Made by a program: the position numbers and the translations under genes. Below are positions 1 to 64,000 of a stretch of 64,000 nucleotides of DNA, piece by piece. Origin of the DNA: Halomarina litorea. GTDB taxonomy: Archaea > Halobacteriota > Halobacteria > Halobacteriales > Haloarculaceae. The stretch is from positions 62,001 through 126,000 of the forward strand of contig NZ_CP100448.1 of the NCBI RefSeq assembly GCF_024227715.1. Reading direction: 5' to 3'. The notes under the pieces were generated by a model, which worked only from the letters and a program-made list of their open reading frames with translations, was not told the origin of the DNA and ran no database searches. Numbering within the stretch: the stretch's first letter is position 1; each line of letters begins with the position of its first letter.

Positions 1-87
1 GACGGCGTCGCGTCCGACGACGGGCGTCTTCGTGTCGGTCTTCCGACCGAGGTCGTCGTCCAGGTCGACGCACAACACCAGCAGCAT
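1..87 (-). CDS. DUF373 family membrane protein, N-terminal end only
   Basis: Only the first 29 codons are in the window, and the gene runs off the left edge. The visible start MLLVLCVDLDDDLGRKT followed by TPVVGRDAV matches the highly conserved N-terminus of archaeal DUF373 proteins. These are multi-membrane-span proteins of unknown function whose soluble N-terminal part begins with this hydrophobic strand and acidic loop. The ATG is placed at 85-87, where the family signature begins. The function is unknown and the rest of the gene cannot be judged. Confidence 0.75.
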   Translation of the reverse strand, partial: MLLVLCVDLDDDLGRKTDTKTPVVGRDAV

Positions 88-150
88 CGTGGCTTCCTAT
101 GCTAGCACCCGTTAACTCTCTTCGGGCTTGCGCCGGTGTGACACGACCGC

Positions 151-888
151 TCAGTCGGCGTGTTCGACGCCGCGCATGAGCGTCGTAATGGACGCCCGTT
201 CGTCGAAGAGGCGGGGGTACGCACCCACGCAGACGACGAAGTCCGCGCCCGCGGCGACCGGTTCGCTCACCAGCATCGTCACGTCCACCTGCGCGTTCCC
301 ATCGACGAGCGTCGCCGCCCCGACGTACTCGGCGACCTCCGTGTCCGTCCCGAGGACGGCGACCGTCGAGGACCCCCGTCGGCGCAGATCGCGGACGTTC
401 TCGTAGCGCTCCTGGACCATCCGTGCGATGTCGTCTGTGGACATGTCGGCGACCGGGTTGAACGACTTCCCGAGCACCTCCACCTTCGGGGTGCTGAGCG
501 CCGCGAACACCGCCGCCTGGAACCGCCCCACCGTGGGGATCTCGACGGTGCGGTCGTACTCCGCCGAGACGTTCGTCACCTCCACGGTGCGCGACTGGCC
601 CGCCGTCTCGAAGGTCCGTTCGACCGGTATCTCCTCGGTTCGGTGGTGGCTGTAGCCCGTCTCCGAGAGCGACGCCTCGGCCACCGTCGCAGCGGACGCC
701 GAGAACTGCAGGGAGTCGCTCCCCGTGATGACGTCGAGACACCCGGCGAGCGAGGCGACGACGCCCGCACCCGCGCCCCCCAGCACGCGTCTGCGCGTCG
801 TGCCCGTCGACCCGCCGCGTTCGTCGCACGCGCCGCGCCCGTCCTCTCGATTCACCCGTCGCTCGTCACTTCCCGCCCGGCCTGTCAT
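151..888 (-). CDS. Tat-exported lipoprotein, DUF6517-like
   Basis: A 245-residue predicted secreted lipoprotein. Residues 31-50 hold a twin-arginine stretch (TRRRVLGG), a hydrophobic segment and a lipobox ending LAGC, so Cys50 is the likely lipidated residue after Tat export. The mature part is a soluble alpha/beta-looking domain with the phrase GKSFNPVADMSTDDI, which I associate with haloarchaeal DUF6517 proteins. No catalytic motif is visible. About 30 polar residues precede the twin arginines, unusually long for a Tat signal, so the true start may be further in, although no better in-frame ATG exists. It stands alone, with a divergent PEBP gene upstream. Function unknown. Confidence 0.75.
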   Translation of the reverse strand: MTGRAGSDERRVNREDGRGACDERGGSTGTTRRRVLGGAGAGVVASLAGCLDVITGSDSLQFSASAATVAEASLSETGYSHHRTEEIPVERTFETAGQSRTVEVTNVSAEYDRTVEIPTVGRFQAAVFAALSTPKVEVLGKSFNPVADMSTDDIARMVQERYENVRDLRRRGSSTVAVLGTDTEVAEYVGAATLVDGNAQVDVTMLVSEPVAAGADFVVCVGAYPRLFDERASITTLMRGVEHAD

Positions 889-994
889 ACGCCCTCGGTC
901 GGGGACGCGCCGGCAAATACCTCGTGGCTATCGTGGGAGAGAGACACACGCTCGCACCGTCGGGGTTGAAGAGCGGGCCGGGCGTACGCCGCCC

Positions 995-1603
995 ATGGAA
1001 CGACGGGCCTTCCTCGCCGCCGCCGGGGCGGCGACCGCCTCGCTGGCCGGGTGTGTGGACGGCGAGGAGACGGGGAACAACACCACGACGACGCGCACGA
1101 ACCCGACGAGTACGGTGACCGTCTCCTTCGAGGTGCCGCCGCTCGGGTCGAACCGCCCCGTCCCGGAGCAGTACGCCTGCACGGGCGAGAACGTCTCCCC
1201 GGAGGTGGCACTCGTCGAAATCGGCAACGAGGCCGAGTCGGTGGCGGTCTCGCTCCACGACGCGGACGCGGACGACGCCCTCCACTGGTCGGTGTGGGGC
1301 ATCGGCACCGACCTGCCGCGCCTGCCCGAGTCGCTCCCCCGTGACCCGGAGGTGCGCCTCTCGGAGGTGACCCCCAACGAGAACTTCGACGCGACAGTGT
1401 TCCAGGGCCGGAACTACCGCGACGAGGTGGGCTACTACGGCCCCTGCCCCCCAGAGGGCGAACGGCACACCTATCTGTTCACCGTCTCCGCCCTCGACAC
1501 GACACTGGACCTCGAACCCGGGGCCTCGCCCGACGCCTTCCGGGAGGCACTGGAGGGGAGCGTCGTCGGGCGGGCGTCCGTCGGAACGTTCTTCGAGCGC
1601 TGA
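995..1603 (+). CDS. PEBP (YbhB/YbcL, Raf kinase inhibitor-like) lipoprotein
   Basis: A 202-residue protein with a short Tat-like N-terminus (MERRAFLAAAG) and lipobox LAGC at residues 15-18, so probably anchored outside the membrane. The rest reads as the phosphatidylethanolamine-binding protein fold in its prokaryotic YbhB/YbcL form: YACTGENVSPEV, then DDALHWSVWGI, then YYGPCPPEGERHTYLFTV, which are the family's conserved ligand-pocket blocks. The bacterial relatives have no settled enzymatic role. The start at 995 is chosen because the signal peptide begins there; the frame is open further upstream but the extra residues are low quality. Confidence 0.9.
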   Translation: MERRAFLAAAGAATASLAGCVDGEETGNNTTTTRTNPTSTVTVSFEVPPLGSNRPVPEQYACTGENVSPEVALVEIGNEAESVAVSLHDADADDALHWSVWGIGTDLPRLPESLPRDPEVRLSEVTPNENFDATVFQGRNYRDEVGYYGPCPPEGERHTYLFTVSALDTTLDLEPGASPDAFREALEGSVVGRASVGTFFER

Positions 1604-1702
1604 GGCGGTGTGCGCGGGGGCCGGAGACCCCACTGTGACGCCCTCGCACCGCCCCGCGTGGTTCGCACGCTTTTTCCCGCTGGACGGGTAAGGTGGGACA
1701 GA

Positions 1703-2695
1703 ATGCTATCGAAGGGCTGTGAACAGTGCGCCGAGGGGGGGAAGATGGTCCTGTTCGTCTACGGCTACTGCGACCAGCGCGACTGTTTCTACTGCCCGCT
1801 CGGTGAGAACCGCAAGAACGTCACCGACGTGTACGCCAACGAGCGACTGGTCGAGTCCGACGAGGACGTCATCGAGGAGGCCAAACGGATGGACGCTCTC
1901 GGCACCTCCATCACGGGCGGCGAACCGCAGGAGGCCATGGAGAAGACCTGTCGGTACCTCCGCCTCCTCAAAGACGAGTTCGGCGAGGACCACCACACCC
2001 ACCTCTACACCGGCATCACGGGCGGGCGCGAGAATATGCGCCGCCTGAGCGAGGCCGGCCTCGACGAGATTCGCTTCCATCCCCCCTACGAGCAGTGGGG
2101 CGACCTCCACGGCACCGAGTGGGAGGACATCCTCTACGTCGCCCGCGAGGAGGGTCTCACCCCGGCCTTCGAGATTCCGGGCATCCGCGGCGAGACGGAG
2201 TTCCTCGACTTCCTCGACGAGGGGGCCGCCGATTTCTGTAACGTCAACGAGTTCGAGATGTCCGACGGAAATTATCGGAGAATGCAGGAGGAGGGCTTCG
2301 AACTCCGCGAGGGGCACATGAGCGCCGTCGAGGGCTCCCACGGCGTCTTAGAGGAGATGGGCGACCACCCGAAGGTGTACTTCTGTACGTCCGTGTTCAA
2401 GGACGCCGCCCAGCACCGCAACCGCCTGAAACGGATGGCGAAGAACATCCGCCGGGAGTTCGACGAGGTGACCGACGACGGCACCCTCGTCTACGGGAAG
2501 ACGTGGCTCACCGAGGACCAACTGCAGGCACTCGGCGTCCCCGAGGAGTTCTACGTCGTCAAGTCCGACCACGTCGAACTGGCGTGGTGGATTCTGGAGG
2601 AGATGGTGGAGACCGGTGACGCCGAGAAAGGCGAAATCGTCGAGCAGTATCCCACCTACGACGGCACCGTCGTCGAGCGGACGCCGCTGGCCTGA
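1703..2695 (+). CDS. radical SAM protein, uncharacterised haloarchaeal family
   Basis: A 330-residue protein of the radical SAM superfamily, which uses a 4Fe-4S cluster to cleave S-adenosylmethionine. The cluster motif is CDQRDCFYC near residue 30, i.e. C-x4-C-x2-C rather than the usual C-x3-C-x2-C. It is followed by the GGE motif (SITGGEPQE) that binds the SAM amino group, and TIM-barrel strands such as LDEIRFHPPYEQWG. An extra CEQC pair lies at residues 6-9. No Fe-S-rich C-terminal (SPASM) domain is seen. The substrate is unknown and neighbours give no hint. The start at 1703 is preferred because MLSKGCEQC is the usual beginning of this haloarchaeal family as I remember it. Confidence 0.88.
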   Translation: MLSKGCEQCAEGGKMVLFVYGYCDQRDCFYCPLGENRKNVTDVYANERLVESDEDVIEEAKRMDALGTSITGGEPQEAMEKTCRYLRLLKDEFGEDHHTHLYTGITGGRENMRRLSEAGLDEIRFHPPYEQWGDLHGTEWEDILYVAREEGLTPAFEIPGIRGETEFLDFLDEGAADFCNVNEFEMSDGNYRRMQEEGFELREGHMSAVEGSHGVLEEMGDHPKVYFCTSVFKDAAQHRNRLKRMAKNIRREFDEVTDDGTLVYGKTWLTEDQLQALGVPEEFYVVKSDHVELAWWILEEMVETGDAEKGEIVEQYPTYDGTVVERTPLA

Positions 2696-2803
2696 ACCGC
2701 GAATCGAACGCGACGACGAGGCGGTCGGCTCGGGGTGGGTGTCGTGTCGACTCCCGTCCGACGCAGGGCCACCACCGATACGTCCGCCTCCCTTCCTCAC
2801 CGT

Positions 2804-3046
2804 ATGGACCGCATCGAACTCACCGGCGACGACGAGGGGAAGGACGTGCTGAGCCCCGACGGCCAGTTGCTCGGGCGTATCGCCCGCGTCGAGGACGGGA
2901 CGGCCACCGTCGAGACGGACCCGGCGGCGGACGACCCCGTCCTCACGCAACTCGGCTGGGCGAACGACTCGGGCGAGACGTTCCCGCTTCAGTCCCAGCA
3001 GGTGGCGGAGGTGACCGACGACGGCGTGTGGGTCCACGACCTGTAG
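2804..3046 (+). CDS. PRC-barrel-like small protein (paralogue 1)
   Basis: An 80-residue acidic protein. The pattern DDEGKDVLSPDGQLLGRI, then a V-D-G-T-A-V turn and LGW, then a PLQ strand, is typical of a compact PRC-barrel (five to six strands) as found in archaeal photosynthetic-reaction-centre-like barrels. It has no membrane segment and no catalytic residues. The gene immediately downstream is a clear paralogue with the same blocks, pointing to a tandem duplication. PRC-barrels usually mediate protein-protein contacts, for example in RNA processing or cell division, but nothing here fixes the partner. Confidence 0.8.
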   Translation: MDRIELTGDDEGKDVLSPDGQLLGRIARVEDGTATVETDPAADDPVLTQLGWANDSGETFPLQSQQVAEVTDDGVWVHDL

Positions 3047-3131
3047 TCGCGTGGCCTATCCGGGGTCACTTCAAGGTCAGTCACGTGCAGGGCCACCGAT
3101 GAAGCGGGTTTCGCACCCACTACCGAGTGTA

Positions 3132-3398
3132 ATGTCGACACGAACGGACATCACCGAGGACGACGAGGGGAAGAAAGTGGTCGGTCCCGACGGCGAGGAG
3201 ATCGGCCGCATCACCGCCGTCGAACACGGGACCGCACACGTGGACCCGGACCCCGGTATCACCGACACCGTCATGTCGAAACTCGGGTGGGGCGACGCCG
3301 ACGAGGACACCTACCCCCTGCAGGAGGCCTCCGTCGAGTCCATCACGGACGACGAGGTCCGCCTGCGCGACTTCTCGGGCGGGCGCACCTCCCGGTAG
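3132..3398 (+). CDS. PRC-barrel-like small protein (paralogue 2)
   Basis: An 88-residue acidic protein that repeats the plan of the previous gene: DITEDDEGKKVVGPDGEEIGRI, a short H-G-T-A-H-V turn, LGWGDADEDTYPLQ and a final strand IT-DDEVRLRDF. The two paralogues share the EDDEGK-V--PDG---GRI core at equivalent positions. It starts at the ATG at 3132, which begins right before the conserved core. The gap of 85 nt from its paralogue suggests separate but related expression. Role unknown. Confidence 0.8.
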   Translation: MSTRTDITEDDEGKKVVGPDGEEIGRITAVEHGTAHVDPDPGITDTVMSKLGWGDADEDTYPLQEASVESITDDEVRLRDFSGGRTSR

Positions 3399-3441
3399 AA
3401 CCGACCGACGTCGACCAGCACCCGATTTTTCGAGCACACCA

Positions 3442-3693
3442 ATGGACACAGACATCGGTACGGCGACGATTCGCTACGAGACCCCCGAGGGTCACACGGA
3501 AGAACGGGTCGACAACGAACGCATCGCCTTCGTGGACGACCACTGGGTCGTCTGGGAGGAGAGCGAGGAGGGCGACGGCGGCACCGTCCGGCGCATCCCG
3601 CGCGACCGGGTGTACGCCGTCGAACGCGACGTCGAGGAACTGGAGAGTACGGTCCAGAGCCTCCTCGACGAGGCGGCCTCCCGCCTCGGGTAG
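3442..3693 (+). CDS. conserved haloarchaeal small protein
   Basis: An 83-residue acidic protein that I do not recognise by function. The first half looks like a small beta-sheet (RYETPEGHTEERVDNERIAFVDDHWVVWEE) and the end is a helix with heptad-like leucines (VEELESTVQSLLDEAASRLG), possibly a coiled coil. It has no membrane segment and no cysteines. Its stop codon directly abuts the stop of the convergent helicase gene. It may be co-transcribed with the two PRC-barrel genes in front of it (43-nt gap). Confidence 0.65.
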   Translation: MDTDIGTATIRYETPEGHTEERVDNERIAFVDDHWVVWEESEEGDGGTVRRIPRDRVYAVERDVEELESTVQSLLDEAASRLG

Positions 3694-5781
3694 TCAGCCC
3701 TCCTCGTTCTCCAGCATCTCTAAGTCTCCCACGATGTCGTAGGGGTCGTCGCCCGAGCGGATCCCTTCGAGCATGACGAACGCCCGTTTCGGCGAGAGGA
3801 AGTGCTTGGCGACGGCCCTGCCGAGGGGAGTCGGCGACGCCCCCTCAATGAAGCCGTAGTCGAGGAGTTTCCCGAGGGCGTGTTTCGTGGGGATGGAGCC
3901 GATCATGCGGTCGTTGAGTCGCTTCGCCCCGCTCCCGGCGACGACGATGTTGGCGAGGGTCTCTTCCACTGCGGCCCCCTCGTCGTAGGGCGTCATCACC
4001 GACTCCATCTCGCCTTTCAACAGTTTGAACGCCACCTCGTCCTCGGTCATCTCCATCGAGTTGTGGTAGACGGCGTCCGGTTCGACGAGGACGTACACCG
4101 TCCCCTTGTCGTGGTAGTCGGGCCGCCCGGCGCGCCCGAGCATCTGCTCGAACTCCTGAACGGTGAGCCACTCGATGCCCATCGCCAGCGTGTCGAAGAG
4201 GACCTGCGAGGCGGGGAAGTCCACCCCGGCGGCCAGCGCAGCGGTCGTGACGACGGCCGCCAGATCCTGGTCCGCGAACATCCGTTCGACCTGCTTGCGG
4301 CGGCCGTAGTCCAGTCCCGCGTGGTACGGCGCGGAGTCGTACTGGAGTTTCCGCGATATCTCGTGACAGCGCCGGCGGGAGTTGGTGAAGATGATGGTCT
4401 GGCCCCGGTAGCCCTTCGAGGACTTCGCGTCGAACGCCCGCTTGACCAGTTTGTCCTCGATGTCGAGTTTCTCCTGTCCGTCGGCGAACGTAACGTGGCG
4501 TTCGATGGGGACGGGTCGCTCCTCGAACTCGACGAGCGTCGCCTCCAGCCCGCGCGCGAGTTGTGCGGGGTTGCCCACCGTCGCCGAGAGGTACACCCAC
4601 TGGGTGTCGTTCTTCCGACGCTCACGGGCGTCGCCCGTTCGCGCGTCCCGGGACGCCTCCGTCGTCCCGCGCTCCGTGTAGTCTTTCAGCCGCGAGATGA
4701 GACCGTCCAGCCGGTGCCCGCGTTCCTGTTCGCCGAGGGTGTGCACCTCGTCGATGACGACGGTGCCGATGTCGCCCAGATTCCGCCCGGTTCGGAGGGC
4801 GTGGTCGATACCCTCGTAGGTGCCGACGATGACGTCCGCTCCCGCGTCGAAGCGCGCGCCGTCGTCGCGGATGCGCGAGGCCCCCACCCGGATGGTCACG
4901 TCCGCGAGGTGGCCGTACTTCTCCTCGAACTGCTCGTGTTTCTGGTTGGCGAGGGCGACCAGCGGGACGAGAAAGAGCATCTTCCCCTTCCCCTTCAGCA
5001 CGCGGTCGATGCCCGCGAGTTCGCCCACGAGGGTCTTGCCCGTCGCGGTGGCGCTCACGACGAGCTGGTCGCGCCCGTCGAGGAGGCCGTTCTCCACCGA
5101 GAGGCTCTGGACAGGGAGCAGGGTGTCGAAGCTCTCCGTCACCTGCGACTTGAGCTTCGGGTGGAGGTCGAGCGTCTCCGTCGACACCAGTTCGATGTCG
5201 TCCGTGGTGGCCGAAATCTCGTCGAACTTCGTCAGGTCAGGGTCGAGGCGGCCCTTCAGGAGGTTGACGATGCGCTCTAAGTCCTGCACCTCGAGCAGGA
5301 GGTCCTCCAGTCGCTTTCGCGCCCCCGAGCGCATGTTCCGGTAGTCCAGTTCGCGTTCGAGTTCCCGCTTGGCGCAGTCCGGGCAGATGTGCTCGTCGTC
5401 GGCCTTGATGGCCGTCTCGCTCGTCAGCGGCGAGTACCGCCCTGCCCCGGCGCAGTACCGGCAGGTGCGGACGACCTTCGCCTCTAGCTGGTAGCCGTCG
5501 AGCATCTCGCGGACCCGGTCGCGCATCGCGGGAGAGGTCTGCTCGGAGATGCGGATGCGCGAGGCCCGCCGGGCGAGTTCGACGAACTGGTCGGGGCTGC
5601 GCAGGTCCTCGTCGGACCCCTTCTTCACCCGGAGGCGCGCGGGCCGGGGGCCGGCGTCGGTGTCCTTCAGTTCGAGGACGCCGTGGAGCACCCGCTGGCC
5701 GTCGCGCTCGACGGCGACCGTGAAGTCGTCGCGCCGCTCGTGGATGAAGAGCGTATCGACGCTGGCGACCTGCTGTGACAC
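3694..5781 (-). CDS. DEAD/DEAH-box (Ski2-like) helicase with N-terminal zinc finger
   Basis: A 695-residue superfamily 2 helicase. Residues 1-100 are a haloarchaeal-specific region. C107-x2-C110 and C133-x2-C136 form a likely zinc-binding element. The motor follows, with Walker A SATATGKT at 243-250, DEVH at 344-347, an SAT motif, and motif VI QMLGRAGR near residue 545. A short C-terminal region follows, without the long ratchet domain of Hel308. It probably unwinds or remodels nucleic acid; whether RNA or DNA cannot be told. The GTG at 5781 (MSQQVASVDTLF) is preferred over the ATG at 5826, because the 15 codons between use A/T-ending codons unlike the gene. Confidence 0.88.
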   Translation of the reverse strand: MSQQVASVDTLFIHERRDDFTVAVERDGQRVLHGVLELKDTDAGPRPARLRVKKGSDEDLRSPDQFVELARRASRIRISEQTSPAMRDRVREMLDGYQLEAKVVRTCRYCAGAGRYSPLTSETAIKADDEHICPDCAKRELERELDYRNMRSGARKRLEDLLLEVQDLERIVNLLKGRLDPDLTKFDEISATTDDIELVSTETLDLHPKLKSQVTESFDTLLPVQSLSVENGLLDGRDQLVVSATATGKTLVGELAGIDRVLKGKGKMLFLVPLVALANQKHEQFEEKYGHLADVTIRVGASRIRDDGARFDAGADVIVGTYEGIDHALRTGRNLGDIGTVVIDEVHTLGEQERGHRLDGLISRLKDYTERGTTEASRDARTGDARERRKNDTQWVYLSATVGNPAQLARGLEATLVEFEERPVPIERHVTFADGQEKLDIEDKLVKRAFDAKSSKGYRGQTIIFTNSRRRCHEISRKLQYDSAPYHAGLDYGRRKQVERMFADQDLAAVVTTAALAAGVDFPASQVLFDTLAMGIEWLTVQEFEQMLGRAGRPDYHDKGTVYVLVEPDAVYHNSMEMTEDEVAFKLLKGEMESVMTPYDEGAAVEETLANIVVAGSGAKRLNDRMIGSIPTKHALGKLLDYGFIEGASPTPLGRAVAKHFLSPKRAFVMLEGIRSGDDPYDIVGDLEMLENEEG

Positions 5782-6006
5782 GTTGTCGGTAGTATTCGGT
5801 CGTGCTACTTGACTCGCCCGGAACACCGGCTAGCATACCCTAGGGAGTTCGTGGAGGTGGTCGGCGATGTGGAGACAGACAGCAGTACTGGGACCGTTCA
5901 GAACGCCCAGAAAGCCCTCGTGTGCTCGGCTCGGGCGGTCCCCTCGCCTCCCCGGTACTCGCGCGACGAGACGCGCTCGCGGCGCGTCCTCACCGCGGAC
6001 AGTGGA

Positions 6007-6405
6007 CTACTCGTCCAGCAGGCGAATCTCGTCGTCGCCGTTGGGAACCGCACAGAGGAACGCGCCCGGTTCGTCGCCCTCGTTGCGGTACCAGTGGACG
6101 GTTCCGGCGGGGATGAACAGCGAGTCGCCCGCTTCCACTGTGTGCTCTTCGTCGCCGAGGCCGACGACGTACTCGCCGGAGAGGACGTACTGCTCGTGTT
6201 CGACCTCGTTGGTGTGTTTCGGTACCGACGCGCCGGGGTCGAGCGTGAACCGGCGAATGGCGAGGTTCGGTGCGCCGTCCGCCGGACTGACGAGGACGCC
6301 CTTCGCCATGCCCTCTGCGGCCCCCACGGACTCGTACTCGACCTCCTCGGCGCGGCGGACCAGCGGCTCTGTGGACGGGTCGCGTTCGCGCTCGCTGTCG
6401 CTCAT
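6007..6405 (-). CDS. cupin-fold protein
   Basis: A 132-residue single-domain cupin. The first cupin block reads KHTNEVEHEQYVLSGEYVVGLG and the second DSLFIPAGTVHWYRN, giving His, His, Glu and His ligands for a metal ion in a small jelly-roll barrel. Such proteins act as dioxygenases, isomerases or binding proteins, and the sequence does not say which. The start at 6405 gives MSDSERE; an earlier in-frame ATG at 6492 adds 29 proline-rich residues and is rejected. It is divergent from the site-2 protease gene. Confidence 0.87.
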   Translation of the reverse strand: MSDSERERDPSTEPLVRRAEEVEYESVGAAEGMAKGVLVSPADGAPNLAIRRFTLDPGASVPKHTNEVEHEQYVLSGEYVVGLGDEEHTVEAGDSLFIPAGTVHWYRNEGDEPGAFLCAVPNGDDEIRLLDE

Positions 6406-6526
6406 ACCCGGAGGTACACCGGGCGAGCCCAAAACGGTGTCTCCGACCCGCGGGCAGGAGAACGGGGGTGTCGGAAGTCGTCGCCCCGGCACGGGCCCTT
6501 AAGCCCGTCCGGCCCCGAGTACTACC

Positions 6527-7876
6527 ATGCGAAGCTTCCGTATCGGGAGCGTGTTCGGCATTCCCATCCAGCTGGACCTGACGTTCCTGCTGGTCCTGCC
6601 GCTGTTCGCGTACATCATCGGCACGCAGACGGGGCTGTGGGTCGATACGCTCAACTCCGTCTTCGGCACGGACATCGCTCTCGGCGGCCTCGCGAACGGT
6701 GGCACGTCGTTCGTCCTCGGGACGGCGGCCGCGCTCGGCCTGTTCGCGAGCGTCCTCCTGCACGAACTGGGCCACTCCGTCGTGGCGATGCGCTACGGGT
6801 TCCCCATCGCCTCCATCACGCTGTGGCTGTTCGGCGGCATCGCCCAGCTGACCGAGATGCCCGAGGACTGGAAGCAGGAGCTCTACATCGCCATCGCCGG
6901 TCCAGTCGTGAGCGTCGGCCTCGGCGTCGGCCTCGCCGCCCTCTTTCTCGTCCTCCCGGGCGGGACGGTCGCCGGGAGCGCCCTCCTGTTCGTCGTCGGC
7001 TACCTCGCCATCACGAACCTCGCGCTCGCGGGGTTCAACCTCCTGCCCGGCTTCCCGATGGACGGCGGGCGGGTCCTCCGGGCGCTCCTCGCGCGCACCC
7101 GACCGTACGCGCAGGCGACCCAGATAGCCGCGGAGGTGGGCAAGGCGTTCGCGCTCCTGCTCGGTCTCGTCGGCCTGTTCGTCGGGTTCAACATCTTCCT
7201 CATCGGCGTCGCCTTCTTCATCTACATCGGGGCGTCCTCGGAGGCCCAGCAGACCATCACGAAGGCCGCCTTCGAGGGCGTACAGGTCAGGGACGTCATG
7301 ACGCCCGCCGACCGGGTGACGACGGTGCCCGCGACGGCGAGCGTCTCGGACCTCGTGGAGACGATGTTCCGCGAGCGACACACCGGCTATCCCGTGACGC
7401 GTGACGGGCGCGTCGTCGGTCTGGTCACGCTGGAGGACGCGAAACGCGTCAAGGAGGTCGAACGCGACGCCTACCGCGTCGAGGAGGTGATGACTACCGA
7501 CCTCATCACCGTCGATCCCGACGAGGACGCGATGGACGCCCTCTCGCGCATGGGCCAACACGGCGTCGGTCGCCTGCTGGTGATGGAACGGCCGGACGTC
7601 GCGGCGGACGCGACGGGCGGGTTCGGGTGGGGGTCGGCCGCGAGTGACGCCGAGGAGTTCGACGACCCGGAGGGACTCGACGACTTCGCGGACGCGGACG
7701 CGCCGCCCGACGGGGAGTTCGTCGGCCTCATCACCCGCACCGACCTGATGACGGCCCTCGACATCATCCGGTCCAGCGGGTCGCTCGACCCTCGCGGGAC
7801 CGACCGGCGGGACGCCGACGGCCCCCTCCCCGGGGCGGACGACGGGACGGCCCGCACGCCGGACGAACTGCGCTGA
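6527..7876 (+). CDS. site-2 protease family (M50) membrane metalloprotease with CBS domains
   Basis: A 449-residue membrane protease. Five or six membrane segments fill residues 10-225. The zinc site is HELGH at 79-83 and the third ligand lies in NLLPGFPMDGGR at 171-182. The cytosolic C-terminal part carries two CBS modules (about 260-310, with VRDVMTPADRV, and 315-420, with EEVMTTDLITVDP). The second module is interrupted by an acidic insert around 365-395. Relatives cut membrane-embedded regulators; CBS pairs usually sense adenine nucleotides. The target is unknown. The start codon ATG follows a short G+C-rich gap, and the neighbour on each side is convergent or divergent, so it is likely monocistronic. 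Confidence 0.93.
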   Translation: MRSFRIGSVFGIPIQLDLTFLLVLPLFAYIIGTQTGLWVDTLNSVFGTDIALGGLANGGTSFVLGTAAALGLFASVLLHELGHSVVAMRYGFPIASITLWLFGGIAQLTEMPEDWKQELYIAIAGPVVSVGLGVGLAALFLVLPGGTVAGSALLFVVGYLAITNLALAGFNLLPGFPMDGGRVLRALLARTRPYAQATQIAAEVGKAFALLLGLVGLFVGFNIFLIGVAFFIYIGASSEAQQTITKAAFEGVQVRDVMTPADRVTTVPATASVSDLVETMFRERHTGYPVTRDGRVVGLVTLEDAKRVKEVERDAYRVEEVMTTDLITVDPDEDAMDALSRMGQHGVGRLLVMERPDVAADATGGFGWGSAASDAEEFDDPEGLDDFADADAPPDGEFVGLITRTDLMTALDIIRSSGSLDPRGTDRRDADGPLPGADDGTARTPDELR

Positions 7877-7888
7877 CCGCCCTCCCCC

Positions 7889-8647
7889 TCACTCCTCGCC
7901 CGTCTCGTCCCCGCCGTCTTCGGGCGGGCGCTGGACGTCGATTCGCTCGCAGAGCCACGCCTCGGCCTCGTCGATGGCCTCGTCGCTCTCGGCGGTGATC
8001 TTGATGCGGTTCGGAGTCCCCTCGCGACTGGGGTACGACCCGAGGACGGCGTCCGGGAGGTCCTCGCGGGCCGTCTCCATGAACGGCGTCACGTCACTCT
8101 CCGGGAGCGGCGTGTGGAGGGTCCGGGAGCGGACCTCCCCGGTGAACTCGTCGGCCACGTCCGCGAACATCGCCTTCATCTCGCGGGGGATGCCGGGGAC
8201 GACGTAGACGTTCTCCACGACACACCCCGGCGAGAGGCCGTCACCGTTGATGAGCGCGCGTGCCCCCTCGGGGAGGGACGCGTGACGCTCGACGTTCACC
8301 CGGACGTCGCGGTCCGGGTTGGCCTCCTGATAGGCGGCGACGCTCCGTTCGATGTCCGCGCGCGCCTCCTCGTCGACCGCGAGCGGGCGGTCGAAGGCGG
8401 CGGCGACGCCGTCCATCGTCACGTCGTCGGGCGTCCCGCCGAGGCCGCCGGTGACGACGACGGCGTCGAACTGCCCGGCGAACGTGCGGACGTACTCCGC
8501 GATGGTGTCGACCTCGTCGGGGACGACGGTGATGCGCTCGACCGACACCCCCCGGTCGGTCAGTTGACGGGCGAGCCACGTCGCGTTCGTGTTCTCGATG
8601 TCGCCGGCGAGCAACTCGTCGCCGACGGTGAGCAGGGCCGCGTTCAT
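7889..8647 (-). CDS. CinA-type molybdopterin-binding domain protein
   Basis: A 252-residue protein of the competence/damage-inducible CinA N-terminal (COG1058) family. Visible motifs are the start LLTVGDELLAGDIENTNATWLAR, the VVVTGGLGGTPDDVTMDGVA block of the MoCF/molybdopterin-binding fold, and VYVVPGIPREMKAMF. The bacterial C-terminal NMN deamidase domain is absent, as is usual in archaea. CinA N-terminal domains act as ADP-ribose/FAD pyrophosphatases in some bacteria; the archaeal role is open. The start ATG at 8647 falls at the conserved first strand. Confidence 0.9.
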   Translation of the reverse strand: MNAALLTVGDELLAGDIENTNATWLARQLTDRGVSVERITVVPDEVDTIAEYVRTFAGQFDAVVVTGGLGGTPDDVTMDGVAAAFDRPLAVDEEARADIERSVAAYQEANPDRDVRVNVERHASLPEGARALINGDGLSPGCVVENVYVVPGIPREMKAMFADVADEFTGEVRSRTLHTPLPESDVTPFMETAREDLPDAVLGSYPSREGTPNRIKITAESDEAIDEAEAWLCERIDVQRPPEDGGDETGEE

Positions 8648-8719
8648 GCACTGTCCTCACGCGTTCGCCGGTTAGCCGTTTCCCTCCGGACGGTCCGGTC
8701 GACCCGGGCCGACCGCCCG

Positions 8720-8824
8720 TCAGAGCAGGCGTCGCAGGATTCGAAGCGGCAGGGTCACGACGAAGATGACGAGGTCGATGACGCTCCTGAGCAGCGACCG
8801 GACGGCGCCGACGATGAGTGGCAT
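8720..8824 (-). CDS. 34-residue putative amphipathic/membrane peptide
   Basis: A very short gene for a 34-residue peptide: MPLIVGAVRSLLRSVID, then LVIFVVTLPLRILRRLL. It has regular G/C third positions. It is one long hydrophobic helix with arginines spaced so that one face is basic, ending in an Arg-rich tail, so it should sit in or on the membrane. It lies between cinA-like gene 7889-8647 and another tiny gene on the same strand. I do not know a function. The protein-like composition and ATG are the only support. Confidence 0.5.
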   Translation of the reverse strand: MPLIVGAVRSLLRSVIDLVIFVVTLPLRILRRLL

Positions 8825-8918
8825 GTCCGACCGGACGCGGACGGGAGAGGTAGTCGGTACCCCTGCACCAGCAAGCGACGGCGAGAGGGCGGCATCGGCC
8901 GGAGCGGGGCCCGTCAGT

Positions 8919-9047
8919 TCACGTCCGCGTGCGGACGTGCCGTTCGTACTGTGGCACCGCCGTCCAGTAGTACATCAACCCGGCGTACCCGAGGATACAC
9001 AGCCACGTGAGCGCGACGACGGTAATCGGTTCCGAGAGTGTCACCAT
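8919..9047 (-). CDS. 42-residue single-span membrane protein
   Basis: A short gene encoding MVTLSEPITVVALTWLCILG, then YAGLMYYWTAVPQYERHVRT and a final RT. Residues 8-28 form one membrane span, followed by an aromatic interface (YYW) and a basic tail. All codons follow the local third-position G/C preference. It lies 95 nt upstream of the 34-residue membrane peptide gene on the same strand, so the two may be expressed together. Function unknown. Confidence 0.6.
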   Translation of the reverse strand: MVTLSEPITVVALTWLCILGYAGLMYYWTAVPQYERHVRTRT

Positions 9048-9338
9048 GGTCGACACCGGTCGGGGCCGAACGTGACCGTGGTTGCTAGGTATTGAGTCCC
9101 CACCCGGCGCGGCGGCTACACCCGTTCACTCGACCCCGCAGGCGGTGGCCGGACGTGCAGTCCTGGACCGCGCGAGTCGGGAGAGGGCTTGCAGTTCCAA
9201 TCTCACCCGTCGGTCCCAGTGGCGGCAGGTATCGCCCGAATCGGCGTCGGTCGGCAGCGGACGGCGACCTCGAACCCTCGCGTCGGGCCTTCGTGCGCAC
9301 ACCGAAAGGGTATGCAGCGACCTGCCGTCACTAGAAGT

Positions 9339-10037
9339 ATGACGTTCGCCCGCGCTGGGACCAGTGGGCGGGTCACCGACCACCTCGACTCCGACCGGAC
9401 CGTCGACGACCCGACCGACGCGGACCGGTACGTCGACGTCCGACACTACCCGGGTCAGGTCCACCGAATCGACGTAGACGCAGTGAACGAGAACCACGAA
9501 CTCCGGACCGTTCCCGCCGGACGCGTCCACGAGGTCGCCGTCTGGAGCGACGGTGACCGGGAGCGAGTTCTCGGACCGTACGAGGGCTGTCGACGCGCCT
9601 GCGAGGTGGCCGTCGACCTCGCCGAACAGGAGCGTCTCCCGCTTCGCGACGTCGTCCCGCGACTCGTCCCGGACGACGACACCCGCGAGCAACGTCGCCG
9701 CGAGGGTCGCTGGCCACCGCACCGCGACGAGGCCCGGGAGTTCCGCGCCGAACTCCCGGACGACCTGCAGATCAGCCCGGACGACCACGACATCTCCGTC
9801 CGCATCTCGATCGACCCCGACCCGAACCCCCCGTCCGGCGACGACGTCCCCCTCGATGGCTACGCGGACACCTACGACGTGTTGCTCACCCACAACACCT
9901 CTCCCTACGAGGTCATCGAACAGATCGAGGAGCGCGTCGAGTCCCGCCGGGACGCCATCGACACCGCCGTCGACACGGCCCGCGAGCGCGAGTGGGCCGT
10001 CTACACCCGGATGGCGAGCCCCTCGACGGGGTCCTGA
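9339..10037 (+). CDS. uncharacterised haloarchaeal protein
   Basis: A 232-residue acidic soluble protein that I cannot assign. It opens with RVTDHLDSDRTVDDPTDADRYVDVRHYPG and has a strand-rich first half. A charged linker follows around 105-120. The last third has a helical stretch (SPYEVIEQIEERVESRRDAID) reminiscent of a dimerisation helix. No signal peptide or membrane span is present. The ATG at 9339 is used because upstream in-frame residues are Arg/Pro-rich and lack protein character. The 291 nt before it hold nothing recognisable. It precedes an HTH_10 regulator by 73 nt on the same strand. Confidence 0.6.
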   Translation: MTFARAGTSGRVTDHLDSDRTVDDPTDADRYVDVRHYPGQVHRIDVDAVNENHELRTVPAGRVHEVAVWSDGDRERVLGPYEGCRRACEVAVDLAEQERLPLRDVVPRLVPDDDTREQRRREGRWPPHRDEAREFRAELPDDLQISPDDHDISVRISIDPDPNPPSGDDVPLDGYADTYDVLLTHNTSPYEVIEQIEERVESRRDAIDTAVDTAREREWAVYTRMASPSTGS

Positions 10038-10110
10038 CCGGTTCGGAGGACAGTCACGGCCGGCGGACGCCGGGCGTCACGTCTTTACGTCCAGCCCGTG
10101 GCTCCCCGAT

Positions 10111-10779
10111 ATGGCAACCACGGTCGTCGGACGACTCCCGGCCGACGAGTTCGCCCTCTCAGCAACGCTTCGGGCAGTTCCCGACGTGGCCTTCCGTGCG
10201 GAGCGGGTCATCGAAGCCGGCGGCGACACCGTGATGCCGCTGCTCTGGGCCCACGTCGACGACGGCACGCTCGACGGGTCGGAACTCACCGAGGCACTGC
10301 GCGAGGACCCGACCACCGACGGCGTGACGCTCCTCGGTGACTTCGACGACGAGTGGCTCTACCGGATGCACTGGACCGGCCACGTCGAACTGCTCGTCCA
10401 CATGATCACGCAGTCGAAGGCGACGGTCCTCCGTGCCAGCACCGTCGGCAACCAGTGGGAACTGCGCGTGCTCTACCCGAATCGCGAGTCCCTCTCCTCG
10501 ACGTACGACTTCTGTGAGGCGCACGGTCTCACCTTCGACGTCCAGTCGGTCAGCGAGATGGACGTGACTCCCAGTGGTCGTTACGGCCTCACCGACCCGC
10601 AGTACGAGGCGCTCGTGACGGCCCGCGAGGCGGGATACTTCCAGGTGCCACGCGGGGCGAGCCTCGACGACCTCGCCGACGACCTCGGCGTCTCCCATCA
10701 GGCGCTCTCCGAACGCATCCGGCGCGGGACGGACGTACTCGTGGGGGAGGCGCTGCTCACGCAACCGAACGACGAGTGA
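10111..10779 (+). CDS. HTH_10 (Bat-type) transcriptional regulator
   Basis: A 222-residue DNA-binding protein of the bacterio-opsin activator type common in haloarchaea. The N-terminal two thirds form a small sensory domain with WLYRMHWTGHVELL. The C-terminal HTH_10 domain runs LTDPQYEALVTAREAGYFQVPR then DDLADDLGVSHQALSERIRRG. No PAS or GAF domain is present. Targets are unknown; the nearest genes are the preceding unknown protein and tRNA-His. A paralogue of the same layout lies at 48411-49070 (WHGDGLERSTWPVLVEEATI at the equivalent place). Confidence 0.9.
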   Translation: MATTVVGRLPADEFALSATLRAVPDVAFRAERVIEAGGDTVMPLLWAHVDDGTLDGSELTEALREDPTTDGVTLLGDFDDEWLYRMHWTGHVELLVHMITQSKATVLRASTVGNQWELRVLYPNRESLSSTYDFCEAHGLTFDVQSVSEMDVTPSGRYGLTDPQYEALVTAREAGYFQVPRGASLDDLADDLGVSHQALSERIRRGTDVLVGEALLTQPNDE

Positions 10780-10813
10780 AGCGGACGGGCCGGTCACCCC
10801 GCCCGTGAGTGGC

Positions 10814-10846
10814 GTTTCGAGACGGTCGAGTGCGAGAATCGAACCC
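10814..10846 (-). repeat. degenerate duplicate of the tRNA-His 3' end
   Basis: This 33-nt stretch repeats 10959-10992, which spans the 3' half of the T arm, the acceptor 3' strand and the first 11 nt beyond tRNA-His. It includes a 17-nt identical block (GTGCGAGAATCGAACCC). It is also one arm of an 11-bp perfect inverted repeat (10833-10843 with 10874-10884) around a CACTCGCTCGCTGCG spacer. The layout fits an eroded integrase attachment site or a tRNA-associated repeat element. Confidence 0.6.
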
Positions 10847-10969
10847 CACTCGCTCGCTGCGTTCGCTCCCTGCTTCGATTCTCGGTCGGAGCTACACGAA
10901 ACTTCGGTGTGTCCGCTCGCGGTGCTCCTGACGGAGCACACGCTCGCGAGAGGGTGGAGTTTCGAGAAG

Positions 10970-11043
10970 GTCCAGGTGCGAGAATCGAACCCGCGTCTCA
11001 GCCTCCACAAGGCTGAAGGATGGTCCACTACCCCAACCCGGAC
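10970..11043 (-). tRNA. tRNA-His (anticodon GTG)
   Basis: A 74-nt cloverleaf on the minus strand. The anticodon arm is CAGCC-TTGTGGA-GGCTG, with anticodon GTG. The T arm is GCGGG-TTCGATT-CTCGC. The acceptor stem pairs seven bases and is extended by an encoded extra 5' G (11043) opposite C73 (10970), the identity element of tRNA-His. No intron and no encoded CCA. No protein gene lies within about 190 nt on either side. Confidence 0.95.
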
Positions 11044-11243
11044 ACACCTCATCCTACCACAGTTCGACTCAAAAACGTTGCGACTCGGGGGGACCGGCCG
11101 TGCGTCGCGAACCCGTGCGGTTCCCTCACACGACCGATTGAGGTCGAAACGACCGCCCGTGCTACCGCCGCCTATGCACACGACTGGCGGCGCCGCTGGC
11201 GGGTCGTAGACGAAAGGGAGACGGCGAGGAGGGCGCCCGAGCG

Positions 11244-12971
11244 TCAGAAGACGCCGGGGGCCAGCACGTAGCTGAACAGCATCGCGAGGATGCCGGTCAG
11301 GACGCCGTAGTACAGCAGCGGGATGAGTTCGAGGCGAATCACGCGGCCCTCCTCGCCGACGAGGCCGACGACGGCGAGTGCCGCGACGACGTTGTGGACG
11401 GCGATGAGGTTCCCGATGGCCCCGCCCACCGCCTGCGCGCCGAGCAGGAGGGTGTGCGAGACGCCGAGTTCACTGGCGACGCTGTACTGGAACGTCCCGA
11501 ACAGGATGTCGCTGACCGTGTTCGACCCCGCGAGGAACGCGCCGAGGGCGCCGACGAACGCCGCGAAGAACGGGTAGACCCCGCCCGCGAGGTTGGCGGT
11601 GACCCCCGAGAGCAGGAGCAACATGCCCTCGCCGCTCGTCGCGTCGGCGGACTGGAGCATGATCTGAACCGTCGCGACGGCGAACAGGAGTGCCACGACG
11701 GCGGGCGCGATCTTCTCTATCGTCTCCGTCCACGCGTTCTTGACCTCGCGGCCGTCCATCCGGTGGAGACCGATGGTCAGGAGGTGGACGAAGGCGAACA
11801 CCGCGCCGGGCAGGTAGAGCACGGCGATGGAGTCTTCGAGGCCCGTCCCGAGGATGTCGCTCCAGACGAGGACGCCGTGGGTCTGCAGAAAGTTCGTCAG
11901 TGGCGTCCAGACTCGCGTGAGGACGAGCAAGACCGCGAGCAGGAGGTAGGGAAACCACGCGAGACCGAGCGACATCGGGGGCGACCGGTCGACGACTTGC
12001 CCCCCGTCTGCGGCGACCGTCGTCCCGCGGGAACTGGACTCGCCGGGGGCGATGTCGCCGACCCAGTGGTCGGGCCACTGCGCCTGCGGGCCGAAGTCCC
12101 ACTCCTCGTCGGGGTGGAAGTAGCCGGCTTTCAGCGCACCGACGGTGATGACCATGCCGACCATCGACCCGATGAGGCCGGGGAAGGCGGGCCCGAGGTA
12201 GGTGGCGGTGAGCCAGTAGGGCACCGAGAAGGCCGCCCACGCGAACAGCGTGAGGGGCAGCACTTCCAGGGCGGGCCGGATCGAGCGTTCCTCGCCGAAG
12301 AAGCGCGTCATCATGGCGACGCCGATGAACGGCAGGAGGACGCCGACGATGACGTGGTAGGTGGCGGCCCACGCGGCGATTTCGGCGACCCACGCGGCGA
12401 CGCTGGCGAAGTCACCCTGCGTGGTGACCTCCTGTTGGATGCGCGAAACGTCCGAGAACACGTCGCGCATCCCGATGATGAGCGGCGTCCCGACCGCGCC
12501 GAAGGTGATGGCCATCAGGTTGCCCGTCAGGGCGACCGTGACGGCCGCCAGCGGCGGGAAGCCGAGACCGACCAGCAGGGGGCCGACGATGGCGGCGGGC
12601 GTCCCGAACCCGGCGGCCCCCTCGATGAACGACCCGAGGAGGAAGACGAGCAGGACGACCTGCACGCGCCTGTCCTCGCTGATGGAGACGAACCCCTGGT
12701 TGATGGCCTCGAAGGCGCCCGTCTCCTTCAGCGTGTAGAGGAGCAGGATGGCCCCGAAGACGATCCAGAGGATGTTCGTGGCGGTGATGAACCCGAGTAT
12801 CGAGGACGCGGCGATCCACGTCGGGGACATCCCCCAGTAGACGCCCGCGCCGATGGCGACGAGCCACGCGACGGGCATCGCCCGCGTCGCCGGCCAGTAG
12901 AGGCCGACCATGAGCACCGCGATGGTGATGAGCGGTGACAGCGCGACGAGGATGTCGACGGCGCTAGCCAT
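11244..12971 (-). CDS. L-lactate permease
   Basis: A 575-residue polytopic transporter of the LctP/LldP family, which imports lactate (and glycolate) with protons. Diagnostic stretches are ALSPLITIAVLMVGLYWP at the start, ILWIVFGAILLLYTLKETGAF, the GSFIEGAAGFGTPAAIVGPLLVGLGFPPLAA block, and the C-terminal GSNTVSDILFGTFQ. About 13 membrane segments. A hydrophilic insert sits around residues 310-330. No lactate dehydrogenase gene is adjacent. The A+T-rich 272 nt upstream carry the promoter. Confidence 0.93.
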   Translation of the reverse strand: MASAVDILVALSPLITIAVLMVGLYWPATRAMPVAWLVAIGAGVYWGMSPTWIAASSILGFITATNILWIVFGAILLLYTLKETGAFEAINQGFVSISEDRRVQVVLLVFLLGSFIEGAAGFGTPAAIVGPLLVGLGFPPLAAVTVALTGNLMAITFGAVGTPLIIGMRDVFSDVSRIQQEVTTQGDFASVAAWVAEIAAWAATYHVIVGVLLPFIGVAMMTRFFGEERSIRPALEVLPLTLFAWAAFSVPYWLTATYLGPAFPGLIGSMVGMVITVGALKAGYFHPDEEWDFGPQAQWPDHWVGDIAPGESSSRGTTVAADGGQVVDRSPPMSLGLAWFPYLLLAVLLVLTRVWTPLTNFLQTHGVLVWSDILGTGLEDSIAVLYLPGAVFAFVHLLTIGLHRMDGREVKNAWTETIEKIAPAVVALLFAVATVQIMLQSADATSGEGMLLLLSGVTANLAGGVYPFFAAFVGALGAFLAGSNTVSDILFGTFQYSVASELGVSHTLLLGAQAVGGAIGNLIAVHNVVAALAVVGLVGEEGRVIRLELIPLLYYGVLTGILAMLFSYVLAPGVF

Positions 12972-13069
12972 CTTGCCTCCACGAAGGCGAGTCGTTCACT
13001 TGGCGACACGACGACGACCGGACACGTACTCGGCGACACATATGGCGACGTGGGTCGTACTACCACGCC

Positions 13070-13080
13070 ATACATAAAAG
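13070..13080 (-). promoter_or_regulatory. probable promoter of the lactate permease gene
   Basis: Within the 272-nt A+T-rich gap before the permease gene, the minus strand reads CTTTTATGTAT here, a good haloarchaeal TATA element. The start codon is about 100 nt downstream, which implies a leader of roughly 75 nt. A second A+T-rich island (TTATAAATAAATGATTATG, from 13117) lies further upstream and could serve the rightward gene at 13244 or hold an operator. Confidence 0.45.
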
Positions 13081-13243
13081 ACAGTGTAGAACCAACAATT
13101 GCGTCCCAACTTTCGTTATAAATAAATGATTATGATAGATTTCACGGTAAGATGCAACATACCACGTTTTCCGGCCGACCGTGCCGGTTCCGGCGGCCCA
13201 TCCACGCCGTTTTTAGCCCGTCACCGAGTACGTCCGGCCACGC

Positions 13244-13696
13244 GTGGCCATCACGGACAAGATATACCTGAAGAACCACCGACAGCTCGCCTCCCAGCTC
13301 GAGGTGAACATCCCGAAGGGGGCGTTCAAGGGCGCGACGCTCGACTTGCTCTTCCAGGGCGAGGGATTGGAGAAGCTCGACGAGGCCACCCGCGAACGGG
13401 TGCTCGACTTCGCGACGGACTTCCTCGACTGCGACTGCGAGGCCAACCCGCACTGCGGCCACCCCGAACGCAAGTTTATGCGCTACCTGCTGGAACTGCG
13501 CGAACAGGGCCTCGGCCCGGACGCCATCGTCGACGTGATGAGCGACGACTACATGCTGTACGCCTACCCCGGCGACGTGCTCTCCTTCCTCGACGACTCG
13601 GTGCGCACGCTCGAAGCCATCGAGGACCTCGCGAACGTCGAGGGGAACCGCGAGGCGGCGAACGAGGCGGGCGAGCGAAAGCGGCGGCTCTCCTGA
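13244..13696 (+). CDS. conserved haloarchaeal protein with Cys/His cluster
   Basis: A 150-residue acidic soluble protein starting at GTG. It opens with DKIYLKNHRQLASQLEVNIP, and the centre holds CDCEANPHCGHPERKF near residues 65-80, a cluster of three Cys and two His that could bind zinc. The second half reads GPDAIVDVMSDDYMLYAYPG and is helical. I remember near-identical proteins across haloarchaea (possibly DUF5814, not verified) but no function. It is convergent with, and only 3 nt from, the ribbon-helix-helix gene. Confidence 0.72.
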   Translation: MAITDKIYLKNHRQLASQLEVNIPKGAFKGATLDLLFQGEGLEKLDEATRERVLDFATDFLDCDCEANPHCGHPERKFMRYLLELREQGLGPDAIVDVMSDDYMLYAYPGDVLSFLDDSVRTLEAIEDLANVEGNREAANEAGERKRRLS

Positions 13697-13699
13697 GAA

Positions 13700-14107
13700 T
13701 CAGCCCAGTCGGAACGTGTCGTCGCCCTCGGTCGAGTCGAGGTCCTCGAGGTTGATGACCTCCTCCTCGTCGTACTCCTCTAACTGCTGTGAGAGCGACG
13801 TCACGTAGCGTTTGTACTCGTCTAGCTGCTCGCGGAGGTGGTCGGCCTCCAGTTCGAGGCGCTCGTGTTCCCGGATGAAGCTCTTCGGCACCTCCACCTT
13901 CGGCGGGAAGCTCTCTGCGTCCTCGTCGCCCTCGTCGTACTCGTGTTCGGGGACAACACGCACCTGGCCGTCGTGGGCAACGAGCGTGTCGACGTAGTCG
14001 CGGAAGACGGCCGACAGCGAGATGTCGCGCTGTTCGGCGATGTCCCGCAACGTCTCGAAGACGTCCTCGTTGACACGGAAGGAGATGGTCTTGTTCTTGT
14101 TGCCCAT
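13700..14107 (-). CDS. ribbon-helix-helix regulator with coiled-coil tail
   Basis: A 135-residue protein. Residues 1-45 read KNKTISFRVNEDVFETLRDI then SLSAVFRDYVDTLV, a MetJ/Arc-type ribbon-helix-helix that binds DNA as a dimer through the beta strand. Residues 75-120 (EHERLELEADHLREQLDEYK) form a clear coiled coil, and the C-terminus is acidic. Starts at the ATG at 14107; an in-frame ATG 18 nt upstream would add MQFHGS. Its target is unknown; it is divergent from nothing and lies back-to-back with the HTH_10 gene. Confidence 0.8.
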   Translation of the reverse strand: MGNKNKTISFRVNEDVFETLRDIAEQRDISLSAVFRDYVDTLVAHDGQVRVVPEHEYDEGDEDAESFPPKVEVPKSFIREHERLELEADHLREQLDEYKRYVTSLSQQLEEYDEEEVINLEDLDSTEGDDTFRLG

Positions 14108-14187
14108 GCTACCGTGGAATTGCAACCGCGGCCACTTAACCGTTCGTCAGACGCTCGCACGCGCCGGACCACTCCCCCCACCTCGAC

Positions 14188-14841
14188 TCACCGCCGGAGG
14201 AACGGCACCAGCGCGGTGGCGAGTTTGTTCTCGGCCCGGCGGAGGTGCTCCTCGGCGGTCCGTCGCTCGACGCCGACTGCCTCGGCGACGGCGGCCGTCG
14301 ACGTTTCGCGTGGAATCTCGTAGTATCCCCGGTCGTAGGCAGTCGTGAACACCTCCCGCTGGCGTTCCGTCAGCGGTGGGAGCGCGTCGTCGAGCGTCAG
14401 CAGGGGCGCGTCCTGCGAGACGGCCGATACCTCCCGCTTCGACTCGACGGACACGTCGTGGCCGTCCGCGACGAGGTCACGGTAGCAGGCCGTCAGCGCC
14501 TCGTGGCGGAGCGCGAGGAGGCGACAGAACTTCGCTCCGTCGGCGTACCGGAGCGGCGGCAACAGCAGGCAGTCGTGTCGTTCGAGGTATCGCTCGATGG
14601 TCCTCGACTCCCGTTCCCGGAGACACGCCCCGGTCACAACGACCAGTTCGTCGGTGTCCCGGAGCAGGTCCTGGACGCCGACGAGTGCTCGGACCCGTTC
14701 GAGTGTCGCCTCGGCCGCCCCGCCGACGACGTGCAGGAGGTCACAGTGGTCGTTACACCACAGTTCGATGCGCGCGTCGGTCCCCCGGGTCGCCGCCGCG
14801 TACGTTCCCGATTCCCGGATTCGGAACGTCGCTTCGTACAT
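14188..14841 (-). CDS. HTH_10 regulator, likely controlling the hut operon
   Basis: A 217-residue regulator. The N-terminal domain reads [30 protein letters not shown], a small sensor typical of HTH_10 proteins. The C-terminal domain reads [23 protein letters not shown] then [20 protein letters not shown], the DNA-binding helices. It starts 60 nt from and divergent to hutU, so control of histidine breakdown is the natural inference. A 6-bp inverted repeat lies in the shared gap. The reading frame stays open far upstream through hutU, but codon content shows that part is antisense shadow. Confidence 0.85.
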
Positions 14842-14847
14842 AAATAC

Positions 14848-14863
14848 CCCTCCGTGGGGAGGG
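14848..14863. promoter_or_regulatory. inverted repeat in the hutU/regulator gap, candidate operator
   Basis: CCCTCC-GTGG-GGAGGG is a perfect 6-bp inverted repeat with a 4-nt spacer, lying 7 nt upstream of the regulator start and 39 nt upstream of hutU. In a 60-nt divergent gap this is a reasonable operator for the HTH_10 protein, but it could also be chance in G+C-rich DNA. Confidence 0.35.
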
Positions 14864-14901
14864 TCGAAGTCCTTTGTGACGCGGTAGCTAGGTGTTATAC
14901 G

Positions 14902-16656
14902 ATGACCGACCAGAGCGACGGGACCGGCCGAACTATCGGTGGCGTCGGCGAACCGAGCGAGCAGTGGCGCCGGTATCAGGGGTCGCCAACTGGCACCGAC
15001 GTCGAGTGCAAGGGCTGGCGGCAGGAGGCGGCCCTCCGCATGCTCAACAACAACCTCGACCCGGAGGTGGCAGAACGCCCCGAGGACCTCGTCGTCTACG
15101 GCGGGACCGGTCGCGCCGCCCGGTCGTGGGACGCCTACGACGCCATCCTCGCCGAACTGCGCGAACTGGAGGACGACGAGACCCTCCTGATTCAGTCCGG
15201 CAAGCCTGTGGGTCGCTTCACCACCCACGAGATGGCCCCCCGGGTGCTCATCGCCAACTCCAACCTCGTGGGGAAGTGGGACGACTGGAAGCACTTCCAC
15301 GAACTGGAGGCGAAGGGGCTCATCATGTACGGGCAGATGACCGCCGGGTCGTGGGCGTACATCGGGACGCAGGGCATCCTCCAGGGGACCTACGAGACGC
15401 TGGCGGAACTCGCCCGCCAGCACTACCCCGGGAACGACGCCCTGCGCGGGAAGGTGGTCGTCACCGCCGGACTGGGCGGGATGGGCGGCGCGCAACCGCT
15501 GGCGGTGACGATGAACCACGGCGTCTGCATCGCCGCCGAGGTGGACGAGCGACGCATCGACCGGCGCATCGAGACGCGCTACTGCATGGAGAAGGCGGAC
15601 TCGCTGGACGAGGCCATCGACCGCGCCCGCGAGGCCGCCGCCGCGGGCGAACCGTACTCCGTCGGCGTCCCGATGAACGCCGCCGACATGCTTGAGGGGA
15701 TGATAGAACGGGGGTTCACGCCGGACGTGGTCACCGACCAGACGAGCGCCCACGACGAACTGGCGGGCTACTACCCGTCGGGGTACTCGGTGGCGGAGGC
15801 CGACCGCCTGCGCGAGGAGGACCCCGACCGCTACGTCGAGGAGAGCCTCGACACCATGGCCCGTCACGTCCGGGCCGTCCTCGACCTGCAGGCGGCGGGT
15901 GCGGTCGCCTTCGAGTACGGCAACAACATCCGCGGGCAGGTCGAGGAGCACCGCGACATGACTACTGCGTTCGACTTCCCCGGGTTCGTCCCCGCCTACA
16001 TCCGTCCGCTGTTCTGCGAGGGCAAGGGTCCCTTCCGGTGGGCGGCGCTCTCGGGGGACCCCGCGGACATCCACCTGACCGACGAAGCGGTAAAGGAACT
16101 GTTCCCCGAGAAGGCGCACCTCCACCGCTGGATAGACCTCGCACACGAGGAGGTCGAGTTCCAGGGGCTCCCCTCGCGGGTGTGCTGGCTGGGGTACTCG
16201 ACCGACGACGGCGGTGTCACGGAGCGCGCCCGCTTCGCCCTCCGCATCAACGAACTGGTCCGGGACGGGGAGATCTCGGCACCGGTCGTCGTCACCCGTG
16301 ACCACCTCGACGCGGGGAGCGTCGCCTCCCCGCACCGCGAGACGGAGGCGATGCGCGACGGTTCCGACGCGATTGCCGACTGGCCCATCCTCAACGCACT
16401 GCTCAACTGCGCGGCGGGCGCGGACATCGTGAGCGTCCACGACGGCGGGGGGGTCGGCATCGGCAACGCCCTCCACTCGAACAACCACGTCGTCCTCGAC
16501 GGGTCGGACCTCGCCGCCGAGAAGGCCCGCCGGGTGTTCACCACCGACCCCGGCATGGGCGTGGTCCGTCACGCCGACGCTGGCTACGAGGAGGCACTCG
16601 CGGAGGCCGACCGCTCTGCCGTCCCCGTCCCGATGCGCGACCGCGGCTACGAGTGA
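14902..16656 (+). CDS. hutU: urocanate hydratase
   Basis: A 584-residue cytosolic enzyme for the second step of histidine breakdown: urocanate to 4-imidazolone-5-propionate using tightly bound NAD. Clear motifs are [40 protein letters not shown], the NAD-site [13 protein letters not shown], and the MTDQTSAHD-like [18 protein letters not shown]. Length is slightly above the bacterial 555-560. It is the first gene of hutU-hutG-hutI-hutH, each overlapping the next by 1-8 nt. The ATG at 14902 begins right after the 60-nt divergent promoter gap. Confidence 0.97.
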
Positions 16657-17603
16657 TGGCGGGCGCGTTCACCACCGCCGACTTCGACTGGGTCGGCACG
16701 TCGACGGACCCGAACGACGAACAGTTCGGCGACGTCGTGGAGCACACCACCCCCAGAGACGCGGCCGGGTACGACGCACTCCTCGTCGGCGAACCCTACG
16801 ACGGCGCGGTCATCGGGCGCCGAGGGGCGAGCGAGGGACCGCACGCCCTGCGCGCGGCACTCGCGGGGAGCAAGACCCACCACTTCTGGGCGGGTCCCGC
16901 GAGGGGAATCGGCGACCTCGGGGACGTGGCGGCACTCGACGACTCTCACGAGACGGTCCGTGAGACACAGCGTGCCGTCCGCGAGGCGGCCGAACGGGTC
17001 CACGCCCTCGACGCCCTCCCGGTCTTCCTCGGGGGCGACAACTCCCTCACCTACCCGAACGCCGCCCCCCTCCTCGACCGGGGAAGCCTCGGCGTCGTGA
17101 ACCTCGACGCCCACCTCGACGTCCGCGAGGTGCGCGGGGACGCCACCAGCGGGACGCCCTACCGTCAGTTGTTCGAGGTGGGCCTCGACGCCTACGCCTG
17201 TCTCGGCGCGCGCCACTTCGAGACGTCCACGAGATACCACGAGTTCGTCGAGGACCGGGGCGGGACGGTCCTCACCGCCGGGAGCGTCGGCGCTGACCTC
17301 GACGGGGCCGTCGAACGGGTGCGCGAGGCGATGGCCGACGTCGAACACGTGTACGTCAGCGTCGACCTCGACGTCCTCGACGCGGCCCACGCGCCGGGGG
17401 TGAGCGCGCCGACGCCGGGCGGCCTGACGACCCGCGAACTGTTCCGCCTGCTCTCCCGTCTCGCCCGTGCCCACCGAATCGCGGGCTTCGAGGTGGTCGA
17501 GTGCGCCCCGCCGCGGGACCGCGAGGACCTGACGGCGCGGGCGGGGGCACGGGCGATTGCCCACTTCCTAAGTGGGTACGCCGAGGGGGAGGGACAATGC
17601 TAG
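16656..17603 (+). CDS. hutG: formimidoylglutamase (arginase/agmatinase family)
   Basis: A 315-residue ureohydrolase that, by its place in the operon, hydrolyses N-formimidoyl-glutamate to glutamate and formamide. The two-manganese site is visible as [19 protein letters not shown] (DAHxD) and [16 protein letters not shown] (DxD). The start ATG (16656) overlaps the hutU stop by one base (TGATG); a GTG one codon earlier is also possible. Substrate assignment rests on context, since agmatinases share the metal motifs. Confidence 0.93.
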
Positions 17604-18799
17604 TCGCCCACGGAGCCAGCGAGGTCGTCGTCGCTCCCGGTGAGGTACTCGAAGACGCGGCACTCGCCGTCGAGGGCGGACGGGTCGTCGCCGTCGGCCC
17701 GACCGCCGAGGTGGTCCGCGAGCACCCGCCCGAGAACGCGGAGCGAGCCATCGACGCCGGCGGGAAGACGGTCATGCCGGGGTTCGTCGACTCACACACG
17801 CACGCCCTGTTCGCGGGCGACCGCTCGGACGAGTTCGCCGCCAAGTTGCGTGGGGAGTCCTACGGAGACATCCTCGCGGCGGGCGGGGGCATCCTCCGGA
17901 CGGTGCGGTCGGTCCGCGAGGCCAGCGACGAGGAACTCCTCGGGAACCTGCTCTCCCACCTCGACGTGATGCTCGCCAACGGGACGACGACGGTGGAGGT
18001 GAAGTCCGGGTACGGACTGGACCGCGAGACGGAACTGCGGATGCTCGACGTCCTCGCCCGCGCGAACCGGGAACACCCGGTCGACGTCGTCCCGACGTTC
18101 ATGGGCGCCCACGCCGTCCCCGAGGGCCGCGACGCCGACGAGTACGCCGACGAGGTGGTGGACGACCAACTCCCGGCGGTCGCAGAGCAGGGCGTCGCGG
18201 AGTTCTGCGACGTGTTCTGCGAGGAGGGCGTCTTCTCCGTCGAGCAGTCCCGGCGCGTCCTCGAAGCGGGAGTCGAGTACGGCCTGACGCCAAAGGTCCA
18301 CGCCGAGGAACTCTCCCGTCTGGGTGGAGCGCAACTCGCCGCCGAGGTGGGCGCGGCCAGCGCCGACCACCTCCTCCACGCGACCCGCGAGGACGCCGAA
18401 GCGCTGGCCGAGGCGGGCGTGACGCCCGTCTTCCTCCCCGGAACCGCCTTCGGCCTCGGCGCGGAGTACGCCGACCCCGCGCCGTTCGTCGAGGCGGGCG
18501 CGACGCCGGCCATCGCCACGGACTTCAACCCGAACTGCTTCTCGCGGTCGATGGGGTTCGCCACTACCGTCGCCTGCGTCGGGATGCGGATGGCCCCCGC
18601 CGACGCCATCGCGGCGGCCACCCACGGCGGCGCGTGCGCTCTGGACCGCGAGGGCGACGGGACCGGCACCCTGCGGGAGGGGTCGCCCGCCGACTTGCAG
18701 GTCCTCGACGCCACCTCGCACGTCCACGTCCCCTACGACTTCGACACCAACCGCGTGGAGTGCGTGGTGAAGGCCGGAGAGGTGGTCCTCGATGACTGA
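17597..18799 (+). CDS. hutI: imidazolonepropionase
   Basis: A 400-residue amidohydrolase-fold enzyme opening the imidazolone ring to give formimidoylglutamate. Key motifs are [20 protein letters not shown] with the metal-binding H-x-[13 protein letters not shown] substrate-side HAEEL ([16 protein letters not shown]) and ATDFNPNCF. Length matches the family. Its start overlaps the hutG stop by 7 nt, indicating translational coupling. Confidence 0.96.
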
Positions 18800-20378
18800 G
18801 CCGGTCGAACTCGACGGCGAGTCGCTCACCCCCGAGGACGTCGCGCGGGTCGCCCGCGAGGGCACGCGGGTCGAGGTGGCAGAGGACGCGCGCGAGCGGG
18901 TCCGCGAGGCCCGCGAGCGCGTGGAGGGCATCGTCGAGAGCGGCGAACCGGTGTACGGCATCAACACGGGGTTCGGCGACCTCGTGGACACCCGCATCCC
19001 GCCGGACAGGGTCGATGAACTCCAGACGAACCTCGTCCGGAGCCACGCCGCCGGTGCAGGTCGGGAACTCGAAGTCGAAGAGGTACGGGCGCTGATGCTC
19101 ACGCGAATCAATGCCCTCGTGAAGGGCTACTCCGGCGTCCGCGAGGTGGTAGTCGACCACCTGCTCGCCCTGCTGAACGGGTCGGTCCACCCCGTCGTGA
19201 AGTCGCGAGGGAGCCTCGGAGCCAGCGGTGACCTCGCCCCGCTGGCGCACATGTCGCTCGTCCTCCTCAGGGAGGGGGAGGCCGACACGCCCGACGGTCG
19301 ACTGTCGGGGGCCGAGGCCCTCGCCCGAATCGACTGCGACCCGCTCACCCTCCGGGCGAAGGAGGGACTGGCGCTCATCAACGGCACCCAGTTGACCGTC
19401 GGACTGGCCGCACTCGCCGTCGTGGACGCCGAACGCCTCTGCCGGGCGGCGGACGCGGCGGGGGCGCTCACCGTCGAGGTGACGATGGGGACGACGGCGG
19501 CGATGGAGGCAGCCGTCCAGCGGGTGCGTCCGCACGCCGGCCAGACCGTCGCCGCCCGGAACGTCAAGCGCCTGTGCGAGGGATCGGAGATCGTCGAGTC
19601 GCACCGCAACTGCGACCGGGTGCAGGACGCCTACTCCCTCAGGTGCGTCCCGCAGGTCCACGGCGCGGTCCGGGACGCCGTCGCCCACCTCCGGGAGGCC
19701 GTCGAAGTGGAACTCAACAGCGCGACGGACAACCCCCTCGTCTTTCCGGCGGAGTCGGTCGACCGCCGCACGTCGGGGACGGACGCCGCCGACGTGGTGT
19801 CGGGCGGGAACTTCCACGGCGAACCGCTCGCGCTCCGTCTAGACTACCTCACGAGCGCGCTGACCGAACTCGCGGCCATCTCCGAGCGCCGGGCCGACCG
19901 CCTGCTGAACCCCCACGTCCAGGAGGAGTACCTCCCGCCGTTCCTCACGCCCGAGAGCGGCGTCCGGTCGGGCTACATGATAGCCCAGTACACCGCCGCC
20001 GCGCTGGTCAGCGAGTGCCGGTCGACCGGGCGGCCCTCGACGGACAACACGCCCGTCAGCGGCAATCAGGAGGACCACGTCAGCATGAGTGCCACCTCGG
20101 CGTTCGCGGCGCGGCGGACGCTCGCCAACGCGCGGACCGTCCTCGCCGTCGAACTCGTCTGTGGCGCACAGGCCGCCGAGTTCGTCCCCGAGGGCGAGGG
20201 GGGTCGGTTGGAACACGGCGTCGGGACGGGTGCGACCTACGAGGCGGTGCGGGAGGTGGTCCCCCGACTGGAGGCGGACCGGCCCGTCCACGCCGACATC
20301 GACGCCGCGGACGCCCTCGTGGAGACGGGGGCGCTGGAGCAGGCGCTCCGGGCGGCGATGGCCGAAGAAATCGAGTAA
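18792..20378 (+). CDS. hutH: histidine ammonia-lyase
   Basis: A 528-residue enzyme that deaminates histidine to urocanate, the first step of the pathway. The ASG triad that cyclises into the MIO electrophile is at residues 144-146 (GSLGASGDLAPL). Other family blocks are VYGINTGFGDL near 54-64, LVRSHAAGAG, and NPLVFP plus GNQEDHVSM toward the end. It overlaps hutI by 8 nt and closes the operon, so all four pathway enzymes are present. Confidence 0.97.
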   Translation: MTEPVELDGESLTPEDVARVAREGTRVEVAEDARERVREARERVEGIVESGEPVYGINTGFGDLVDTRIPPDRVDELQTNLVRSHAAGAGRELEVEEVRALMLTRINALVKGYSGVREVVVDHLLALLNGSVHPVVKSRGSLGASGDLAPLAHMSLVLLREGEADTPDGRLSGAEALARIDCDPLTLRAKEGLALINGTQLTVGLAALAVVDAERLCRAADAAGALTVEVTMGTTAAMEAAVQRVRPHAGQTVAARNVKRLCEGSEIVESHRNCDRVQDAYSLRCVPQVHGAVRDAVAHLREAVEVELNSATDNPLVFPAESVDRRTSGTDAADVVSGGNFHGEPLALRLDYLTSALTELAAISERRADRLLNPHVQEEYLPPFLTPESGVRSGYMIAQYTAAALVSECRSTGRPSTDNTPVSGNQEDHVSMSATSAFAARRTLANARTVLAVELVCGAQAAEFVPEGEGGRLEHGVGTGATYEAVREVVPRLEADRPVHADIDAADALVETGALEQALRAAMAEEIE

Positions 20379-20394
20379 CGGGGAACGTCGGACC

Positions 20395-20994
20395 TTACGC
20401 GGAGGCTTCGGACTCCGCCTCGGCGGACTCCTCGTCCAGGTCCTCCAGGGCACTGAGCGCGGCCCGGCGGTACTGCTCGAAGTCGGTCTCGGGGTAGTGC
20501 TCCTCGGCCATGCGAGCGTACTCGCCGCCCTCCTCCACGGCGTCACAGCGCTCGATGGTCCGGGTGGCCGTCTCGACGACCCAGCGGTCGCGCGTGTCGG
20601 CGTCCACCGCGGTGATGGACTCGGGGCGCAGCGAGACGTTCACGTCGCCGTCGTCCGTCTCGAACGTGCGGGGTTTGCCCACGACGGAGACGTACGTCGG
20701 CGGTTCGGCCTCGCGGAGGAAGCTCGCGGCGTCGGGCTGGTACTGCCCGGCGTACATGAAGAACGTGCCCGTCGGGTCGACGACGCGGCCCTGCCAGTAC
20801 TCCGAGTCGGAGCCGACGTCCTCGGTCTCGGTGAGGGTGCCGACGGCGAACACGCGGTTGGCGCGCTCGCCGGTCGGGAGCAGCGCGTAGACGGGTGCGC
20901 GCTCCTCGTCGCTCTCCTTGAAGGTGTACGTCGAATCGTTGAACTCGGTGGCGAAGACGCGGCGTGCGACCTCGCGGGTAGGTGCTCCGGACAT
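20395..20994 (-). CDS. RPA-associated protein (OB-fold partner of RPA)
   Basis: A 199-residue protein of the COG3390 type found next to haloarchaeal RPA genes. It opens with PTREVARRVFATEFND, followed by a strand-rich OB-fold core (NRVFAVGTLTETEDV, YWQGRVVDPTGTFFMYAGQYQP). An acidic tail ends it. Its start ATG directly follows the RPA stop codon (TAA-ATG), so the two are translated together and probably form a single-strand DNA binding complex. It corresponds to what is called rpap3 in Haloferax, judged from memory and synteny. Confidence 0.88.
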   Translation of the reverse strand: MSGAPTREVARRVFATEFNDSTYTFKESDEERAPVYALLPTGERANRVFAVGTLTETEDVGSDSEYWQGRVVDPTGTFFMYAGQYQPDAASFLREAEPPTYVSVVGKPRTFETDDGDVNVSLRPESITAVDADTRDRWVVETATRTIERCDAVEEGGEYARMAEEHYPETDFEQYRRAALSALEDLDEESAEAESEASA

Positions 20995-21927
20995 TTACAT
21001 CGACCTCGCTTTGATGAGCGCAGCCTCTGCATCCACCGGCCCGAGGCGCTCGAACTCGTCGGCCAGCACGTAGCGGCCGAACGTCGGGCCGCGCACGCGG
21101 TAGTACGTTCCGAGGACGCCCGCCTTCATCTCGTCGGCGACGACCGACGTGTCGAGGGCGTCCATGGCCATCTCCTTCGCCTCCGCGAGGGTGATGCCCG
21201 TCAGTTCCTCGGTCATCTCCTCGTCGAAGATGACCTCGTGGACCTGCGTGCCGTCGTCCAGCACGCCCTTGATGCGGAGGTCGAACTCGCCTTCGACCTC
21301 GCCGTGTTCCGAACATCGCCCGTTCTGGAGGACGCGCGTGCAGTCCTCCTCGGGACAGCGCTTGATGAGCCCGGAGCCGCGCTGGATGTCCACCAGCGCG
21401 CCCTCCACCTCGGTCGAATCGTCGCCGACCTCGATGTCCTCGTCCAGTTTCTCGATGCTCGTCGTGCGGTTGAGCTTGACCGAGAACCGGCCCTCGTACT
21501 CGTCGGTGACGACGTTCCCGAGGCGGTAGGCCGCGCCCTCCTCCAGCTTGGGGAGTTCGCTGGTCTTGAACGAGACGAACTTGATGGTGCCCGACTCGTC
21601 GCCGAGCAGGCCCACCTGCGAGATGGAGTCGCTGCGGGGTTCCCACAGTTCGACGACCACCGCGCGGACGTCGATCCACTCCTCGTCGGCGTCGACCTCG
21701 CCGACGGGGACGAGTTCGTTGCCGCCGCCACCGCCGCCGAGTTCGTCCCGGTCGAGACCGGCCTCGTCGAGGTAGTTGTTGACGAGACTGCGCCGCGCCT
21801 CGTCGGCGGGGACCTTGTACTCGGTGACGAGGGTGTCGAGACGCTCCCGTACCTCGTCGACGGTGATGTCCAGGTGGTCTGAGAACTGCGCGTGTATCGC
21901 TTCGGCGTGCTGTTGCAGGTCTGCCAT
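20995..21927 (-). CDS. replication protein A (single-strand DNA-binding, zinc-finger type)
   Basis: A 310-residue archaeal RPA. Residues 1-55 are an N-terminal helical domain, then a short Gly run (about 65-70). The OB fold follows (WIDVRAVVVELWEPRSDSI, VGLLGDESGTIKFVSF). Near 195-215 sits a zinc finger, CPEEDC then CSEHGEVEG. A C-terminal domain ends the protein. It coats single-stranded DNA in replication and repair. One OB fold plus zinc finger and the partner gene downstream match the Haloferax Rpa3 arrangement. Confidence 0.92.
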   Translation of the reverse strand: MADLQQHAEAIHAQFSDHLDITVDEVRERLDTLVTEYKVPADEARRSLVNNYLDEAGLDRDELGGGGGGNELVPVGEVDADEEWIDVRAVVVELWEPRSDSISQVGLLGDESGTIKFVSFKTSELPKLEEGAAYRLGNVVTDEYEGRFSVKLNRTTSIEKLDEDIEVGDDSTEVEGALVDIQRGSGLIKRCPEEDCTRVLQNGRCSEHGEVEGEFDLRIKGVLDDGTQVHEVIFDEEMTEELTGITLAEAKEMAMDALDTSVVADEMKAGVLGTYYRVRGPTFGRYVLADEFERLGPVDAEAALIKARSM

Positions 21928-21988
21928 TGTCGAATTTCCGTCTCCGCGTGTTTTCGGTGGGAGACGTACGCCGGTTGGTTCTTGCCGG

Positions 21989-21996
21989 TATTTAAA
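21989..21996 (-). promoter_or_regulatory. TATA box for the RPA operon
   Basis: The minus strand reads TTTAAATA here, a near-ideal archaeal TATA box, 62 nt before the RPA start codon. A transcript starting about 25 nt downstream would carry a leader of about 35 nt, so this operon is probably not leaderless. Confidence 0.6.
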
Positions 21997-22173
21997 GTGT
22001 CGTAACCGGGGTGAAAGTGAACCCGGTTGCGGTCGGAGAGGGCCGCAGACGGTCACGAGCGGTCGATTCGACGCAGTTCCACCCGAGAAGACGGCCGGTC
22101 GGGACGACCCCGACAGGGGGAGCGACGAGGGGGTTGCGGCGGGGTTTTTGTCGCCGCGTCCCGAACCCCGACC

Positions 22174-22458
22174 ATGAGCAACCGGCGGCGCTTCGAACGC
22201 ATCCTCCGGACGAAGCTCCGGTCCGCGGGTCGCCAGTACGCCGAGGCGCGCCACGCCTACGAGGCGGCCCGGAACGTCGCCGCCTCGGACCTCCCCGTCG
22301 ACGAGGAGGGGCGGGCCAAAATCGTCTGTCGGCGCTACGCCGAACGGCGGGCCGTCGACCTCGACTCGGGGTTCCGGCCGGACTGTTTCGACGCCGACCA
22401 CGTGGACTGTCAGGGCTGCGTCGAGGACATCCGCGACGGGCGCGTCGAGACGTGGTGA
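22174..22458 (+). CDS. small haloarchaeal Cys-containing protein (DUF7091-like)
   Basis: A 94-residue soluble protein. The first half is a basic helix (RRRFERILRTKLRSAGRQYA, then EARHAYEAARN). The second half has AKIVCRRYAERRAVDL and CFDADHVDCQGCVEDI, i.e. four cysteines that could hold a zinc ion or cluster. I recall this as a conserved haloarchaeal family of unknown function. The ATG at 22174 gives the natural length; 73 nt separate it from the guanylyltransferase gene downstream. Confidence 0.7.
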   Translation: MSNRRRFERILRTKLRSAGRQYAEARHAYEAARNVAASDLPVDEEGRAKIVCRRYAERRAVDLDSGFRPDCFDADHVDCQGCVEDIRDGRVETW

Positions 22459-22530
22459 GGCGGCGCGGGTGAGCGCGAGGGACGGCCGAGACGGGGACAC
22501 GGATTAGTCGGCCCCCGACGAACCCCCGCC

Positions 22531-23550
22531 ATGCAGACCATCGCAGTCGTCCTCGCGGGCGGCGTCGGCACGCGCCTCTACCCCGCGAGTTCCGAGTCCC
22601 GCCCGAAGCAGTTCCTCTCGTTCGGCGACGGGCCCTCCCTCCTGACGCGCACCGTCGACCGGGCGAGCGAGGTGGCCGAGACGGTGTACGTCCTCACCCG
22701 CCCGGACTACGCCGAGACGGTGCCCGACCACGCCCCCGACGCGGAGGTGCTGGTCGAACCCGCCGGGCGCGACACCGGTCCCGCCCTGGTGTACGCCGCC
22801 CACCGAATCCGCGAGCGAGAGGCAGAGTGCGTCCTCCTCTGTCTCCCGAGCGACCACCACGTCGAGGGCGACTTCGCCTCCGTCGCGCGCCGGGCCTGCG
22901 AGGTGGCGGGTGAGACGGACAAACTCGTGACCCTCGGTGTCGAACCGACCCGTCCCGCCGTCGGCTACGGCTACATCAAACCCGGCGAGGACCGCGGCGA
23001 CTACTACGAGGCGGCCGGGTTCTTCGAGAAACCCGACCCCGGCGCGGCCGAACGCTACCGCTACAACGGCTTCTACTGGAACGCGGGGATGTTCGCGTGG
23101 ACGCCCGACGCCCTCCTCCGCGAGGCGCGGGGGACGGACCTCGACTCGCTGGTGACGGGCCTCGAATCGGGCACCGCCGAACGGGCGTTCGCGCTCGCCC
23201 CCTCGGTGAGCATCGACAACGCGGTCCTCGAACACTCGGACGAGGTTGCGATGGTGCCTGCCACCTTCGAGTGGGACGACCTCGGCGCGTGGGACGCCCT
23301 CGCCCGCGTCTTCGACGAGGAGGCGGACCGCGACGGCAACGTCGTCCGCGGGAACGGCCTCCTGCTGGACACGGAGAACTGCCTCGTCGCCACCGACGAG
23401 ACGAGCCACGTCAGCGCCGTCGGCGTCTCGAACCTCACCGTCGCGGCCTACGACGGGCGCGTGCTGGTCGTCCCGACGCGGGAGGCCCAGCGGGTCCGGG
23501 AAGTCGTCGAGCGGTTGCGAGAGGACGAAGACGAGGATGAGGACGAGTAG
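22531..23550 (+). CDS. mannose-1-phosphate guanylyltransferase
   Basis: A 339-residue nucleotidyltransferase making GDP-mannose for glycans. The start reads VLAGGVGTRLYPASSESRPKQFL, the GTP-binding signature of the ManC/GMP type. It is followed by EPAGRDTGPALVYAA, LPSDHHV, VGYGYIK and the sugar-phosphate motif FFEKPD. The C-terminal isomerase domain of bifunctional bacterial ManC is missing. An acidic run of Glu/Asp ends the protein. It might serve S-layer or lipid glycosylation. Confidence 0.93.
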   Translation: MQTIAVVLAGGVGTRLYPASSESRPKQFLSFGDGPSLLTRTVDRASEVAETVYVLTRPDYAETVPDHAPDAEVLVEPAGRDTGPALVYAAHRIREREAECVLLCLPSDHHVEGDFASVARRACEVAGETDKLVTLGVEPTRPAVGYGYIKPGEDRGDYYEAAGFFEKPDPGAAERYRYNGFYWNAGMFAWTPDALLREARGTDLDSLVTGLESGTAERAFALAPSVSIDNAVLEHSDEVAMVPATFEWDDLGAWDALARVFDEEADRDGNVVRGNGLLLDTENCLVATDETSHVSAVGVSNLTVAAYDGRVLVVPTREAQRVREVVERLREDEDEDEDE

Positions 23551-23555
23551 GCGAA

Positions 23556-23890
23556 TCAGGAGAACAGGCGCTTCAGGCGGTCGAACAGGCGCTTCCGGGG
23601 GTCCCCGCCGATGCGTTCGGGGTCGGGGGCGTCGCACCCCCCCGCTCGAGTTCCACGTCCGACGAGACGGTGTCGTCCGAACCGTCCCCCGACCGGTCGG
23701 GACTCCTGGTCCCGCTACCCGTGGCGGCGGCCTCGGCCTCCTCGATGCGCCCCTCGGACTCGAGGTCGCGCAGGTCGCGGCGGATGGTCGCCTCGGAGTA
23801 CCCGAGGGACTCGGCGAGACCGTTCACCGACCGGTCCCCGTTCTCAGACACCAGTTCGACGATGGTCCGTTTTCGCTCAGCGGGCAACAT
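23556..23890 (-). pseudogene. DeoR-type HTH protein interrupted by a frameshift
   Basis: The intact first part encodes a winged-helix domain like the DeoR N-terminus (KRTIVELVSENGDRSVNGLA, YSEATIRRDLRDLESEGRI), followed by an acidic linker. After a run of seven C on the plus strand (23637-23643) this frame becomes protein-poor and stops at 23573. Shifting frame at the run gives a natural ending, CDAPDPERIGGDPRKRLF then DRLKRLFS, stopping at 23556. Inserting one G on the coding strand restores a protein of about 111 residues. This is either a true mutation, a slippage switch or a base-call error. The basic amphipathic tail suggests a membrane or partner contact. Confidence 0.6.
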
Positions 23891-24130
23891 ACACGGATGG
23901 CCGTGTCTGCTCGGTGCACGCTGTTAACGGTTCGTGTTGTATTCGCGTTCGTTTCTGCCCGATTCGTTCGTAAAAGCCGTGGCAGTCCCTGGTTCGACTG
24001 CACGAACCGGTTCGCAGGTGAGACTGTTCGAGAGAAGGAGCTAACTGCAGGGTCACGGGTCGGCTGCGGTCTCCGCGTCCCGAGACGGAGGCGCGGGGGA
24101 CGTCGGGGCGGGCGGGGGTGGGGGCGGGAC

Positions 24131-24592
24131 TCAGGGGGTCCGGACCCGGACGCGTCCGTCGCTGGTCACGCCGACGAGGATGTCCCGGCGCACCTCGCGC
24201 CCACGGACGGCGTCGCCGGCGGCGTCGCCGACGAGTTTCATCAGTTCCGGGGCGGCGTAGCCCACCTTCACGCCGGCGTCGTCGCAGGCGGAGTACACCA
24301 TCTCGGGCACGTCGTAGAGGTCGGTGCCCGTCTCGACTGGCACCTGTACGGGCGCGCGGAGGGCCTCGGCGAACGCCACCGTCTCGCGGGCCTTGCTGAC
24401 GTTCTCGCGGGCACTGGCCTCGATAGAGGAGACGTTGGCGCGGGAGGTGCCGAGCCACGCGGCGATGTCGGCCTGCGCGATGCCCCGCTCGCGAAGGCAG
24501 AGCACCTCCGCCTGCCGGCGGGTCAGCACGCTCGTCTCGGGGTCGAAGCCGACGCGGTCGAGCAGGTCTGGGGCGTCTTCGGGGACGGTCAT
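24131..24592 (-). CDS. Tfx family DNA-binding protein
   Basis: A 153-residue regulator related to Tfx of methanogens, which binds downstream of a molybdenum formylmethanofuran dehydrogenase promoter. The helix-turn-helix is LTRRQAEVLCLRERGIAQADI then AAWLGTSRANVSSIEASA at residues 20-60. The C-terminal half (DLYDVPEMVYSACDDAGVKV, LMKLVGDAAGDAVRGREV) is the Tfx-specific effector-like domain. The ATG at 24592 is the first in good codon context. The haloarchaeal target is unknown. Confidence 0.88.
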   Translation of the reverse strand: MTVPEDAPDLLDRVGFDPETSVLTRRQAEVLCLRERGIAQADIAAWLGTSRANVSSIEASARENVSKARETVAFAEALRAPVQVPVETGTDLYDVPEMVYSACDDAGVKVGYAAPELMKLVGDAAGDAVRGREVRRDILVGVTSDGRVRVRTP

Positions 24593-24774
24593 GGTGTGTC
24601 GTGGGGGGCGATCCCCCGGTCGTGGGTCGTCGTCACACAGTATCCGGCGCGGGCGCTTGTAGCCGACGGTTCCGGTCCGACAGAAAGAGAGACCGGGAGC
24701 GGCCGCCTGCCAGTTCCAGTCGCAGTGAGGGTCGGGGGCCCCTGGTCTCGCAAGCAACTACGCGTGCGAGCCAC

Positions 24775-24948
24775 TTAGCCTCGCCGCCCCTCCAGCCCCT
24801 GTCCGATGAGGACGCCGCCCGCCTGCAGAAGTTCGGGCGCGTGCTCCCAGCAGGCGTACCACGTCCGGTGGCCGCGGGCGACCACCACGTCCGCGCGGGT
24901 GCCACAGCTAAAACAGGGCTGTGAGTCGGCACCGCGGACGATTCTCAT
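24775..24948 (-). CDS. 57-residue zinc-ribbon-like protein
   Basis: A very small protein, MRIVRGADSQPCFSCGTRAD then HRTWYACWEHAPELLQAGG. One CxxC pair near residue 13 and a later Cys-x2-His could form a zinc site. It has the good codon pattern of a real gene and sits 45 nt upstream of nothing else on its strand. An in-frame ATG five codons upstream exists. Unknown function; conserved look. Confidence 0.6.
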   Translation of the reverse strand: MRIVRGADSQPCFSCGTRADVVVARGHRTWYACWEHAPELLQAGGVLIGQGLEGRRG

Positions 24949-24993
24949 GCCGTGAGTTGGCACGCGACGTACTTGAACCTCCGCCCTCGGCGC

Positions 24994-25455
24994 CTACCCG
25001 CCCCAGAAGTTGTCGCGACTGCCCAGTCGCTCGCGGCGCGGCTTGCGCGACCCGTCCTCGTCGTCCTCGCTCGCGTCGGCGTCGGCCTCGTCCGTCTCCT
25101 CGCCGTCTGCCTCCTCGTCTTCCATGGGGAGGCGCTCTATCTCTTCGGCGCGGGCGTGGTTCGACCTGACCTTCGTGATCTTCACGCGGGCGCGGGCGTC
25201 CGGGAGGATACCGTCGACGAAGACGATGAAGCCGTCCTCGGTCCGCCCGACGCCGGCACCGCTCTCGTGCATGTCCGTCACGTCCACGACGACCTCCTCG
25301 CCCGGTTTGACTGGCTGGGACTTCAGGTCGCGGATGGGCTGGTTGTAGTGGTTACACCACTCGGCCCCTCCGCGGTCGCCGTAGTGCTGACACCCCATCC
25401 CGTTGATTCGCTCCGAGTAACTGGGGCACTGGTCCGCGAGCGGACAGTCTGGCAT
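24994..25455 (-). CDS. TRAM domain protein
   Basis: A 153-residue protein. The N-terminus has a cysteine-rich segment (CPLADQCPSYSERINGMGCQ, then GGAEWCNHYNQ) that could bind a metal. Residues 50-110 are a TRAM domain (VKPGEEVVVDVTDMHESGAG, DGFIVFVDGILPDARARVKI), a small OB-like RNA-binding barrel found in archaeal tRNA-modifying enzymes and cold-shock-like proteins. A long acidic tail with a basic end (RKPRRERLGSRDNFW) follows. TTTTATCC about 25 nt upstream of the ATG on the minus strand looks like a TATA box, suggesting a leaderless mRNA. Confidence 0.88.
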   Translation of the reverse strand: MPDCPLADQCPSYSERINGMGCQHYGDRGGAEWCNHYNQPIRDLKSQPVKPGEEVVVDVTDMHESGAGVGRTEDGFIVFVDGILPDARARVKITKVRSNHARAEEIERLPMEDEEADGEETDEADADASEDDEDGSRKPRRERLGSRDNFWGG

Positions 25456-25593
25456 GCAGTGGGCTACAGGGTAGGCGGATAAAACGCTTGTTGGTTCCAC
25501 AGCGACGTGTTCGCGGCCCGCGAGCGGGCGGATGAGGGAACGCCCGTACCGGCCGACCGGAACCCTTTGCCCCGCCGCAGCCCTCCCGCCGGT

Positions 25594-26232
25594 ATGGACC
25601 GTCACGTCCCCGAGATGGCCCTCGTCGTCGGGGTGGTGCTGGCCGTCCCCCTCGGGGTCTTCGCCCTGCTCGCCGGGGCGACCGTCGGGGCCGCCGCCCT
25701 CGCCCTCCTCGTGTTCTACCCCTTCGCGGGCTACGCCGTCAGTCGCTCGGAGGACCCGACGACGGTGCTCGTCCCCGACCCCGTCCTCTACGCCGGTCTC
25801 GGCCTCGGCGCGCTCCTCGTCCTCGCGGGGGCCATCGCGGGCACACCGGGGACCGGCCTCGCGGTGGGCGCACTCGCCGCCGCCCCGCCCGTCGCCTACC
25901 ACGCCCGGTACGGCGACTCGGTGAACCCGCTCTCCCCCGACCGGACGCTGGCCGCGGGGGTGGGCCTCGCCGTCCTCGCCCTCGTCGTCGGGTTCGCGAC
26001 GGGCGACCTCCTCGGGGCGGGCGGCGGCGGGGGGGTGGTCGCGCTGACCGCCGCCGACTACCACGACCAGCGAGGGGGCAGGCTGGACCGGCGGACCGAA
26101 CGGGCGCTCGTGGGGGGCTGTCTCGGCGGGGCGGCGCTGGTGGCCGTCGTGAGCGTCCTCGCCGAGCAGGCCGTCGCGGGCGTCGGCGTCGCCGCCAGTC
26201 TCGTGGCGCTAGGGGCGTTCCTCGCCCGCTGA
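25594..26232 (+). CDS. polytopic membrane protein, unknown
   Basis: A 212-residue very hydrophobic protein with about six membrane segments rich in Ala, Gly, Val and Leu. It begins MDRHVPEMALVVGVVLAVPL, and the loops carry SRSEDPTTVLVPDPV and ARYGDSVNPLSPDRT. A second half after a poly-Gly loop carries an RGGRLDRRTERA basic loop. No transporter signature is visible. ATG at 25594. The SLC13 gene follows on the same strand. Confidence 0.65.
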   Translation: MDRHVPEMALVVGVVLAVPLGVFALLAGATVGAAALALLVFYPFAGYAVSRSEDPTTVLVPDPVLYAGLGLGALLVLAGAIAGTPGTGLAVGALAAAPPVAYHARYGDSVNPLSPDRTLAAGVGLAVLALVVGFATGDLLGAGGGGGVVALTAADYHDQRGGRLDRRTERALVGGCLGGAALVAVVSVLAEQAVAGVGVAASLVALGAFLAR

Positions 26233-26300
26233 GCGCGGGAGAGCGGGGGACCGCGGGCGTGGAGGGTGGTTTTTTCTCGGGGGGAAGCGTTGCCGGAGTC

Positions 26301-28130
26301 GTGCTCGCGTTGCCGGACACGGGGATGCTCGTCGTCTTCGCCATCATCGTCGCCGCCCTCGTCCTGTTCGCCACGGAGCCGGTCCCCATCGACATCACCG
26401 CCATCGGGGTGATGGTGGCGCTGATGGTCCTCGAACCGTGGACGCAGATAGCGCCGACGCCGACGGAGGGGCTCTCCGGGTTCGCCTCGACGGCGACCAT
26501 CACCGTCCTCGCGATGTTCATCCTGAGCGAGGGCGTCCAGCGCACGGGCGTGGTGCAGTTGCTCGGCGCGAAGATCGGCAGCTACACGCGCGACTCCGAG
26601 ACCAAGCAACTGGGCGCGACCATCGGCGTCGTCGGCCCCATCTCGGGGTTCATCAACAACACTGCCGCCGTCGCCATCCTCCTCCCGATGGTGACCGACC
26701 TCGCCCACGAGGGGGGCACCTCCCCCTCGAAGCTGCTGATTCCCCTCTCCTATGCCTCGATGTTCGGCGGGATGCTCACCCTCATCGGCACGTCCACGAA
26801 CATCCTCGCCTCGTCGGTCGCGGCCGACCTCGGGGTGGCCGGCGCCCCCTTCGGCATGTTCGAGTTCACCGCCCTCGGCGCGGTGGTGACCGTCTTCGGT
26901 GCGGCCTACCTGTTGACCGTCGGGCGCTACCTCACGCCGGAACGCATCCGCCCGCGCGAGGACCTCACCGAGGAGTTCGAGATGGGCGAGTACCTCACCG
27001 AGGTGATCGTCCGCGACGACTCGCCCGTCGTCGGCCAGACCGTCCGCGAGGCACTGGAGACACAGAACTTCGACGTGGACCTCGTCCAGTTGGTCCGCGG
27101 CGAGGAGGTGTTCCTCGAACCGCTCGGCCCGAAGTCCATCCAGCCCGGCGACGTCTTCGCGGTCCGTACCGACCGGGACACCCTGCTGGACCTCCTCGAC
27201 GCCGAGGGGTTCGACCTCCTGCCCGCCCGCATCGAGGAAGACGACCTCGAAGCCGCGGAGGAAGAAGTCCAGAACCTCGTCGAGGTGGTCATCGCCCCCG
27301 GGTCGACACTCGTCGGCGAGACGCTCGCCTCCGCCAGTTTCCGCCAGCGCTACAACGCGACCGTCCTCGCCTTCCGACGCGGCCCGGAACTCATCCGCCA
27401 GCGGATGGACCGCACCCGACTCCGGGTCGGCGACACCCTCCTCGTGCAGGCGAGCGGCGAGAGCATCGAGCGCCTGAACAACAACCGCAATTTCATCGTC
27501 GCACAGGAGGTCTACCGCCCCGACTTCCGCAAGTCGAAGATTCCCGTCGCCGTCGGCATCGTTCTCGTCGTCGTCGGCCTCGCGGCCATCGACGTCCTCC
27601 CCATCGTCGTCGCCGCCCTCGGGGGCGCGCTGGCGATGGTCGCCACGGGGTGTCTCAAACCCACCGAGGTGTACGACGCCGTCCAGTGGGACGTCATCTT
27701 CCTCCTCGCTGGCGTCATCCCCCTCGGCATCGCCATGCAGAAGACCGGTGGCGCAGACCTCATCGCCCGCCTGCTCGTCGACTCGGCAGGAGCGCTCCCC
27801 CCGCTCGCGGTCCTCGGCCTTCTCTATCTCGTGACGGCCACGCTCACGAACGTCATCAGCAACAACGCCGCCGTCGTCCTGATGATTCCCGTCGCCGCCG
27901 AGTCGGCCGCCCGCATCGGGGCCAGCGAGTTCGCGTTCGTGCTGGCTGTCACCTTCGCCGCCTCGACGGCGTTCATGACCCCCGTCGGCTACCAGACCAA
28001 CCTCTTCGTCTACGGTCCGGGCGGCTACCGCTTCACGGACTACCTGCGGGTGGGGACGCCCCTGCAACTGCTGTTCGCGGTGGTGACGACGCTCGGCATC
28101 GCCGTGCTGTACGGCCCCGTGATGCCGTGA
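26301..28130 (+). CDS. SLC13/DASS-type permease with two RCK_C (TrkA_C) domains
   Basis: A 609-residue transporter of the divalent anion:sodium symporter family in its bacterial/archaeal form, where two cytosolic RCK_C domains (about 215-390) split the membrane part. Membrane motifs are ATEPVPIDITAIGVMVALM, GFINNTAAVAILLPMV, and near the end NNAAVVLMIPVAAES with FMTPVGYQTNLFVYGPGGY. The substrate may be sulfate, phosphate or a dicarboxylate. The start GTG at 26301 gives the usual N-terminus; a GTG at 26259 would add 14 residues over a T-run and is less likely. Confidence 0.9.
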   Translation: MLALPDTGMLVVFAIIVAALVLFATEPVPIDITAIGVMVALMVLEPWTQIAPTPTEGLSGFASTATITVLAMFILSEGVQRTGVVQLLGAKIGSYTRDSETKQLGATIGVVGPISGFINNTAAVAILLPMVTDLAHEGGTSPSKLLIPLSYASMFGGMLTLIGTSTNILASSVAADLGVAGAPFGMFEFTALGAVVTVFGAAYLLTVGRYLTPERIRPREDLTEEFEMGEYLTEVIVRDDSPVVGQTVREALETQNFDVDLVQLVRGEEVFLEPLGPKSIQPGDVFAVRTDRDTLLDLLDAEGFDLLPARIEEDDLEAAEEEVQNLVEVVIAPGSTLVGETLASASFRQRYNATVLAFRRGPELIRQRMDRTRLRVGDTLLVQASGESIERLNNNRNFIVAQEVYRPDFRKSKIPVAVGIVLVVVGLAAIDVLPIVVAALGGALAMVATGCLKPTEVYDAVQWDVIFLLAGVIPLGIAMQKTGGADLIARLLVDSAGALPPLAVLGLLYLVTATLTNVISNNAAVVLMIPVAAESAARIGASEFAFVLAVTFAASTAFMTPVGYQTNLFVYGPGGYRFTDYLRVGTPLQLLFAVVTTLGIAVLYGPVMP

Positions 28131-28175
28131 GCAGAACGAAACGCTTTCCCGTGGGATTCGCGTCTGTCGGGATGC

Positions 28176-28248
28176 GGGACCGTGGGTTAGCCTGGTATAC
28201 TTCGGGCCTTGGGTGCCCGTGACCCCGGTTCAAATCCGGGCGGTCCCA
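28176..28248 (+). tRNA. tRNA-Pro (anticodon TGG)
   Basis: A 73-nt cloverleaf with acceptor GGGACCG/CGGTCCC and discriminator A. The anticodon arm is CGGGC-CTTGGGT-GCCCG with anticodon TGG. The T arm is CCCGG-TTCAAAT-CCGGG. No intron and no encoded CCA. It begins 46 nt after the transporter stop on the same strand. Confidence 0.96.
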
Positions 28249-28333
28249 CTTCTGTCCGACGAACGGACGTGAGGAAGCAGACGTGAACAACGACCGGTTT
28301 GAACGAACGAGCGACCGAAGGGAGCGAGTGGCG

Positions 28334-28355
28334 TTCAAATCCGGACGGTCCCACT
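28334..28355 (+). repeat. duplicate of the tRNA-Pro 3' end
   Basis: TTCAAATCCGGACGGTCCCACT repeats positions 28229-28250, the 3' end of tRNA-Pro plus two bases, with one mismatch in 22. An inverted copy of the T-loop part (TTTGAACG, 28298-28305, against CGTTCAAA, 28332-28339) precedes it, with GAGCGACCGAAGGGAGCGAG between. The arrangement mirrors the one beside tRNA-His and fits a decayed attachment site. Confidence 0.65.
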
Positions 28356-28409
28356 CGTTTTCGACCGGCCTACCAGCCGACGGCATCGGGCGCGTCAGGG
28401 CGGCCGGTG

Positions 28410-29066
28410 TCACGTCGCCCGCGTCGCGCCGGTCTTCCGGTCGCCGGTGTCCTCGTCACGGTCTTCGATACGGTCGCTGACCTCCGCGCTCGTCTCCTCG
28501 ATGCGGTCTGCCGTCTCCTCCGTCGCTTCCTCGGTCCGTTCGGCCACCGTCCGACCGCCCCGACGGACGCGGGCGGCGACGCGACCGGCCATCTCGTCGG
28601 TTCGCTTCGCGACCCGGTGGCTCACTTCCTCGGTCCGTCCCGCGAGTCCGCGGGTCATCTCGCCGGTCCCCCGGCGGACCTGTCGCGGGGCGCGGTCGAG
28701 GCGTTCGCCCAGCGGTCCGAACCGGTCCCGGAACGCGTACCCGGCGACGAAGGCGGGCACGCCCACCAGCCAGCCGCGGCCCGACGTCCCGCTGCCGGCG
28801 TCCATCCGCCGTTCGAGGGCGCTCACCCGTCGCGCCAGTTGCTCGTCGGCCCCGTCGCCCCGTACCTCGATGCGGTTGGCCCCCGACCCCGGGGCCCGCT
28901 CACCCCAGAGGCGGGTCGCGGCCCGGCCGACGTCCGTACCGAGCGGCCCGAGGCGCTCCCGGAGCACGTACCCCGCGGCGACGAGGGCGGACGCGCCGAG
29001 CAGTCGGCTGTACGGGGTAGTCGCCTCGCGCTGCGGGCGTCGGTGGCTCGCGCGCGTCTTCATCAT
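28410..29066 (-). CDS. haloarchaeal protein with membrane-like segments and coiled coil
   Basis: A 218-residue basic-then-acidic protein. Residues 15-40 (YSRLLGASALVAAGYVLRER) and 100-125 (WLVGVPAFVAGYAFRDRF) are short hydrophobic segments followed each time by a FGPLG/LGPLG repeat, so the protein seems built from a duplicated unit. The C-terminal 80 residues are charged and helical (RTEEVSHRVAKRTDEMAGRV, EEATEETADRIEETSAEVSD). The start is placed at the ATGATG at 29066, because the TATA box at 29120 would put the transcript start downstream of the in-frame ATG at 29108. Confidence 0.6.
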   Translation of the reverse strand: MMKTRASHRRPQREATTPYSRLLGASALVAAGYVLRERLGPLGTDVGRAATRLWGERAPGSGANRIEVRGDGADEQLARRVSALERRMDAGSGTSGRGWLVGVPAFVAGYAFRDRFGPLGERLDRAPRQVRRGTGEMTRGLAGRTEEVSHRVAKRTDEMAGRVAARVRRGGRTVAERTEEATEETADRIEETSAEVSDRIEDRDEDTGDRKTGATRAT

Positions 29067-29119
29067 CCGTCGGGTGTCGCTCGATATCTCCGTGGACGGC
29101 CCTACCATAATGGACTATC

Positions 29120-29125
29120 ATTATA
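29120..29125 (-). promoter_or_regulatory. TATA box for the leftward gene ending at 28410
   Basis: The minus strand reads TATAAT inside an A+T-rich patch (GAAGTATAATGATAG). A transcript from here should begin about 22-27 nt on, near 29098, which decides the start choice of the gene. Confidence 0.5.
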
Positions 29126-29261
29126 CTTCTGAGGCAATAACAGGGAGACTTGCAACCGCTGCTGGCGGTCGTCCGGCAGGGTCGACCCGGTACGAACATC
29201 GGTCCACCTGTCGACTGCCGGGGACCTGCTTACCCGCCTCGGGTGAGCACCCCCGGACACG

Positions 29262-29768
29262 ATGGCACGAACGACGACCCGCCGCGCACTGGTCGCCGCC
29301 GGAGTGTTTGGCTTCGGGTTCAGCGGCCTCATCGACGTGCTCGTGTTGCACCACGTCCTCCAGTTGCACCACCTCGTCTCGGGGCTCTACCCGATGGATA
29401 CGCTCTCCGGCCTTCGGACGAACATCCGTGCGGACGGCCTGTTCTCACTCGCGATGGTCGGCATCGCGGGCGTCGGGGCGGGCCTGCTCTGGCAGTCCGA
29501 GCGCCGGACGGAGGCCCCCCTCGCCCTCCGTCCGGTCGCCGGTGCCGCCCTCGTCGGACTGGGCGCGTTCGACCTGTTCGACGTCCTCGTGGACCACGTC
29601 CTGTTGGGCCTCCACCAGCCGACGATGCAGGGGGGCGTCTACAACCCCCACTGGGCCGCCGTGAGCCTCCTGTTCGTCGCCGCCGGGTGGCTCCTCTACC
29701 GCTCGGGACGGGACGCGGAGGACGTGACGCGAGACACCGCGGAGACAGCGAACGACCGGACCGAATGA
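29262..29768 (+). CDS. DUF2243 membrane protein
   Basis: A 168-residue protein with four membrane segments. The DUF2243 signature is visible in FGFSGLIDVLVLHHVLQLHH, RADGLFSLAMV, and AFDLFDVLVDHVLLGLHQP. Several membrane-embedded histidines (LHHVLQLHH, DHVLLGLH) could hold metal or heme, which is an inference. The next gene overlaps its stop codon (ATGA) and encodes a small exported-looking membrane protein, so the two probably work together. Confidence 0.88.
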   Translation: MARTTTRRALVAAGVFGFGFSGLIDVLVLHHVLQLHHLVSGLYPMDTLSGLRTNIRADGLFSLAMVGIAGVGAGLLWQSERRTEAPLALRPVAGAALVGLGAFDLFDVLVDHVLLGLHQPTMQGGVYNPHWAAVSLLFVAAGWLLYRSGRDAEDVTRDTAETANDRTE

Positions 29769-29977
29769 GCCGGATGCGCGACCTGACGACGGTGGGGGTG
29801 GCCGCGACGGCGCTCTCTGTGCTGGCCGCGCCGGCGGCGGCGCACGGTGGGACGGCAGGGGTCGGAGTTCCCGGCTGGGCCGTCCTGCTCGGGAGCGTCC
29901 TCGGCCTCTGGGTCGTCGTCTGCGGCGGTGTCGTCGTCGCCGACCGCCTCCTGCGACCCGTTCTCGGCACCCGCTGA
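29765..29977 (+). CDS. small membrane protein with signal peptide
   Basis: A 70-residue protein translationally coupled to the DUF2243 gene (4-nt overlap). Residues 5-27 are a secretion signal (VGVAATALSVLAAPAAAHGG) with a likely cleavage after AAA. The mature part is a short periplasm-facing His-containing start and one membrane span (WAVLLGSVLGLWVVVCGGVV). A His right after the cleavage site could be a metal ligand, as in copper-site proteins. Function unknown. Confidence 0.65.
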   Translation: MSRMRDLTTVGVAATALSVLAAPAAAHGGTAGVGVPGWAVLLGSVLGLWVVVCGGVVVADRLLRPVLGTR

Positions 29978-30111
29978 GGCGAGTCCGCACGGGAGTCGAG
30001 CGTCTCAGGGTCTCGAACGTCGCCGCCCGGTGCCGCCGTCGGACGGGGGACCCCGACACCGGACGCTCTCCCCGGCGGAACCGCTAACTCCCTGCCACAG
30101 TTCGGGAGGGC

Positions 30112-30954
30112 ATGAACGACACCGACGACTGGTTCGACGTCCGGGAACTCTCCGACCGGACCTGGCGCGTCTCGGAGGCGACGTACTTCAACGACTACCT
30201 CGTCGCCGGCGAGGACCGGGCGCTCCTCGTCGACGCCTCCGTCGGCGTCGGCGACCTGCGCGCGATGGCCGACGAACTGGTCGACGTGCCCGTGACGCTC
30301 CTGCTCACCCACTCCCACTGGGACCACGTCGGCGGGGCGACCCAGTTCGACGACGTCCGCATCCACGAGGCCGAACTGCCCCCCAATGGGACGGTCCGCT
30401 GGGACTACGTCGCCGACACGTTCCACGTCCACCTCGACGAGTGGCTCGACGCCTTCCGGGAGGGCGGCGGGCAGTTCCCCGACGGGTTCGACCCCACCTC
30501 TCACGAGATTCGGCCCGTCCCCGACGTGTCGGTCGCCGCGGACGGCGAGACGGTCGACCTCGGGGGACGCAAACTCGAACTGCTCCACCTGCCTGGCCAC
30601 TCGCCGGGACAACTCGGGGTGCTCGACCGGGAGCGGGGCGACCTCTACGGCGGCGACGTCCTCCACCTCCGGCGGGACCTGTACGCCCACTTCGGTGGCG
30701 GTGACCTCGGGGCGTACGCCGACACGTTCGCCCGACTGCGCGCCCTGCGCGACGAGGGCGCGTTCGACACCCTCTACACCGCACACAACCGCCCGGTGTC
30801 GGGCGAGGACCTCTCGCTGCTGGACGACTACCACGCCGGCCTCCGGGCGATTCTCGCGGGAGAGCTGTCCTCCCGACCCAACGACGGACGCCCGCCGGGA
30901 CGCGTCTACGATGTCGCCGGCCACGAGGTCGTCACGAGGCCCGACGTGGAGTGA
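30112..30954 (+). CDS. MBL-fold metallo-hydrolase
   Basis: A 280-residue metallo-beta-lactamase-fold hydrolase. The zinc motif is THSHWDHVGG at about residues 63-72. Further ligands are in LPGHSPGQLG (His), LYGGDVL (Asp) and YTAHNRP (His). Family members cleave thioesters such as hydroxyacylglutathione, lactonases or phosphodiesters; the sequence does not decide. It has no signal peptide and stands alone, 75 nt before an alpha/beta hydrolase gene. Confidence 0.9.
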   Translation: MNDTDDWFDVRELSDRTWRVSEATYFNDYLVAGEDRALLVDASVGVGDLRAMADELVDVPVTLLLTHSHWDHVGGATQFDDVRIHEAELPPNGTVRWDYVADTFHVHLDEWLDAFREGGGQFPDGFDPTSHEIRPVPDVSVAADGETVDLGGRKLELLHLPGHSPGQLGVLDRERGDLYGGDVLHLRRDLYAHFGGGDLGAYADTFARLRALRDEGAFDTLYTAHNRPVSGEDLSLLDDYHAGLRAILAGELSSRPNDGRPPGRVYDVAGHEVVTRPDVE

Positions 30955-31029
30955 GCGGGCAGGTCACAGCACCCCGGCGACGGGGCACAGGATGAAGGCA
31001 CCGCGACGCCACCTTCGACGGGAAGGACC

Positions 31030-31791
31030 ATGCTCGCACACGTCACGGTCGGTGACGGTACCGACCTCTACTATCAGGACGTCGGGGAGGGGCCGCCGGT
31101 CGTCCTCGTCCACGGCTTCAGCACGAACCACCTCTCGTGGTGGCAGCAGATACCGACCATCGCCCGCCGGTATCGGTGTCTCGCGGTCGACCAGCGACGC
31201 TTCGGCCTGTCGGCCGACGAGGGCGGTCGGGGGGTCGCGGCGTTCGCCGACGATCTCCTCGCACTGCTGGACGCACTCGGAATCGAGCGGGCGGCCCTCG
31301 TCGGGCACTCGATGGGCGGGTGGTCGGTGGCGTCACTGGCGACCCGGCACCCCGACCGGGTCGCGGCGCTCGTCCTGTCGGCGACGCCGGGTGGACTCCT
31401 CTCGCCCGAACGCCACCGGGAACTCAGGGAGCGGGCGACCGTCCCCGACCCGGACCCGCTGGACGACGAGCGGGCGTTCCTCGCGGACGCCATCGCCGAC
31501 CTGAACCGCGACGCGCCGCCGGAGTGGACCGACGTCCGTCCGACGCTGGACGGTCTGCCGCTGGACCGGGAGCGAATCGCCCGTGCCGACGTCCCGACGT
31601 TGCTCGTCTCGGGCGAGGCGGACGGGTTCATGACCGAGGGGATGGCCGAGGAACTGGCAGGACCGCTGGGAGCCGAGACTGCCACCGTGGCGGGGGCTGG
31701 CCACGACGTGTTCTTCGAGAAACCGGCGGCGTTCAACGAGTGCGTCCTCGAATTTCTCGACGAGCGCGCCGCGTTCGTGACGCGGGAGTAG
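31030..31791 (+). CDS. alpha/beta hydrolase
   Basis: A 253-residue serine hydrolase of the alpha/beta fold. The oxyanion motif is VLVHGFSTNH, the nucleophile elbow GHSMGGW (Ser near residue 95), the acid lies in VSGEADGFM, and the base His in AGAGHDVFFEKP. The DQRRFGLS stretch resembles the DxRGxGxS loop of haloperoxidase- and lactonase-like members. The substrate is open. The 206 nt after it carry only a short minus-strand reading frame of doubtful meaning. Confidence 0.9.
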   Translation: MLAHVTVGDGTDLYYQDVGEGPPVVLVHGFSTNHLSWWQQIPTIARRYRCLAVDQRRFGLSADEGGRGVAAFADDLLALLDALGIERAALVGHSMGGWSVASLATRHPDRVAALVLSATPGGLLSPERHRELRERATVPDPDPLDDERAFLADAIADLNRDAPPEWTDVRPTLDGLPLDRERIARADVPTLLVSGEADGFMTEGMAEELAGPLGAETATVAGAGHDVFFEKPAAFNECVLEFLDERAAFVTRE

Positions 31792-31997
31792 CGCGGAGGC
31801 GGGCCTCAGGCCGACTCCACCCGAACGCCCTCGCCTTCCACCACGGCGATTGCCCAGTCCCCTCGACGGCCGCGTCCCCGTCGAACGGGCGCCTGGCGAC
31901 CCCCGGGCGAGTCCGGCGACGGCCCCGCGGTCCGTCGATTCACTTTCGCCGCGCGCTACGCGAAGGTTCTTATCCGAACGGGCGGTAGCCTCGCCAA

Positions 31998-34661
31998 ATG
32001 GCTCTCGCGGAGGACACCGACATCATCGACGCCTTCGAGGAGTTCTACCGCAACTACTACCGGAACGCGATCGGTGAACTCGCCCGGAAGTACCCCAACG
32101 ACCAGCGCTCGCTGTACGTCTCGTGGGGCGACCTCTACCGCTTCGACCAGGACCTCGCGGAACAGTACCGCAACCAGCCCGACCAGCTACAGGAGTACGC
32201 CGAGGAGGCCCTCCGCCTCTACGACCTCCCCGTCGACGTCTCGCTCGGACAGGCACACGTCCGCGTCCACGAACTCCCCGACCCGACGGACATCCGCGAC
32301 ATCCGCGCTCGCCACCGCGGGCAACTGCTCGCCGTCCGGGGCATCGTCCGGAAGGCCACCGACGTCCGTCCGAAGATACAGGAGGCCGCCTTCGAGTGCC
32401 AGCGCTGTGGCACCCTGACGCGCATCCCCCAGACCGGCGGCGACTTCCAGGAACCCCACGAGTGTCAGGGCTGTGAGCGACAGGGACCCTTCCGAATCAA
32501 CTTCGACCAGTCGGAGTTCATCGACGCCCAGAAGATACGGGTCCAGGAGTCCCCCGAGGGGCTACGCGGCGGGGAGACCCCCCAGAACATCGACATCCAC
32601 ATCGAGGACGACATCACGGGCGAGGTGACCGCCGGGGACCACGTCGCCGTCACGGGCGTCCTCCACCTCGACCAGCAGGAGTCGGGCCAGCAGAAGTCTG
32701 CGATGTTCGACATCTACATGGACGGCGTCGCGGTCGAGATCGAGGACGAGCAGTTCGAGGAGATGGACATCACCGACGAGGACAAACGCGAGATCGTCGA
32801 ACTCTCCTCCTCGCCCGACATCTACGAGAAGATGGTCGGGGCCGTCGCCCCCTCCATCTACGGCTACGACCAGGAGAAGATGGCCATGATCTTCCAGCTC
32901 TTTTCGGGCGTCACCAAACACCTCCCCGACGGCTCCCGCATCCGGGGGGACCTCCACATGCTGCTGATAGGGGACCCCGGGACGGGGAAGTGTGTCCGCG
33001 GCGACACCCGGGTGACGCTCGCCGACGGGAGCGAGGTACCCATCCGTGACCTCGTGGAGTCGAACCTGACCGACCCGAAGCCCATCGACGATGGCGTGTA
33101 TCAGGAGGTGGACTTCGAGGTGCCGTCACTGCGAGACGACGGGACCATCGGCCGCCAGCGGGCTACCAAGGTATGGAAGCGAGAGGCCCCCGAGACGATG
33201 CTCCGCGTGCGGACCGCGACGGGTCACGAACTGGAGGTCACGCCGTCGCATCCACTGTTCGTCCAGCAAGGGGGTCGACACGTCGCTGTCAGAGCGGAGG
33301 ACCTCTCGAAGGGCGAGTTCGTCGCTGTGTCCCCATTAAGGGACTCGACAGCGCACACAGACTCCGATGTCGCTACGGATGGCGGCGCTGTTGCCAGTGA
33401 CGCATCTGACGTGTCCCGCAGACAACAGCCTGACAAATCCGTCGCGTGGGACCGCATCGAGTCCATCGAGCGTATCGAACCCGACGAGGAGTGGGTGTAC
33501 GACCTCGAAATCGAGGGGACGCACAACTACCTCACGAACAACGTCGTCTCGCACAACTCCCAGATGCTATCGTATATCCAGAATATCGCGCCGCGGTCAG
33601 TGTACACGTCCGGGAAAGGTTCGTCCTCGGCGGGTTTAACTGCGGCAGCCGTACGCGACGACTTCGGCGAGGGCCAGCAGTGGTCGCTGGAGGCGGGGGC
33701 GCTCGTCCTCGCCGACCAGGGCATCGCGGCGGTGGACGAACTGGACAAGATGCGCCCGGAGGACCGTTCGGCGATGCACGAGGCGCTGGAACAACAGAAG
33801 ATATCGGTGTCGAAGGCGGGCATCAACGCCACGCTGAAGTCGCGGTGTTCGCTGCTGGGTGCGGCGAACCCGAAGTACGGCCGGTTCGACCAGTACGAAC
33901 CCATCGGCGAGCAGATCAACCTCGAACCGGCGCTCATCTCGCGGTTCGACCTCATCTTCACGGTGACGGACAAGCCCGACGCCGAGAAGGACCGCGACCT
34001 CGCCGAACACATCATCAACACGAACTACGCGGGCGAACTCCACACCCACCGGACGAACAACGCCACCTCGCAGTTCAGCCAGGAGGAAGTCGACACGGTC
34101 ACCGAGGAGGTGGCCCCGACCATCGAACCCGAACTCCTGCGCAAGTACATCGCGTACGCCAAGCGCAACGTCTACCCGACGATGACCGAGGAGGCCAAAG
34201 AGACCATCCGTGACTTCTACGTCGACCTGCGTGCCCGCGGCTCCGACGAGGACTCGCCCATCCCCGTCACCGCGCGGAAACTGGAGGCGCTGGTCCGCCT
34301 CGCCGAAGCGTCGGCACGGGTCCGCCTCTCGGACACCGTCGAGGCCGAGGACGCCGAGCGGGTGACGACCCTCGTCCGGTCCTGTCTGGAGGACATCGGG
34401 ATGGACCCCGAGACGGGCGAGTTCGACGCCGACATCGTCGAGACGGGCACCTCGAAGACCCAGCGCGACCGCATCAAGAACGTGAAGGGCATCATCAGCG
34501 AGGTCGAAGAGGAGTACGACGAGGGCGCGCCCGTCGAGGAGGTCCTCGACCGGGCCGAGGCGGCGGGCATCGAGCGCTCGAAGGCCGAACACGAGATCGA
34601 GAAGCTCCGCCGGCAGGGCGACGTGTACGAACCGCAGACCGACTACCTGCGGACGGTCTGA
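31998..34661 (+). CDS. mcm: MCM replicative DNA helicase containing an intein
   Basis: An 887-residue precursor of the hexameric MCM helicase; after intein removal it is 698 residues, the family's normal size. The N-terminal domain carries a zinc site (ECQRCGTL, then HECQGCERQ). The AAA+ motor has Walker A GDPGTGK at 325-331, followed, after the intein, by SQMLSY. Walker B is VDELDKM, and the arginine finger SRFDLIF. A winged helix ends the protein (VEEVLDRAEAAGIERSKAE). It unwinds DNA at replication forks. The intein splits the nucleotide-binding loop exactly after the Walker lysine, so ATPase activity depends on splicing. Its 3' end overlaps the convergent gene by 19 nt. Confidence 0.97.
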   Translation: MALAEDTDIIDAFEEFYRNYYRNAIGELARKYPNDQRSLYVSWGDLYRFDQDLAEQYRNQPDQLQEYAEEALRLYDLPVDVSLGQAHVRVHELPDPTDIRDIRARHRGQLLAVRGIVRKATDVRPKIQEAAFECQRCGTLTRIPQTGGDFQEPHECQGCERQGPFRINFDQSEFIDAQKIRVQESPEGLRGGETPQNIDIHIEDDITGEVTAGDHVAVTGVLHLDQQESGQQKSAMFDIYMDGVAVEIEDEQFEEMDITDEDKREIVELSSSPDIYEKMVGAVAPSIYGYDQEKMAMIFQLFSGVTKHLPDGSRIRGDLHMLLIGDPGTGKCVRGDTRVTLADGSEVPIRDLVESNLTDPKPIDDGVYQEVDFEVPSLRDDGTIGRQRATKVWKREAPETMLRVRTATGHELEVTPSHPLFVQQGGRHVAVRAEDLSKGEFVAVSPLRDSTAHTDSDVATDGGAVASDASDVSRRQQPDKSVAWDRIESIERIEPDEEWVYDLEIEGTHNYLTNNVVSHNSQMLSYIQNIAPRSVYTSGKGSSSAGLTAAAVRDDFGEGQQWSLEAGALVLADQGIAAVDELDKMRPEDRSAMHEALEQQKISVSKAGINATLKSRCSLLGAANPKYGRFDQYEPIGEQINLEPALISRFDLIFTVTDKPDAEKDRDLAEHIINTNYAGELHTHRTNNATSQFSQEEVDTVTEEVAPTIEPELLRKYIAYAKRNVYPTMTEEAKETIRDFYVDLRARGSDEDSPIPVTARKLEALVRLAEASARVRLSDTVEAEDAERVTTLVRSCLEDIGMDPETGEFDADIVETGTSKTQRDRIKNVKGIISEVEEEYDEGAPVEEVLDRAEAAGIERSKAEHEIEKLRRQGDVYEPQTDYLRTV
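32991..33557 (+). other. mini-intein in the MCM P-loop
   Basis: A 189-residue in-frame insertion (residues 332-520). It starts with Cys1 (CVRGDTRVTLADGSEVP, block A), has the TxxH block B (ELEVTPSHPLFV), and ends with blocks F and G (WVYDLEIEGTHNYLTNNVVS, final His-Asn), followed by Ser+1. No LAGLIDADG or other homing endonuclease motif lies in the middle, where a polar linker (about 425-475) replaces it. It should splice but not home. The middle uses more A/T-ending codons than the extein. Confidence 0.95.
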
Positions 34662-37468
34662 CCGGACCGCCCCGCCTCGCTGTCCGACCTGTCTTCCTCG
34701 CCGCCGTCCACGTCCTCCAGTAATTCGACCGTCCCGCGCGCCCCGTCGATTCTGACCCGTTGTCCGGTCCGAATCGCGCGGGTCGCGCCCGGTACGGAGA
34801 CGACGGCGGGGAGGCCGTACTCGCGGGCGACCAGTGCGCCGTGACTGACCGGGCCACCCACCTCGACGACCATCCCGGCGGCGTTGAGGAACAGGGGCGT
34901 CCACCCGGGGTCCGAGGAGGGGGCGACGAGTATCTCGCCGCGTTCGACCGTCGCGGTGCGCGGGTCGCGGACGACGCGCGCGACGCCCTCGACGACGCCC
35001 GCCGAGACGCCCGTCCCGACGAGGGTGCCGGGCGGCAGGTCCCCGTGGTCGACGTGCCCGACCGGTGCTTCGCCCTCGCTGGTCAGGAGGGGTGGGGCGT
35101 CGAGGGCGACGTGTCGCTCGAACTCCCGGCGGCGGGCCTCGACGTCCACGTCGATGGGTTCGCCGTCGAGGGCGGCCAGCAGTTCGTCGCGCCGGAGGAA
35201 CCAGACGTCGCCCGGGGCGGCGAGGACGCCCTCGTCGGCGAGGCGCGCACCCGCTTCGAGGAACACCGTCCGCCACGCGGTGAACAGGTGTGCAGTGCCG
35301 TGTTTCGGGTACTCGCGGAGCATGACGAACCGCCGGTAGACGCGGACGAGGTGGCGGACGAGACGGCGGCGGAGCGGTCCGAAGGGGCCGCGGTCTGCTC
35401 GCGCTTCGAGTCGTGCGGCGGCCGTCTCGGCCTCGCGGGCGAGTCGACGGACCCGTTTGTGGTGTTCACCGGGCGACGGCGTCCCCGCCTCCCCGCCCTC
35501 CGCGAGGTTGGCCCGAATCGCTCCGAGGAGGGGCGCGGGGTCCTCGCGCCACCGGGGGCGACTGAGGTCTATCTCGCCCGTCGCGCGGTGTCCGAACTCC
35601 GCGAGGTAGCGCTCGAACGCGAGGCGGAAGGACCGACCCCCCGGGACGCGCTCGACGTCCTCCAGCGACGCACCCTCCCGAAGGGCGTCGGCGACGGCCG
35701 GATGCTCGCGGGCGACGTCCGCGAGGTCACCGAGGCCGAGGTTGAGGCGGGTGACGAGTTCGCGCTCGAACCCCCTGCCGACGGCGTTCACCTCGTCGGG
35801 TGCGTCCGGGAACCGACGTTTCAGCCAGCCGCCGATGGCGAGGGCGGTGAACAGCGGGGCGATTCGAGGGTACAGTTCCGCGAGTATCTCCGGGATGTCG
35901 AGCGAGTCGAAGGCCCTGCGGACGCGACCGTCGGTCGTCGCGGGGGCGGCGACGTCGTTCGAGGCCCGGCGGGCCCACACCTCGAACCAGACGCCGACCG
36001 TCTCGGCGTCTCGCGGGCGACCGACGAGCGTGCCGAGGACGCCGAGGAGCGTCCGGGGGAGGACGCGCAGGGCCAGCAGACCGAGCGTCAGGGCGGTGGC
36101 GGCGAACGCGGGGAGGGCGGCGAGCGAGCGGCGCTCGCGCCGGAACGCCTCCTCCCGCCGCTCGATTAGGTCCGTGAGGCCCCGCGAGGCCGGTTCGTTG
36201 ACGTTGGCCAGCAGGTCGGGGAGGCGCCGGCGGAGGAACCCCACCCGGAGGAGCGGGGTCAGGTCGACGTACACGCGACCCCCGGCCTCGACGGCGGGCC
36301 GCGTCCAGGCGCGCTCGATGCCGAACGCCTCCGGTTCCCGTTCGACGTAGTTCGTCCACACGTCCCGCACGAGTGGCGGCAGCGCCTCCGGGAGCGCCTG
36401 CATGTGGCCGACGCTAAGGTAGACGTGCAGGCGGTCGTCTGCGGGGAGCGGGTCGGGCAGGGGGAACAGCGACGTGATGGGCCGTGACTGGAGGAGGACG
36501 AACCGCCCACCCACGAGCGCCCACTCCACGTCCTGTGGCGACCCGAGCAGCGACTCGACGCGGTCGCCGAGGGCGACGAGTTCGCGGACCTGTTCGTCCG
36601 AGAGGACACGCGCGACTCGGCGGTCCGCGGAGAGGTCGACGCGCTCGGTGCCGCCGCCCTCGCGGGGACGGCTGACGACGCGCTTCTCGCCCACCGCGTA
36701 GTCGAGCACCTCGCCAGTCCGTCGGTCCACCCGGACGGTGTCGGGCGTCGTCTCGCCGCCGACGAGCGCCTCGCCGAGGCCGAAACCGGCGTCCACGCTC
36801 GCGACGTGGCGGCTCCCGGTCGACGGGTCGGCGGTGAACAGCACCCCCGCGCTCTTGGCGTCGACCATCGGCTGGACGACGACGGCCATCGCCACCGTGT
36901 CGGCGGTGTGCGGGAGGCCGTTCCGGGCGCGGTAGGCGACCGCTCGGTCGGTGAACGTCCCCGCGAGGCAGTCGCGGACCCGGTCAGGGACCTCCCCGTG
37001 CGGGACGTTCAGGAACGTCTCGTGTTGTCCCGCGAAACTCGCCTCGGGGAGGTCCTCTGCGGTCGCGGACGACCGGACCGCGACGGGACCGTCGACCCCG
37101 GACAGGGCCTCCCCGATGGCCGTCAGCGCCGGTTCGGGGAGGGGGCGCGCCCGGACGAGCGCCCGCACCTCCCGCGAGGCGTCGGGGAGTCGGGAGTCGT
37201 CCGGGCCGAGGGCGGCGAGGCGGTCGACGGCCGCCTCGACGTCGGGGTCGTCGACCACCGCGCGGTACACGGCGGTCGTCACGCAGAACCCCTCCGGGAC
37301 GGGGAGGTCCGCACCGAGGAGGCGCGCGAGCGCCGCCCCCTTCCCGCCCGCGAGCGAGCGGTCGGTCGCCCGGTCGTCCCGGAGGTCGATGACGGGAGAC
37401 GTGTCGGTCGTCACGTCCGTCCTCTCCCCTCGATTCGGGTCCGCCTTCCGTCCGCGACCGTCGCTCAT
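34643..37468 (-). CDS. PEP/pyruvate-binding and PEP-utilising enzyme, rifampin-phosphotransferase-like
   Basis: A 941-residue enzyme. Residues 25-340 are the PPDK_N ATP-grasp domain (SLAGGKGAALARLL, VAVRSSATAEDLPEASFAGQ, VEWALVGGRFVLLQSRPI). A central domain of about 440 residues is not that of PEP synthase. Residues 840-915 are the swivelling phosphohistidine domain (GGPVSHGALVAREYGLPAVV), with His in the SHG motif. This order (ATP-grasp, variable substrate domain, C-terminal His domain) matches rifampin phosphotransferase rather than PEP synthase, which ends in a TIM barrel. The substrate is unknown. Start ATG at 37468; it is convergent to and slightly overlaps mcm. Confidence 0.82.
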   Translation of the reverse strand: MSDGRGRKADPNRGERTDVTTDTSPVIDLRDDRATDRSLAGGKGAALARLLGADLPVPEGFCVTTAVYRAVVDDPDVEAAVDRLAALGPDDSRLPDASREVRALVRARPLPEPALTAIGEALSGVDGPVAVRSSATAEDLPEASFAGQHETFLNVPHGEVPDRVRDCLAGTFTDRAVAYRARNGLPHTADTVAMAVVVQPMVDAKSAGVLFTADPSTGSRHVASVDAGFGLGEALVGGETTPDTVRVDRRTGEVLDYAVGEKRVVSRPREGGGTERVDLSADRRVARVLSDEQVRELVALGDRVESLLGSPQDVEWALVGGRFVLLQSRPITSLFPLPDPLPADDRLHVYLSVGHMQALPEALPPLVRDVWTNYVEREPEAFGIERAWTRPAVEAGGRVYVDLTPLLRVGFLRRRLPDLLANVNEPASRGLTDLIERREEAFRRERRSLAALPAFAATALTLGLLALRVLPRTLLGVLGTLVGRPRDAETVGVWFEVWARRASNDVAAPATTDGRVRRAFDSLDIPEILAELYPRIAPLFTALAIGGWLKRRFPDAPDEVNAVGRGFERELVTRLNLGLGDLADVAREHPAVADALREGASLEDVERVPGGRSFRLAFERYLAEFGHRATGEIDLSRPRWREDPAPLLGAIRANLAEGGEAGTPSPGEHHKRVRRLAREAETAAARLEARADRGPFGPLRRRLVRHLVRVYRRFVMLREYPKHGTAHLFTAWRTVFLEAGARLADEGVLAAPGDVWFLRRDELLAALDGEPIDVDVEARRREFERHVALDAPPLLTSEGEAPVGHVDHGDLPPGTLVGTGVSAGVVEGVARVVRDPRTATVERGEILVAPSSDPGWTPLFLNAAGMVVEVGGPVSHGALVAREYGLPAVVSVPGATRAIRTGQRVRIDGARGTVELLEDVDGGEEDRSDSEAGRSGQTVRR

Positions 37469-37545
37469 GACTGCGTGAGATACGTGCCCATGGAGCAAAA
37501 CCCGCACGCCGACGGGAGGTCGTCGAGAAGCCGCCGCGAGCGGGG

Positions 37546-38199
37546 TCAGGCGGTCCCGAGGTGGGCCTCGCCGGCCCGGAGCGCCGCCGCGAGGGCTTCG
37601 GGGGGGAGGTCGTCCAGCGAACGCGGGGGGGCGGGCGCGTCGGCGGCGGCGTCACCCTCGCTCCCGATGCGCTTCTGCAACCACGCCACGTCGTGCCAGT
37701 CGCCGAGTTTGTACCCCGCGTCCGCGAGGACGCCGACGGACTCGAAGCCGAGTGCCTCGTGAAACGCGGCGCTCGCCTCGTTCGGGAGCGTCATCACCGC
37801 GAAGATGTTCCGGTAACCCTGGTCGGCGAGGAGGGCGATGAGCGCCGTGTAGAGCGCCCGTGCGACCCCCCGGCGCTGTGCGGCGGGGTCGACGTACACC
37901 GACGACTCGACGGACCACTGGTAGGCCGCCCGCTTCCGGACCGGCCCGGCGTAAGCGTAGCCCACGACCTCGCCGCCTAACTCGTCCGACTCGTCTGCCT
38001 CGTCCGACTCTCCCGACCGCTCGCACACCAGCCACGGGGAGGCGGGGAGCGTCTCCTCGATGCGGCCGCGAATCTCGTCCCTCGAGGGGTCGTCCTGCTC
38101 GAAGGTGATGGCAGTGTCCGCGACGAAGGGGGCGTAGATGCGGCGGACGGCCGCGGCGTCGTCCGCCGTGGCGAGGCGGAGGGCGAACGCGTCGGTCAT
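37546..38199 (-). CDS. GNAT family N-acetyltransferase
   Basis: A 217-residue acetyl-CoA-dependent N-acetyltransferase of the phosphinothricin/methionine-sulfoximine acetyltransferase (Pat/Bar) type. It opens LRLATADDAAAVRRIYAPFV, a family hallmark, with SSVYVDPAAQRRGVARALY as the acetyl-CoA motif A and LGFESVGVL as motif B. An acidic Ser/Asp insert sits around 70-80 and an Ala/Pro tail of about 40 residues follows the domain. It ends 78 nt before the PEP-utilising enzyme gene on the same strand. Confidence 0.87.
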   Translation of the reverse strand: MTDAFALRLATADDAAAVRRIYAPFVADTAITFEQDDPSRDEIRGRIEETLPASPWLVCERSGESDEADESDELGGEVVGYAYAGPVRKRAAYQWSVESSVYVDPAAQRRGVARALYTALIALLADQGYRNIFAVMTLPNEASAAFHEALGFESVGVLADAGYKLGDWHDVAWLQKRIGSEGDAAADAPAPPRSLDDLPPEALAAALRAGEAHLGTA

Positions 38200-38299
38200 A
38201 CCCGTCACTCACCGACGGGGGCCAAACCGGTGTCGGTCACGGCGGGTGGTTCGGGCGTCGGGCGCAACGCTGACGTGCGCGTCACCCCTACGCACGGGC

Positions 38300-38599
38300 A
38301 TGATAACCCGCGTCGTCCTCTCGCACCCCGCCGAACTGAGCGCGTGGGGCCGGATGCAGATCGACACGAAGCACTTCAGGGCGTGGCTCAGGCGCACGCA
38401 CGACACCTTCGAGGTAGGCGACGAGTTCGAGGAGTTCGCCGACGTGGGCTGTTGTGGCGACGCCCTCCACATCCCGTTCGTCGTCGAGGCGGTGGAAGGG
38501 GAAGGCGAGGTGACCCGCGAGACGGACATCGCGTACACGGAGCGAGAGGGCTGTGACTTCGCGGGCGGGTGGCGCGTCCAGAGCAAGGCAGGGCCGTAG
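38300..38599 (+). CDS. conserved haloarchaeal protein, unknown
   Basis: A 99-residue acidic soluble protein: MITRVVLSHPAELSAWGRMQ, DTFEVGDEFEEFADVGCCGD, and an end with GCDFAGGWRVQSK. The CC pair plus a later Cys could bind metal. The ATG at 38300 gives a clean start; the upstream frame is antisense to the acetyltransferase promoter. It opens a series of rightward unknown genes. I cannot name a function. Confidence 0.65.
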   Translation: MITRVVLSHPAELSAWGRMQIDTKHFRAWLRRTHDTFEVGDEFEEFADVGCCGDALHIPFVVEAVEGEGEVTRETDIAYTEREGCDFAGGWRVQSKAGP

Positions 38600-38668
38600 C
38601 CCCCGTCCCGGGAACCCCGACCCCGAGGAGCGGGCGTTTTTTGTCGGCCCACGCAGAGAGTCGACCGG

Positions 38669-38935
38669 ATGGACCGCATCTCCGCGCTCCGGAACGTCGA
38701 GGAGGCCCTGAGCGACTTCGAGGCCGGCGAGTGCGACCTCGCGACGATGGAGCGCCGCATCCGGGGGGTCCTCCGCACCTACGCGACGGAGTTCGCCGAC
38801 CTCGACGCCTACCGCGCGACCGGCGGGAGCGCGGACGGGATGGTCGTCGTCGCCGACTCGCCGACCGAGGCCCGACGCCGGGTCCGGGACCTCGCGGATG
38901 ACCCGGGTGACTTCGACGTGACCCGCGTGGAGTAG
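38669..38935 (+). CDS. conserved small protein of the uncharacterised 38-43 kb cluster
   Basis: An 88-residue soluble protein, helical in the first half (ISALRNVEEALSDFEAGECD, LATMERRIRGVLRTYATEF) and ending in a small strand-loop with VVVADSPTEARRRVRDL. No known motif. It is preceded by a T-rich element (GCGTTTTTTGTCGG, 38633-38646) about 25-35 nt before the ATG, which may be its TATA box. It begins the tight run that leads to the MinD-like ATPase gene. Confidence 0.7.
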   Translation: MDRISALRNVEEALSDFEAGECDLATMERRIRGVLRTYATEFADLDAYRATGGSADGMVVVADSPTEARRRVRDLADDPGDFDVTRVE

Positions 38936-38980
38936 TTCTTCTCCGATTGATTTTAGTTCACGTATTCATGAACGTAGCTC

Positions 38981-39319
38981 GTGCTACTGGTCGTCGCCTA
39001 CTCGCGTGCTGCGCGAGCCACCCTCCGGAACGTCCACGCGGCCCACGAGGCGTCCGTCGTCCGGCGCTTCGGGCGGGTCGCGCTGTTCGAGGCAACGGAA
39101 CTGGGCGCGTTCCTCGCGCTTCGCCTGCGCGAGAAACACCCCGGGGAGGTACAGGTCGACCGGGTGCGACCGTTCAACGAGTTCGAGAGCGTCCCCGACC
39201 CCGTCCGGGAGGCCGCCCGCGCGTACGAGGCCCGCGAGACGCCGAGTACCCCCTACAGCAAGTTCGCGGCGGGGACCGACCACCCGAGCGCCGACGCGAT
39301 GGCCGGGCGCGACCTCTGA
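38981..39319 (+). CDS. conserved protein of the uncharacterised cluster
   Basis: A 112-residue basic protein starting at GTG: LLVVAYSRAARATLRNVHAA, RFGRVALFEATELGAFLALR, HPGEVQVDRVRPFNEFE, and a C-terminal YEARETPSTPYSKFAAGTDH. It may be a small alpha/beta domain. An A+T-rich block (GATTGATTTTAGTTCACG, 38945-38962) precedes it and could be a promoter. The next gene starts 2 nt after its stop, so they form an operon. Confidence 0.7.
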   Translation: MLLVVAYSRAARATLRNVHAAHEASVVRRFGRVALFEATELGAFLALRLREKHPGEVQVDRVRPFNEFESVPDPVREAARAYEARETPSTPYSKFAAGTDHPSADAMAGRDL

Positions 39320-39320
39320 G

Positions 39321-40133
39321 ATGCGCGTCCGGGCCGAGGGGACGTGGCGCGAGACGGACGCCCTCGACCTCCGGGAGGGCGATCGAGGCCGCGAGGCGGT
39401 CTGCGAGGCCGTCGCGGGCGACGCGGGGTGGCTGGAGTGTCCCGCTCCGGGGCCACTCTGGGACCACGTCGCCCCCGTCGCGCCCGGGGAACCCGTCCCG
39501 ACGCGGACGGCACTCGCCGCGGCGGCGCGATCCCGGGGGCTGACGGCCCCACAGGACGACGAGCGTCGGGCCGTGCTGACCCGGCGGGACGGGATCGAGG
39601 TCGAGTCGGTCGAGACCGCACCGCTCCGCCGCCGCCTCGCCGCGGCCAGCGCGGACACCGACCGCCTCCGGGAGACGGTCGCCCGCCTGCAGGGGCGCGT
39701 GCAGGCGACCCGGGAGGCGGACCGGGCGACGGACGACGAGGACGAACTGGCCGGCGCGGTCCGTCGCCTCTCCGAACGCGAGACGGAGCGGGCGGCGGCC
39801 AGACAGGCGCTCGACCGCGCCCGCACCAGACGGCGGGCGGCCCGCGATGCCCGCGAGGAGCGCCGACGACTGGCCGACCGGGCGGCGAACCTCGCGCGGG
39901 CGGCCCGCCGTCACCTCGTGGAGCGCGTCGACGACGAGTTCCGCGCGGCGGTCGACGCCGTCCCGGGAGGCGAGGCCGACCCCGCCGACCCCTTCGAGTC
40001 GGACCCGGTGACGCGGGCGCTGGCCATCGCACGGGTCGGCGAACCACGCGCGCCGGTGGTCCTCGACTGCGACCGCTTCCCGAGTGCGCGCGCCGCCGCG
40101 ACGTGGCTCTCCGCACCCGTCGTCCGCCTGTAG
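39321..40133 (+). CDS. coiled-coil protein of the uncharacterised cluster
   Basis: A 270-residue protein. Residues 1-90 form an N-terminal globular part. Residues 95-190 are a long coiled coil rich in Arg, Glu and Ala (RLRETVARLQGRVQATREAD, TERAAARQALDRARTRRRAA). The C-terminal part ends with VVLDCDRFPSARAAATWLSA. It resembles structural or scaffold proteins rather than enzymes. It lies 2 nt after the preceding gene and 36 nt before the next. Unknown function. Confidence 0.72.
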   Translation: MRVRAEGTWRETDALDLREGDRGREAVCEAVAGDAGWLECPAPGPLWDHVAPVAPGEPVPTRTALAAAARSRGLTAPQDDERRAVLTRRDGIEVESVETAPLRRRLAAASADTDRLRETVARLQGRVQATREADRATDDEDELAGAVRRLSERETERAAARQALDRARTRRRAARDAREERRRLADRAANLARAARRHLVERVDDEFRAAVDAVPGGEADPADPFESDPVTRALAIARVGEPRAPVVLDCDRFPSARAAATWLSAPVVRL

Positions 40134-40169
40134 TCCAACTTTATCCCGGAGAGCGCGACCAGAGCGCGC

Positions 40170-40868
40170 ATGGAGACGCCGACCGACGTGGAGTGGACGA
40201 CGACCGACGAGGGGGACGTGACCCTCGTGTCTGTCGTCCTGCGGAGCGAGCGCCCCCGACGAGTTCGGGTCCGGCCGACCCGCGGGGGACCGGTGTGGCC
40301 CCCCCGGAGCGACGGCGTGCCGGTCGAGGGGTGGGACGACGGGACGTTCGAGGGCGTGGTCGACGGGCGGCGCGCGCTCGGGTTCGCCACGCCCGCGAGG
40401 GACGGGACGACGGCGGGCCCCGTCGACGTGACGTGGCTCGGCCCGGCGGACCCGACGCCGGCGTTCGAGCGCCACCCCGACGTGCCGCCCGTGGCGGCGA
40501 CGCCCGCGGGCGTGGTCCAGGCGTTGGGCGACCCGGCCCCCCCGCGGGACGCGGTACCGAACGCGAGAGACGCACCCGACGGCGCGACCGGAGAGACGAC
40601 CCGGACGGTCGGAGACCCGGCGCCCGAGGAGATCGACCTCGCGGCGGTCGAGCGACGGGTCGAACTGGCGGAGGCGCTGGCAGCGGCCGGGTCGCTCGCC
40701 GAGGCGACCGAGGCTGTCGAACGGGCGGGCGGACTGGCGGGCGTCCACGCGCTCTCCCGGGCGCTCGACGTCGACGGGGAACGCCTCGAACGGGCGGGAC
40801 ACGACGCCCTCGCGGACCGCGTTCGGGCGGTGAGCGTCCCCGTCGGGACGCTGGAGCGCATCGCGTGA
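40170..40868 (+). CDS. conserved protein of the uncharacterised cluster, coupled to a MinD-like ATPase
   Basis: A 232-residue protein with a strand-rich N-terminal domain (DVEWTTTDEGDVTLVSVVLR, RVRVRPTRGGPVWPPRSDGV) that looks like an immunoglobulin-like or beta-sandwich fold. A Pro/Asp-rich linker follows, and then a helical C-terminal domain (LAAVERRVELAEALAAAGSL). Its stop overlaps the GTG start of the ATPase by 4 nt, so it is probably the ATPase's partner. No function known. Confidence 0.72.
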   Translation: METPTDVEWTTTDEGDVTLVSVVLRSERPRRVRVRPTRGGPVWPPRSDGVPVEGWDDGTFEGVVDGRRALGFATPARDGTTAGPVDVTWLGPADPTPAFERHPDVPPVAATPAGVVQALGDPAPPRDAVPNARDAPDGATGETTRTVGDPAPEEIDLAAVERRVELAEALAAAGSLAEATEAVERAGGLAGVHALSRALDVDGERLERAGHDALADRVRAVSVPVGTLERIA

Positions 40869-41533
40869 TCCTCGCCGTCACCGGCGGGAAGGGCGGCGTC
40901 GGGAAGTCCACCGTCGCGTACGCGCTCGGCCACCACCTCGACGCGGTGGTCGTGGACGCCGACCTCGGGATGGCCGACCTGCCGAGCGCCCGCGGCCCGG
41001 ACCTCCACGACGTGCTGGCGGGGCGGGCGACGGCACCGGAGGCGGTCCGCGAGGACGGGCCCGTCGACTTGCTCCCCTGCGGGCGGTCGCTCCGGGGGGC
41101 GCGTGCGGCCGACCCGCGCCGACTCGTCGACGCTCTCGGAGCCGTCGAGCGCGAGTACGGCCGCGTCGTCGTGGACTGCGCGGCGGGTCTGGGGAGCGAC
41201 GTGGGCCTGCCCCTCCTCGCAGCCGACGCCTGCGTGGTTGTGACGACGCCCGACGAGGTGGCACTCGTCGACGCCGTCAGGACGCGAGCGCTGGCGCGCG
41301 AACTGGACGCGGGGCTGGCGGCGGTGGCGCTCAACAGGGTCCGAGAGGAATCGCCCACGGAACGGGTCGAACGGCTGTTCGGCGCGCCCGTGGTGGCGAT
41401 TCCGGCCGCGGCGTCGGTCCCCCGGTCGACGGCGGCGGGGCTCCCGGCGGGGACGCGGAGTGGACAGGTACGAGAAGCGGTGGGGGCGCTCGCGGCGCGG
41501 GTTCAGTCGTCGTCCTCGCGCAGTTCGACGTAG
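40865..41533 (+). CDS. MinD/ParA-type P-loop ATPase
   Basis: A 222-residue member of the SIMIBI class with an intact deviant Walker A (VTGGKGGVGKSTVAYALG, including the signature lysine), VVVDADLGMADLP, and VVVDCAAGLGSDVG as Walker B. It should dimerise on ATP and position or activate a partner. The start GTG overlaps the previous stop. It has a short C-terminal tail instead of the amphipathic membrane helix of bacterial MinD. It is convergent with the TFB gene and overlaps it by 31 nt. Confidence 0.87.
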   Translation: MILAVTGGKGGVGKSTVAYALGHHLDAVVVDADLGMADLPSARGPDLHDVLAGRATAPEAVREDGPVDLLPCGRSLRGARAADPRRLVDALGAVEREYGRVVVDCAAGLGSDVGLPLLAADACVVVTTPDEVALVDAVRTRALARELDAGLAAVALNRVREESPTERVERLFGAPVVAIPAAASVPRSTAAGLPAGTRSGQVREAVGALAARVQSSSSRSST

Positions 41534-42375
41534 GTCGTCCGGAGGGTCACCGGCGTCACGTCCGCCGCGTCGGCGGCCGCGCGTTGCGTGAGACCGTGGC
41601 TCGCCTCGCGCGCGGCGGTGTAGAGGCAGGCGGCGGCCACGCCGCCGGGGTTCCGCCCGACGACGAGGTTCCGGTCGTGGGCCTCGTCGGCCAGTTCGCG
41701 GGCGCGCCGTTCGACGTCTCGGGGAAGGTCGAGGGCGGAGGCGAACCGCGGGAGGTACTCGCGCGGGTCGACGGGGCCGGTCGGCAGGCCCAGTTCGCGG
41801 TTGAGGGCGTCGTAGGCGACCTGCAGTTCGGACTGGGTCGCCTTCGCGTCGGCGACCACCTCCCCCACCGTGCGAGCGATGCTGTCGGCCCGGCAGGTGG
41901 CGTACACCGCGGCGGCCGCGAACCCCTCCAGCGAGCGCCCGCGAAGCAGGTCCGCGTCCTGTGCGGACTCGAAGAGGACACACGCGCGGTCGCGGATGGT
42001 GTCGGGCAGGTCCAGTTGCCCGGTGAGCCGGCGAATCTCGGTGAACGCGTACACCTGGTTGCGCTCGGCCTTGCTCGCGATGCGGGCGCGGTTGTGCTGA
42101 CGGCGGAGGCGGGCCATCTGCCGGCGCTTGCGACCCTTCAGGCGGGTCGACCGGCCGATTTCGGTCGAGAGGCCGCGGTCGTGGCGCGACCGGGTGAGCG
42201 GCGCGCCGGTGCGCTTCGGGTTCGTGTCGTCGTCCGCAAAGGAGCGCCACTCGGGGCCGCGGTCGATGGCGTCCTCGCCGACGACGAGGCCGCAACTGGC
42301 ACAGACGGTCTCGCACTGGTCGGTTCGGAGGCGGCCGTCACATTCGGGGCAGCAGCGGGCAGGTGCGGAACTCAT
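41503..42375 (-). CDS. tfb: transcription initiation factor IIB (TFB)
   Basis: A 290-residue archaeal TFB that recruits RNA polymerase to TATA-box/TBP promoters. The zinc ribbon is CPECDGRL then VCASCGLVV at residues 10-35. The B-finger follows (EWRSFADDDTNPKRTGAPLT). Two cyclin-like repeats follow (about 105-190 and 200-288), with the recognition helices in LTQRAAADAADVTPVTLRTT. Haloarchaea carry several TFBs; this one is a little shorter than usual. TTTAAG at 42404-42409 lies about 30 nt upstream (CTTAAA on the coding strand), a likely TATA box for a leaderless mRNA. Confidence 0.95.
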   Translation of the reverse strand: MSSAPARCCPECDGRLRTDQCETVCASCGLVVGEDAIDRGPEWRSFADDDTNPKRTGAPLTRSRHDRGLSTEIGRSTRLKGRKRRQMARLRRQHNRARIASKAERNQVYAFTEIRRLTGQLDLPDTIRDRACVLFESAQDADLLRGRSLEGFAAAAVYATCRADSIARTVGEVVADAKATQSELQVAYDALNRELGLPTGPVDPREYLPRFASALDLPRDVERRARELADEAHDRNLVVGRNPGGVAAACLYTAAREASHGLTQRAAADAADVTPVTLRTTYVELREDDD

Positions 42376-42492
42376 CACATGTCGAACTCGGTCCCGACAC
42401 CCCTTTAAGAAAGGTGCGGTCAGCGCCGATTCTGGCCGCTCGGCGCCGCTCGAACGTATCGGTAGCCGATACGCTATCACCACCCATCCGAA

Positions 42493-42499
42493 ATTTTAT
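42493..42499 (+). promoter_or_regulatory. TATA box for the gene at 42525
   Basis: ATTTTAT lies centred about 29 nt before the ATG at 42525, which fits leaderless transcription and supports that start over the in-frame ATG at 42498. Together with the TFB promoter element (42404-42409) it makes a divergent promoter region of 149 nt. Confidence 0.5.
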
Positions 42500-42524
42500 G
42501 TGCGGTATCTCGATATGTTCGGAT

Positions 42525-43037
42525 ATGGGACTGTCAGACATCGCGGCCGGGCTGGAGGTCACGACCGAACAGCGCGAGCGTGGAGTCGCGGCGGTGGACG
42601 CGACCGACACGCCGCTCGCGGAGCGTCTCGCCGCGTTCGCCGCCGACCTGCCCTGTTCGCCCGAGGCGGCCGCGACGGTGGTCGAGACGTACGCGGGCGG
42701 CGCGAGCGTCGGTGCGAGCGCCGACGCCGCCGGCCTCCCACCGATGACGGGCGCGAAGGCCCTCCACCTCCTCGGGGAGTCCGTCTCCCCGCTCGGGCCG
42801 ACGGGTCGCAATATCGTTCGAGACTGGCTCTCCGCTGACCTCTCGCGGGCGGACGCGCTCGCGCTCTCGGGCGCGAGCGAGACGGCGTTCGCGCTTGCGG
42901 CCTACGTGGAGACACACGACCCAGTTCCGGGCGCGCGGGACGCACTGGAGGGTGCGCTCTCGCCGTCGGGCGACGCGGCCGTCGCTAAGCGCGACCAGCT
43001 CGGCGACACGCTCGACGACGCCAGCGACTTCTTCTAG
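42525..43037 (+). CDS. conserved haloarchaeal protein, helical
   Basis: A 170-residue acidic helical protein: SDIAAGLEVTTEQRERGVAA, VGASADAAGLPPMTGAKALH, LLGESVSPLGPTGRNIVRDW, and a C-terminal DQLGDTLDDASDFF. One central region (GAKALHLL) resembles a small helix-turn-helix, but this is not certain. It is divergent from TFB and convergent with the ParA-like gene (4-nt overlap of stop codons). Function unknown. Confidence 0.68.
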   Translation: MGLSDIAAGLEVTTEQRERGVAAVDATDTPLAERLAAFAADLPCSPEAAATVVETYAGGASVGASADAAGLPPMTGAKALHLLGESVSPLGPTGRNIVRDWLSADLSRADALALSGASETAFALAAYVETHDPVPGARDALEGALSPSGDAAVAKRDQLGDTLDDASDFF

Positions 43038-43768
43038 CTCGACCCGAAGCCCGCGAGGCGCTCCCGGAGGGTCGCGTCCTCGAACTCGATGTCCGGCGTC
43101 ACGTCGAGCAGTTCCTCGGCCGCGAGCGCCACTGCCGCCGGGAACGTGCCGCCGCCCGTCGCACAGACCGGGGCCGACGCGGGGTCGGTCGTGTCGCTCG
43201 TCGGGACGGCTGCCGTCGCGTCCGCTGGCGGATCGCTCGACCAGTTGAAGAGTGTGCGCGGGTCCGACACGCCGAGGTCCGCGAGTCTGTCACGCTGTCG
43301 GGGGAGGGCGTCGCACCCGCGCTGACTGTCCGGAACGACGAGGACGACGCGGTCGGCGGCGGTCACCGCCGCGACCGACTGGTTGGCGGCGACGGGCGGC
43401 GTGTCCACGAGGACGCGGTCGAACGTCTTCTCGGCTTCCGCTACCAATCGTTCGAACCGCCGGGCGGCGTCGGGGCCCTTTGCGCGGGCGAGTCGCTCGA
43501 AGGGCGCGCGGGCCGGGCAGACCGCGAGGCGGCCAGGACCGGCGTCGAGGTCGACGAGGCCGTCGGCCAGCGGGTCCTCGGAGAGGGCGAGTGCGGTGAT
43601 ATCGGGGTCGATGCGTCGGGGAACGTAGTCGGCGAGGCCCTGCGTGGCGTAGGCGGCGTCGAGCACCGCCACGTCACGCCCGTCACGGACGAGGAGGGCG
43701 GCGAGTTCGAGCGTCAGGCGGGTCGTCCCCGCGCCGCCGACCGCACCGACGAGTGCGCAACTGGACAT
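43034..43768 (-). CDS. ParA-like ATPase homologue with a degenerate P-loop
   Basis: A 244-residue protein of the ParA/MinD fold: VGAVGGAGTTRLTLELAALL, AVLDAAYATQGLADYVP, FDRVLVDTPPVAANQSVAAV and VVLVVPDSQRG follow each other as in the family. The P-loop reads GGAGTT where KGGxGKT is expected, so both signature lysines are missing. It may bind nucleotide weakly or act as a regulatory partner of the canonical ATPase at 40865. Start ATG at 43768. Confidence 0.8.
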   Translation of the reverse strand: MSSCALVGAVGGAGTTRLTLELAALLVRDGRDVAVLDAAYATQGLADYVPRRIDPDITALALSEDPLADGLVDLDAGPGRLAVCPARAPFERLARAKGPDAARRFERLVAEAEKTFDRVLVDTPPVAANQSVAAVTAADRVVLVVPDSQRGCDALPRQRDRLADLGVSDPRTLFNWSSDPPADATAAVPTSDTTDPASAPVCATGGGTFPAAVALAAEELLDVTPDIEFEDATLRERLAGFGSS

Positions 43769-43821
43769 ATCGAAAGTCGTGTCGTTTCCGGATAAAAGGT
43801 GTCGGGTACACTGATTGCGCC

Positions 43822-44037
43822 TCAGAAGTCGGCGTACCGGAGCCAATCGATGGCAGCGAGGACGAACCACCCCATCCAGACGGTGAACACCGCCAGCGCC
43901 GCCCCGTAGCGGACGAGGGGCGACTCCACCGAGAGGGCGATGGCGAGGGCCACCGCCACGAGGAGGAGGGCGGCGAGGTTCCGCCGCCGGTCGCCGAGGG
44001 CCGCGAGGAGGGCGCGCCGGGCCGCCGGGTCGCTCAT
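43822..44037 (-). CDS. 71-residue two-span membrane protein
   Basis: A small protein: a basic N-terminus (ARRALLAALGDRRRNL) followed by two membrane segments (AALLLVAVALAIALSV and YGAALAVFTVWMGWFVLAAI) and a short WLRYADF tail. The positive-inside rule puts the N-terminus in the cytosol. Unknown function; good codon pattern. Confidence 0.65.
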   Translation of the reverse strand: MSDPAARRALLAALGDRRRNLAALLLVAVALAIALSVESPLVRYGAALAVFTVWMGWFVLAAIDWLRYADF

Positions 44038-44079
44038 GCCCCCGGGTTCGCTCCGGGCGACAAAAGGGTCTGTGAGAAC

Positions 44080-44502
44080 TCAGACGTCGTCAGAGATTCG
44101 CTCGGCGATGGCGTCCAGTTCGTCGTCGCTCAGGTCGGGGCGGGGCCACTCGAGGGCGTGGAGGGGGCCGACGCCGTCGCCGTCGAACCGGGGGACGACG
44201 TGGAGGTGCGCGTGGGGCACCTCCTGTCCCGCCGCCCGCCCGTTGTTCATCCCGAGGGAGGTGGCGTCGGCGTCGACGGCGGACTCCACGACGGACGTGA
44301 GGCGACCCGCCGTCGCGAACACCGCGTCGCGCGTCTCGTCGGGCATCTCCCCGACTACCTCGTGGTGCTCTCTCGGGACGACGAGGGTGTGGCCCTCGGC
44401 GAGGGGGTTCGCGTCGAGGAAGGCGAGCACTCGGTCGTCTTCGTACACGGTCCGACTCGGCAGGTCGCCGTCGGCGATGCGACAGAACACGCAGTCGGTC
44501 AT
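44080..44502 (-). CDS. HIT family hydrolase
   Basis: A 140-residue histidine-triad protein. It opens with CVFCRIADGDLPSRTVYED, and the catalytic triad motif HAHLHVV lies near residues 96-102. The family hydrolyses adenosine phosphoramidates or dinucleoside polyphosphates. It is compact and cytosolic. It is divergent from a GalT-like gene, itself a distant HIT relative, 96 nt away. Confidence 0.93.
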   Translation of the reverse strand: MTDCVFCRIADGDLPSRTVYEDDRVLAFLDANPLAEGHTLVVPREHHEVVGEMPDETRDAVFATAGRLTSVVESAVDADATSLGMNNGRAAGQEVPHAHLHVVPRFDGDGVGPLHALEWPRPDLSDDELDAIAERISDDV

Positions 44503-44598
44503 GGGCGGGTGAACTCGCGGGCGGCGCAAAAGCGTGCTGGAGGTCGGGGGAGTCGCAGACAGACTTTTCGCCCGACGAACGGTACGTGTCACCACACC

Positions 44599-45600
44599 AT
44601 GGCTATCGAGTTCACCCGCGAGGTCCAGCGCGCGTCGTTCTACAGCCCACTGGAGGACTTCGAGCACGTCGACGCGGAGGTGGAGGTGCGCGAGGACCCC
44701 CTGACGGGCCGCCAGTCGCGAATCGCCCCCGGGAGCTTCCTCGCGCCCGACTCCTACGACATCGAGGAGGTGGTCGGCGACAGCGAGGGCTGTTTCTTCT
44801 GTCCCGACTCGGTCGAGGAGGTGACGCCGACGTACGACGACTTCGTCGGCGAGGACCGGGGGTCGGAGGGCGAGGCCACCTCGTTCCCGAACCTCAACCC
44901 CTACGGCGCGTACTCGAACGTCGTCGCTCTCACGGAGGACCACTTCCGGCCCATCGACGAGTTCGAGCCCGCGATATTCGAGGACGGCATCCGCCTCGCC
45001 CTGCGGTACGTCGCGGCGGTCCGGGACCACGACGAGCGTGCGCGATTCGCCTCGGTGAACATGAACTTCCTCCGGCCGGCGGGCAGCAGCATCGTCCACC
45101 CCCACCTCCAGACGCTCGTGGACGACCGGGCGACGAACCACCAGCGGACGCTCCTCGAAGCGAGCCGCGAGTACCACGACGAACACGACAGTTCCTACTG
45201 GGCGGACCTCCGGGGGAGGGAAGAAGACGGCGAGCGACACGTCGCGGACACGGGCGACGTGCGGTGGCTGGCCCCGTTCGCGCCCAAGCACCACCGCCAC
45301 CTCGTCGGCGTGGCGGGCGAGCACGGGTTCCCCGACCCGGAGGGGGACCTGCCCGCGGACCTCGGGGCGGGACTGGTGCCCGTCCTGCAGAGCTACGCCG
45401 CCGCCGGGCTGAACAGCTTCAACGTCGCACTCTACCTCGCCGACGACCCCACGATGCCGCCGGTTCTCGATATCGTCGCCCGGTCGGTGTTCGACGAGTA
45501 CTACTGGAGCGACTCGCCCTTTTTCACCGTCCTGCACGACGAGGGCGTGGTTGACGTGGCTCCCGAGACGTACGCGGCGGAGGCGCGAGAGCAGTTCTGA
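44599..45600 (+). CDS. galactose-1-phosphate uridylyltransferase-like protein
   Basis: A 333-residue GalT-type nucleotidyltransferase. RIAPGSFLAP and CFFCPDSVEE with a C-x2-C pair near residues 67-70 open the fold. FPNLNPYGAYSNVVALTEDH and the active-site IVHPHLQTLVDD (HPH, with the uridylylated His) follow. WLAPFAPKHHRHLVGV gives the late metal-site histidines. GalT proper has HPHxQ; here HPHLQ fits. The true sugar phosphate is not known. Confidence 0.86.
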   Translation: MAIEFTREVQRASFYSPLEDFEHVDAEVEVREDPLTGRQSRIAPGSFLAPDSYDIEEVVGDSEGCFFCPDSVEEVTPTYDDFVGEDRGSEGEATSFPNLNPYGAYSNVVALTEDHFRPIDEFEPAIFEDGIRLALRYVAAVRDHDERARFASVNMNFLRPAGSSIVHPHLQTLVDDRATNHQRTLLEASREYHDEHDSSYWADLRGREEDGERHVADTGDVRWLAPFAPKHHRHLVGVAGEHGFPDPEGDLPADLGAGLVPVLQSYAAAGLNSFNVALYLADDPTMPPVLDIVARSVFDEYYWSDSPFFTVLHDEGVVDVAPETYAAEAREQF

Positions 45601-45687
45601 TTGCGAGGGGAAGCCGGGGGTAGCGCTAAACCCCTCGGGTGGTAAGGCCTCGCACATGGACGAGCACTCACACCGTGGAGGCGGGCG

Positions 45688-46125
45688 ATGAGAGTCACCC
45701 TGTTCGGGTCGCCGTTCGACCTCGACGAGTCGGTACTGGGGGACGACCCGGCGACGGTCGAACGCCAGTTGCGCGAGTACGAGGCCGGCGAGCGCCGGAG
45801 GTTCGACCTCGACGTCGCGTACCCCGAGTCGTTCACCGGGCGAGTGATGGAAGCCATGGCGGCCATTCCCTACGGCGAGACGCGCACCTACGGCGACCTC
45901 GCGCGCGAACTGGACACCGCGCCCGTCGCCGTCGGGGGCGGATGCGGGCGAAACCCGGTCCCCGTCGTCGTCCCGTGTCACCGCGTCGTCGCCAGCGACG
46001 GGAGCCTGCGGGGGTACTCCGCGCCGGGCGGTCTCAGCGTGAAACGCCATCTGCTGGACCACGAGTCGGCGGTGGCGGGGACGGACGGGAGCGCGCAGAC
46101 CACGCTCGACGGGGTGGTCCAGTGA
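45688..46125 (+). CDS. ogt: methylated-DNA-protein-cysteine methyltransferase
   Basis: A 145-residue suicide repair protein that removes alkyl groups from O6 of guanine. The acceptor site is VVVPCHRVVAS with Cys97. IPYGETRTYGDLAREL and GCGRNP (in place of the usual NP-helix region) support the family. The N-terminal half of longer Ada-type proteins is short here. The next gene's GTG overlaps its stop by 4 nt. Confidence 0.92.
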   Translation: MRVTLFGSPFDLDESVLGDDPATVERQLREYEAGERRRFDLDVAYPESFTGRVMEAMAAIPYGETRTYGDLARELDTAPVAVGGGCGRNPVPVVVPCHRVVASDGSLRGYSAPGGLSVKRHLLDHESAVAGTDGSAQTTLDGVVQ

Positions 46126-47018
46126 GCGCCGAGGACGCTCCGAGCGAGGACCTCGGGATGGAGACCGGCGAGGACGCCGAACCGGACCCGCGCTTCGCCG
46201 CCGCGACGGACTGCCACGTCCACCTGATGCCCGACCGCCTCATGGCGGCCATCCGCGAGGCGCTAACCGACGAGGGCGGGTGGGCGTTCCCCCATCCGAC
46301 GGCGCAGGCCGAGATGGAGCGTGCGCTCCGGGCGCACGGCGTCGAACGCTACGTCGCGCTCCCGTACGCCCACAAGCCGGGGATGGCCCGCGAGTTGAAC
46401 GAGTGGGTCGTAGAGCGGGCGGAGACGTCGGAGATGGCCGTCCCGTTCGCCACCGTCCACGGCGACGACGACGTGGGCGAGGTCGTGCGGGAGGCCTTCG
46501 AGGCGGGCGCTCGCGGCCTGAAGTTCCAGTGTCCCGTCCAGCGCTGTGGCCCGGCGGACCCCCGCCTCGACCCCGCCTTCGAACTCGCCGCCGAGTACGA
46601 CCGTCCGATTCTCTTTCACGCCGGCACCGCGCCGATGTTCCGGGACAGCCCCCACGTCGGGGCCGACCAGTTCGAGCAGTTCCTCCAGTCGTACCCCGAC
46701 GTCCGGGCCGCCTCGGCCCACCTCGGGGCCTACGAGGTCGAGGCGTTCTGTGCGCTCGCCCGCGACCACGACAACGCCTTCCTCGACACCTGCTTCACCA
46801 TGTCGAGCGCGGTCGGCGAGTCGATGGACTTCGACCCCGACGACGTGCCCGACAGCGTCTTCGAGGACCTCTCTCACTCCATCATGTACGGGTCGGACTA
46901 CCCGAACATCCCCCACTCCTACCGCTCGGAGCGCGAGAACCTGCTGGGGCGCGACCTCCCCGAGTCGGTGTACGACGACCTCTTTCGAGAGACCGCAGAG
47001 CGGTTCCTCTACGGCTAG
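46122..47018 (+). CDS. amidohydrolase family protein
   Basis: A 298-residue TIM-barrel metal hydrolase/decarboxylase of the amidohydrolase-2 type. Metal ligands appear in TDCHVHLMPD (H-x-H), LFHAGTAPMF (His), SAHLGAYEVEAF (His) and MYGSDYPNIPHSY (Asp). The family includes aromatic decarboxylases and lactonases; the substrate is unknown. It starts at GTG overlapping ogt, so it is probably expressed with it. Confidence 0.87.
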   Translation: MSAEDAPSEDLGMETGEDAEPDPRFAAATDCHVHLMPDRLMAAIREALTDEGGWAFPHPTAQAEMERALRAHGVERYVALPYAHKPGMARELNEWVVERAETSEMAVPFATVHGDDDVGEVVREAFEAGARGLKFQCPVQRCGPADPRLDPAFELAAEYDRPILFHAGTAPMFRDSPHVGADQFEQFLQSYPDVRAASAHLGAYEVEAFCALARDHDNAFLDTCFTMSSAVGESMDFDPDDVPDSVFEDLSHSIMYGSDYPNIPHSYRSERENLLGRDLPESVYDDLFRETAERFLYG

Positions 47019-47078
47019 TACCGGACGCGGTGTGTGTCAACACGCACCTATTTACCCCGCCCGCCGAACCACGTTCGT

Positions 47079-48398
47079 ATGTCGCCCTCCCGGTGGATTC
47101 GGTCTCGGTCGCGCTGGCGGTGGGTCCTGTGGGCCGCACTCGCGGGCGGGTTCCTGCTGGTCAACTTCCACCGCGTCTCCTCGGCCGTCCTCGCGGACGA
47201 CCTGACCCGCGCGTTCGACACGACGGGCACCGAACTCGGCTTGCTCCACTCCTCCTTCTTCTACATCTACGCCGCCCTCCAGTTGCCCGCGGGCCTGCTC
47301 GTCGACCGGGCGGGCGTCCGCCGGGTGGCCGCCGCCGGCCTCGCCATCATGAGCGTTGGCGTCGTCGGGTTCGCGCTGGCGGACTCCCTGCTCGCGGGCT
47401 TCCTCGCCCGGGCGCTCGTCGGACTCGGCGGGAGCGTCCTCTACATCGCCACGCTCCGCTTCTGTGCGAACTGGTTCCGCCGCGACGAGTTCGCCACCAT
47501 GACGGGGTGGACCGTCGCCGCGGCGGGATTGGGTGGGGTGCTCGCGACGACGCCGCTCGCACTCGCCGTCGTCGCGGTGGGGTGGCGGGGGACGCTCCTC
47601 GCCACGGCCGTCGGCGGCGGGTCGCTCGCGGGCGTCATCTACCTCCTCGTCCGCGACCGGCCCCGCGACGGCGGGTTCGACCCCGTCGAGGGGGCGGACC
47701 CGCCGGAACGACGGGCCGACCTCGCCACCGTCGCGGCCAACACTCGGCGCGTCCTCCGGGAGCGCGAGACGTGGCTGCTCGGCGTCATGCTCTTTTTCGT
47801 CATCGGGACGAACTTCACCGTCCTCGGCCTCTGGGGGGTGCCCTACATCGCCCACGTCTACGACGTGTCGGTGGCGCGCGCCTCGACGTACGTCCTGCTG
47901 GGAAACGTCGGGTTGCTCGTCGGCCCGCCCGTGATGGGCACCCTCTCCGACCGCCTCGGACGGCGGACGGACATCATCCTCGCCTCGACGGTGGCGTTCA
48001 CGCTCGCCTACGGCACCGTCTTCGCTGTCGTCACCCCGCCGTTGCCGGTGTTCGGCGCGCTGCTCTTCCTCGCGCTGTTCACCAACGGCGGGACCCTGCT
48101 GGCGTACACCGTCGCCAAGGAGCGCCACGCGAACAGCGCCTCGGGCACCGTCACGGGCACCATCAACAGCATCGGCTACTTCGGGGCGGCGGTGTTCCCG
48201 GCGCTGATGGGCGTTGCCCTCGACACGTACTGGACCGGCACGACCATCGACGGCGCGCGGGTGTACACCGCGACGGGCTACCGGGTCGCCTTCGGCATCG
48301 CCACCGCTGCGGGGTGCGTCGCCGTCTGCTGTGCCGCGTGGCTCCACCTCAGACTCGACGGCGCGCCGAGCGAGCGGGCGGCGACGGCGGACGACTGA
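47079..48398 (+). CDS. MFS transporter
   Basis: A 439-residue major facilitator with 12 predicted membrane helices. The MFS A motif follows helix 2 (LQLPAGLLVDRAGVRRVAAA), and a second copy follows helix 8 (GPPVMGTLSDRLGRRTDIIL). The N-terminus FHRVSSAVLADDL resembles oxalate/formate and nitrate-type antiporters. Substrate not deducible. ATG at 47079; a CTATTTA element 30 nt upstream may be the TATA box. Confidence 0.9.
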   Translation: MSPSRWIRSRSRWRWVLWAALAGGFLLVNFHRVSSAVLADDLTRAFDTTGTELGLLHSSFFYIYAALQLPAGLLVDRAGVRRVAAAGLAIMSVGVVGFALADSLLAGFLARALVGLGGSVLYIATLRFCANWFRRDEFATMTGWTVAAAGLGGVLATTPLALAVVAVGWRGTLLATAVGGGSLAGVIYLLVRDRPRDGGFDPVEGADPPERRADLATVAANTRRVLRERETWLLGVMLFFVIGTNFTVLGLWGVPYIAHVYDVSVARASTYVLLGNVGLLVGPPVMGTLSDRLGRRTDIILASTVAFTLAYGTVFAVVTPPLPVFGALLFLALFTNGGTLLAYTVAKERHANSASGTVTGTINSIGYFGAAVFPALMGVALDTYWTGTTIDGARVYTATGYRVAFGIATAAGCVAVCCAAWLHLRLDGAPSERAATADD

Positions 48399-48410
48399 GC
48401 GGCCTCGGGC

Positions 48411-49070
48411 CTACCCGTCGCCCGCCGACGGTCGGAGCGCGTTCCGGTTGAGCGTCGCCTGCGCCCGCCGGATGCGCTCGGAGGCCGCCTGGTGGGAGAT
48501 GCCGACCTCGTCTGCGAGCGTCGCGAGTTCGACCTTGCGGGGGACGTCGAAGTAGCCGCGCTCGGTCGCCAGCGACAGTATGTGGTGTTGCTTCTCGCTC
48601 AACCCGAAGTCGGGGGTGGCGTCCGGGCCGTAGCGCTCCTCGTAGATGCGGAACACCTCGTAGTCGATGTCGTGGTCGTCGCAGAACTCGCGATACCGCC
48701 CGAAGGCGGCGCGGTCCGGGAACGCCACGCGGAACACCCAGCCGTCCTTCGTACCCGTGATTCGCTGGACGATGGTCGCCTCCTCGACGAGCACGGGCCA
48801 CGTGCTGCGTTCGAGGCCATCGCCGTGCCAGTCCATCCGGTAGAGCCGGCGGGTGCCGGTGTCGGCCACGGGAGCCACGTTCGTGACCGTCGTGTCCTCG
48901 TCGAGCGCCCGCTCCAGCGCCTCGAAGTCGTCGGCCTCGGCCCAGAGGAGCGTCCTGACGCCGCGGTCCGGCGTCTGGTTGGACTGCTCCCAGTCCAGTC
49001 GGACCCCCGGGACGCTCGTCAGCGTCCTCTCGAGGACCGGGTGGTGGAGTCGGAATTCGACGATGAGCAT
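48411..49070 (-). CDS. HTH_10 (Bat-type) regulator, possible regulator of the haloacid locus
   Basis: A 219-residue HTH_10 protein. The sensor half reads MLIVEFRLHHPVLERTLTSV and TGTRRLYRMDWHGDGLERST. The DNA-binding part reads FGLSEKQHHILSLATERGYF, then TLADEVGISHQAASERIRRA. It lies 67 nt downstream of the DehI gene on the same strand, so it may be the last gene of that transcript and its regulator; this is an inference from position. Start ATG at 49070. Confidence 0.9.
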   Translation of the reverse strand: MLIVEFRLHHPVLERTLTSVPGVRLDWEQSNQTPDRGVRTLLWAEADDFEALERALDEDTTVTNVAPVADTGTRRLYRMDWHGDGLERSTWPVLVEEATIVQRITGTKDGWVFRVAFPDRAAFGRYREFCDDHDIDYEVFRIYEERYGPDATPDFGLSEKQHHILSLATERGYFDVPRKVELATLADEVGISHQAASERIRRAQATLNRNALRPSAGDG

Positions 49071-49137
49071 CGACCGTACTCGCGGATGGTCGGCACTCAG
49101 CCCGCTGGCTGCGCGTGCAAGCCGTTTACTAGAGCCG

Positions 49138-50007
49138 TCAGCCGAGCGACCGCTCGCCGGCCGCGTCGACCGACGCCGCGAACACCGGGAGCGCCGGGAG
49201 GACCGTCTCGACCGCACCCGTGTTGAACTGGTGGAAGAGGCCCTGTACGTCGCCGATGGCGTCGTCTTCCATCCCGATTCCTCGGAGGTCCTCGGGTGCG
49301 AGGCGGGGGCGGTAGGGCGCGCCGGCGACGAACTCGTCGACGAGGTCCGACGTGCGCTCGCAGGCGCGGTCGAACCCGGCGCCCTCGAGTGTCGGTTCGA
49401 CGTCGGCCCACAGCGTCTCGAAGAACGCCGGCCACTGAGCGAGACAGCGGTAGATGGAGGGGAGGTCCCCGCCGAGGCCGTGGAACTCGCGGACCGCCTC
49501 CACAGTGGAGTCGAGGGACTCGGGGGCCGAGTCGACCATCGTCGGCGGCCGTCCCCGGTCGGCGTCCAGCCAGTCCGGGAAGGGGGCCGTCGTCGCCCGT
49601 TCGTCCAGCGGCGAGTCGCCCACCGGGTCGCCCTGCAGGGCCCGGTCCATCGTCCCGAACAGCACCGCGAGGCGGGGGGCGACCACGTCGAACGTCGCCA
49701 GTTGCCCGCGCGCTTCGGCGAACTCGGCGGGCGAGAGACCGGTCTCGGCCCGACGGTACGCGGGGGCGTCGTCGAGTTCCGAGAGGACGGCGTCCCGGTA
49801 GCGCACGGAGAACCGGGCGAACCCCCGGGTGTCGAACAGCGGCTTCACCTGCCCCCACGCGTAGCGCGTGAACTCCGGGTCGTTCGCCATCACGGTCCGG
49901 AATATCCAGTTGACGATGGGCGCGCGGAAGGTCCGCTTCACGTCGTCGTAGACGCCGCGTCGCCACCCGGTCGCCTCGTGTTCGTACAGTTGCTTCGAGG
50001 TGTCCAT
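49138..50007 (-). CDS. DehI-type 2-haloacid dehalogenase homologue
   Basis: A 289-residue all-helical protein of the group I (DehI) dehalogenases, which remove halide from both D- and L-2-haloacids without a covalent intermediate. FRAPIVNWIFRTVMANDPEF, AWGQVKPLFDTRGFARFSV and RYRDAVLSEL form the first repeat. LPSIYRCLAQWPAFFETLWA, with DLVDEFVAGAPYRP, forms the second pseudo-repeat, as expected for the family. I could not map the catalytic Asp safely. It is followed by an HTH_10 gene and preceded by a HAD-type dehalogenase homologue. Confidence 0.85.
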   Translation of the reverse strand: MDTSKQLYEHEATGWRRGVYDDVKRTFRAPIVNWIFRTVMANDPEFTRYAWGQVKPLFDTRGFARFSVRYRDAVLSELDDAPAYRRAETGLSPAEFAEARGQLATFDVVAPRLAVLFGTMDRALQGDPVGDSPLDERATTAPFPDWLDADRGRPPTMVDSAPESLDSTVEAVREFHGLGGDLPSIYRCLAQWPAFFETLWADVEPTLEGAGFDRACERTSDLVDEFVAGAPYRPRLAPEDLRGIGMEDDAIGDVQGLFHQFNTGAVETVLPALPVFAASVDAAGERSLG

Positions 50008-50076
50008 GCCGGGGGTTCTCGTGGACAGGGGGTATGCGTTGCCCCCACGCACAGGCAAGGTCGCGCCGACGCCCGT

Positions 50077-50763
50077 TCAGGCGTCGAGTTCGTCCGCCAG
50101 GTCGTGGAAGGAGTCGATGGTGACGTCCGGGTCGCGCCCGGCGAACGACTCCCACGGGCCGTCCCCCCGGTTGAGCCACGCGCCCTGCATCCCCGCGTTC
50201 ATCGCCCCGAGGACGTCGAAGGCGGGGCCGGCGACGTGGACCATCCGGTCGATTGGCGTCCCGGTCCGGGCCGCGGCGTGGCGGTAGATGTCGACGTGGG
50301 GCTTGAACGTCCGAATCTCGTCGGCCGAGATGGTATCGGAGAGCAGGTCCCCGATGTCGGCGTGTTCGACCATCGACTCGAGCATCTCCGGGTTGCCGTT
50401 CGAGACGACGTACACGTCGCGGCCCGTCTCGCGGATGCGCTCGATACCGTCGCGCACGTCCGGGAACACGTCGAGTTCGTGGTAGATTTCGAGTATCGCG
50501 TCGCGTTCCGCGGGGTCGAGTGCGACGCCGTGGACGTCCAGCGCGTACTGGAGGGCGTCGCGGTTCATCTCGTAGAACGGCTGGTAGAACCCGACGAAGT
50601 TCCCGACCATCGTGTACATCAGCGAGCGCGTCCGCCAGAGCTTCGAGACGGGTTCCGGGTCCTCGACGGCGTCCGCGAGCGCCCGTTCGGCCGCGTTCGG
50701 GTCGACGAGCGTTCCGTAGGAGTCGACGGTCACCGTCTCCACCCGGCCGGCATCGAGTGTCAT
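50077..50763 (-). CDS. HAD-type 2-haloacid dehalogenase homologue
   Basis: A 228-residue HAD hydrolase closest to type II L-2-haloacid dehalogenases. Compared by position with L-DEX: nucleophile Asp14, Thr18, Arg44, Ser121, Lys154, Tyr160 and Asp183 are all present at the expected +3/+4 offset. The residues at the L-DEX Ser175 and Asn177 positions are Ala178 and Pro180 (HVAGPAFDVLGA). It may therefore prefer another substrate, such as a phosphate or a different haloacid. Its leaderless promoter is shared back-to-back with the symporter genes. Confidence 0.85.
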   Translation of the reverse strand: MTLDAGRVETVTVDSYGTLVDPNAAERALADAVEDPEPVSKLWRTRSLMYTMVGNFVGFYQPFYEMNRDALQYALDVHGVALDPAERDAILEIYHELDVFPDVRDGIERIRETGRDVYVVSNGNPEMLESMVEHADIGDLLSDTISADEIRTFKPHVDIYRHAAARTGTPIDRMVHVAGPAFDVLGAMNAGMQGAWLNRGDGPWESFAGRDPDVTIDSFHDLADELDA

Positions 50764-50784
50764 GACAGAGGGTATCGATGAGCG

Positions 50785-50857
50785 TTGTATAAGCGTTCCC
50801 CGTCGTGTGAGCTGACCGTCCAGTCACCGAAACCGCACGTTACCCAACGATTATTAG
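50785..50857. promoter_or_regulatory. divergent promoter of the dehalogenase and symporter genes
   Basis: On the minus strand CTTATACAA (50785-50793) lies about 26 nt before the dehalogenase ATG (50763). On the plus strand GATTATTAG (50849-50857) lies about 30 nt before the DUF3311-like ATG (50883). Both distances fit leaderless haloarchaeal promoters. The 119-nt gap thus holds two back-to-back promoters, suggesting shared control. Confidence 0.6.
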
Positions 50858-50882
50858 GGTAGGTTCGAACGGCACACGTAGT

Positions 50883-51182
50883 ATGCAAACACATGTCAAG
50901 GAAGCAGCCAGCACTGGCATGGCGTTCGTGACCATCGCCGCGTCGGTCCACGCCGGCATCTGGTTCAGTCTGTTCGGCGTCCCCGACGTGACGGTGCTCA
51001 ACTGGCCGTTCCACTACTTCTGGTTCGTCGTCGGCTCAGTTGTGTCCTTGCTCGTGATATTTTGGGTGTACGACCGGTACGCGACGACGCTCGCCGCCGA
51101 GAAGGCCGAGATGCACACTCGACACGAGCGGGCGGCGAGGAGTGACCGGGAGACGCCCGCCGCCGGCGGGGGGGAGGACTGA
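50883..51182 (+). CDS. DUF3311-like small membrane protein, symporter partner
   Basis: A 99-residue protein with two membrane segments (TGMAFVTIAASVHAGIWFSL and HYFWFVVGSVVSLLVIFWVY) and the conserved loop GVPDVTVLNWPFHYFWF. A charged tail ends it. Such small proteins are typically encoded just before SSS-family symporters and are thought to help their assembly or function. The symporter gene begins 3 nt after its stop. Confidence 0.82.
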   Translation: MQTHVKEAASTGMAFVTIAASVHAGIWFSLFGVPDVTVLNWPFHYFWFVVGSVVSLLVIFWVYDRYATTLAAEKAEMHTRHERAARSDRETPAAGGGED

Positions 51183-51185
51183 GCC

Positions 51186-52835
51186 GTGGTCGTCCTGCAG
51201 GGGTCCTACCAGCAGACGTTCGAGCAGTTGGGCCTGCCGCTGGTCATCATCGTCGGGTCGATACTGCTGTACTTCGCCGTGAGCTACTACTTCCGACAGC
51301 GGGTGAGTGACACCGCGGACCTGTACGTCGCCGACCGGTCCATCGGCTCTATCGTCAACGGGGCCGCGATGAGCGCCTCGTGGGAGAGCCTCGCGACGTT
51401 CATGGGAGTGGTGGCGCTCATCGTGAGCCTCCAGTTGCCGTTCATCGCCATGTGGGCGAACTTCATGCTCTCCATCCCCCTCATCGTCCTGCTGTACGGG
51501 CAGACGCTCCGCCGCCTCGGGGTGTACACGCCCGCGAAGTTCTGCCAGCAGCGCTACGGACGGAGCATGGGGATGCTGATGGCCCTGCTGCTCGTCCTCG
51601 TCATGCTGATGTACGCCCTCGGGCAGTTCATCGGCCTCGCGAAGGTCGCCAACGTCCTGTTCGGCTGGCCGTTCGAACTCTCGCTGGTCGTCATCGCCGT
51701 CATCGTCGTCGGCTACATCGTCCTCGGGGGGATGTTCGGCGTCTCGTACAACGCCGCGCTCCAGTTCGTCATCATGTTCACCGCGGCGTACATCCCGATG
51801 GCGTTCGTCCTCAACGACCTCGGGGCCAGCGGGTGGTGGTTCCCGCCGCTCGGGTACACGAGCCTCACCGACGAGATGGTTCAGACGTTCCCCGGCTTCT
51901 TCGACCTCACGTTCGGCCTGAAGTGGTACGTCGCGCTGTTCCTCGCGATGGCGCTCGGCCCCATCGGGATGCCGCACATGGCCCAGCGCGTGTTCACGAG
52001 CGACAGCATCGAGGGCGGTCGGCGCTCCGTCCTCTGGTTCGTCGCGCTCACGGGCCTCCTGTTCGCGGTCATGTACTCCGTCGGCTTCGCGGGCGTGTTC
52101 TGGGCCAACCAGCAGGGCCTCGACATCCCGCAGGCGGACTTCGACAAGATGATCTTCTACATCAACTTCGCGTTCAACGGCGACACCATCACCGGCTACG
52201 TCGTCGCCGGGGCGCTCGCGGGCGCGCTCTCGACGGTCAGCGGCCACATGATGGCCATCAGCGCGACGGTCGCCAACGACCTCGTCGACATGTTCGACGT
52301 GGACGTCCCCGAGGACCGCAAGACCCGACTCGGCTACGTCACCATCGTCGGTGCCGGCCTCGTCATCGCGCTCCTCGCGCTGAACCCGCCCGCGTTCCTC
52401 GTGGTGAGCATCCTCTGGGCGTTCTCGCTGGCCGCGGCCGCCATCACGCCCGTCATCGTCCTCGGCGTGTGGTCGAGTCGCGTGAACCGCTACGGCGCGA
52501 TTCCGGCGAGCGTCGTCGGCGCACTCGTCGTCGTCGTCTTCTCGCCGCACGTGCTCCCCGGAATCACGTTCGGTGCGGGCGGCATCACCTCCGCGCTGGG
52601 GATGGACGCCGCGTTCGTCGCCGTCCCGCTCTCCATCATCGTCCTCGTCGTCGGGTCGCTCCTCGGCGAGCGGGTCGGGTCGATAGACGACCGCGAGAAC
52701 CAGCGGCTGGTCAACGAGATACACGGCTACCCGGCGGACGGCCGACGGCGGTTCAGCAGTGCGTGGCCGTTGCTCGTCCTCGCGGCGCTCTGCGTCCCGC
52801 TCCTCGTGTGGGGGCTGGCCGCCTGGCCCGCTTGA
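51186..52835 (+). CDS. sodium:solute symporter (SSS family)
   Basis: A 549-residue transporter with about 13 membrane segments. The SSS core is visible in YFAVSYYFRQRVSDTADLYV, GAAMSASWESLATFMGVVAL, LALGPIGMPHMAQRVF-like MALGPIGMPHMAQRVFTSDS, and GALAGALSTVSGHMMAISAT (sodium site 2 Ser-Thr). Relatives carry acetate, other monocarboxylates or haloacids. Placement beside two dehalogenase homologues suggests a short carboxylic or halocarboxylic acid as substrate. It starts at GTG, 3 nt after the partner gene. Confidence 0.92.
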   Translation: MVVLQGSYQQTFEQLGLPLVIIVGSILLYFAVSYYFRQRVSDTADLYVADRSIGSIVNGAAMSASWESLATFMGVVALIVSLQLPFIAMWANFMLSIPLIVLLYGQTLRRLGVYTPAKFCQQRYGRSMGMLMALLLVLVMLMYALGQFIGLAKVANVLFGWPFELSLVVIAVIVVGYIVLGGMFGVSYNAALQFVIMFTAAYIPMAFVLNDLGASGWWFPPLGYTSLTDEMVQTFPGFFDLTFGLKWYVALFLAMALGPIGMPHMAQRVFTSDSIEGGRRSVLWFVALTGLLFAVMYSVGFAGVFWANQQGLDIPQADFDKMIFYINFAFNGDTITGYVVAGALAGALSTVSGHMMAISATVANDLVDMFDVDVPEDRKTRLGYVTIVGAGLVIALLALNPPAFLVVSILWAFSLAAAAITPVIVLGVWSSRVNRYGAIPASVVGALVVVVFSPHVLPGITFGAGGITSALGMDAAFVAVPLSIIVLVVGSLLGERVGSIDDRENQRLVNEIHGYPADGRRRFSSAWPLLVLAALCVPLLVWGLAAWPA

Positions 52836-52845
52836 GCGTTCGGCC

Positions 52846-53307
52846 TCACTCCCCGTCCAGCGAGCGGCGGAACCGCTCGCGCGAGACGACGCGGAAGGTC
52901 ATCCCGACGGTGCCGACGACGCTCCCGTCTTCCGCGCCCGCCCGTCTGACCGTCCCCGTGAGTTCCAGTCGCGGGGCGGCCACCCGGTCGAGCGTCGTCT
53001 CGACGACGAGGTCGGTGCCGAGCGGCGCGGCCCGGCGGTGCGAGACGTCCGCCGCCTCCCCCAGCGTCCCCGTCCCGTCGGGGAGGTGCCCGCGCAGCGA
53101 CTCCCGGCCCGTGAACTCACAGGCCGCCAGCAGGTGGTGGGTGCCGAGCACCGGCACCGACTCCTCGGGGGTGGCGTCCGCGGCGGCCGACAGGCCCGGC
53201 GGGTCCGACTGCTCGCCGAAGACGGTGGTCGCGTGTTCCGGCCCGACGGTGAACTCGCGGTGGCCGAGCACCTCCTCCCCTCGGAGACCGCTCAGGTCGA
53301 TGTCCAT
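52846..53307 (-). CDS. FlK-like hotdog thioesterase
   Basis: A 153-residue single hotdog-domain protein resembling fluoroacetyl-CoA thioesterase FlK and its family. The probable catalytic triad is Thr56 (LGTHHLL), Glu64 (AACEFTG) and His90 (DVSHRRA). The spacings of 8 and 26 residues are those of FlK Thr42, Glu50 and His76. The following strands (GTDLVVETTLDRVAAPRLEL) fit a hotdog sheet. It probably hydrolyses an acyl-CoA; a haloacyl-CoA is an attractive guess from the neighbours. It converges with the symporter gene (10-nt gap). A folded potential leader lies upstream. Confidence 0.8.
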   Translation of the reverse strand: MDIDLSGLRGEEVLGHREFTVGPEHATTVFGEQSDPPGLSAAADATPEESVPVLGTHHLLAACEFTGRESLRGHLPDGTGTLGEAADVSHRRAAPLGTDLVVETTLDRVAAPRLELTGTVRRAGAEDGSVVGTVGMTFRVVSRERFRRSLDGE

Positions 53308-53361
53308 GCCGGACGCTGGCGGGGCGAGAGGATAAGTCTCACACCGAGGGGGGTGGTCAGA

Positions 53362-53476
53362 GGACAGAGAGCGAGGCCGCCGCGCCGGGCAGGAGCTCAA
53401 TCCGGGCAGGTCCCCGCTCGGGGTACGGGCGTCAGACGACGCGGGGGCCACCCACCGGCCGACGGCCTCGCTGTCC
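53362..53476 (-). ncRNA. candidate structured RNA or 5' leader of the thioesterase gene
   Basis: The ends pair strongly: GGACAG-CGAGGCCG (minus 53476-53463) with CGGCCTCG (53379-53372) and CTGTCC (53367-53362), 14 bp with a 4-nt bulge. Inside are three small hairpins: GGCC-(7)-GGCC (53446-53460), GCGTC-GTCT-GACGC (53429-53442), and CCCC-GAGC-GGGG (53412-53423). No tRNA, SRP or RNase P signature is seen. TATA-like elements at 53511-53517 and 53524-53531 (minus strand) could drive it. It would end 54 nt before the thioesterase ATG. The structure is read by eye and not computed. Confidence 0.4.
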
Positions 53477-53555
53477 TAGCGTGACCGTACGAAGATATGA
53501 GAGTGGGCGTTGATATACGAGGGCATATAACACGAGGACACGACGGCGCGCGGCC

Positions 53556-54248
53556 TCACTCGTCCCCGACCACACCCGCGAGGGCGACACCGATGGATTC
53601 GAGGTACGACTCGCGGGAGTGGCCCAGCCGCGAGATCCAGACCTCCTGATACGAGGGATGGAGGACGGGGAAGACGGGCGGGTCGAGCGAGGGGAGGCGT
53701 TGGACCTCCCCCACGAGGTCGAGGAAGCCGTCCGCCTCGCGGCCGTCCAGCGAGAATAGCGACTGCGTGGCGTGTTTTCCGGTCGTGACGACGCAGTCGG
53801 GGGCGACCTGCTCGATTTCGCGGACGAGGAACGGTCGGCAGTTCGCCCGCTCCTCGGGGTGCGGTTCGCGGTTGTCCGTCTCGTGGGGCGGACAGTCGAG
53901 TTCGGTCGCCGCCTCCGGGTCGTCGTGGGGGATGGCCGCGCTCGGGAAGCACTTGACCGCGTTCGTGTAGTAGGCGTCCTCCGCGAAGCCGAGGTCGGCG
54001 ACCATCCCGCGAATCTTCTTGCCGGAGCGCCCGCCGGAGTAGGCCATCCCCGTCCAGTTGCCCCCCTGCCAGCGGTCGGCGTCGGGCGACCCCGCGGCAG
54101 GGGCCTCGCCCACGACGACCAGCGAGGCGTCCCGCGGGCCGACGCCCCAGCAGATGCGGTTGCGCGCGGCGACGAGGGCGGGACACTCCCGGCAGTCCTC
54201 GGCCAGCGGGTTCCGCCGGTCGGGGTCGGGGAAGGCGGGGTCGGTCAT
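53556..54248 (-). CDS. uracil-DNA glycosylase family protein
   Basis: A 230-residue member of the UDG superfamily (family 4/5-like), which removes uracil or related bases from DNA. The active-site strand VVVGEAPAAGSPDADRW matches the GEAPG-type motif, and VLHPSYQE is the C-terminal HPS loop. Early cysteines (CRECPALVAARNRICWG) and a later Cys (ERANCRPFL) could hold a 4Fe-4S cluster. An insert (PHDDPEAATELDCPPHETDN) is unusual. Function as a true UDG is likely but not certain. Confidence 0.86.
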   Translation of the reverse strand: MTDPAFPDPDRRNPLAEDCRECPALVAARNRICWGVGPRDASLVVVGEAPAAGSPDADRWQGGNWTGMAYSGGRSGKKIRGMVADLGFAEDAYYTNAVKCFPSAAIPHDDPEAATELDCPPHETDNREPHPEERANCRPFLVREIEQVAPDCVVTTGKHATQSLFSLDGREADGFLDLVGEVQRLPSLDPPVFPVLHPSYQEVWISRLGHSRESYLESIGVALAGVVGDE

Positions 54249-54284
54249 AGGGAGCGTTCGGGCGCGAGAGAGGAGTATCCGTCG

Positions 54285-55922
54285 TCAGTCGTCCCCGCCG
54301 TCGTCGCCCTCGTCATCATCGTCGTCCTCGCGTTCCTCCTCTTCGGCGAGTTCGACGCCGTCCAGCGTCGGGAGTGCCAGCGTGGAGGGCGCGCCGGGCG
54401 AGTGGTTCACGACCACGCCCGCGGGCGACTCGCTGTCCACGTAGAGGGCGTCGTCGAACGGGACGGCGTCCTCCACGAGCGACCCGTCGGCCGCCGCCAG
54501 CGTCACCCGGAGCGTGTGACCCGCCGGGACGCGACGTTCGACGCCGACGAGGTCGAACGCCAGCAGACCCGCCGACTCGACGCGCGTCGCGGCCACCTGG
54601 TCTTTCAGTATCGTCGCCTCGCCGTCGGGGGTGACGTGGCTCAGCGTCCCGAAGAGGTGGGGCGACGGGTCGCCCCCGGTCGGTGTGACGCTCAACCACA
54701 GGCGGGGCGTCCCGACGACGTCCACCGCCTCGTCCACGCGGAAGTCGAAGGTGGCCGTCCCGCTGGAGGCGTTCTGGTTCCCGGAGCCACCCGTGAGGCG
54801 GACCTGCGAACTGCCGCCTGACGCGCCCGACCCGAGGGGAAGCGCCGTCTCGCCGCCGGGGAGGGCGTCGTACGTCTCGAACGTGTCGGCCTGCGAGCGA
54901 TAGAGCGAGGCGACGGGCACGTCCGGCGCGGTCGCCCCCGACCCCTCGTCGTCGCCCGTCTCGCCGTCTTTCAGGTGGGCGTCGAGCCACGCGAGGGCCG
55001 CGTCGTTGGCGTACGCTGTCTGCGTCTCGGTGGGGCCGCCGGAGTCCACGAAGTCGTGGCCGTAGTCGTACATCACGAGGCGGGCGTCGGTGCCCGTATC
55101 GCGCAGGCCCTGGAGGTTGGCGAACGCCTCGTTCGCCGTGAACAGGCGGTCCTCCCACCCCGAAATCAGGAGCGTCGGGGTATCGATGGCCCCCAACTGG
55201 CCGACCGGGGAGCGCGACTGCCAGAAGGCACGCAGTTCCTCGGGGGCCTCCCTCGCCTCGACGGCCTGCTCCGAGAGGCGGAGGAACCGGTCGTTCGGCT
55301 CCCCGTTGGCGATTCCCGACTGGTAGAGACCGTAGAACCACGCCCACTTCAGGACGCGGTTGGGGTCGTTCGAGAACCGCAGGTCGTGCCAGCCCCACCG
55401 GGGGACGAGAGCGTCGAGTCGGTCGTCGACGATGGCCGTCATCAACTGGATGCCCGCGCCGTAGGAGTAACCGTCCATCCCCACGCGGGGGTCGTCGGGA
55501 CCGTCCGTGGCGACCGAGTCCCGGTTCGCCAGCCACGTGAGGAGCGTCCGCGCGTCCCCCACCTCGTTCGGGCCGTCGACGCCCACCTCGCCGCCGGACT
55601 CGCCGAACCCCCGCGAGTCGTACGTGAGGACGACGTAGCCGTGGGAGGCGTAGTACTCCGCCAGCGGTCTCCGGTCGGCGCGCGTCCCGCCCCACCCGTG
55701 GGTCATGAGGACGGCGGGTCGTTCCCCGTCCACGTCGGGTTCGAAGACGCTGGCGCGGATGGTCGTCCCGTCGAACGACTCGATTTCGAGCGCCTCGGTG
55801 GTCGAGAACGCGACGTCCCCCTGCTCCGGTTCCGGTTCGAGCGCCGCCGCCCGGTCGGCGAACAGCCCCGCCCCCAGCGCCGCCGTCAGTCCGTACGTGA
55901 TGAACTCCCGTCTGGTCGACAT
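54285..55922 (-). CDS. secreted CocE/NonD family hydrolase
   Basis: A 545-residue exported hydrolase. The signal is a Tat-type STRREFITYGLTAALGAGLF with a cut near AAA-LEPE. Residues 45-320 form an alpha/beta hydrolase (MTHGWGGTRADRR, nucleophile elbow GYSYGAG, acid and base in SGWEDRLF and YDYGHDF). Residues 350-510 are the C-terminal jelly-roll of the X-Pro dipeptidyl-peptidase/CocE family. An Asp/Glu-rich tail ends it. It probably acts outside the cell on esters or peptides. Confidence 0.9.
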   Translation of the reverse strand: MSTRREFITYGLTAALGAGLFADRAAALEPEPEQGDVAFSTTEALEIESFDGTTIRASVFEPDVDGERPAVLMTHGWGGTRADRRPLAEYYASHGYVVLTYDSRGFGESGGEVGVDGPNEVGDARTLLTWLANRDSVATDGPDDPRVGMDGYSYGAGIQLMTAIVDDRLDALVPRWGWHDLRFSNDPNRVLKWAWFYGLYQSGIANGEPNDRFLRLSEQAVEAREAPEELRAFWQSRSPVGQLGAIDTPTLLISGWEDRLFTANEAFANLQGLRDTGTDARLVMYDYGHDFVDSGGPTETQTAYANDAALAWLDAHLKDGETGDDEGSGATAPDVPVASLYRSQADTFETYDALPGGETALPLGSGASGGSSQVRLTGGSGNQNASSGTATFDFRVDEAVDVVGTPRLWLSVTPTGGDPSPHLFGTLSHVTPDGEATILKDQVAATRVESAGLLAFDLVGVERRVPAGHTLRVTLAAADGSLVEDAVPFDDALYVDSESPAGVVVNHSPGAPSTLALPTLDGVELAEEEEREDDDDDEGDDGGDD

Positions 55923-56061
55923 GCCTTCGTGTCACCGAGTCGAGGGTACAAAGGCGCTGTTCACGCGAGCAATCCTGTTCCCGCCGTCCGGTCGGTGGGG
56001 TCCGGGAGTCGGGAAGCGAGGACCCGCAAGCGGTAAGCCGTCGAACCGTCTCGGGGCAGTC

Positions 56062-56304
56062 GTGAACGAAGCGCCACTCGAACTCGTCGTCGAAGTGCTG
56101 TCAGTCGTCGCCTACGCCGCCGGGGCCGTCCTGCTGACGGGACTCGGCGTCCTCACCGAACGGGCGGGCGTCGAGGCACTGGCCAGTGACACGACGCTCG
56201 GTCTCTGGATGCTCGGGATGGGAGCCGTCGCCCTCGCGGGGGCGTACCTCGTCGCGACGGGTCGCCTCCTGCCGCGGGTGCGGGCACTGACCGCCGGCGA
56301 GTGA
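56062..56304 (+). CDS. 80-residue membrane protein
   Basis: A small protein starting at GTG with two membrane segments: VEVLSVVAYAAGAVLLTGLG and LWMLGMGAVALAGAYLVATG, and a short basic tail (RLLPRVRALTAG). Haloarchaeal codon pattern. It precedes ileS by 66 nt. Unknown function. Confidence 0.62.
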   Translation: MNEAPLELVVEVLSVVAYAAGAVLLTGLGVLTERAGVEALASDTTLGLWMLGMGAVALAGAYLVATGRLLPRVRALTAGE

Positions 56305-56370
56305 GCGGAGGGGGACAGACCGACCTGCCGGACCGATTCGCCTTTACTCCCCGCGATACGTGGGTTCCGT

Positions 56371-59300
56371 ATGAGCGATTCCCAGGAGTCGGACGCACCT
56401 CCCGAGCGATTCGGGGAGGTGGACGACCAGTACGACCCGGACGCGGTCGAGGACCGTATCCGGTCGTACTGGCGTGACGTCGACGCCTACGAGCAGACGA
56501 AAGCCCACAGGAAAGGCGCCGAGCGCTTCTTCTTCGTGGACGGTCCGCCGTACACCAGCGGCGCGGCCCACATGGGCACGACGTGGAACAAGTCGCTGAA
56601 GGACGCCTACATCCGCTACAAGCGGATGTGCGGCTACGACGTGACCGACCGGCCGGGCTACGACATGCACGGCCTGCCCATCGAGACGAAAGTCGAGGAG
56701 AAACTGGGCTTCGAGAACAAGAAGGACATCGAGTCCTTCGGGATGGAGAACTTCATCGAGGAGTGCAAGGAGTACGCCGACGACCAGCTAGAGGGCCTGC
56801 AGGACGACTTCAAGTCCTTCGGCGTCTGGATGGACTGGGAGAACCCCTACCGGACGGTGTCGCCGGAGTACATGGAGGCCGCGTGGTGGGGCTTCCAGCA
56901 GGCACACGAGCGCGGACTGGTGGACCGGGGGAAACGCTCCATCACGCAGTGTCCCCGGTGTGAGACGGCCATCGCGAAGAACGAGGTCGAGTACCACGAG
57001 ATCGAGTCCCCGAGCATCTACGTGAAGTTCCCGCTCACGGGTCGGGAGGGGAACCTCGTCATCTGGACGACGACGCCGTGGACCATCCCCGCGAACACGT
57101 TCGTCGCGGTGGACGAAGGTGCAAAGTACGCCGCCGTGCGGGTCGAGGACGGCCCCCACGCGGGCGACCTGCTGTACGTCGCGAGCGAGGTGGTCGACGA
57201 CGTGATGGGCCGTGCCGGTGCCGAGTCGTACGAAGTCGTCGAGGAACTCGACGGTTCGGACCTCGCCGGGTGGTCCTACGAGCATCCGCTCCCCGAGGAG
57301 GTGCCCGACCACGCCGCGGGCGCGGGCGCGGGACAGGTCTACCACGCCGACTACGTCGAGATGGACCGTACTGGACTCGTCCACTCCGCGCCCGGCCACG
57401 GGCAGGAGGACTTCGAGCGCGGGCAGGAGTTGGGGCTGGAGATATTCTGCCCGGTCGGCCCGGACGGCACGTACACCGAGGCGGGCGGGAAGTACGCCGG
57501 CCAGTTCGTCCGCGACGCCAACGACGACGTCATCGCGGACCTCGATTCGAAGGGGTTCCTGCTGGCGAACGAGACTCATCGCCACGACTACGGGCAGTGC
57601 TGGCGGTGTGACACGGACATCGTCTTCCTCGCGACGGACCAGTGGTTCGTGACGGTCACGGACGTCAAAGGCGAGATGCTCGACAACCTGGAGGACAGCG
57701 AGTGGCACCCGCAGGAAGCGCGCGACAACCGCTTCCGCAAGTTCATCGAGGGGTCGCCCGACTGGAACGTCTCCCGCCAGCGCTACTGGGGCATCCCCAT
57801 CCCCATCTGGGTGCCGAGCGCGGACTCGTCCGCGAACGGGAGCGGCGAAGCCGCGGACGGCGCGGACTGGGACGGCGACATGGACGACGTCCTCGTCGTC
57901 GGGACCCGCGAGGAACTCGCCGAACGGGTGGACCAGGACGTCGACCCCGAGGCGGTGGACCTGCACCGTCCCACCGTGGACGACCTGACTATCACCGAAG
58001 GGGGAACCACCTACGAACGCGTTCCGGACGTCTTCGACGTCTGGCTCGACTCCTCGGTGGCCTCGTGGGGCACCCTCGACTACCCCGGCGAGGCCGAGGA
58101 CTTCGAGGAGCTGTGGCCCGCCGACCTCATCATGGAGGCCCACGACCAGACCCGCGGGTGGTTCTGGTCGCAACTCGGGATGGGCACCACCGCGATGGGC
58201 GAGATACCCTACAAGGAGGTGTTGATGCACGGGTGGGCGCTGGCCGAAGACGGACGGAAGATGTCGAAGTCCATCGGGAACGTCGTCACGCCCGCCGAGG
58301 CGCTCGAACGCCACGGCGCGGACCCGATGCGCCTGTTCCTCCTGTCGGTGAACCCGCAGGGCGAGGACATGCGCTTCTCGTGGGACGAGATGGCGACGAT
58401 GGAGCGCAACCTGAACATCCTCTGGAACGTCTTCCGGTTCCCGCTCCCGTACATGCGGATGGACGGGTTCGACCCCGAGGCCGTCGACCTCGCCGACTGC
58501 GACCTCGAACTGGTCGACGAGTGGGTGCTCTCGCGGCTCCAGACGGTCGTCGGGGAGATGACCGACCACTGGGCGGAGTTCCGGCAGGACCGGGCGCTCG
58601 ACGCCCTGCTGGAGTTCGTCGTCGAGGACGTCTCCCGGTTCTACATCCAGGTGGTCCGCGAGCGGATGTGGGCCGAGGAGGACTCCGACAGCAAGACCGC
58701 GGCGTACGCCACGCTCTACCACGTGCTCGTGGAGACGACGAAACTGCTCGCGCCCTACGCGCCGTACGTCGCCGACGACGTCTACGGCACGCTCACGGGC
58801 GACAGCGGGTTCGACACGGTCCACATGTGCGACTGGCCGGCGGTCGACGAAGGGTATCGAAAGCCCGAACTGGAGTCGGACCTCGCGGTCCTGCGGGCCG
58901 TCGAGGAGGCGGGGTCGAACGCCCGCCAGCAGGCAGAACGGAAACTCCGGTGGCCCGTCCCGCGCGTCGTCGTCGCGGTCAACGACGCGGCGGCCGCCGA
59001 GTCCGTCCGCGAGCACGCCGCACTGGTGCGTGACCGCCTCAACGCTCGCGAGGTGGACGTCATCGCGCCCGGCGAGGAGTGGGGCGAACTGCGCTACTCG
59101 GCGCAGGCGGACATGTCCGTCCTCGGCCCCGCCTTCGGCGGGCAGGCCGGCGAGGTGATGGGTGCGCTCAACGGGGCGCGCGTCTCCGAACCCACGCTGG
59201 ACGCCCTCGAAGCCGCTGTCGAGGAGGAACTCGGCGAGTCCGTCGAACTGACCGACGAGATGGTCGAGTTCGTCACCGAGACGCCCGAGGGAGTCGCCGC

Positions 59301-59652
59301 CACGCCCTTCACCGTCGCGGGCGACGAACGCGGCGTCGTCTACGTCGACACCTCGCTCACGGAGGACATCGAGAGCGAGGGGTACGCCCGCGAGGTCATC
59401 CGCCGCGTCCAGGAGATGCGGAAGGACCTCGACCTGGACCTCGACCGGCAGATTCGCCTCTCCGTGGACGTGGCCGACGACCGGGTCGCCGAACTGGTCG
59501 CCCGCCACGAGGCCCTCATCGCCGAGGAGGTCCGCGCCGCCGAACTCGATGTCGTCGAGGGCGAGGACGCCCACCGCAAGGAGTGGGAGGTCGAGGACGT
59601 GACGATGACGCTGGCCATCGAACCTCTCGCGCCGACCGAGGCGTCGGACTGA
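56371..59652 (+). CDS. ileS: isoleucyl-tRNA synthetase
   Basis: A 1093-residue class I synthetase charging tRNA-Ile. The HIGH-type motif is HMGTTWNK (near residue 68), the KMSKS loop is RKMSKSIGNV (near residue 630). The CP1 editing domain holds IWTTTPWTIPANTF and GLVHSAPGHGQEDF. The C-terminal anticodon-binding part begins with DEWVLSRLQT. A short Ser/Gly/Asp insertion (about 486-503) carries local acidic expansion. Length is typical for archaea. Confidence 0.97.
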   Translation: MSDSQESDAPPERFGEVDDQYDPDAVEDRIRSYWRDVDAYEQTKAHRKGAERFFFVDGPPYTSGAAHMGTTWNKSLKDAYIRYKRMCGYDVTDRPGYDMHGLPIETKVEEKLGFENKKDIESFGMENFIEECKEYADDQLEGLQDDFKSFGVWMDWENPYRTVSPEYMEAAWWGFQQAHERGLVDRGKRSITQCPRCETAIAKNEVEYHEIESPSIYVKFPLTGREGNLVIWTTTPWTIPANTFVAVDEGAKYAAVRVEDGPHAGDLLYVASEVVDDVMGRAGAESYEVVEELDGSDLAGWSYEHPLPEEVPDHAAGAGAGQVYHADYVEMDRTGLVHSAPGHGQEDFERGQELGLEIFCPVGPDGTYTEAGGKYAGQFVRDANDDVIADLDSKGFLLANETHRHDYGQCWRCDTDIVFLATDQWFVTVTDVKGEMLDNLEDSEWHPQEARDNRFRKFIEGSPDWNVSRQRYWGIPIPIWVPSADSSANGSGEAADGADWDGDMDDVLVVGTREELAERVDQDVDPEAVDLHRPTVDDLTITEGGTTYERVPDVFDVWLDSSVASWGTLDYPGEAEDFEELWPADLIMEAHDQTRGWFWSQLGMGTTAMGEIPYKEVLMHGWALAEDGRKMSKSIGNVVTPAEALERHGADPMRLFLLSVNPQGEDMRFSWDEMATMERNLNILWNVFRFPLPYMRMDGFDPEAVDLADCDLELVDEWVLSRLQTVVGEMTDHWAEFRQDRALDALLEFVVEDVSRFYIQVVRERMWAEEDSDSKTAAYATLYHVLVETTKLLAPYAPYVADDVYGTLTGDSGFDTVHMCDWPAVDEGYRKPELESDLAVLRAVEEAGSNARQQAERKLRWPVPRVVVAVNDAAAAESVREHAALVRDRLNAREVDVIAPGEEWGELRYSAQADMSVLGPAFGGQAGEVMGALNGARVSEPTLDALEAAVEEELGESVELTDEMVEFVTETPEGVAATPFTVAGDERGVVYVDTSLTEDIESEGYAREVIRRVQEMRKDLDLDLDRQIRLSVDVADDRVAELVARHEALIAEEVRAAELDVVEGEDAHRKEWEVEDVTMTLAIEPLAPTEASD

Positions 59653-59710
59653 ACCGCCATCCGCCGACCGGAACGCCCACGACGGTTCGAGTGATACGGT
59701 ACCACACGAC

Positions 59711-60058
59711 ATGTGGTTCGGGACGAGCGTCCGGGGCGGGGAGGTGTACGTCGGCGGACCCGACGGTGACCTCCGGGTCGGCCCCCTCGACGCCGTCGTC
59801 ACCGCCGTCGGCGGGCCGGCGTGGACCATCACCTACTCCGAGTGGCAGCGCCGGCGCTACCCCCATCTCGACACGAGCGACGAGGGCATCGTCGTGGACG
59901 TCTGTGACTACGTGGACGCGATGACCTGCCCGGCGTGGTTCGTGGAGGCGCTGGCGGCGTTGCCGGACGAACGGGTGAACGGAGAGGACCCACTGTCGCC
60001 ACGATTGGGACTGTTCGTCGGCCATCTCGTTCGCCAGCTGGAGTTCGGTCTGGAGTAG
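59711..60058 (+). CDS. unknown soluble protein
   Basis: A 115-residue protein: GTSVRGGEVYVGGPDGDLRV, TITYSEWQRRRYPHLDTSDE, and a helical end (LSPRLGLFVGHLVRQLEFGL). No recognised domain. It follows ileS by 58 nt but has its own TATA-like stretch (GTGATACGGTACC, 59691-59703), so may be expressed separately. Function unknown. Confidence 0.6.
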   Translation: MWFGTSVRGGEVYVGGPDGDLRVGPLDAVVTAVGGPAWTITYSEWQRRRYPHLDTSDEGIVVDVCDYVDAMTCPAWFVEALAALPDERVNGEDPLSPRLGLFVGHLVRQLEFGLE

Positions 60059-60249
60059 GCGCGGGTCGGTCGCGGCGCGTCGGGGGGTGCGCCACGAATC
60101 GAAGGGCGCTCGTTGTCGCATCGGAATTGCCGTGTTCGCCCCGTGTATCGACCCGGGTGACTCGGTTTGGCCCGTTCGTCGGGTCCATCTCGACAGCGGC
60201 GGTAGCGCCAACAGTACCTATTCCACCGGGGAGCAACATGGGGTTACCC

Positions 60250-61002
60250 ATGGACTACATCTTGGACGAGATCGACAAGCGGATACTCTACTATCTCGCA
60301 CGGGATGCGCGGAACACGACCGCGAGAGCGATCGCAGCGAGCGTCGACGTCTCGCCGGGCACCATCGGAAACCGGATCGAACGACTGGAAGAACGCGGCA
60401 TCCTCGAAGGGTATCACGCGGACATCGACTATCAGACCGCCAAGAACCTCCTCCCGCACCTCTATATCTGTAACGCGCCGTCGTCCGAACGTGAGCGCCT
60501 CGCACAGGAGACCCTCGAAATCTCTGGTGTGGTGAACGTCCGAACAGCGATGCTCGGGCGCGAGAGTCTCCACGTACTGGCGATCGGGACGAACACGAAA
60601 GATATCAGCCGGATCGGACAGGAGCTGACCGAACTCGGCGCCGAGGTGGAGAAAGAGGGGCTACTGGAGGAGGAGCTGTACCAACCGTACCGTCCCTACG
60701 GCCCGGATGGCGAACGGAAGCGACCCGGCAAGGACTTCATGACGCTCGCTGGCGACGCCGAACTGACCGAGCTTCGACTCAAGGAGGAGGCCCCCGTGGC
60801 CGGGATGACCATCGGTGGAGCAGCCGAGGCGGGAATCCTGCCGGACGACGTGCTCGTCGTCGCGATCGAACGGGAGGGGACGATGATCACACCGAAGGGC
60901 GACGTGGGGTTTCAGGGAGGCGATATCGTCTCTCTCCTGTTCAGGGATGGGTACTCCGACGAGGTCGCAGACTACTTCGGGGACGACCTCATCGGTCAGT
61001 AG
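60250..61002 (+). CDS. Lrp/AsnC-type regulator fused to an RCK_C (TrkA_C) domain
   Basis: A 250-residue regulator. Residues 1-60 are an Lrp-type winged helix (LDEIDKRILYYLARDARNT, ASVDVSPGTIGNRIERLE). Residues 65-135 are an RAM-like ligand domain, and residues 165-250 an RCK_C module (LKEEAPVAGMTIGGAAEAGI, GFQGGDIVSLLFRDGY). The codons are less G+C biased than those of its neighbours, suggesting a different origin. The remains of an amino acid permease lie 650 nt downstream, a common partner of such regulators. An ATG at 60238 would add MGLP. Confidence 0.85.
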   Translation: MDYILDEIDKRILYYLARDARNTTARAIAASVDVSPGTIGNRIERLEERGILEGYHADIDYQTAKNLLPHLYICNAPSSERERLAQETLEISGVVNVRTAMLGRESLHVLAIGTNTKDISRIGQELTELGAEVEKEGLLEEELYQPYRPYGPDGERKRPGKDFMTLAGDAELTELRLKEEAPVAGMTIGGAAEAGILPDDVLVVAIEREGTMITPKGDVGFQGGDIVSLLFRDGYSDEVADYFGDDLIGQ

Positions 61003-61180
61003 GTCGGTACTCGCCGGACGATAGTGGAAGCGCTCCCCGAACAGGGAGCGTCGTCAGTAGCTACATTGACCGACAGCCGACGCCCAGAACCCGCCGAGGG
61101 GACGTTCGATCCGTCGTCCGAATTCCGCCGTCGCTGGCGAGTCGGTCCGTGTACTCAACTGGAGCCCCGGACCGCCCTGA

Positions 61181-61525
61181 TTACCTGACTGGACCGATGT
61201 AGGACCAGTGGAGGCTCTCGTTTCCCTCGGGCCCGGTCTCCCGTCGCACGTGGTAGAGATAGGGGCCATGCGGGCAGTCCTCGCAGCCGGTCGTACAGGG
61301 CTGCTGTTTGACGACGGCGGTGTAGCCGTCGTGTTCCGTCACGTGGACGAGTTCCTCGCCCTCCTCGGCCTCGATCTGGGACGACACGGAATATTTGCTG
61401 TCCAACAGGTCTTGAATGTACTCCGCCGTCTGCCGGAGCTGTCCCTCGTCTAGCTCGGCGAGGCGCTCGGTGATCTCCGTGGATACGGGAGTTGACTCCG
61501 TCGGGGAACCGGCCTCATTTGTCAT
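61181..61525 (-). CDS. DUF6788-like Cys-rich protein
   Basis: A 114-residue protein. A helical first half (TEITERLAELDEGQLRQTAE) leads to the motif PCTTGCEDCPHGPYLYHVRR and an ending SLHWSYIGPVR. This C-x3-C-x2-C-PHGPY pattern, followed by a SxYxG end, is the DUF6788 signature as I remember it, probably a zinc-binding element linked to mobile or DNA-related loci. ATG at 61525. Local composition is less G+C-rich than the core genes. Confidence 0.72.
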   Translation of the reverse strand: MTNEAGSPTESTPVSTEITERLAELDEGQLRQTAEYIQDLLDSKYSVSSQIEAEEGEELVHVTEHDGYTAVVKQQPCTTGCEDCPHGPYLYHVRRETGPEGNESLHWSYIGPVR

Positions 61526-61651
61526 TGACACCCATTCACACCTGACCCACTTAACACTCGTTCCGTCTACTGCAACGTATCGAGGGTTCGATTGCAGAAA
61601 TCCAAATAGGGGGGCGAAATTTTTTACAAGGTGCATTTGTAGCGGCGTGCG

Positions 61652-61795
61652 ATGGTCGAGCACACACGGACACTCGGGTTCCCGGTCGTGTTCGCTATCG
61701 GTCTGGGACGATAATCGCGGCCGGCATCTTCTCGCTGTCGGGGATCGCCGTCTGCCATATCGGCTCGACGGCCGTCCTCGCGCAGGTCCGAGGAC
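61652..61795 (+). pseudogene. remnant of an APC-family amino acid permease, N-terminus
   Basis: MVEHTRTLGFPVVFAIGLG runs into a stop (TAA at 61712) but the +1 frame continues TIIAAGIFSLSGIAV then IGSTAVLAQV, which together reproduce the first two membrane segments of haloarchaeal amino acid permeases of the APC superfamily. One base has been lost near 61709. Homology fades by about 61795, and the 235 nt that follow (to 62030) show no further permease sequence. So only the first 45 or so codons survive. Confidence 0.7.
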
Positions 61796-62030
61796 TCCCC
61801 TCCACCGGAGTGCAAGTCTTCACGACGGGGGCCGCCCGCGCTGCAGCGCAGCCACCTCGCGTCTCGGCGGAACGTCCGGTACCGTCGTCACAGTACACTC
61901 CGTCAACCCGCGACGCACGGGGGACACACTCACTCCGGAGTCTGTTTCGTGGGAATCGACTCACGATAGTCAGTTCGCTGGTGGGTGACAGGCACTCACA
62001 GTCCACGGGTTGGAAGCCGACGTAGACGAC

Positions 62031-62882
62031 CTACTCCCGCAACGCCTCGGCGACGACGGGCGCGACGCTGACCGCACTCACGGCGCGTTCGATGGTGTCG
62101 GTGCCGTAGACGGCCTCGCATCCCGCGCGGGCGAGTTTCGTCCGGGCGTCGGCGGCGAGCATGGGGTGGACGCAGGTGGCGAAGACCCGTCCGACGCCGT
62201 CGTCCTGCAGGTGGTCGATGGCCCCGGCCATCGTCGACCCGGTGGCGATGATGTCGTCGACGACGACGACGTCCCGGCCCTCGACGGCCGTCTCGCTGGG
62301 CGTGAGGCTCACCTCGCCGGTGTCGTAGTCGCGCACCTTCTCGAAGAAGTCCACGTCGCCCGTACCGTAGTCGGCGGACACCGTCTCGGCGAGGGCGGTG
62401 GCGCTGGCGTCGGGCGCGAGGAAGAGAGGGTCGGTCAGGTCCGCGGGGAGGGGGTCGGCCAGCAGTCCGGCGGCGTCGACCGACTCGCAGGGGACGTCGA
62501 AGAAGTCCGTCACGGCCTCCTCGTGGGGATTGACGGTCAGCACGCGGTCCGTCCCGGTGGAGATGGCCCGCGCCATCGCCCGGGCGGAGACGGGGTCGCC
62601 ATCCGTGAACGCGCGGTCCTGCCGGGCGTAGCCCATGTACGGCAGGACGGTGGTGACCCGGTCGGCGTGTCGGCGGGCGACGTCCTGCAACTGGAGCAAC
62701 TGGACGTGCGCGTCGCTCGACACCGTCGAGGCGACTACGACGGCGTGGTCGGCCTCGAACGGCGCGCGGACGATGAGTTCGCCGTCGGCGAACCAGTCGT
62801 ATTCGACGGGTCCCACCCTCGCGTCCAGTTCGGCGGCCAGCGACGCCGCGAGCGACTGGGACGCGGACCCCGGAAGTATCAT
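62031..62882 (-). CDS. prs: ribose-phosphate pyrophosphokinase (PRPP synthetase)
   Basis: A 283-residue enzyme that makes PRPP from ribose 5-phosphate and ATP for nucleotide and histidine synthesis. Motifs: YDWFADGELIVR, LPYMGYARQDRAFTDGDPVS (flexible loop and ATP contacts), and the PRPP-binding VVVVDDIIATGSTM. Length is that of the archaeal class. It is monocistronic, with pseudogenes on both sides. Confidence 0.96.
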   Translation of the reverse strand: MILPGSASQSLAASLAAELDARVGPVEYDWFADGELIVRAPFEADHAVVVASTVSSDAHVQLLQLQDVARRHADRVTTVLPYMGYARQDRAFTDGDPVSARAMARAISTGTDRVLTVNPHEEAVTDFFDVPCESVDAAGLLADPLPADLTDPLFLAPDASATALAETVSADYGTGDVDFFEKVRDYDTGEVSLTPSETAVEGRDVVVVDDIIATGSTMAGAIDHLQDDGVGRVFATCVHPMLAADARTKLARAGCEAVYGTDTIERAVSAVSVAPVVAEALRE

Positions 62883-63037
62883 GGTCGGGCGTCGGCGGCG
62901 CTGGCTAAAACGCGTTTTCCTTCGGGGGAGTCGCGAGAGAGGCGCGCGCCCGCGGCGGCCGCGACGATCCGGCCCTCGGTCGCGGGCGGAAGCGGGTCGG
63001 TCGCCCTTCCGGGGACCCCCATGTCAGAGCGTTGTAA

Positions 63038-63432
63038 TGGGCGAGTCTGATACTCGCACAGGATGAAGTCCGAACGGTGTTTTTTGAGGTTCCGACCTTT
63101 TGAGAGGCGAACACGGGTGAACTGTGCGTCGTGCTTGAAGCCAGCTGCTTTGAACGACACGGTTGAACGCGGGGGGAGTCTCCGTTTTTGCGGTAGCCGG
63201 GCGGTCGGGCACGGTCGTCGCCGTTTCGACGCTTGCCGAACCAGCCGTTGAACGCTTCAGCGAGTTCTTCGAGAACGCGCTGACTGGGTTGAGAATGCAA
63301 GTCCGTGTAGCGTTCGTGGCTTTTGAGTTCCCCGTCCTCATCCTCGTCCTCGCCGCCGTGAGCAGTCTCGCCATCACGGCCATCGGACTCCGGGAGTTCC
63401 GGGGCGACCGGGGCTGCTGAAGGCGGGTCGCG
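63038..63432 (-). pseudogene. TnpB (IS200/IS605-type) relic
   Basis: Two adjacent frames match a haloarchaeal TnpB. The first (63432-63175) reads DPPSAAPVAPELPES, then ERYTDLHSQPSQRVLEELAE and FNGWFGKRRNGDDRARPPGY. The second (63163-63038) reads VSFKAAGFKHDAQFTRVRLS, then KGRNLKKHRSDFILCEYQTR. A frameshift lies between them near 63170. The protein start and the entire C-terminal catalytic half (RuvC residues, zinc finger) are missing, and no tnpA or element end was seen. It is dead. Confidence 0.75.
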
Positions 63433-63448
63433 TCGAGAATGCCTCCGT

Positions 63449-63910
63449 TCACGCCGTGGGGGACGCCCCGTCACAGCGCTCCCGGGGGTTCGTCGTCGTG
63501 AACGCCGTCAGCGAGGAGTCCGCACCGGGGTCGGTCGTGGCGTCGCCGACGACGAACAAGACCGCCACGACGTCGGCGTCGAACGTCGAGAGGTCGACGG
63601 ACCGCCAGTCGGGGGCGTCGGCCAGACGGCCCCGGACGACGTATCGGCCCGCCTCCTCCGCCCACGGACACGGTAGCTCCGTCCCGCCGAGTGCTGCCGA
63701 CGACCGGGCGGTCGCCTCGTAGGACCCCGAGTGGACCGCGGTCCCGTCGCGTTCGACGACGACGCTGACGGTGTGGGGGTCGGAGGCGTAGTTGCTCACC
63801 GAGACGGTGCCGAGGGTCGGCGGTGGTCCGTCACCGGGACGGAGTGCGGAGCACCCCGCGCCCGCGGAGAGGGCGGTCCCGAGGAGGGCGAGGGCTCGGC
63901 GTCGGCGCAT
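63449..63910 (-). CDS. lipoprotein, unknown
   Basis: A 153-residue exported protein. RRRRALALLGTALSAGAGC at residues 2-20 is a signal with a lipobox ending at Cys20. The mature part is strand-rich (TVSVSNYASDPHTVSVVVER, GSYEATARSSAALGGTELPC), perhaps an immunoglobulin-like domain, with two cysteines that could form a disulfide (CPW and ERCDG). Function unknown. A TATA box sits about 25 nt before the ATG. Confidence 0.75.
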   Translation of the reverse strand: MRRRRALALLGTALSAGAGCSALRPGDGPPPTLGTVSVSNYASDPHTVSVVVERDGTAVHSGSYEATARSSAALGGTELPCPWAEEAGRYVVRGRLADAPDWRSVDLSTFDADVVAVLFVVGDATTDPGADSSLTAFTTTNPRERCDGASPTA

Positions 63911-63932
63911 GGCGGAACCTATCTCCAGTAGA

Positions 63933-63940
63933 GAATAAAT
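63933..63940 (-). promoter_or_regulatory. TATA box for the lipoprotein gene
   Basis: The minus strand reads ATTTATTC here, centred about 26 nt before the ATG at 63910, a textbook distance for a leaderless haloarchaeal mRNA. The remaining 60 nt to the window edge show nothing. Confidence 0.6.
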
Positions 63941-64000
63941 CTTGTCAGACCACCGCGATTCCTCGCACGTCTGGCACCCCGAGCGCGCGGGTCCGCCACT

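Follow-up and report, generated by a model that had tools for sequence, protein, structure and literature searches.

The window is the whole stretch of Halomarina litorea DNA that was analyzed, 64,000 nucleotides in length. Open reading frame and family searches confirmed six open reading frames at the positions and on the strands given in an earlier note on this DNA, and a plausible two-way promoter lies where that note put it.

48411..49070, minus strand: HTH_10/BAT-type transcription regulator (PF04967, 60 bits; PF15915, 39 bits)
49138..50007, minus strand: DehI-fold protein of a haloarchaeal subfamily (PF10778 DehI, 110 bits)
50077..50763, minus strand: HAD type II protein, L-2-haloacid dehalogenase-like (TIGR01428, 149 bits; cut-off 125)
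50764..50882, no strand: putative divergent promoter region between the HAD and small-subunit genes (TATA-like sites)
50883..51182, plus strand: small membrane subunit, DUF4212/TIGR03647-like, symporter partner (TIGR03647, below cut-off)
51186..52835, plus strand: SSF/SSS symporter (PF00474, 139 bits; TIGR03648, 189 bits, below cut-off)
52846..53307, minus strand: FlK-like hot-dog thioesterase (PF22636, 45 bits; cut-off 27)

Genes, promoter, and symporter type

The family names proposed in the earlier note stood for the HTH_10, DehI, HAD, SSS, and FlK proteins, but the small membrane protein is not a DUF3311 member; that identity was dropped at E 0.74, with DUF4212 and TIGR03647 matching better, and the protein is kept as the symporter partner in other genomes. 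A/T-rich TATA-like sites lie 25-33 bases ahead of the ATG codons of both the HAD and the small-subunit genes (TTATAC on the HAD side, ATTATTA on the other), where the surrounding DNA is 70% GC; the background rates at random positions were 0.2% for a 7/7 A/T run and 0.08% for a 6/6 TATA-like match. A leaderless divergent promoter between the two genes is plausible. Direct repeats within the locus were found at the codon level only. The SSS family membership and the neighboring small membrane subunit, which mark monocarboxylate SSS symporters, are both present in the window, as they are in the VC_2705/ActP/MctC branch with its DUF4212-type small subunit. The window symporter appears closest to these monocarboxylate types; it nevertheless falls below the curated subfamily cut-offs of TIGR03648 (189 versus 321 bits), ActP, and MctC, and its substrate is not fixed by sequence.

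Active sites of the DehI-fold and HAD proteins

The window DehI protein possesses the Pfam DehI domain and the two-repeat fold expected of group I, and its predicted AlphaFold structure (pLDDT 94.6) matched 5gzy over the full length (TM 0.78, Z 26.8). The whole two-repeat fold is shared with the group I D-/DL-2-haloacid dehalogenases (HadD AJ1, 5gzy; DL-DEX, 4n2x; DehI PP3, 3bjx; TM 0.72-0.79, Z ∼25-27), whereas sequence identity to them is ∼20%. The active site has lost four of its five strictly conserved residues, the essential Asp among them: compared with the catalytic site of the dehalogenases, Asp is replaced by Ile185, Asn by Ala111, Trp by Ile31, and Tyr by Leu114. The equivalent HadD residues (Trp48, Asn131, Tyr134, and Asp205, the last corresponding to DehI Asp189) are replaced in all haloarchaeal homologues examined (retained in 0 of 52), unlike in a bacterial (Roseovarius) homologue, which keeps all four. 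In HadD, the catalytic Asp205 is assisted by Asn131, and an Asp to Asn substitution abolishes activity (PMC5780510). The haloarchaeal proteins have strongly conserved residues of their own, which differ from the dehalogenase site. The N-terminal half of the window protein matched repeat 2 of HadD best; a half-swapped repeat register was rejected, as this register likewise has no catalytic Asp (Ile35 takes its place), even if conservation of Asn33 and Asn262 is complete or close to it. His176 and Asp107 are further conserved residues. These comparisons suggest that the fold has been kept without the known catalytic site, so that the protein would have either a different active site or another role. 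A search of the open-access literature found no study of a haloarchaeal DehI or haloacid enzyme.

The HAD protein retains more of its reference site. Besides scoring above the TIGR01428 cut-off, it has the nucleophilic Asp in a DxY arrangement (D14-S-Y16) and 7 of the 9 L-DEX residues; the Asp nucleophile, Thr, Arg41, Ser118, Lys151, Tyr157, and Asp180 are common to it and the L-2-haloacid dehalogenases of groups A (L-DEX, DehIVa) and B (DehRhb, ZgHAD). The protein was aligned to 2no4 and 1jud; its signature, DTRSKY-A-P-D (DTRSKYAPD), matches neither nine-residue motif of these enzymes, DTRSKYSND for group A or DTF(S/T)KYAHD for group B (PMC8490876). At positions 175 and 177 the window protein has Ala and Pro (Gly/Leu also occurs in its relatives) in place of the Ser/Asn of group A and the Ala/His of group B. 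A phosphatase identity was rejected, given DxY instead of DxD and a motif IV without the second acidic residue. The predicted structure has low confidence around the catalytic loop, and the residue calls were not drawn from that model.

Haloarchaeal DehI homologues on annotated plasmids are labeled halocarboxylic acid dehydrogenase DehI. On two such plasmids, the HAD partner is entered as haloacid dehalogenase with a xenobiotic-metabolism tag. Because of the residue evidence, we consider these labels untrustworthy. The proposal in the earlier note that DehI and HAD are haloacid dehalogenases was likewise not upheld, since key catalytic residues are missing in both and the symporter elsewhere lies beside acyl-CoA catabolism genes and an isobutyryl-CoA-mutase-type enzyme. 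The case for haloacid breakdown is weak. A locus whose symporter imports 2-haloacids and whose DehI and HAD proteins use noncanonical active sites to dehalogenate the D- and L-forms would account for the full-length D-DEX fold, for the HAD features just described (TIGR01428, the L-DEX residues, and DxY rather than the phosphatase DxD), and for two unrelated dehalogenase folds lying adjacent again and again. It is harder to reconcile with the loss of all four DehI catalytic residues throughout the haloarchaeal homologues, the inactivity of HadD after a single Asp to Asn change, the HAD protein having neither the Ser/Asn nor the Ala/His pair, and the acyl-CoA metabolism genes that are the neighbors in other genomes, and we regard it as rather unlikely.

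Recurrence of a four-gene core

The six genes had been proposed to act as one unit. In a co-occurrence search of haloarchaeal genomes, the DehI-fold protein, HAD type II protein, small membrane subunit, and SSS symporter recurred together and constitute a four-gene core, whereas the HTH_10 and FlK genes did not recur with them. The core was found in 7 other sampled haloarchaeal loci (6 with all four genes adjacent, 1 without HAD) from two other families and in three arrangements, and HAD directly adjoins DehI in 14 further loci from three families. The claim that a pair of dehalogenase folds is linked to a carboxylate-type symporter thus gained support from recurrence in independent lineages and arrangements. 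Of the 392 genomes, 12 have an SSS orthologue, and DehI is present in 10 of these 12, compared with 59 of 392 overall (P 1.5e-7, uncorrected for phylogeny). In the DehI tree, the window protein groups (100/94) with same-genus copies that are without HAD and SSS, so the association arose at least twice. Chance adjacency of the genes agrees with the behavior of FlK and HTH_10, which have no conserved linkage, but it is already disfavored for the core and overall highly improbable, as independent lineages repeat the DehI-HAD and DehI-SSS adjacency, and the probability of HAD adjacency in five lineages comes to ∼6e-12 by a rough binomial estimate.

The FlK-like gene had been assigned the rescue of CoA trapped as haloacyl-CoA, a role that we reject. 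It is paired with a uracil-DNA glycosylase (UDG) gene in same-genus loci and in two others (L102 and L103), and the pair is kept where HAD and SSS are missing, as it is in a genome with no DehI; the FlK-like gene is a backbone gene paired with UDG and probably not part of the system. The hot-dog triad of the FlK fluoroacetyl-CoA thioesterase is aligned in the window protein (T56/E64/H90 for Thr42/Glu50/His76), but the match is weak (E 0.03) and the gene follows UDG, not DehI. Phe33 and Phe36 of FlK, which we take to be its specificity lid, would correspond to Pro47 and Ser50 by gap-free extension past the aligned stretch, outside which the lid lies. Nor did the HTH_10 protein hold up as a dedicated regulator of the locus; its gene is not next to DehI in same-genus genomes, its relatives elsewhere are scattered and 31-38% identical, and it is a lineage-specific neighbor outside the conserved core.

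DehI itself is a patchy accessory gene, found in many contexts, plasmids included. Its distribution, and conserved residues that differ from the dehalogenase site, fit a reading that gives the DehI-fold and HAD proteins an accessory or nonhydrolytic role (ligand binding or metabolite repair, for example) and has them ride on mobile carboxylate-catabolism islands, the window copy being a displaced fragment. Decay is hard to square with the strong conservation of both families, however, and the retained nucleophile, Arg, Lys, and Tyr of HAD suggest catalysis; we consider this reading improbable.

Mutase context and candidate substrate

A mutase gene lies near SSS in 9 of the 12 symporter genomes, often with β-oxidation genes. 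All nine SSS-linked mutases have Phe/Gln at the substrate positions and Ala at 117, and six mutases away from SSS have Tyr/Arg. We assume that Phe/Gln is the isobutyryl-CoA mutase code, Tyr/Arg that of methylmalonyl-CoA mutase, and Ile with Asp117 that of 2-hydroxyisobutyryl-CoA mutase. The closest solved relative of the SSS-linked mutase is 2-hydroxyisobutyryl-CoA mutase 4r3u (623 bits versus 480 for methylmalonyl-CoA mutase); that identity was rejected, the Ile and Asp of 4r3u being absent. By its residues, read with a code taken partly from the literature, the neighboring mutase appears to be isobutyryl-CoA-mutase-like. The annotated islands of Haloterrigena turkmenica pHTUR01 and a Natronorubrum aibiense plasmid embed the same four-gene core among genes for a ligase, mutase, B12 subunit, MeaB, acyl-CoA dehydrogenase, and 3-hydroxyacyl-CoA dehydrogenase, and in a same-genus genome (G256) the HAD-small subunit-SSS block sits inside a mutase-ligase operon. 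The DehI and HAD proteins of H. turkmenica are WP_012945425 and WP_012945424. The window, in contrast, has the core alone, with the ligase elsewhere in its genome and the mutase elsewhere on the chromosome, and for this reason its link to isobutyrate rests on relatives. Such islands suggest a little-studied archaeal route for branched short acids; according to a 2010 paper, the isobutyryl-CoA mutases known by then were all bacterial (PMC2847961).

The reading that we prefer, and hold at about even confidence, is that of a recurrent four-gene haloarchaeal module for uptake of a short carboxylate, with two enzymes of hydrolase fold linked to it and a natural substrate that is probably isobutyrate-like. 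Judged from their family, the symporter and its DUF4212-like subunit would bring in a small monocarboxylate with Na+. Where intact, the module would feed CoA ligation, then the isobutyryl-CoA-mutase-like enzyme, and then β-oxidation, so that the natural substrate is probably isobutyrate or another short branched acid like it. With its nucleophile and most substrate-binding residues, HAD may hydrolyze a C2-substituted carboxylate via an ester intermediate and a changed mode of water activation, and FlK and HTH_10 would be neighbors only. More tentatively, we propose that the haloarchaeal DehI-fold family, its active site rebuilt, and the noncanonical HAD act jointly on a C2-substituted short carboxylate, possibly halogenated, that a dedicated Na+ symporter imports into isobutyryl-CoA-mutase catabolism. 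The recurrent gene linkage provides a testable path to the real substrate.

Counter to an isobutyrate-type substrate, the described functions of both folds involve only haloacids or an epoxide acid. The repeated DehI-HAD pairing could also mean that an altered active site carries out dehalogenation.

Recurrence of the four-gene core

Six adjacent genes at 48411-53307 of the window had been grouped in the earlier note as a locus for haloacid uptake and breakdown, and all six reading frames were confirmed at their coordinates, in the following order of role and strand.

Reverse strand: HTH_10 regulator
Reverse strand: DehI-fold protein
Reverse strand: HAD type II protein
Forward strand: small membrane subunit
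Forward strand: SSS symporter
Reverse strand: FlK-like thioesterase

The family labels held with the exception of the small protein ahead of the symporter, for which DUF3311 was replaced by DUF4212/TIGR03647-like. The leftward HAD gene and the rightward small-subunit gene start on either side of a gap of 119 bases, in which each strand carries a TATA-like sequence at a distance suited to leaderless transcription. The window, at 70% GC, has few sequences of this kind, and the proposed two-way leaderless promoter is plausible.

Among 392 genomes of the order, DehI was present in 59, the HAD family in 253, the FlK gene in 26, and the symporter orthologue in only 12. DehI was carried by 10 of the 12 symporter genomes (hypergeometric P 1.5e-7, uncorrected for kinship), and the genes stood together in 8, the window included. 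Three arrangements of the core were seen in the sampled loci.

Single DehI-HAD-small-SSS run, Natronorubrum and Haloterrigena type: L034-L037, L039, L045 (L036 without HAD)
Convergent pairs: L041
Divergent form: window

HAD adjoined DehI without the symporter in eight more loci (L055, L070, L074, L082-L086). In the DehI tree, the window protein grouped with same-genus DehI proteins lacking HAD and SSS (support 100/94), well away from the Natronorubrum group; DehI therefore became associated with HAD and SSS on at least two occasions. Given this recurrence and the separate origins, chance adjacency of the four core genes is unlikely.

The co-occurrence did not extend to FlK and HTH_10. Four other same-genus genomes have DehI in the same backbone, MFS ... 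DehI ... FlK-UDG, with HAD and SSS not alongside, and the FlK-UDG pair also occurs without DehI in the stretch in L102 (another family) and in L103, whose genome has no DehI match. Because the FlK-UDG adjacency persists where HAD, SSS, or DehI is absent, we do not count the FlK-like gene as a member; its product retains the Thr/Glu/His triad, and its alignment to FlK is weak. HTH_10 was likewise set aside, as none adjoined DehI in the other same-genus loci.

An MFS transporter gene abuts DehI in several genomes of the window's family (window, 47034-48398; L055, L061, L066), and a Natrinema caseinilyticum plasmid has two such genes ahead of DehI (L152). In three same-genus loci (L062, L067, L078), the places of HAD and SSS beside DehI are taken by a DnaJ-ferredoxin fusion and a membrane/winged-helix protein.

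Active sites of the DehI-fold and HAD proteins

The window DehI model was confident (pLDDT 94.6), and two structure comparisons found the entire DehI fold in it. Five residues are strictly common to HadD and the DL enzymes, and their mutation abolishes or strongly lowers activity (PMC5780510). In contrast to those enzymes, the window protein has Trp48, Asn131, Tyr134, and Asp205 replaced by Ile, Ala, Leu, and Ile, respectively, and retains only Ser204. The Asp, Asn, Trp, and Tyr were each absent from 52 of 52 haloarchaeal homologues; the alignment is capable of detecting them, since all four are seen in a Roseovarius homologue that shares just 27% identity with the window DehI protein. The haloarchaeal proteins have invariant residues of their own, including Asn33, Asp107, His176, and Arg187, which mark a separate conserved family, to date seen at this similarity only in haloarchaea. 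The DehI-fold protein must act through a different site or serve another purpose.

The HAD protein retains the Asp, Thr, Arg, Ser, Lys, Tyr, and final Asp of L-2-haloacid dehalogenases and lacks the phosphatase DxD, and thus still resembles a dehalogenase-type hydrolase. At positions 175 and 177, group A of these dehalogenases carries Ser/Asn and group B carries Ala/His (PMC8490876), whereas the window protein has Ala and Pro. The change at 175 is shared with the 1zrm chain of L-DEX, which has Ala at this position in its printed sequence. Position 177 was Pro, Gly, or Leu, and never Asn or His, in every haloarchaeal relative examined. One HAD copy beside DehI (L055, 2-793) has the nucleophilic Asp changed to Ala and the Thr to Pro; this copy has probably lost activity, or else lies where a broken contig ends.

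The claim of two dehalogenases stands for the folds and their linkage to the symporter and is not supported by the active sites, where key residues are replaced in both. On present evidence, neither protein can be assigned to a known class of dehalogenase. Either may still be an unusual dehalogenase, because most known members of both folds are haloacid enzymes and the two recur as a pair.

Mutase islands around the symporter

Annotated copies of the core were seen on two plasmids, in each with an AMP-forming acyl-CoA ligase on one side and the large subunit of a mutase on the other.

Haloterrigena turkmenica pHTUR01
Natronorubrum aibiense plasmid

Both copies are accompanied by genes for a B12-binding subunit, MeaB, acyl-CoA dehydrogenases, and 3-hydroxyacyl-CoA dehydrogenase, and the latter also by thiolase-like, enoyl-CoA hydratase, and CoA-transferase genes. 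At the two positions that determine the substrate, the symporter-linked mutases have Phe and Gln in 9 of 9 cases, the pattern established for isobutyryl-CoA mutase; six other haloarchaeal mutases, which lie close to DehI and apart from the symporter, have Tyr and Arg. Among solved structures, 2-hydroxyisobutyryl-CoA mutase is the nearest relative, but the symporter-linked mutases lack the Ile and Asp specific to that enzyme. Phe/Gln B12-dependent mutases occur in apparent branched-acid catabolic islands (L034-L037, L039, L041, L045, L098, L100), some of them plasmid-borne, and we found no report of them in the open-access literature.

Gene content, recurrence, fold, residue replacements, and neighbours were observed directly. 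Beyond these, we infer that the symporter would import a short carboxylate, probably a branched one, together with Na+ for use with acyl-CoA metabolism, and that the HAD protein may perform a hydrolytic step at C2.

The same-genus genome G256 has the order MaoC-HAD-small-SSS-54 aa-mutase-ligase, with the first five genes separating an ABC permease from the isobutyryl-CoA-mutase-like gene (L098, 5363-12992). The orthologous mutase and ligase genes of the window's genome are paired away from the window locus (L164, 6500-11122); there the permease directly adjoins the mutase and the MaoC-HAD-small-SSS-54 aa block is absent, while it is the window locus that has an HAD-small-SSS block.
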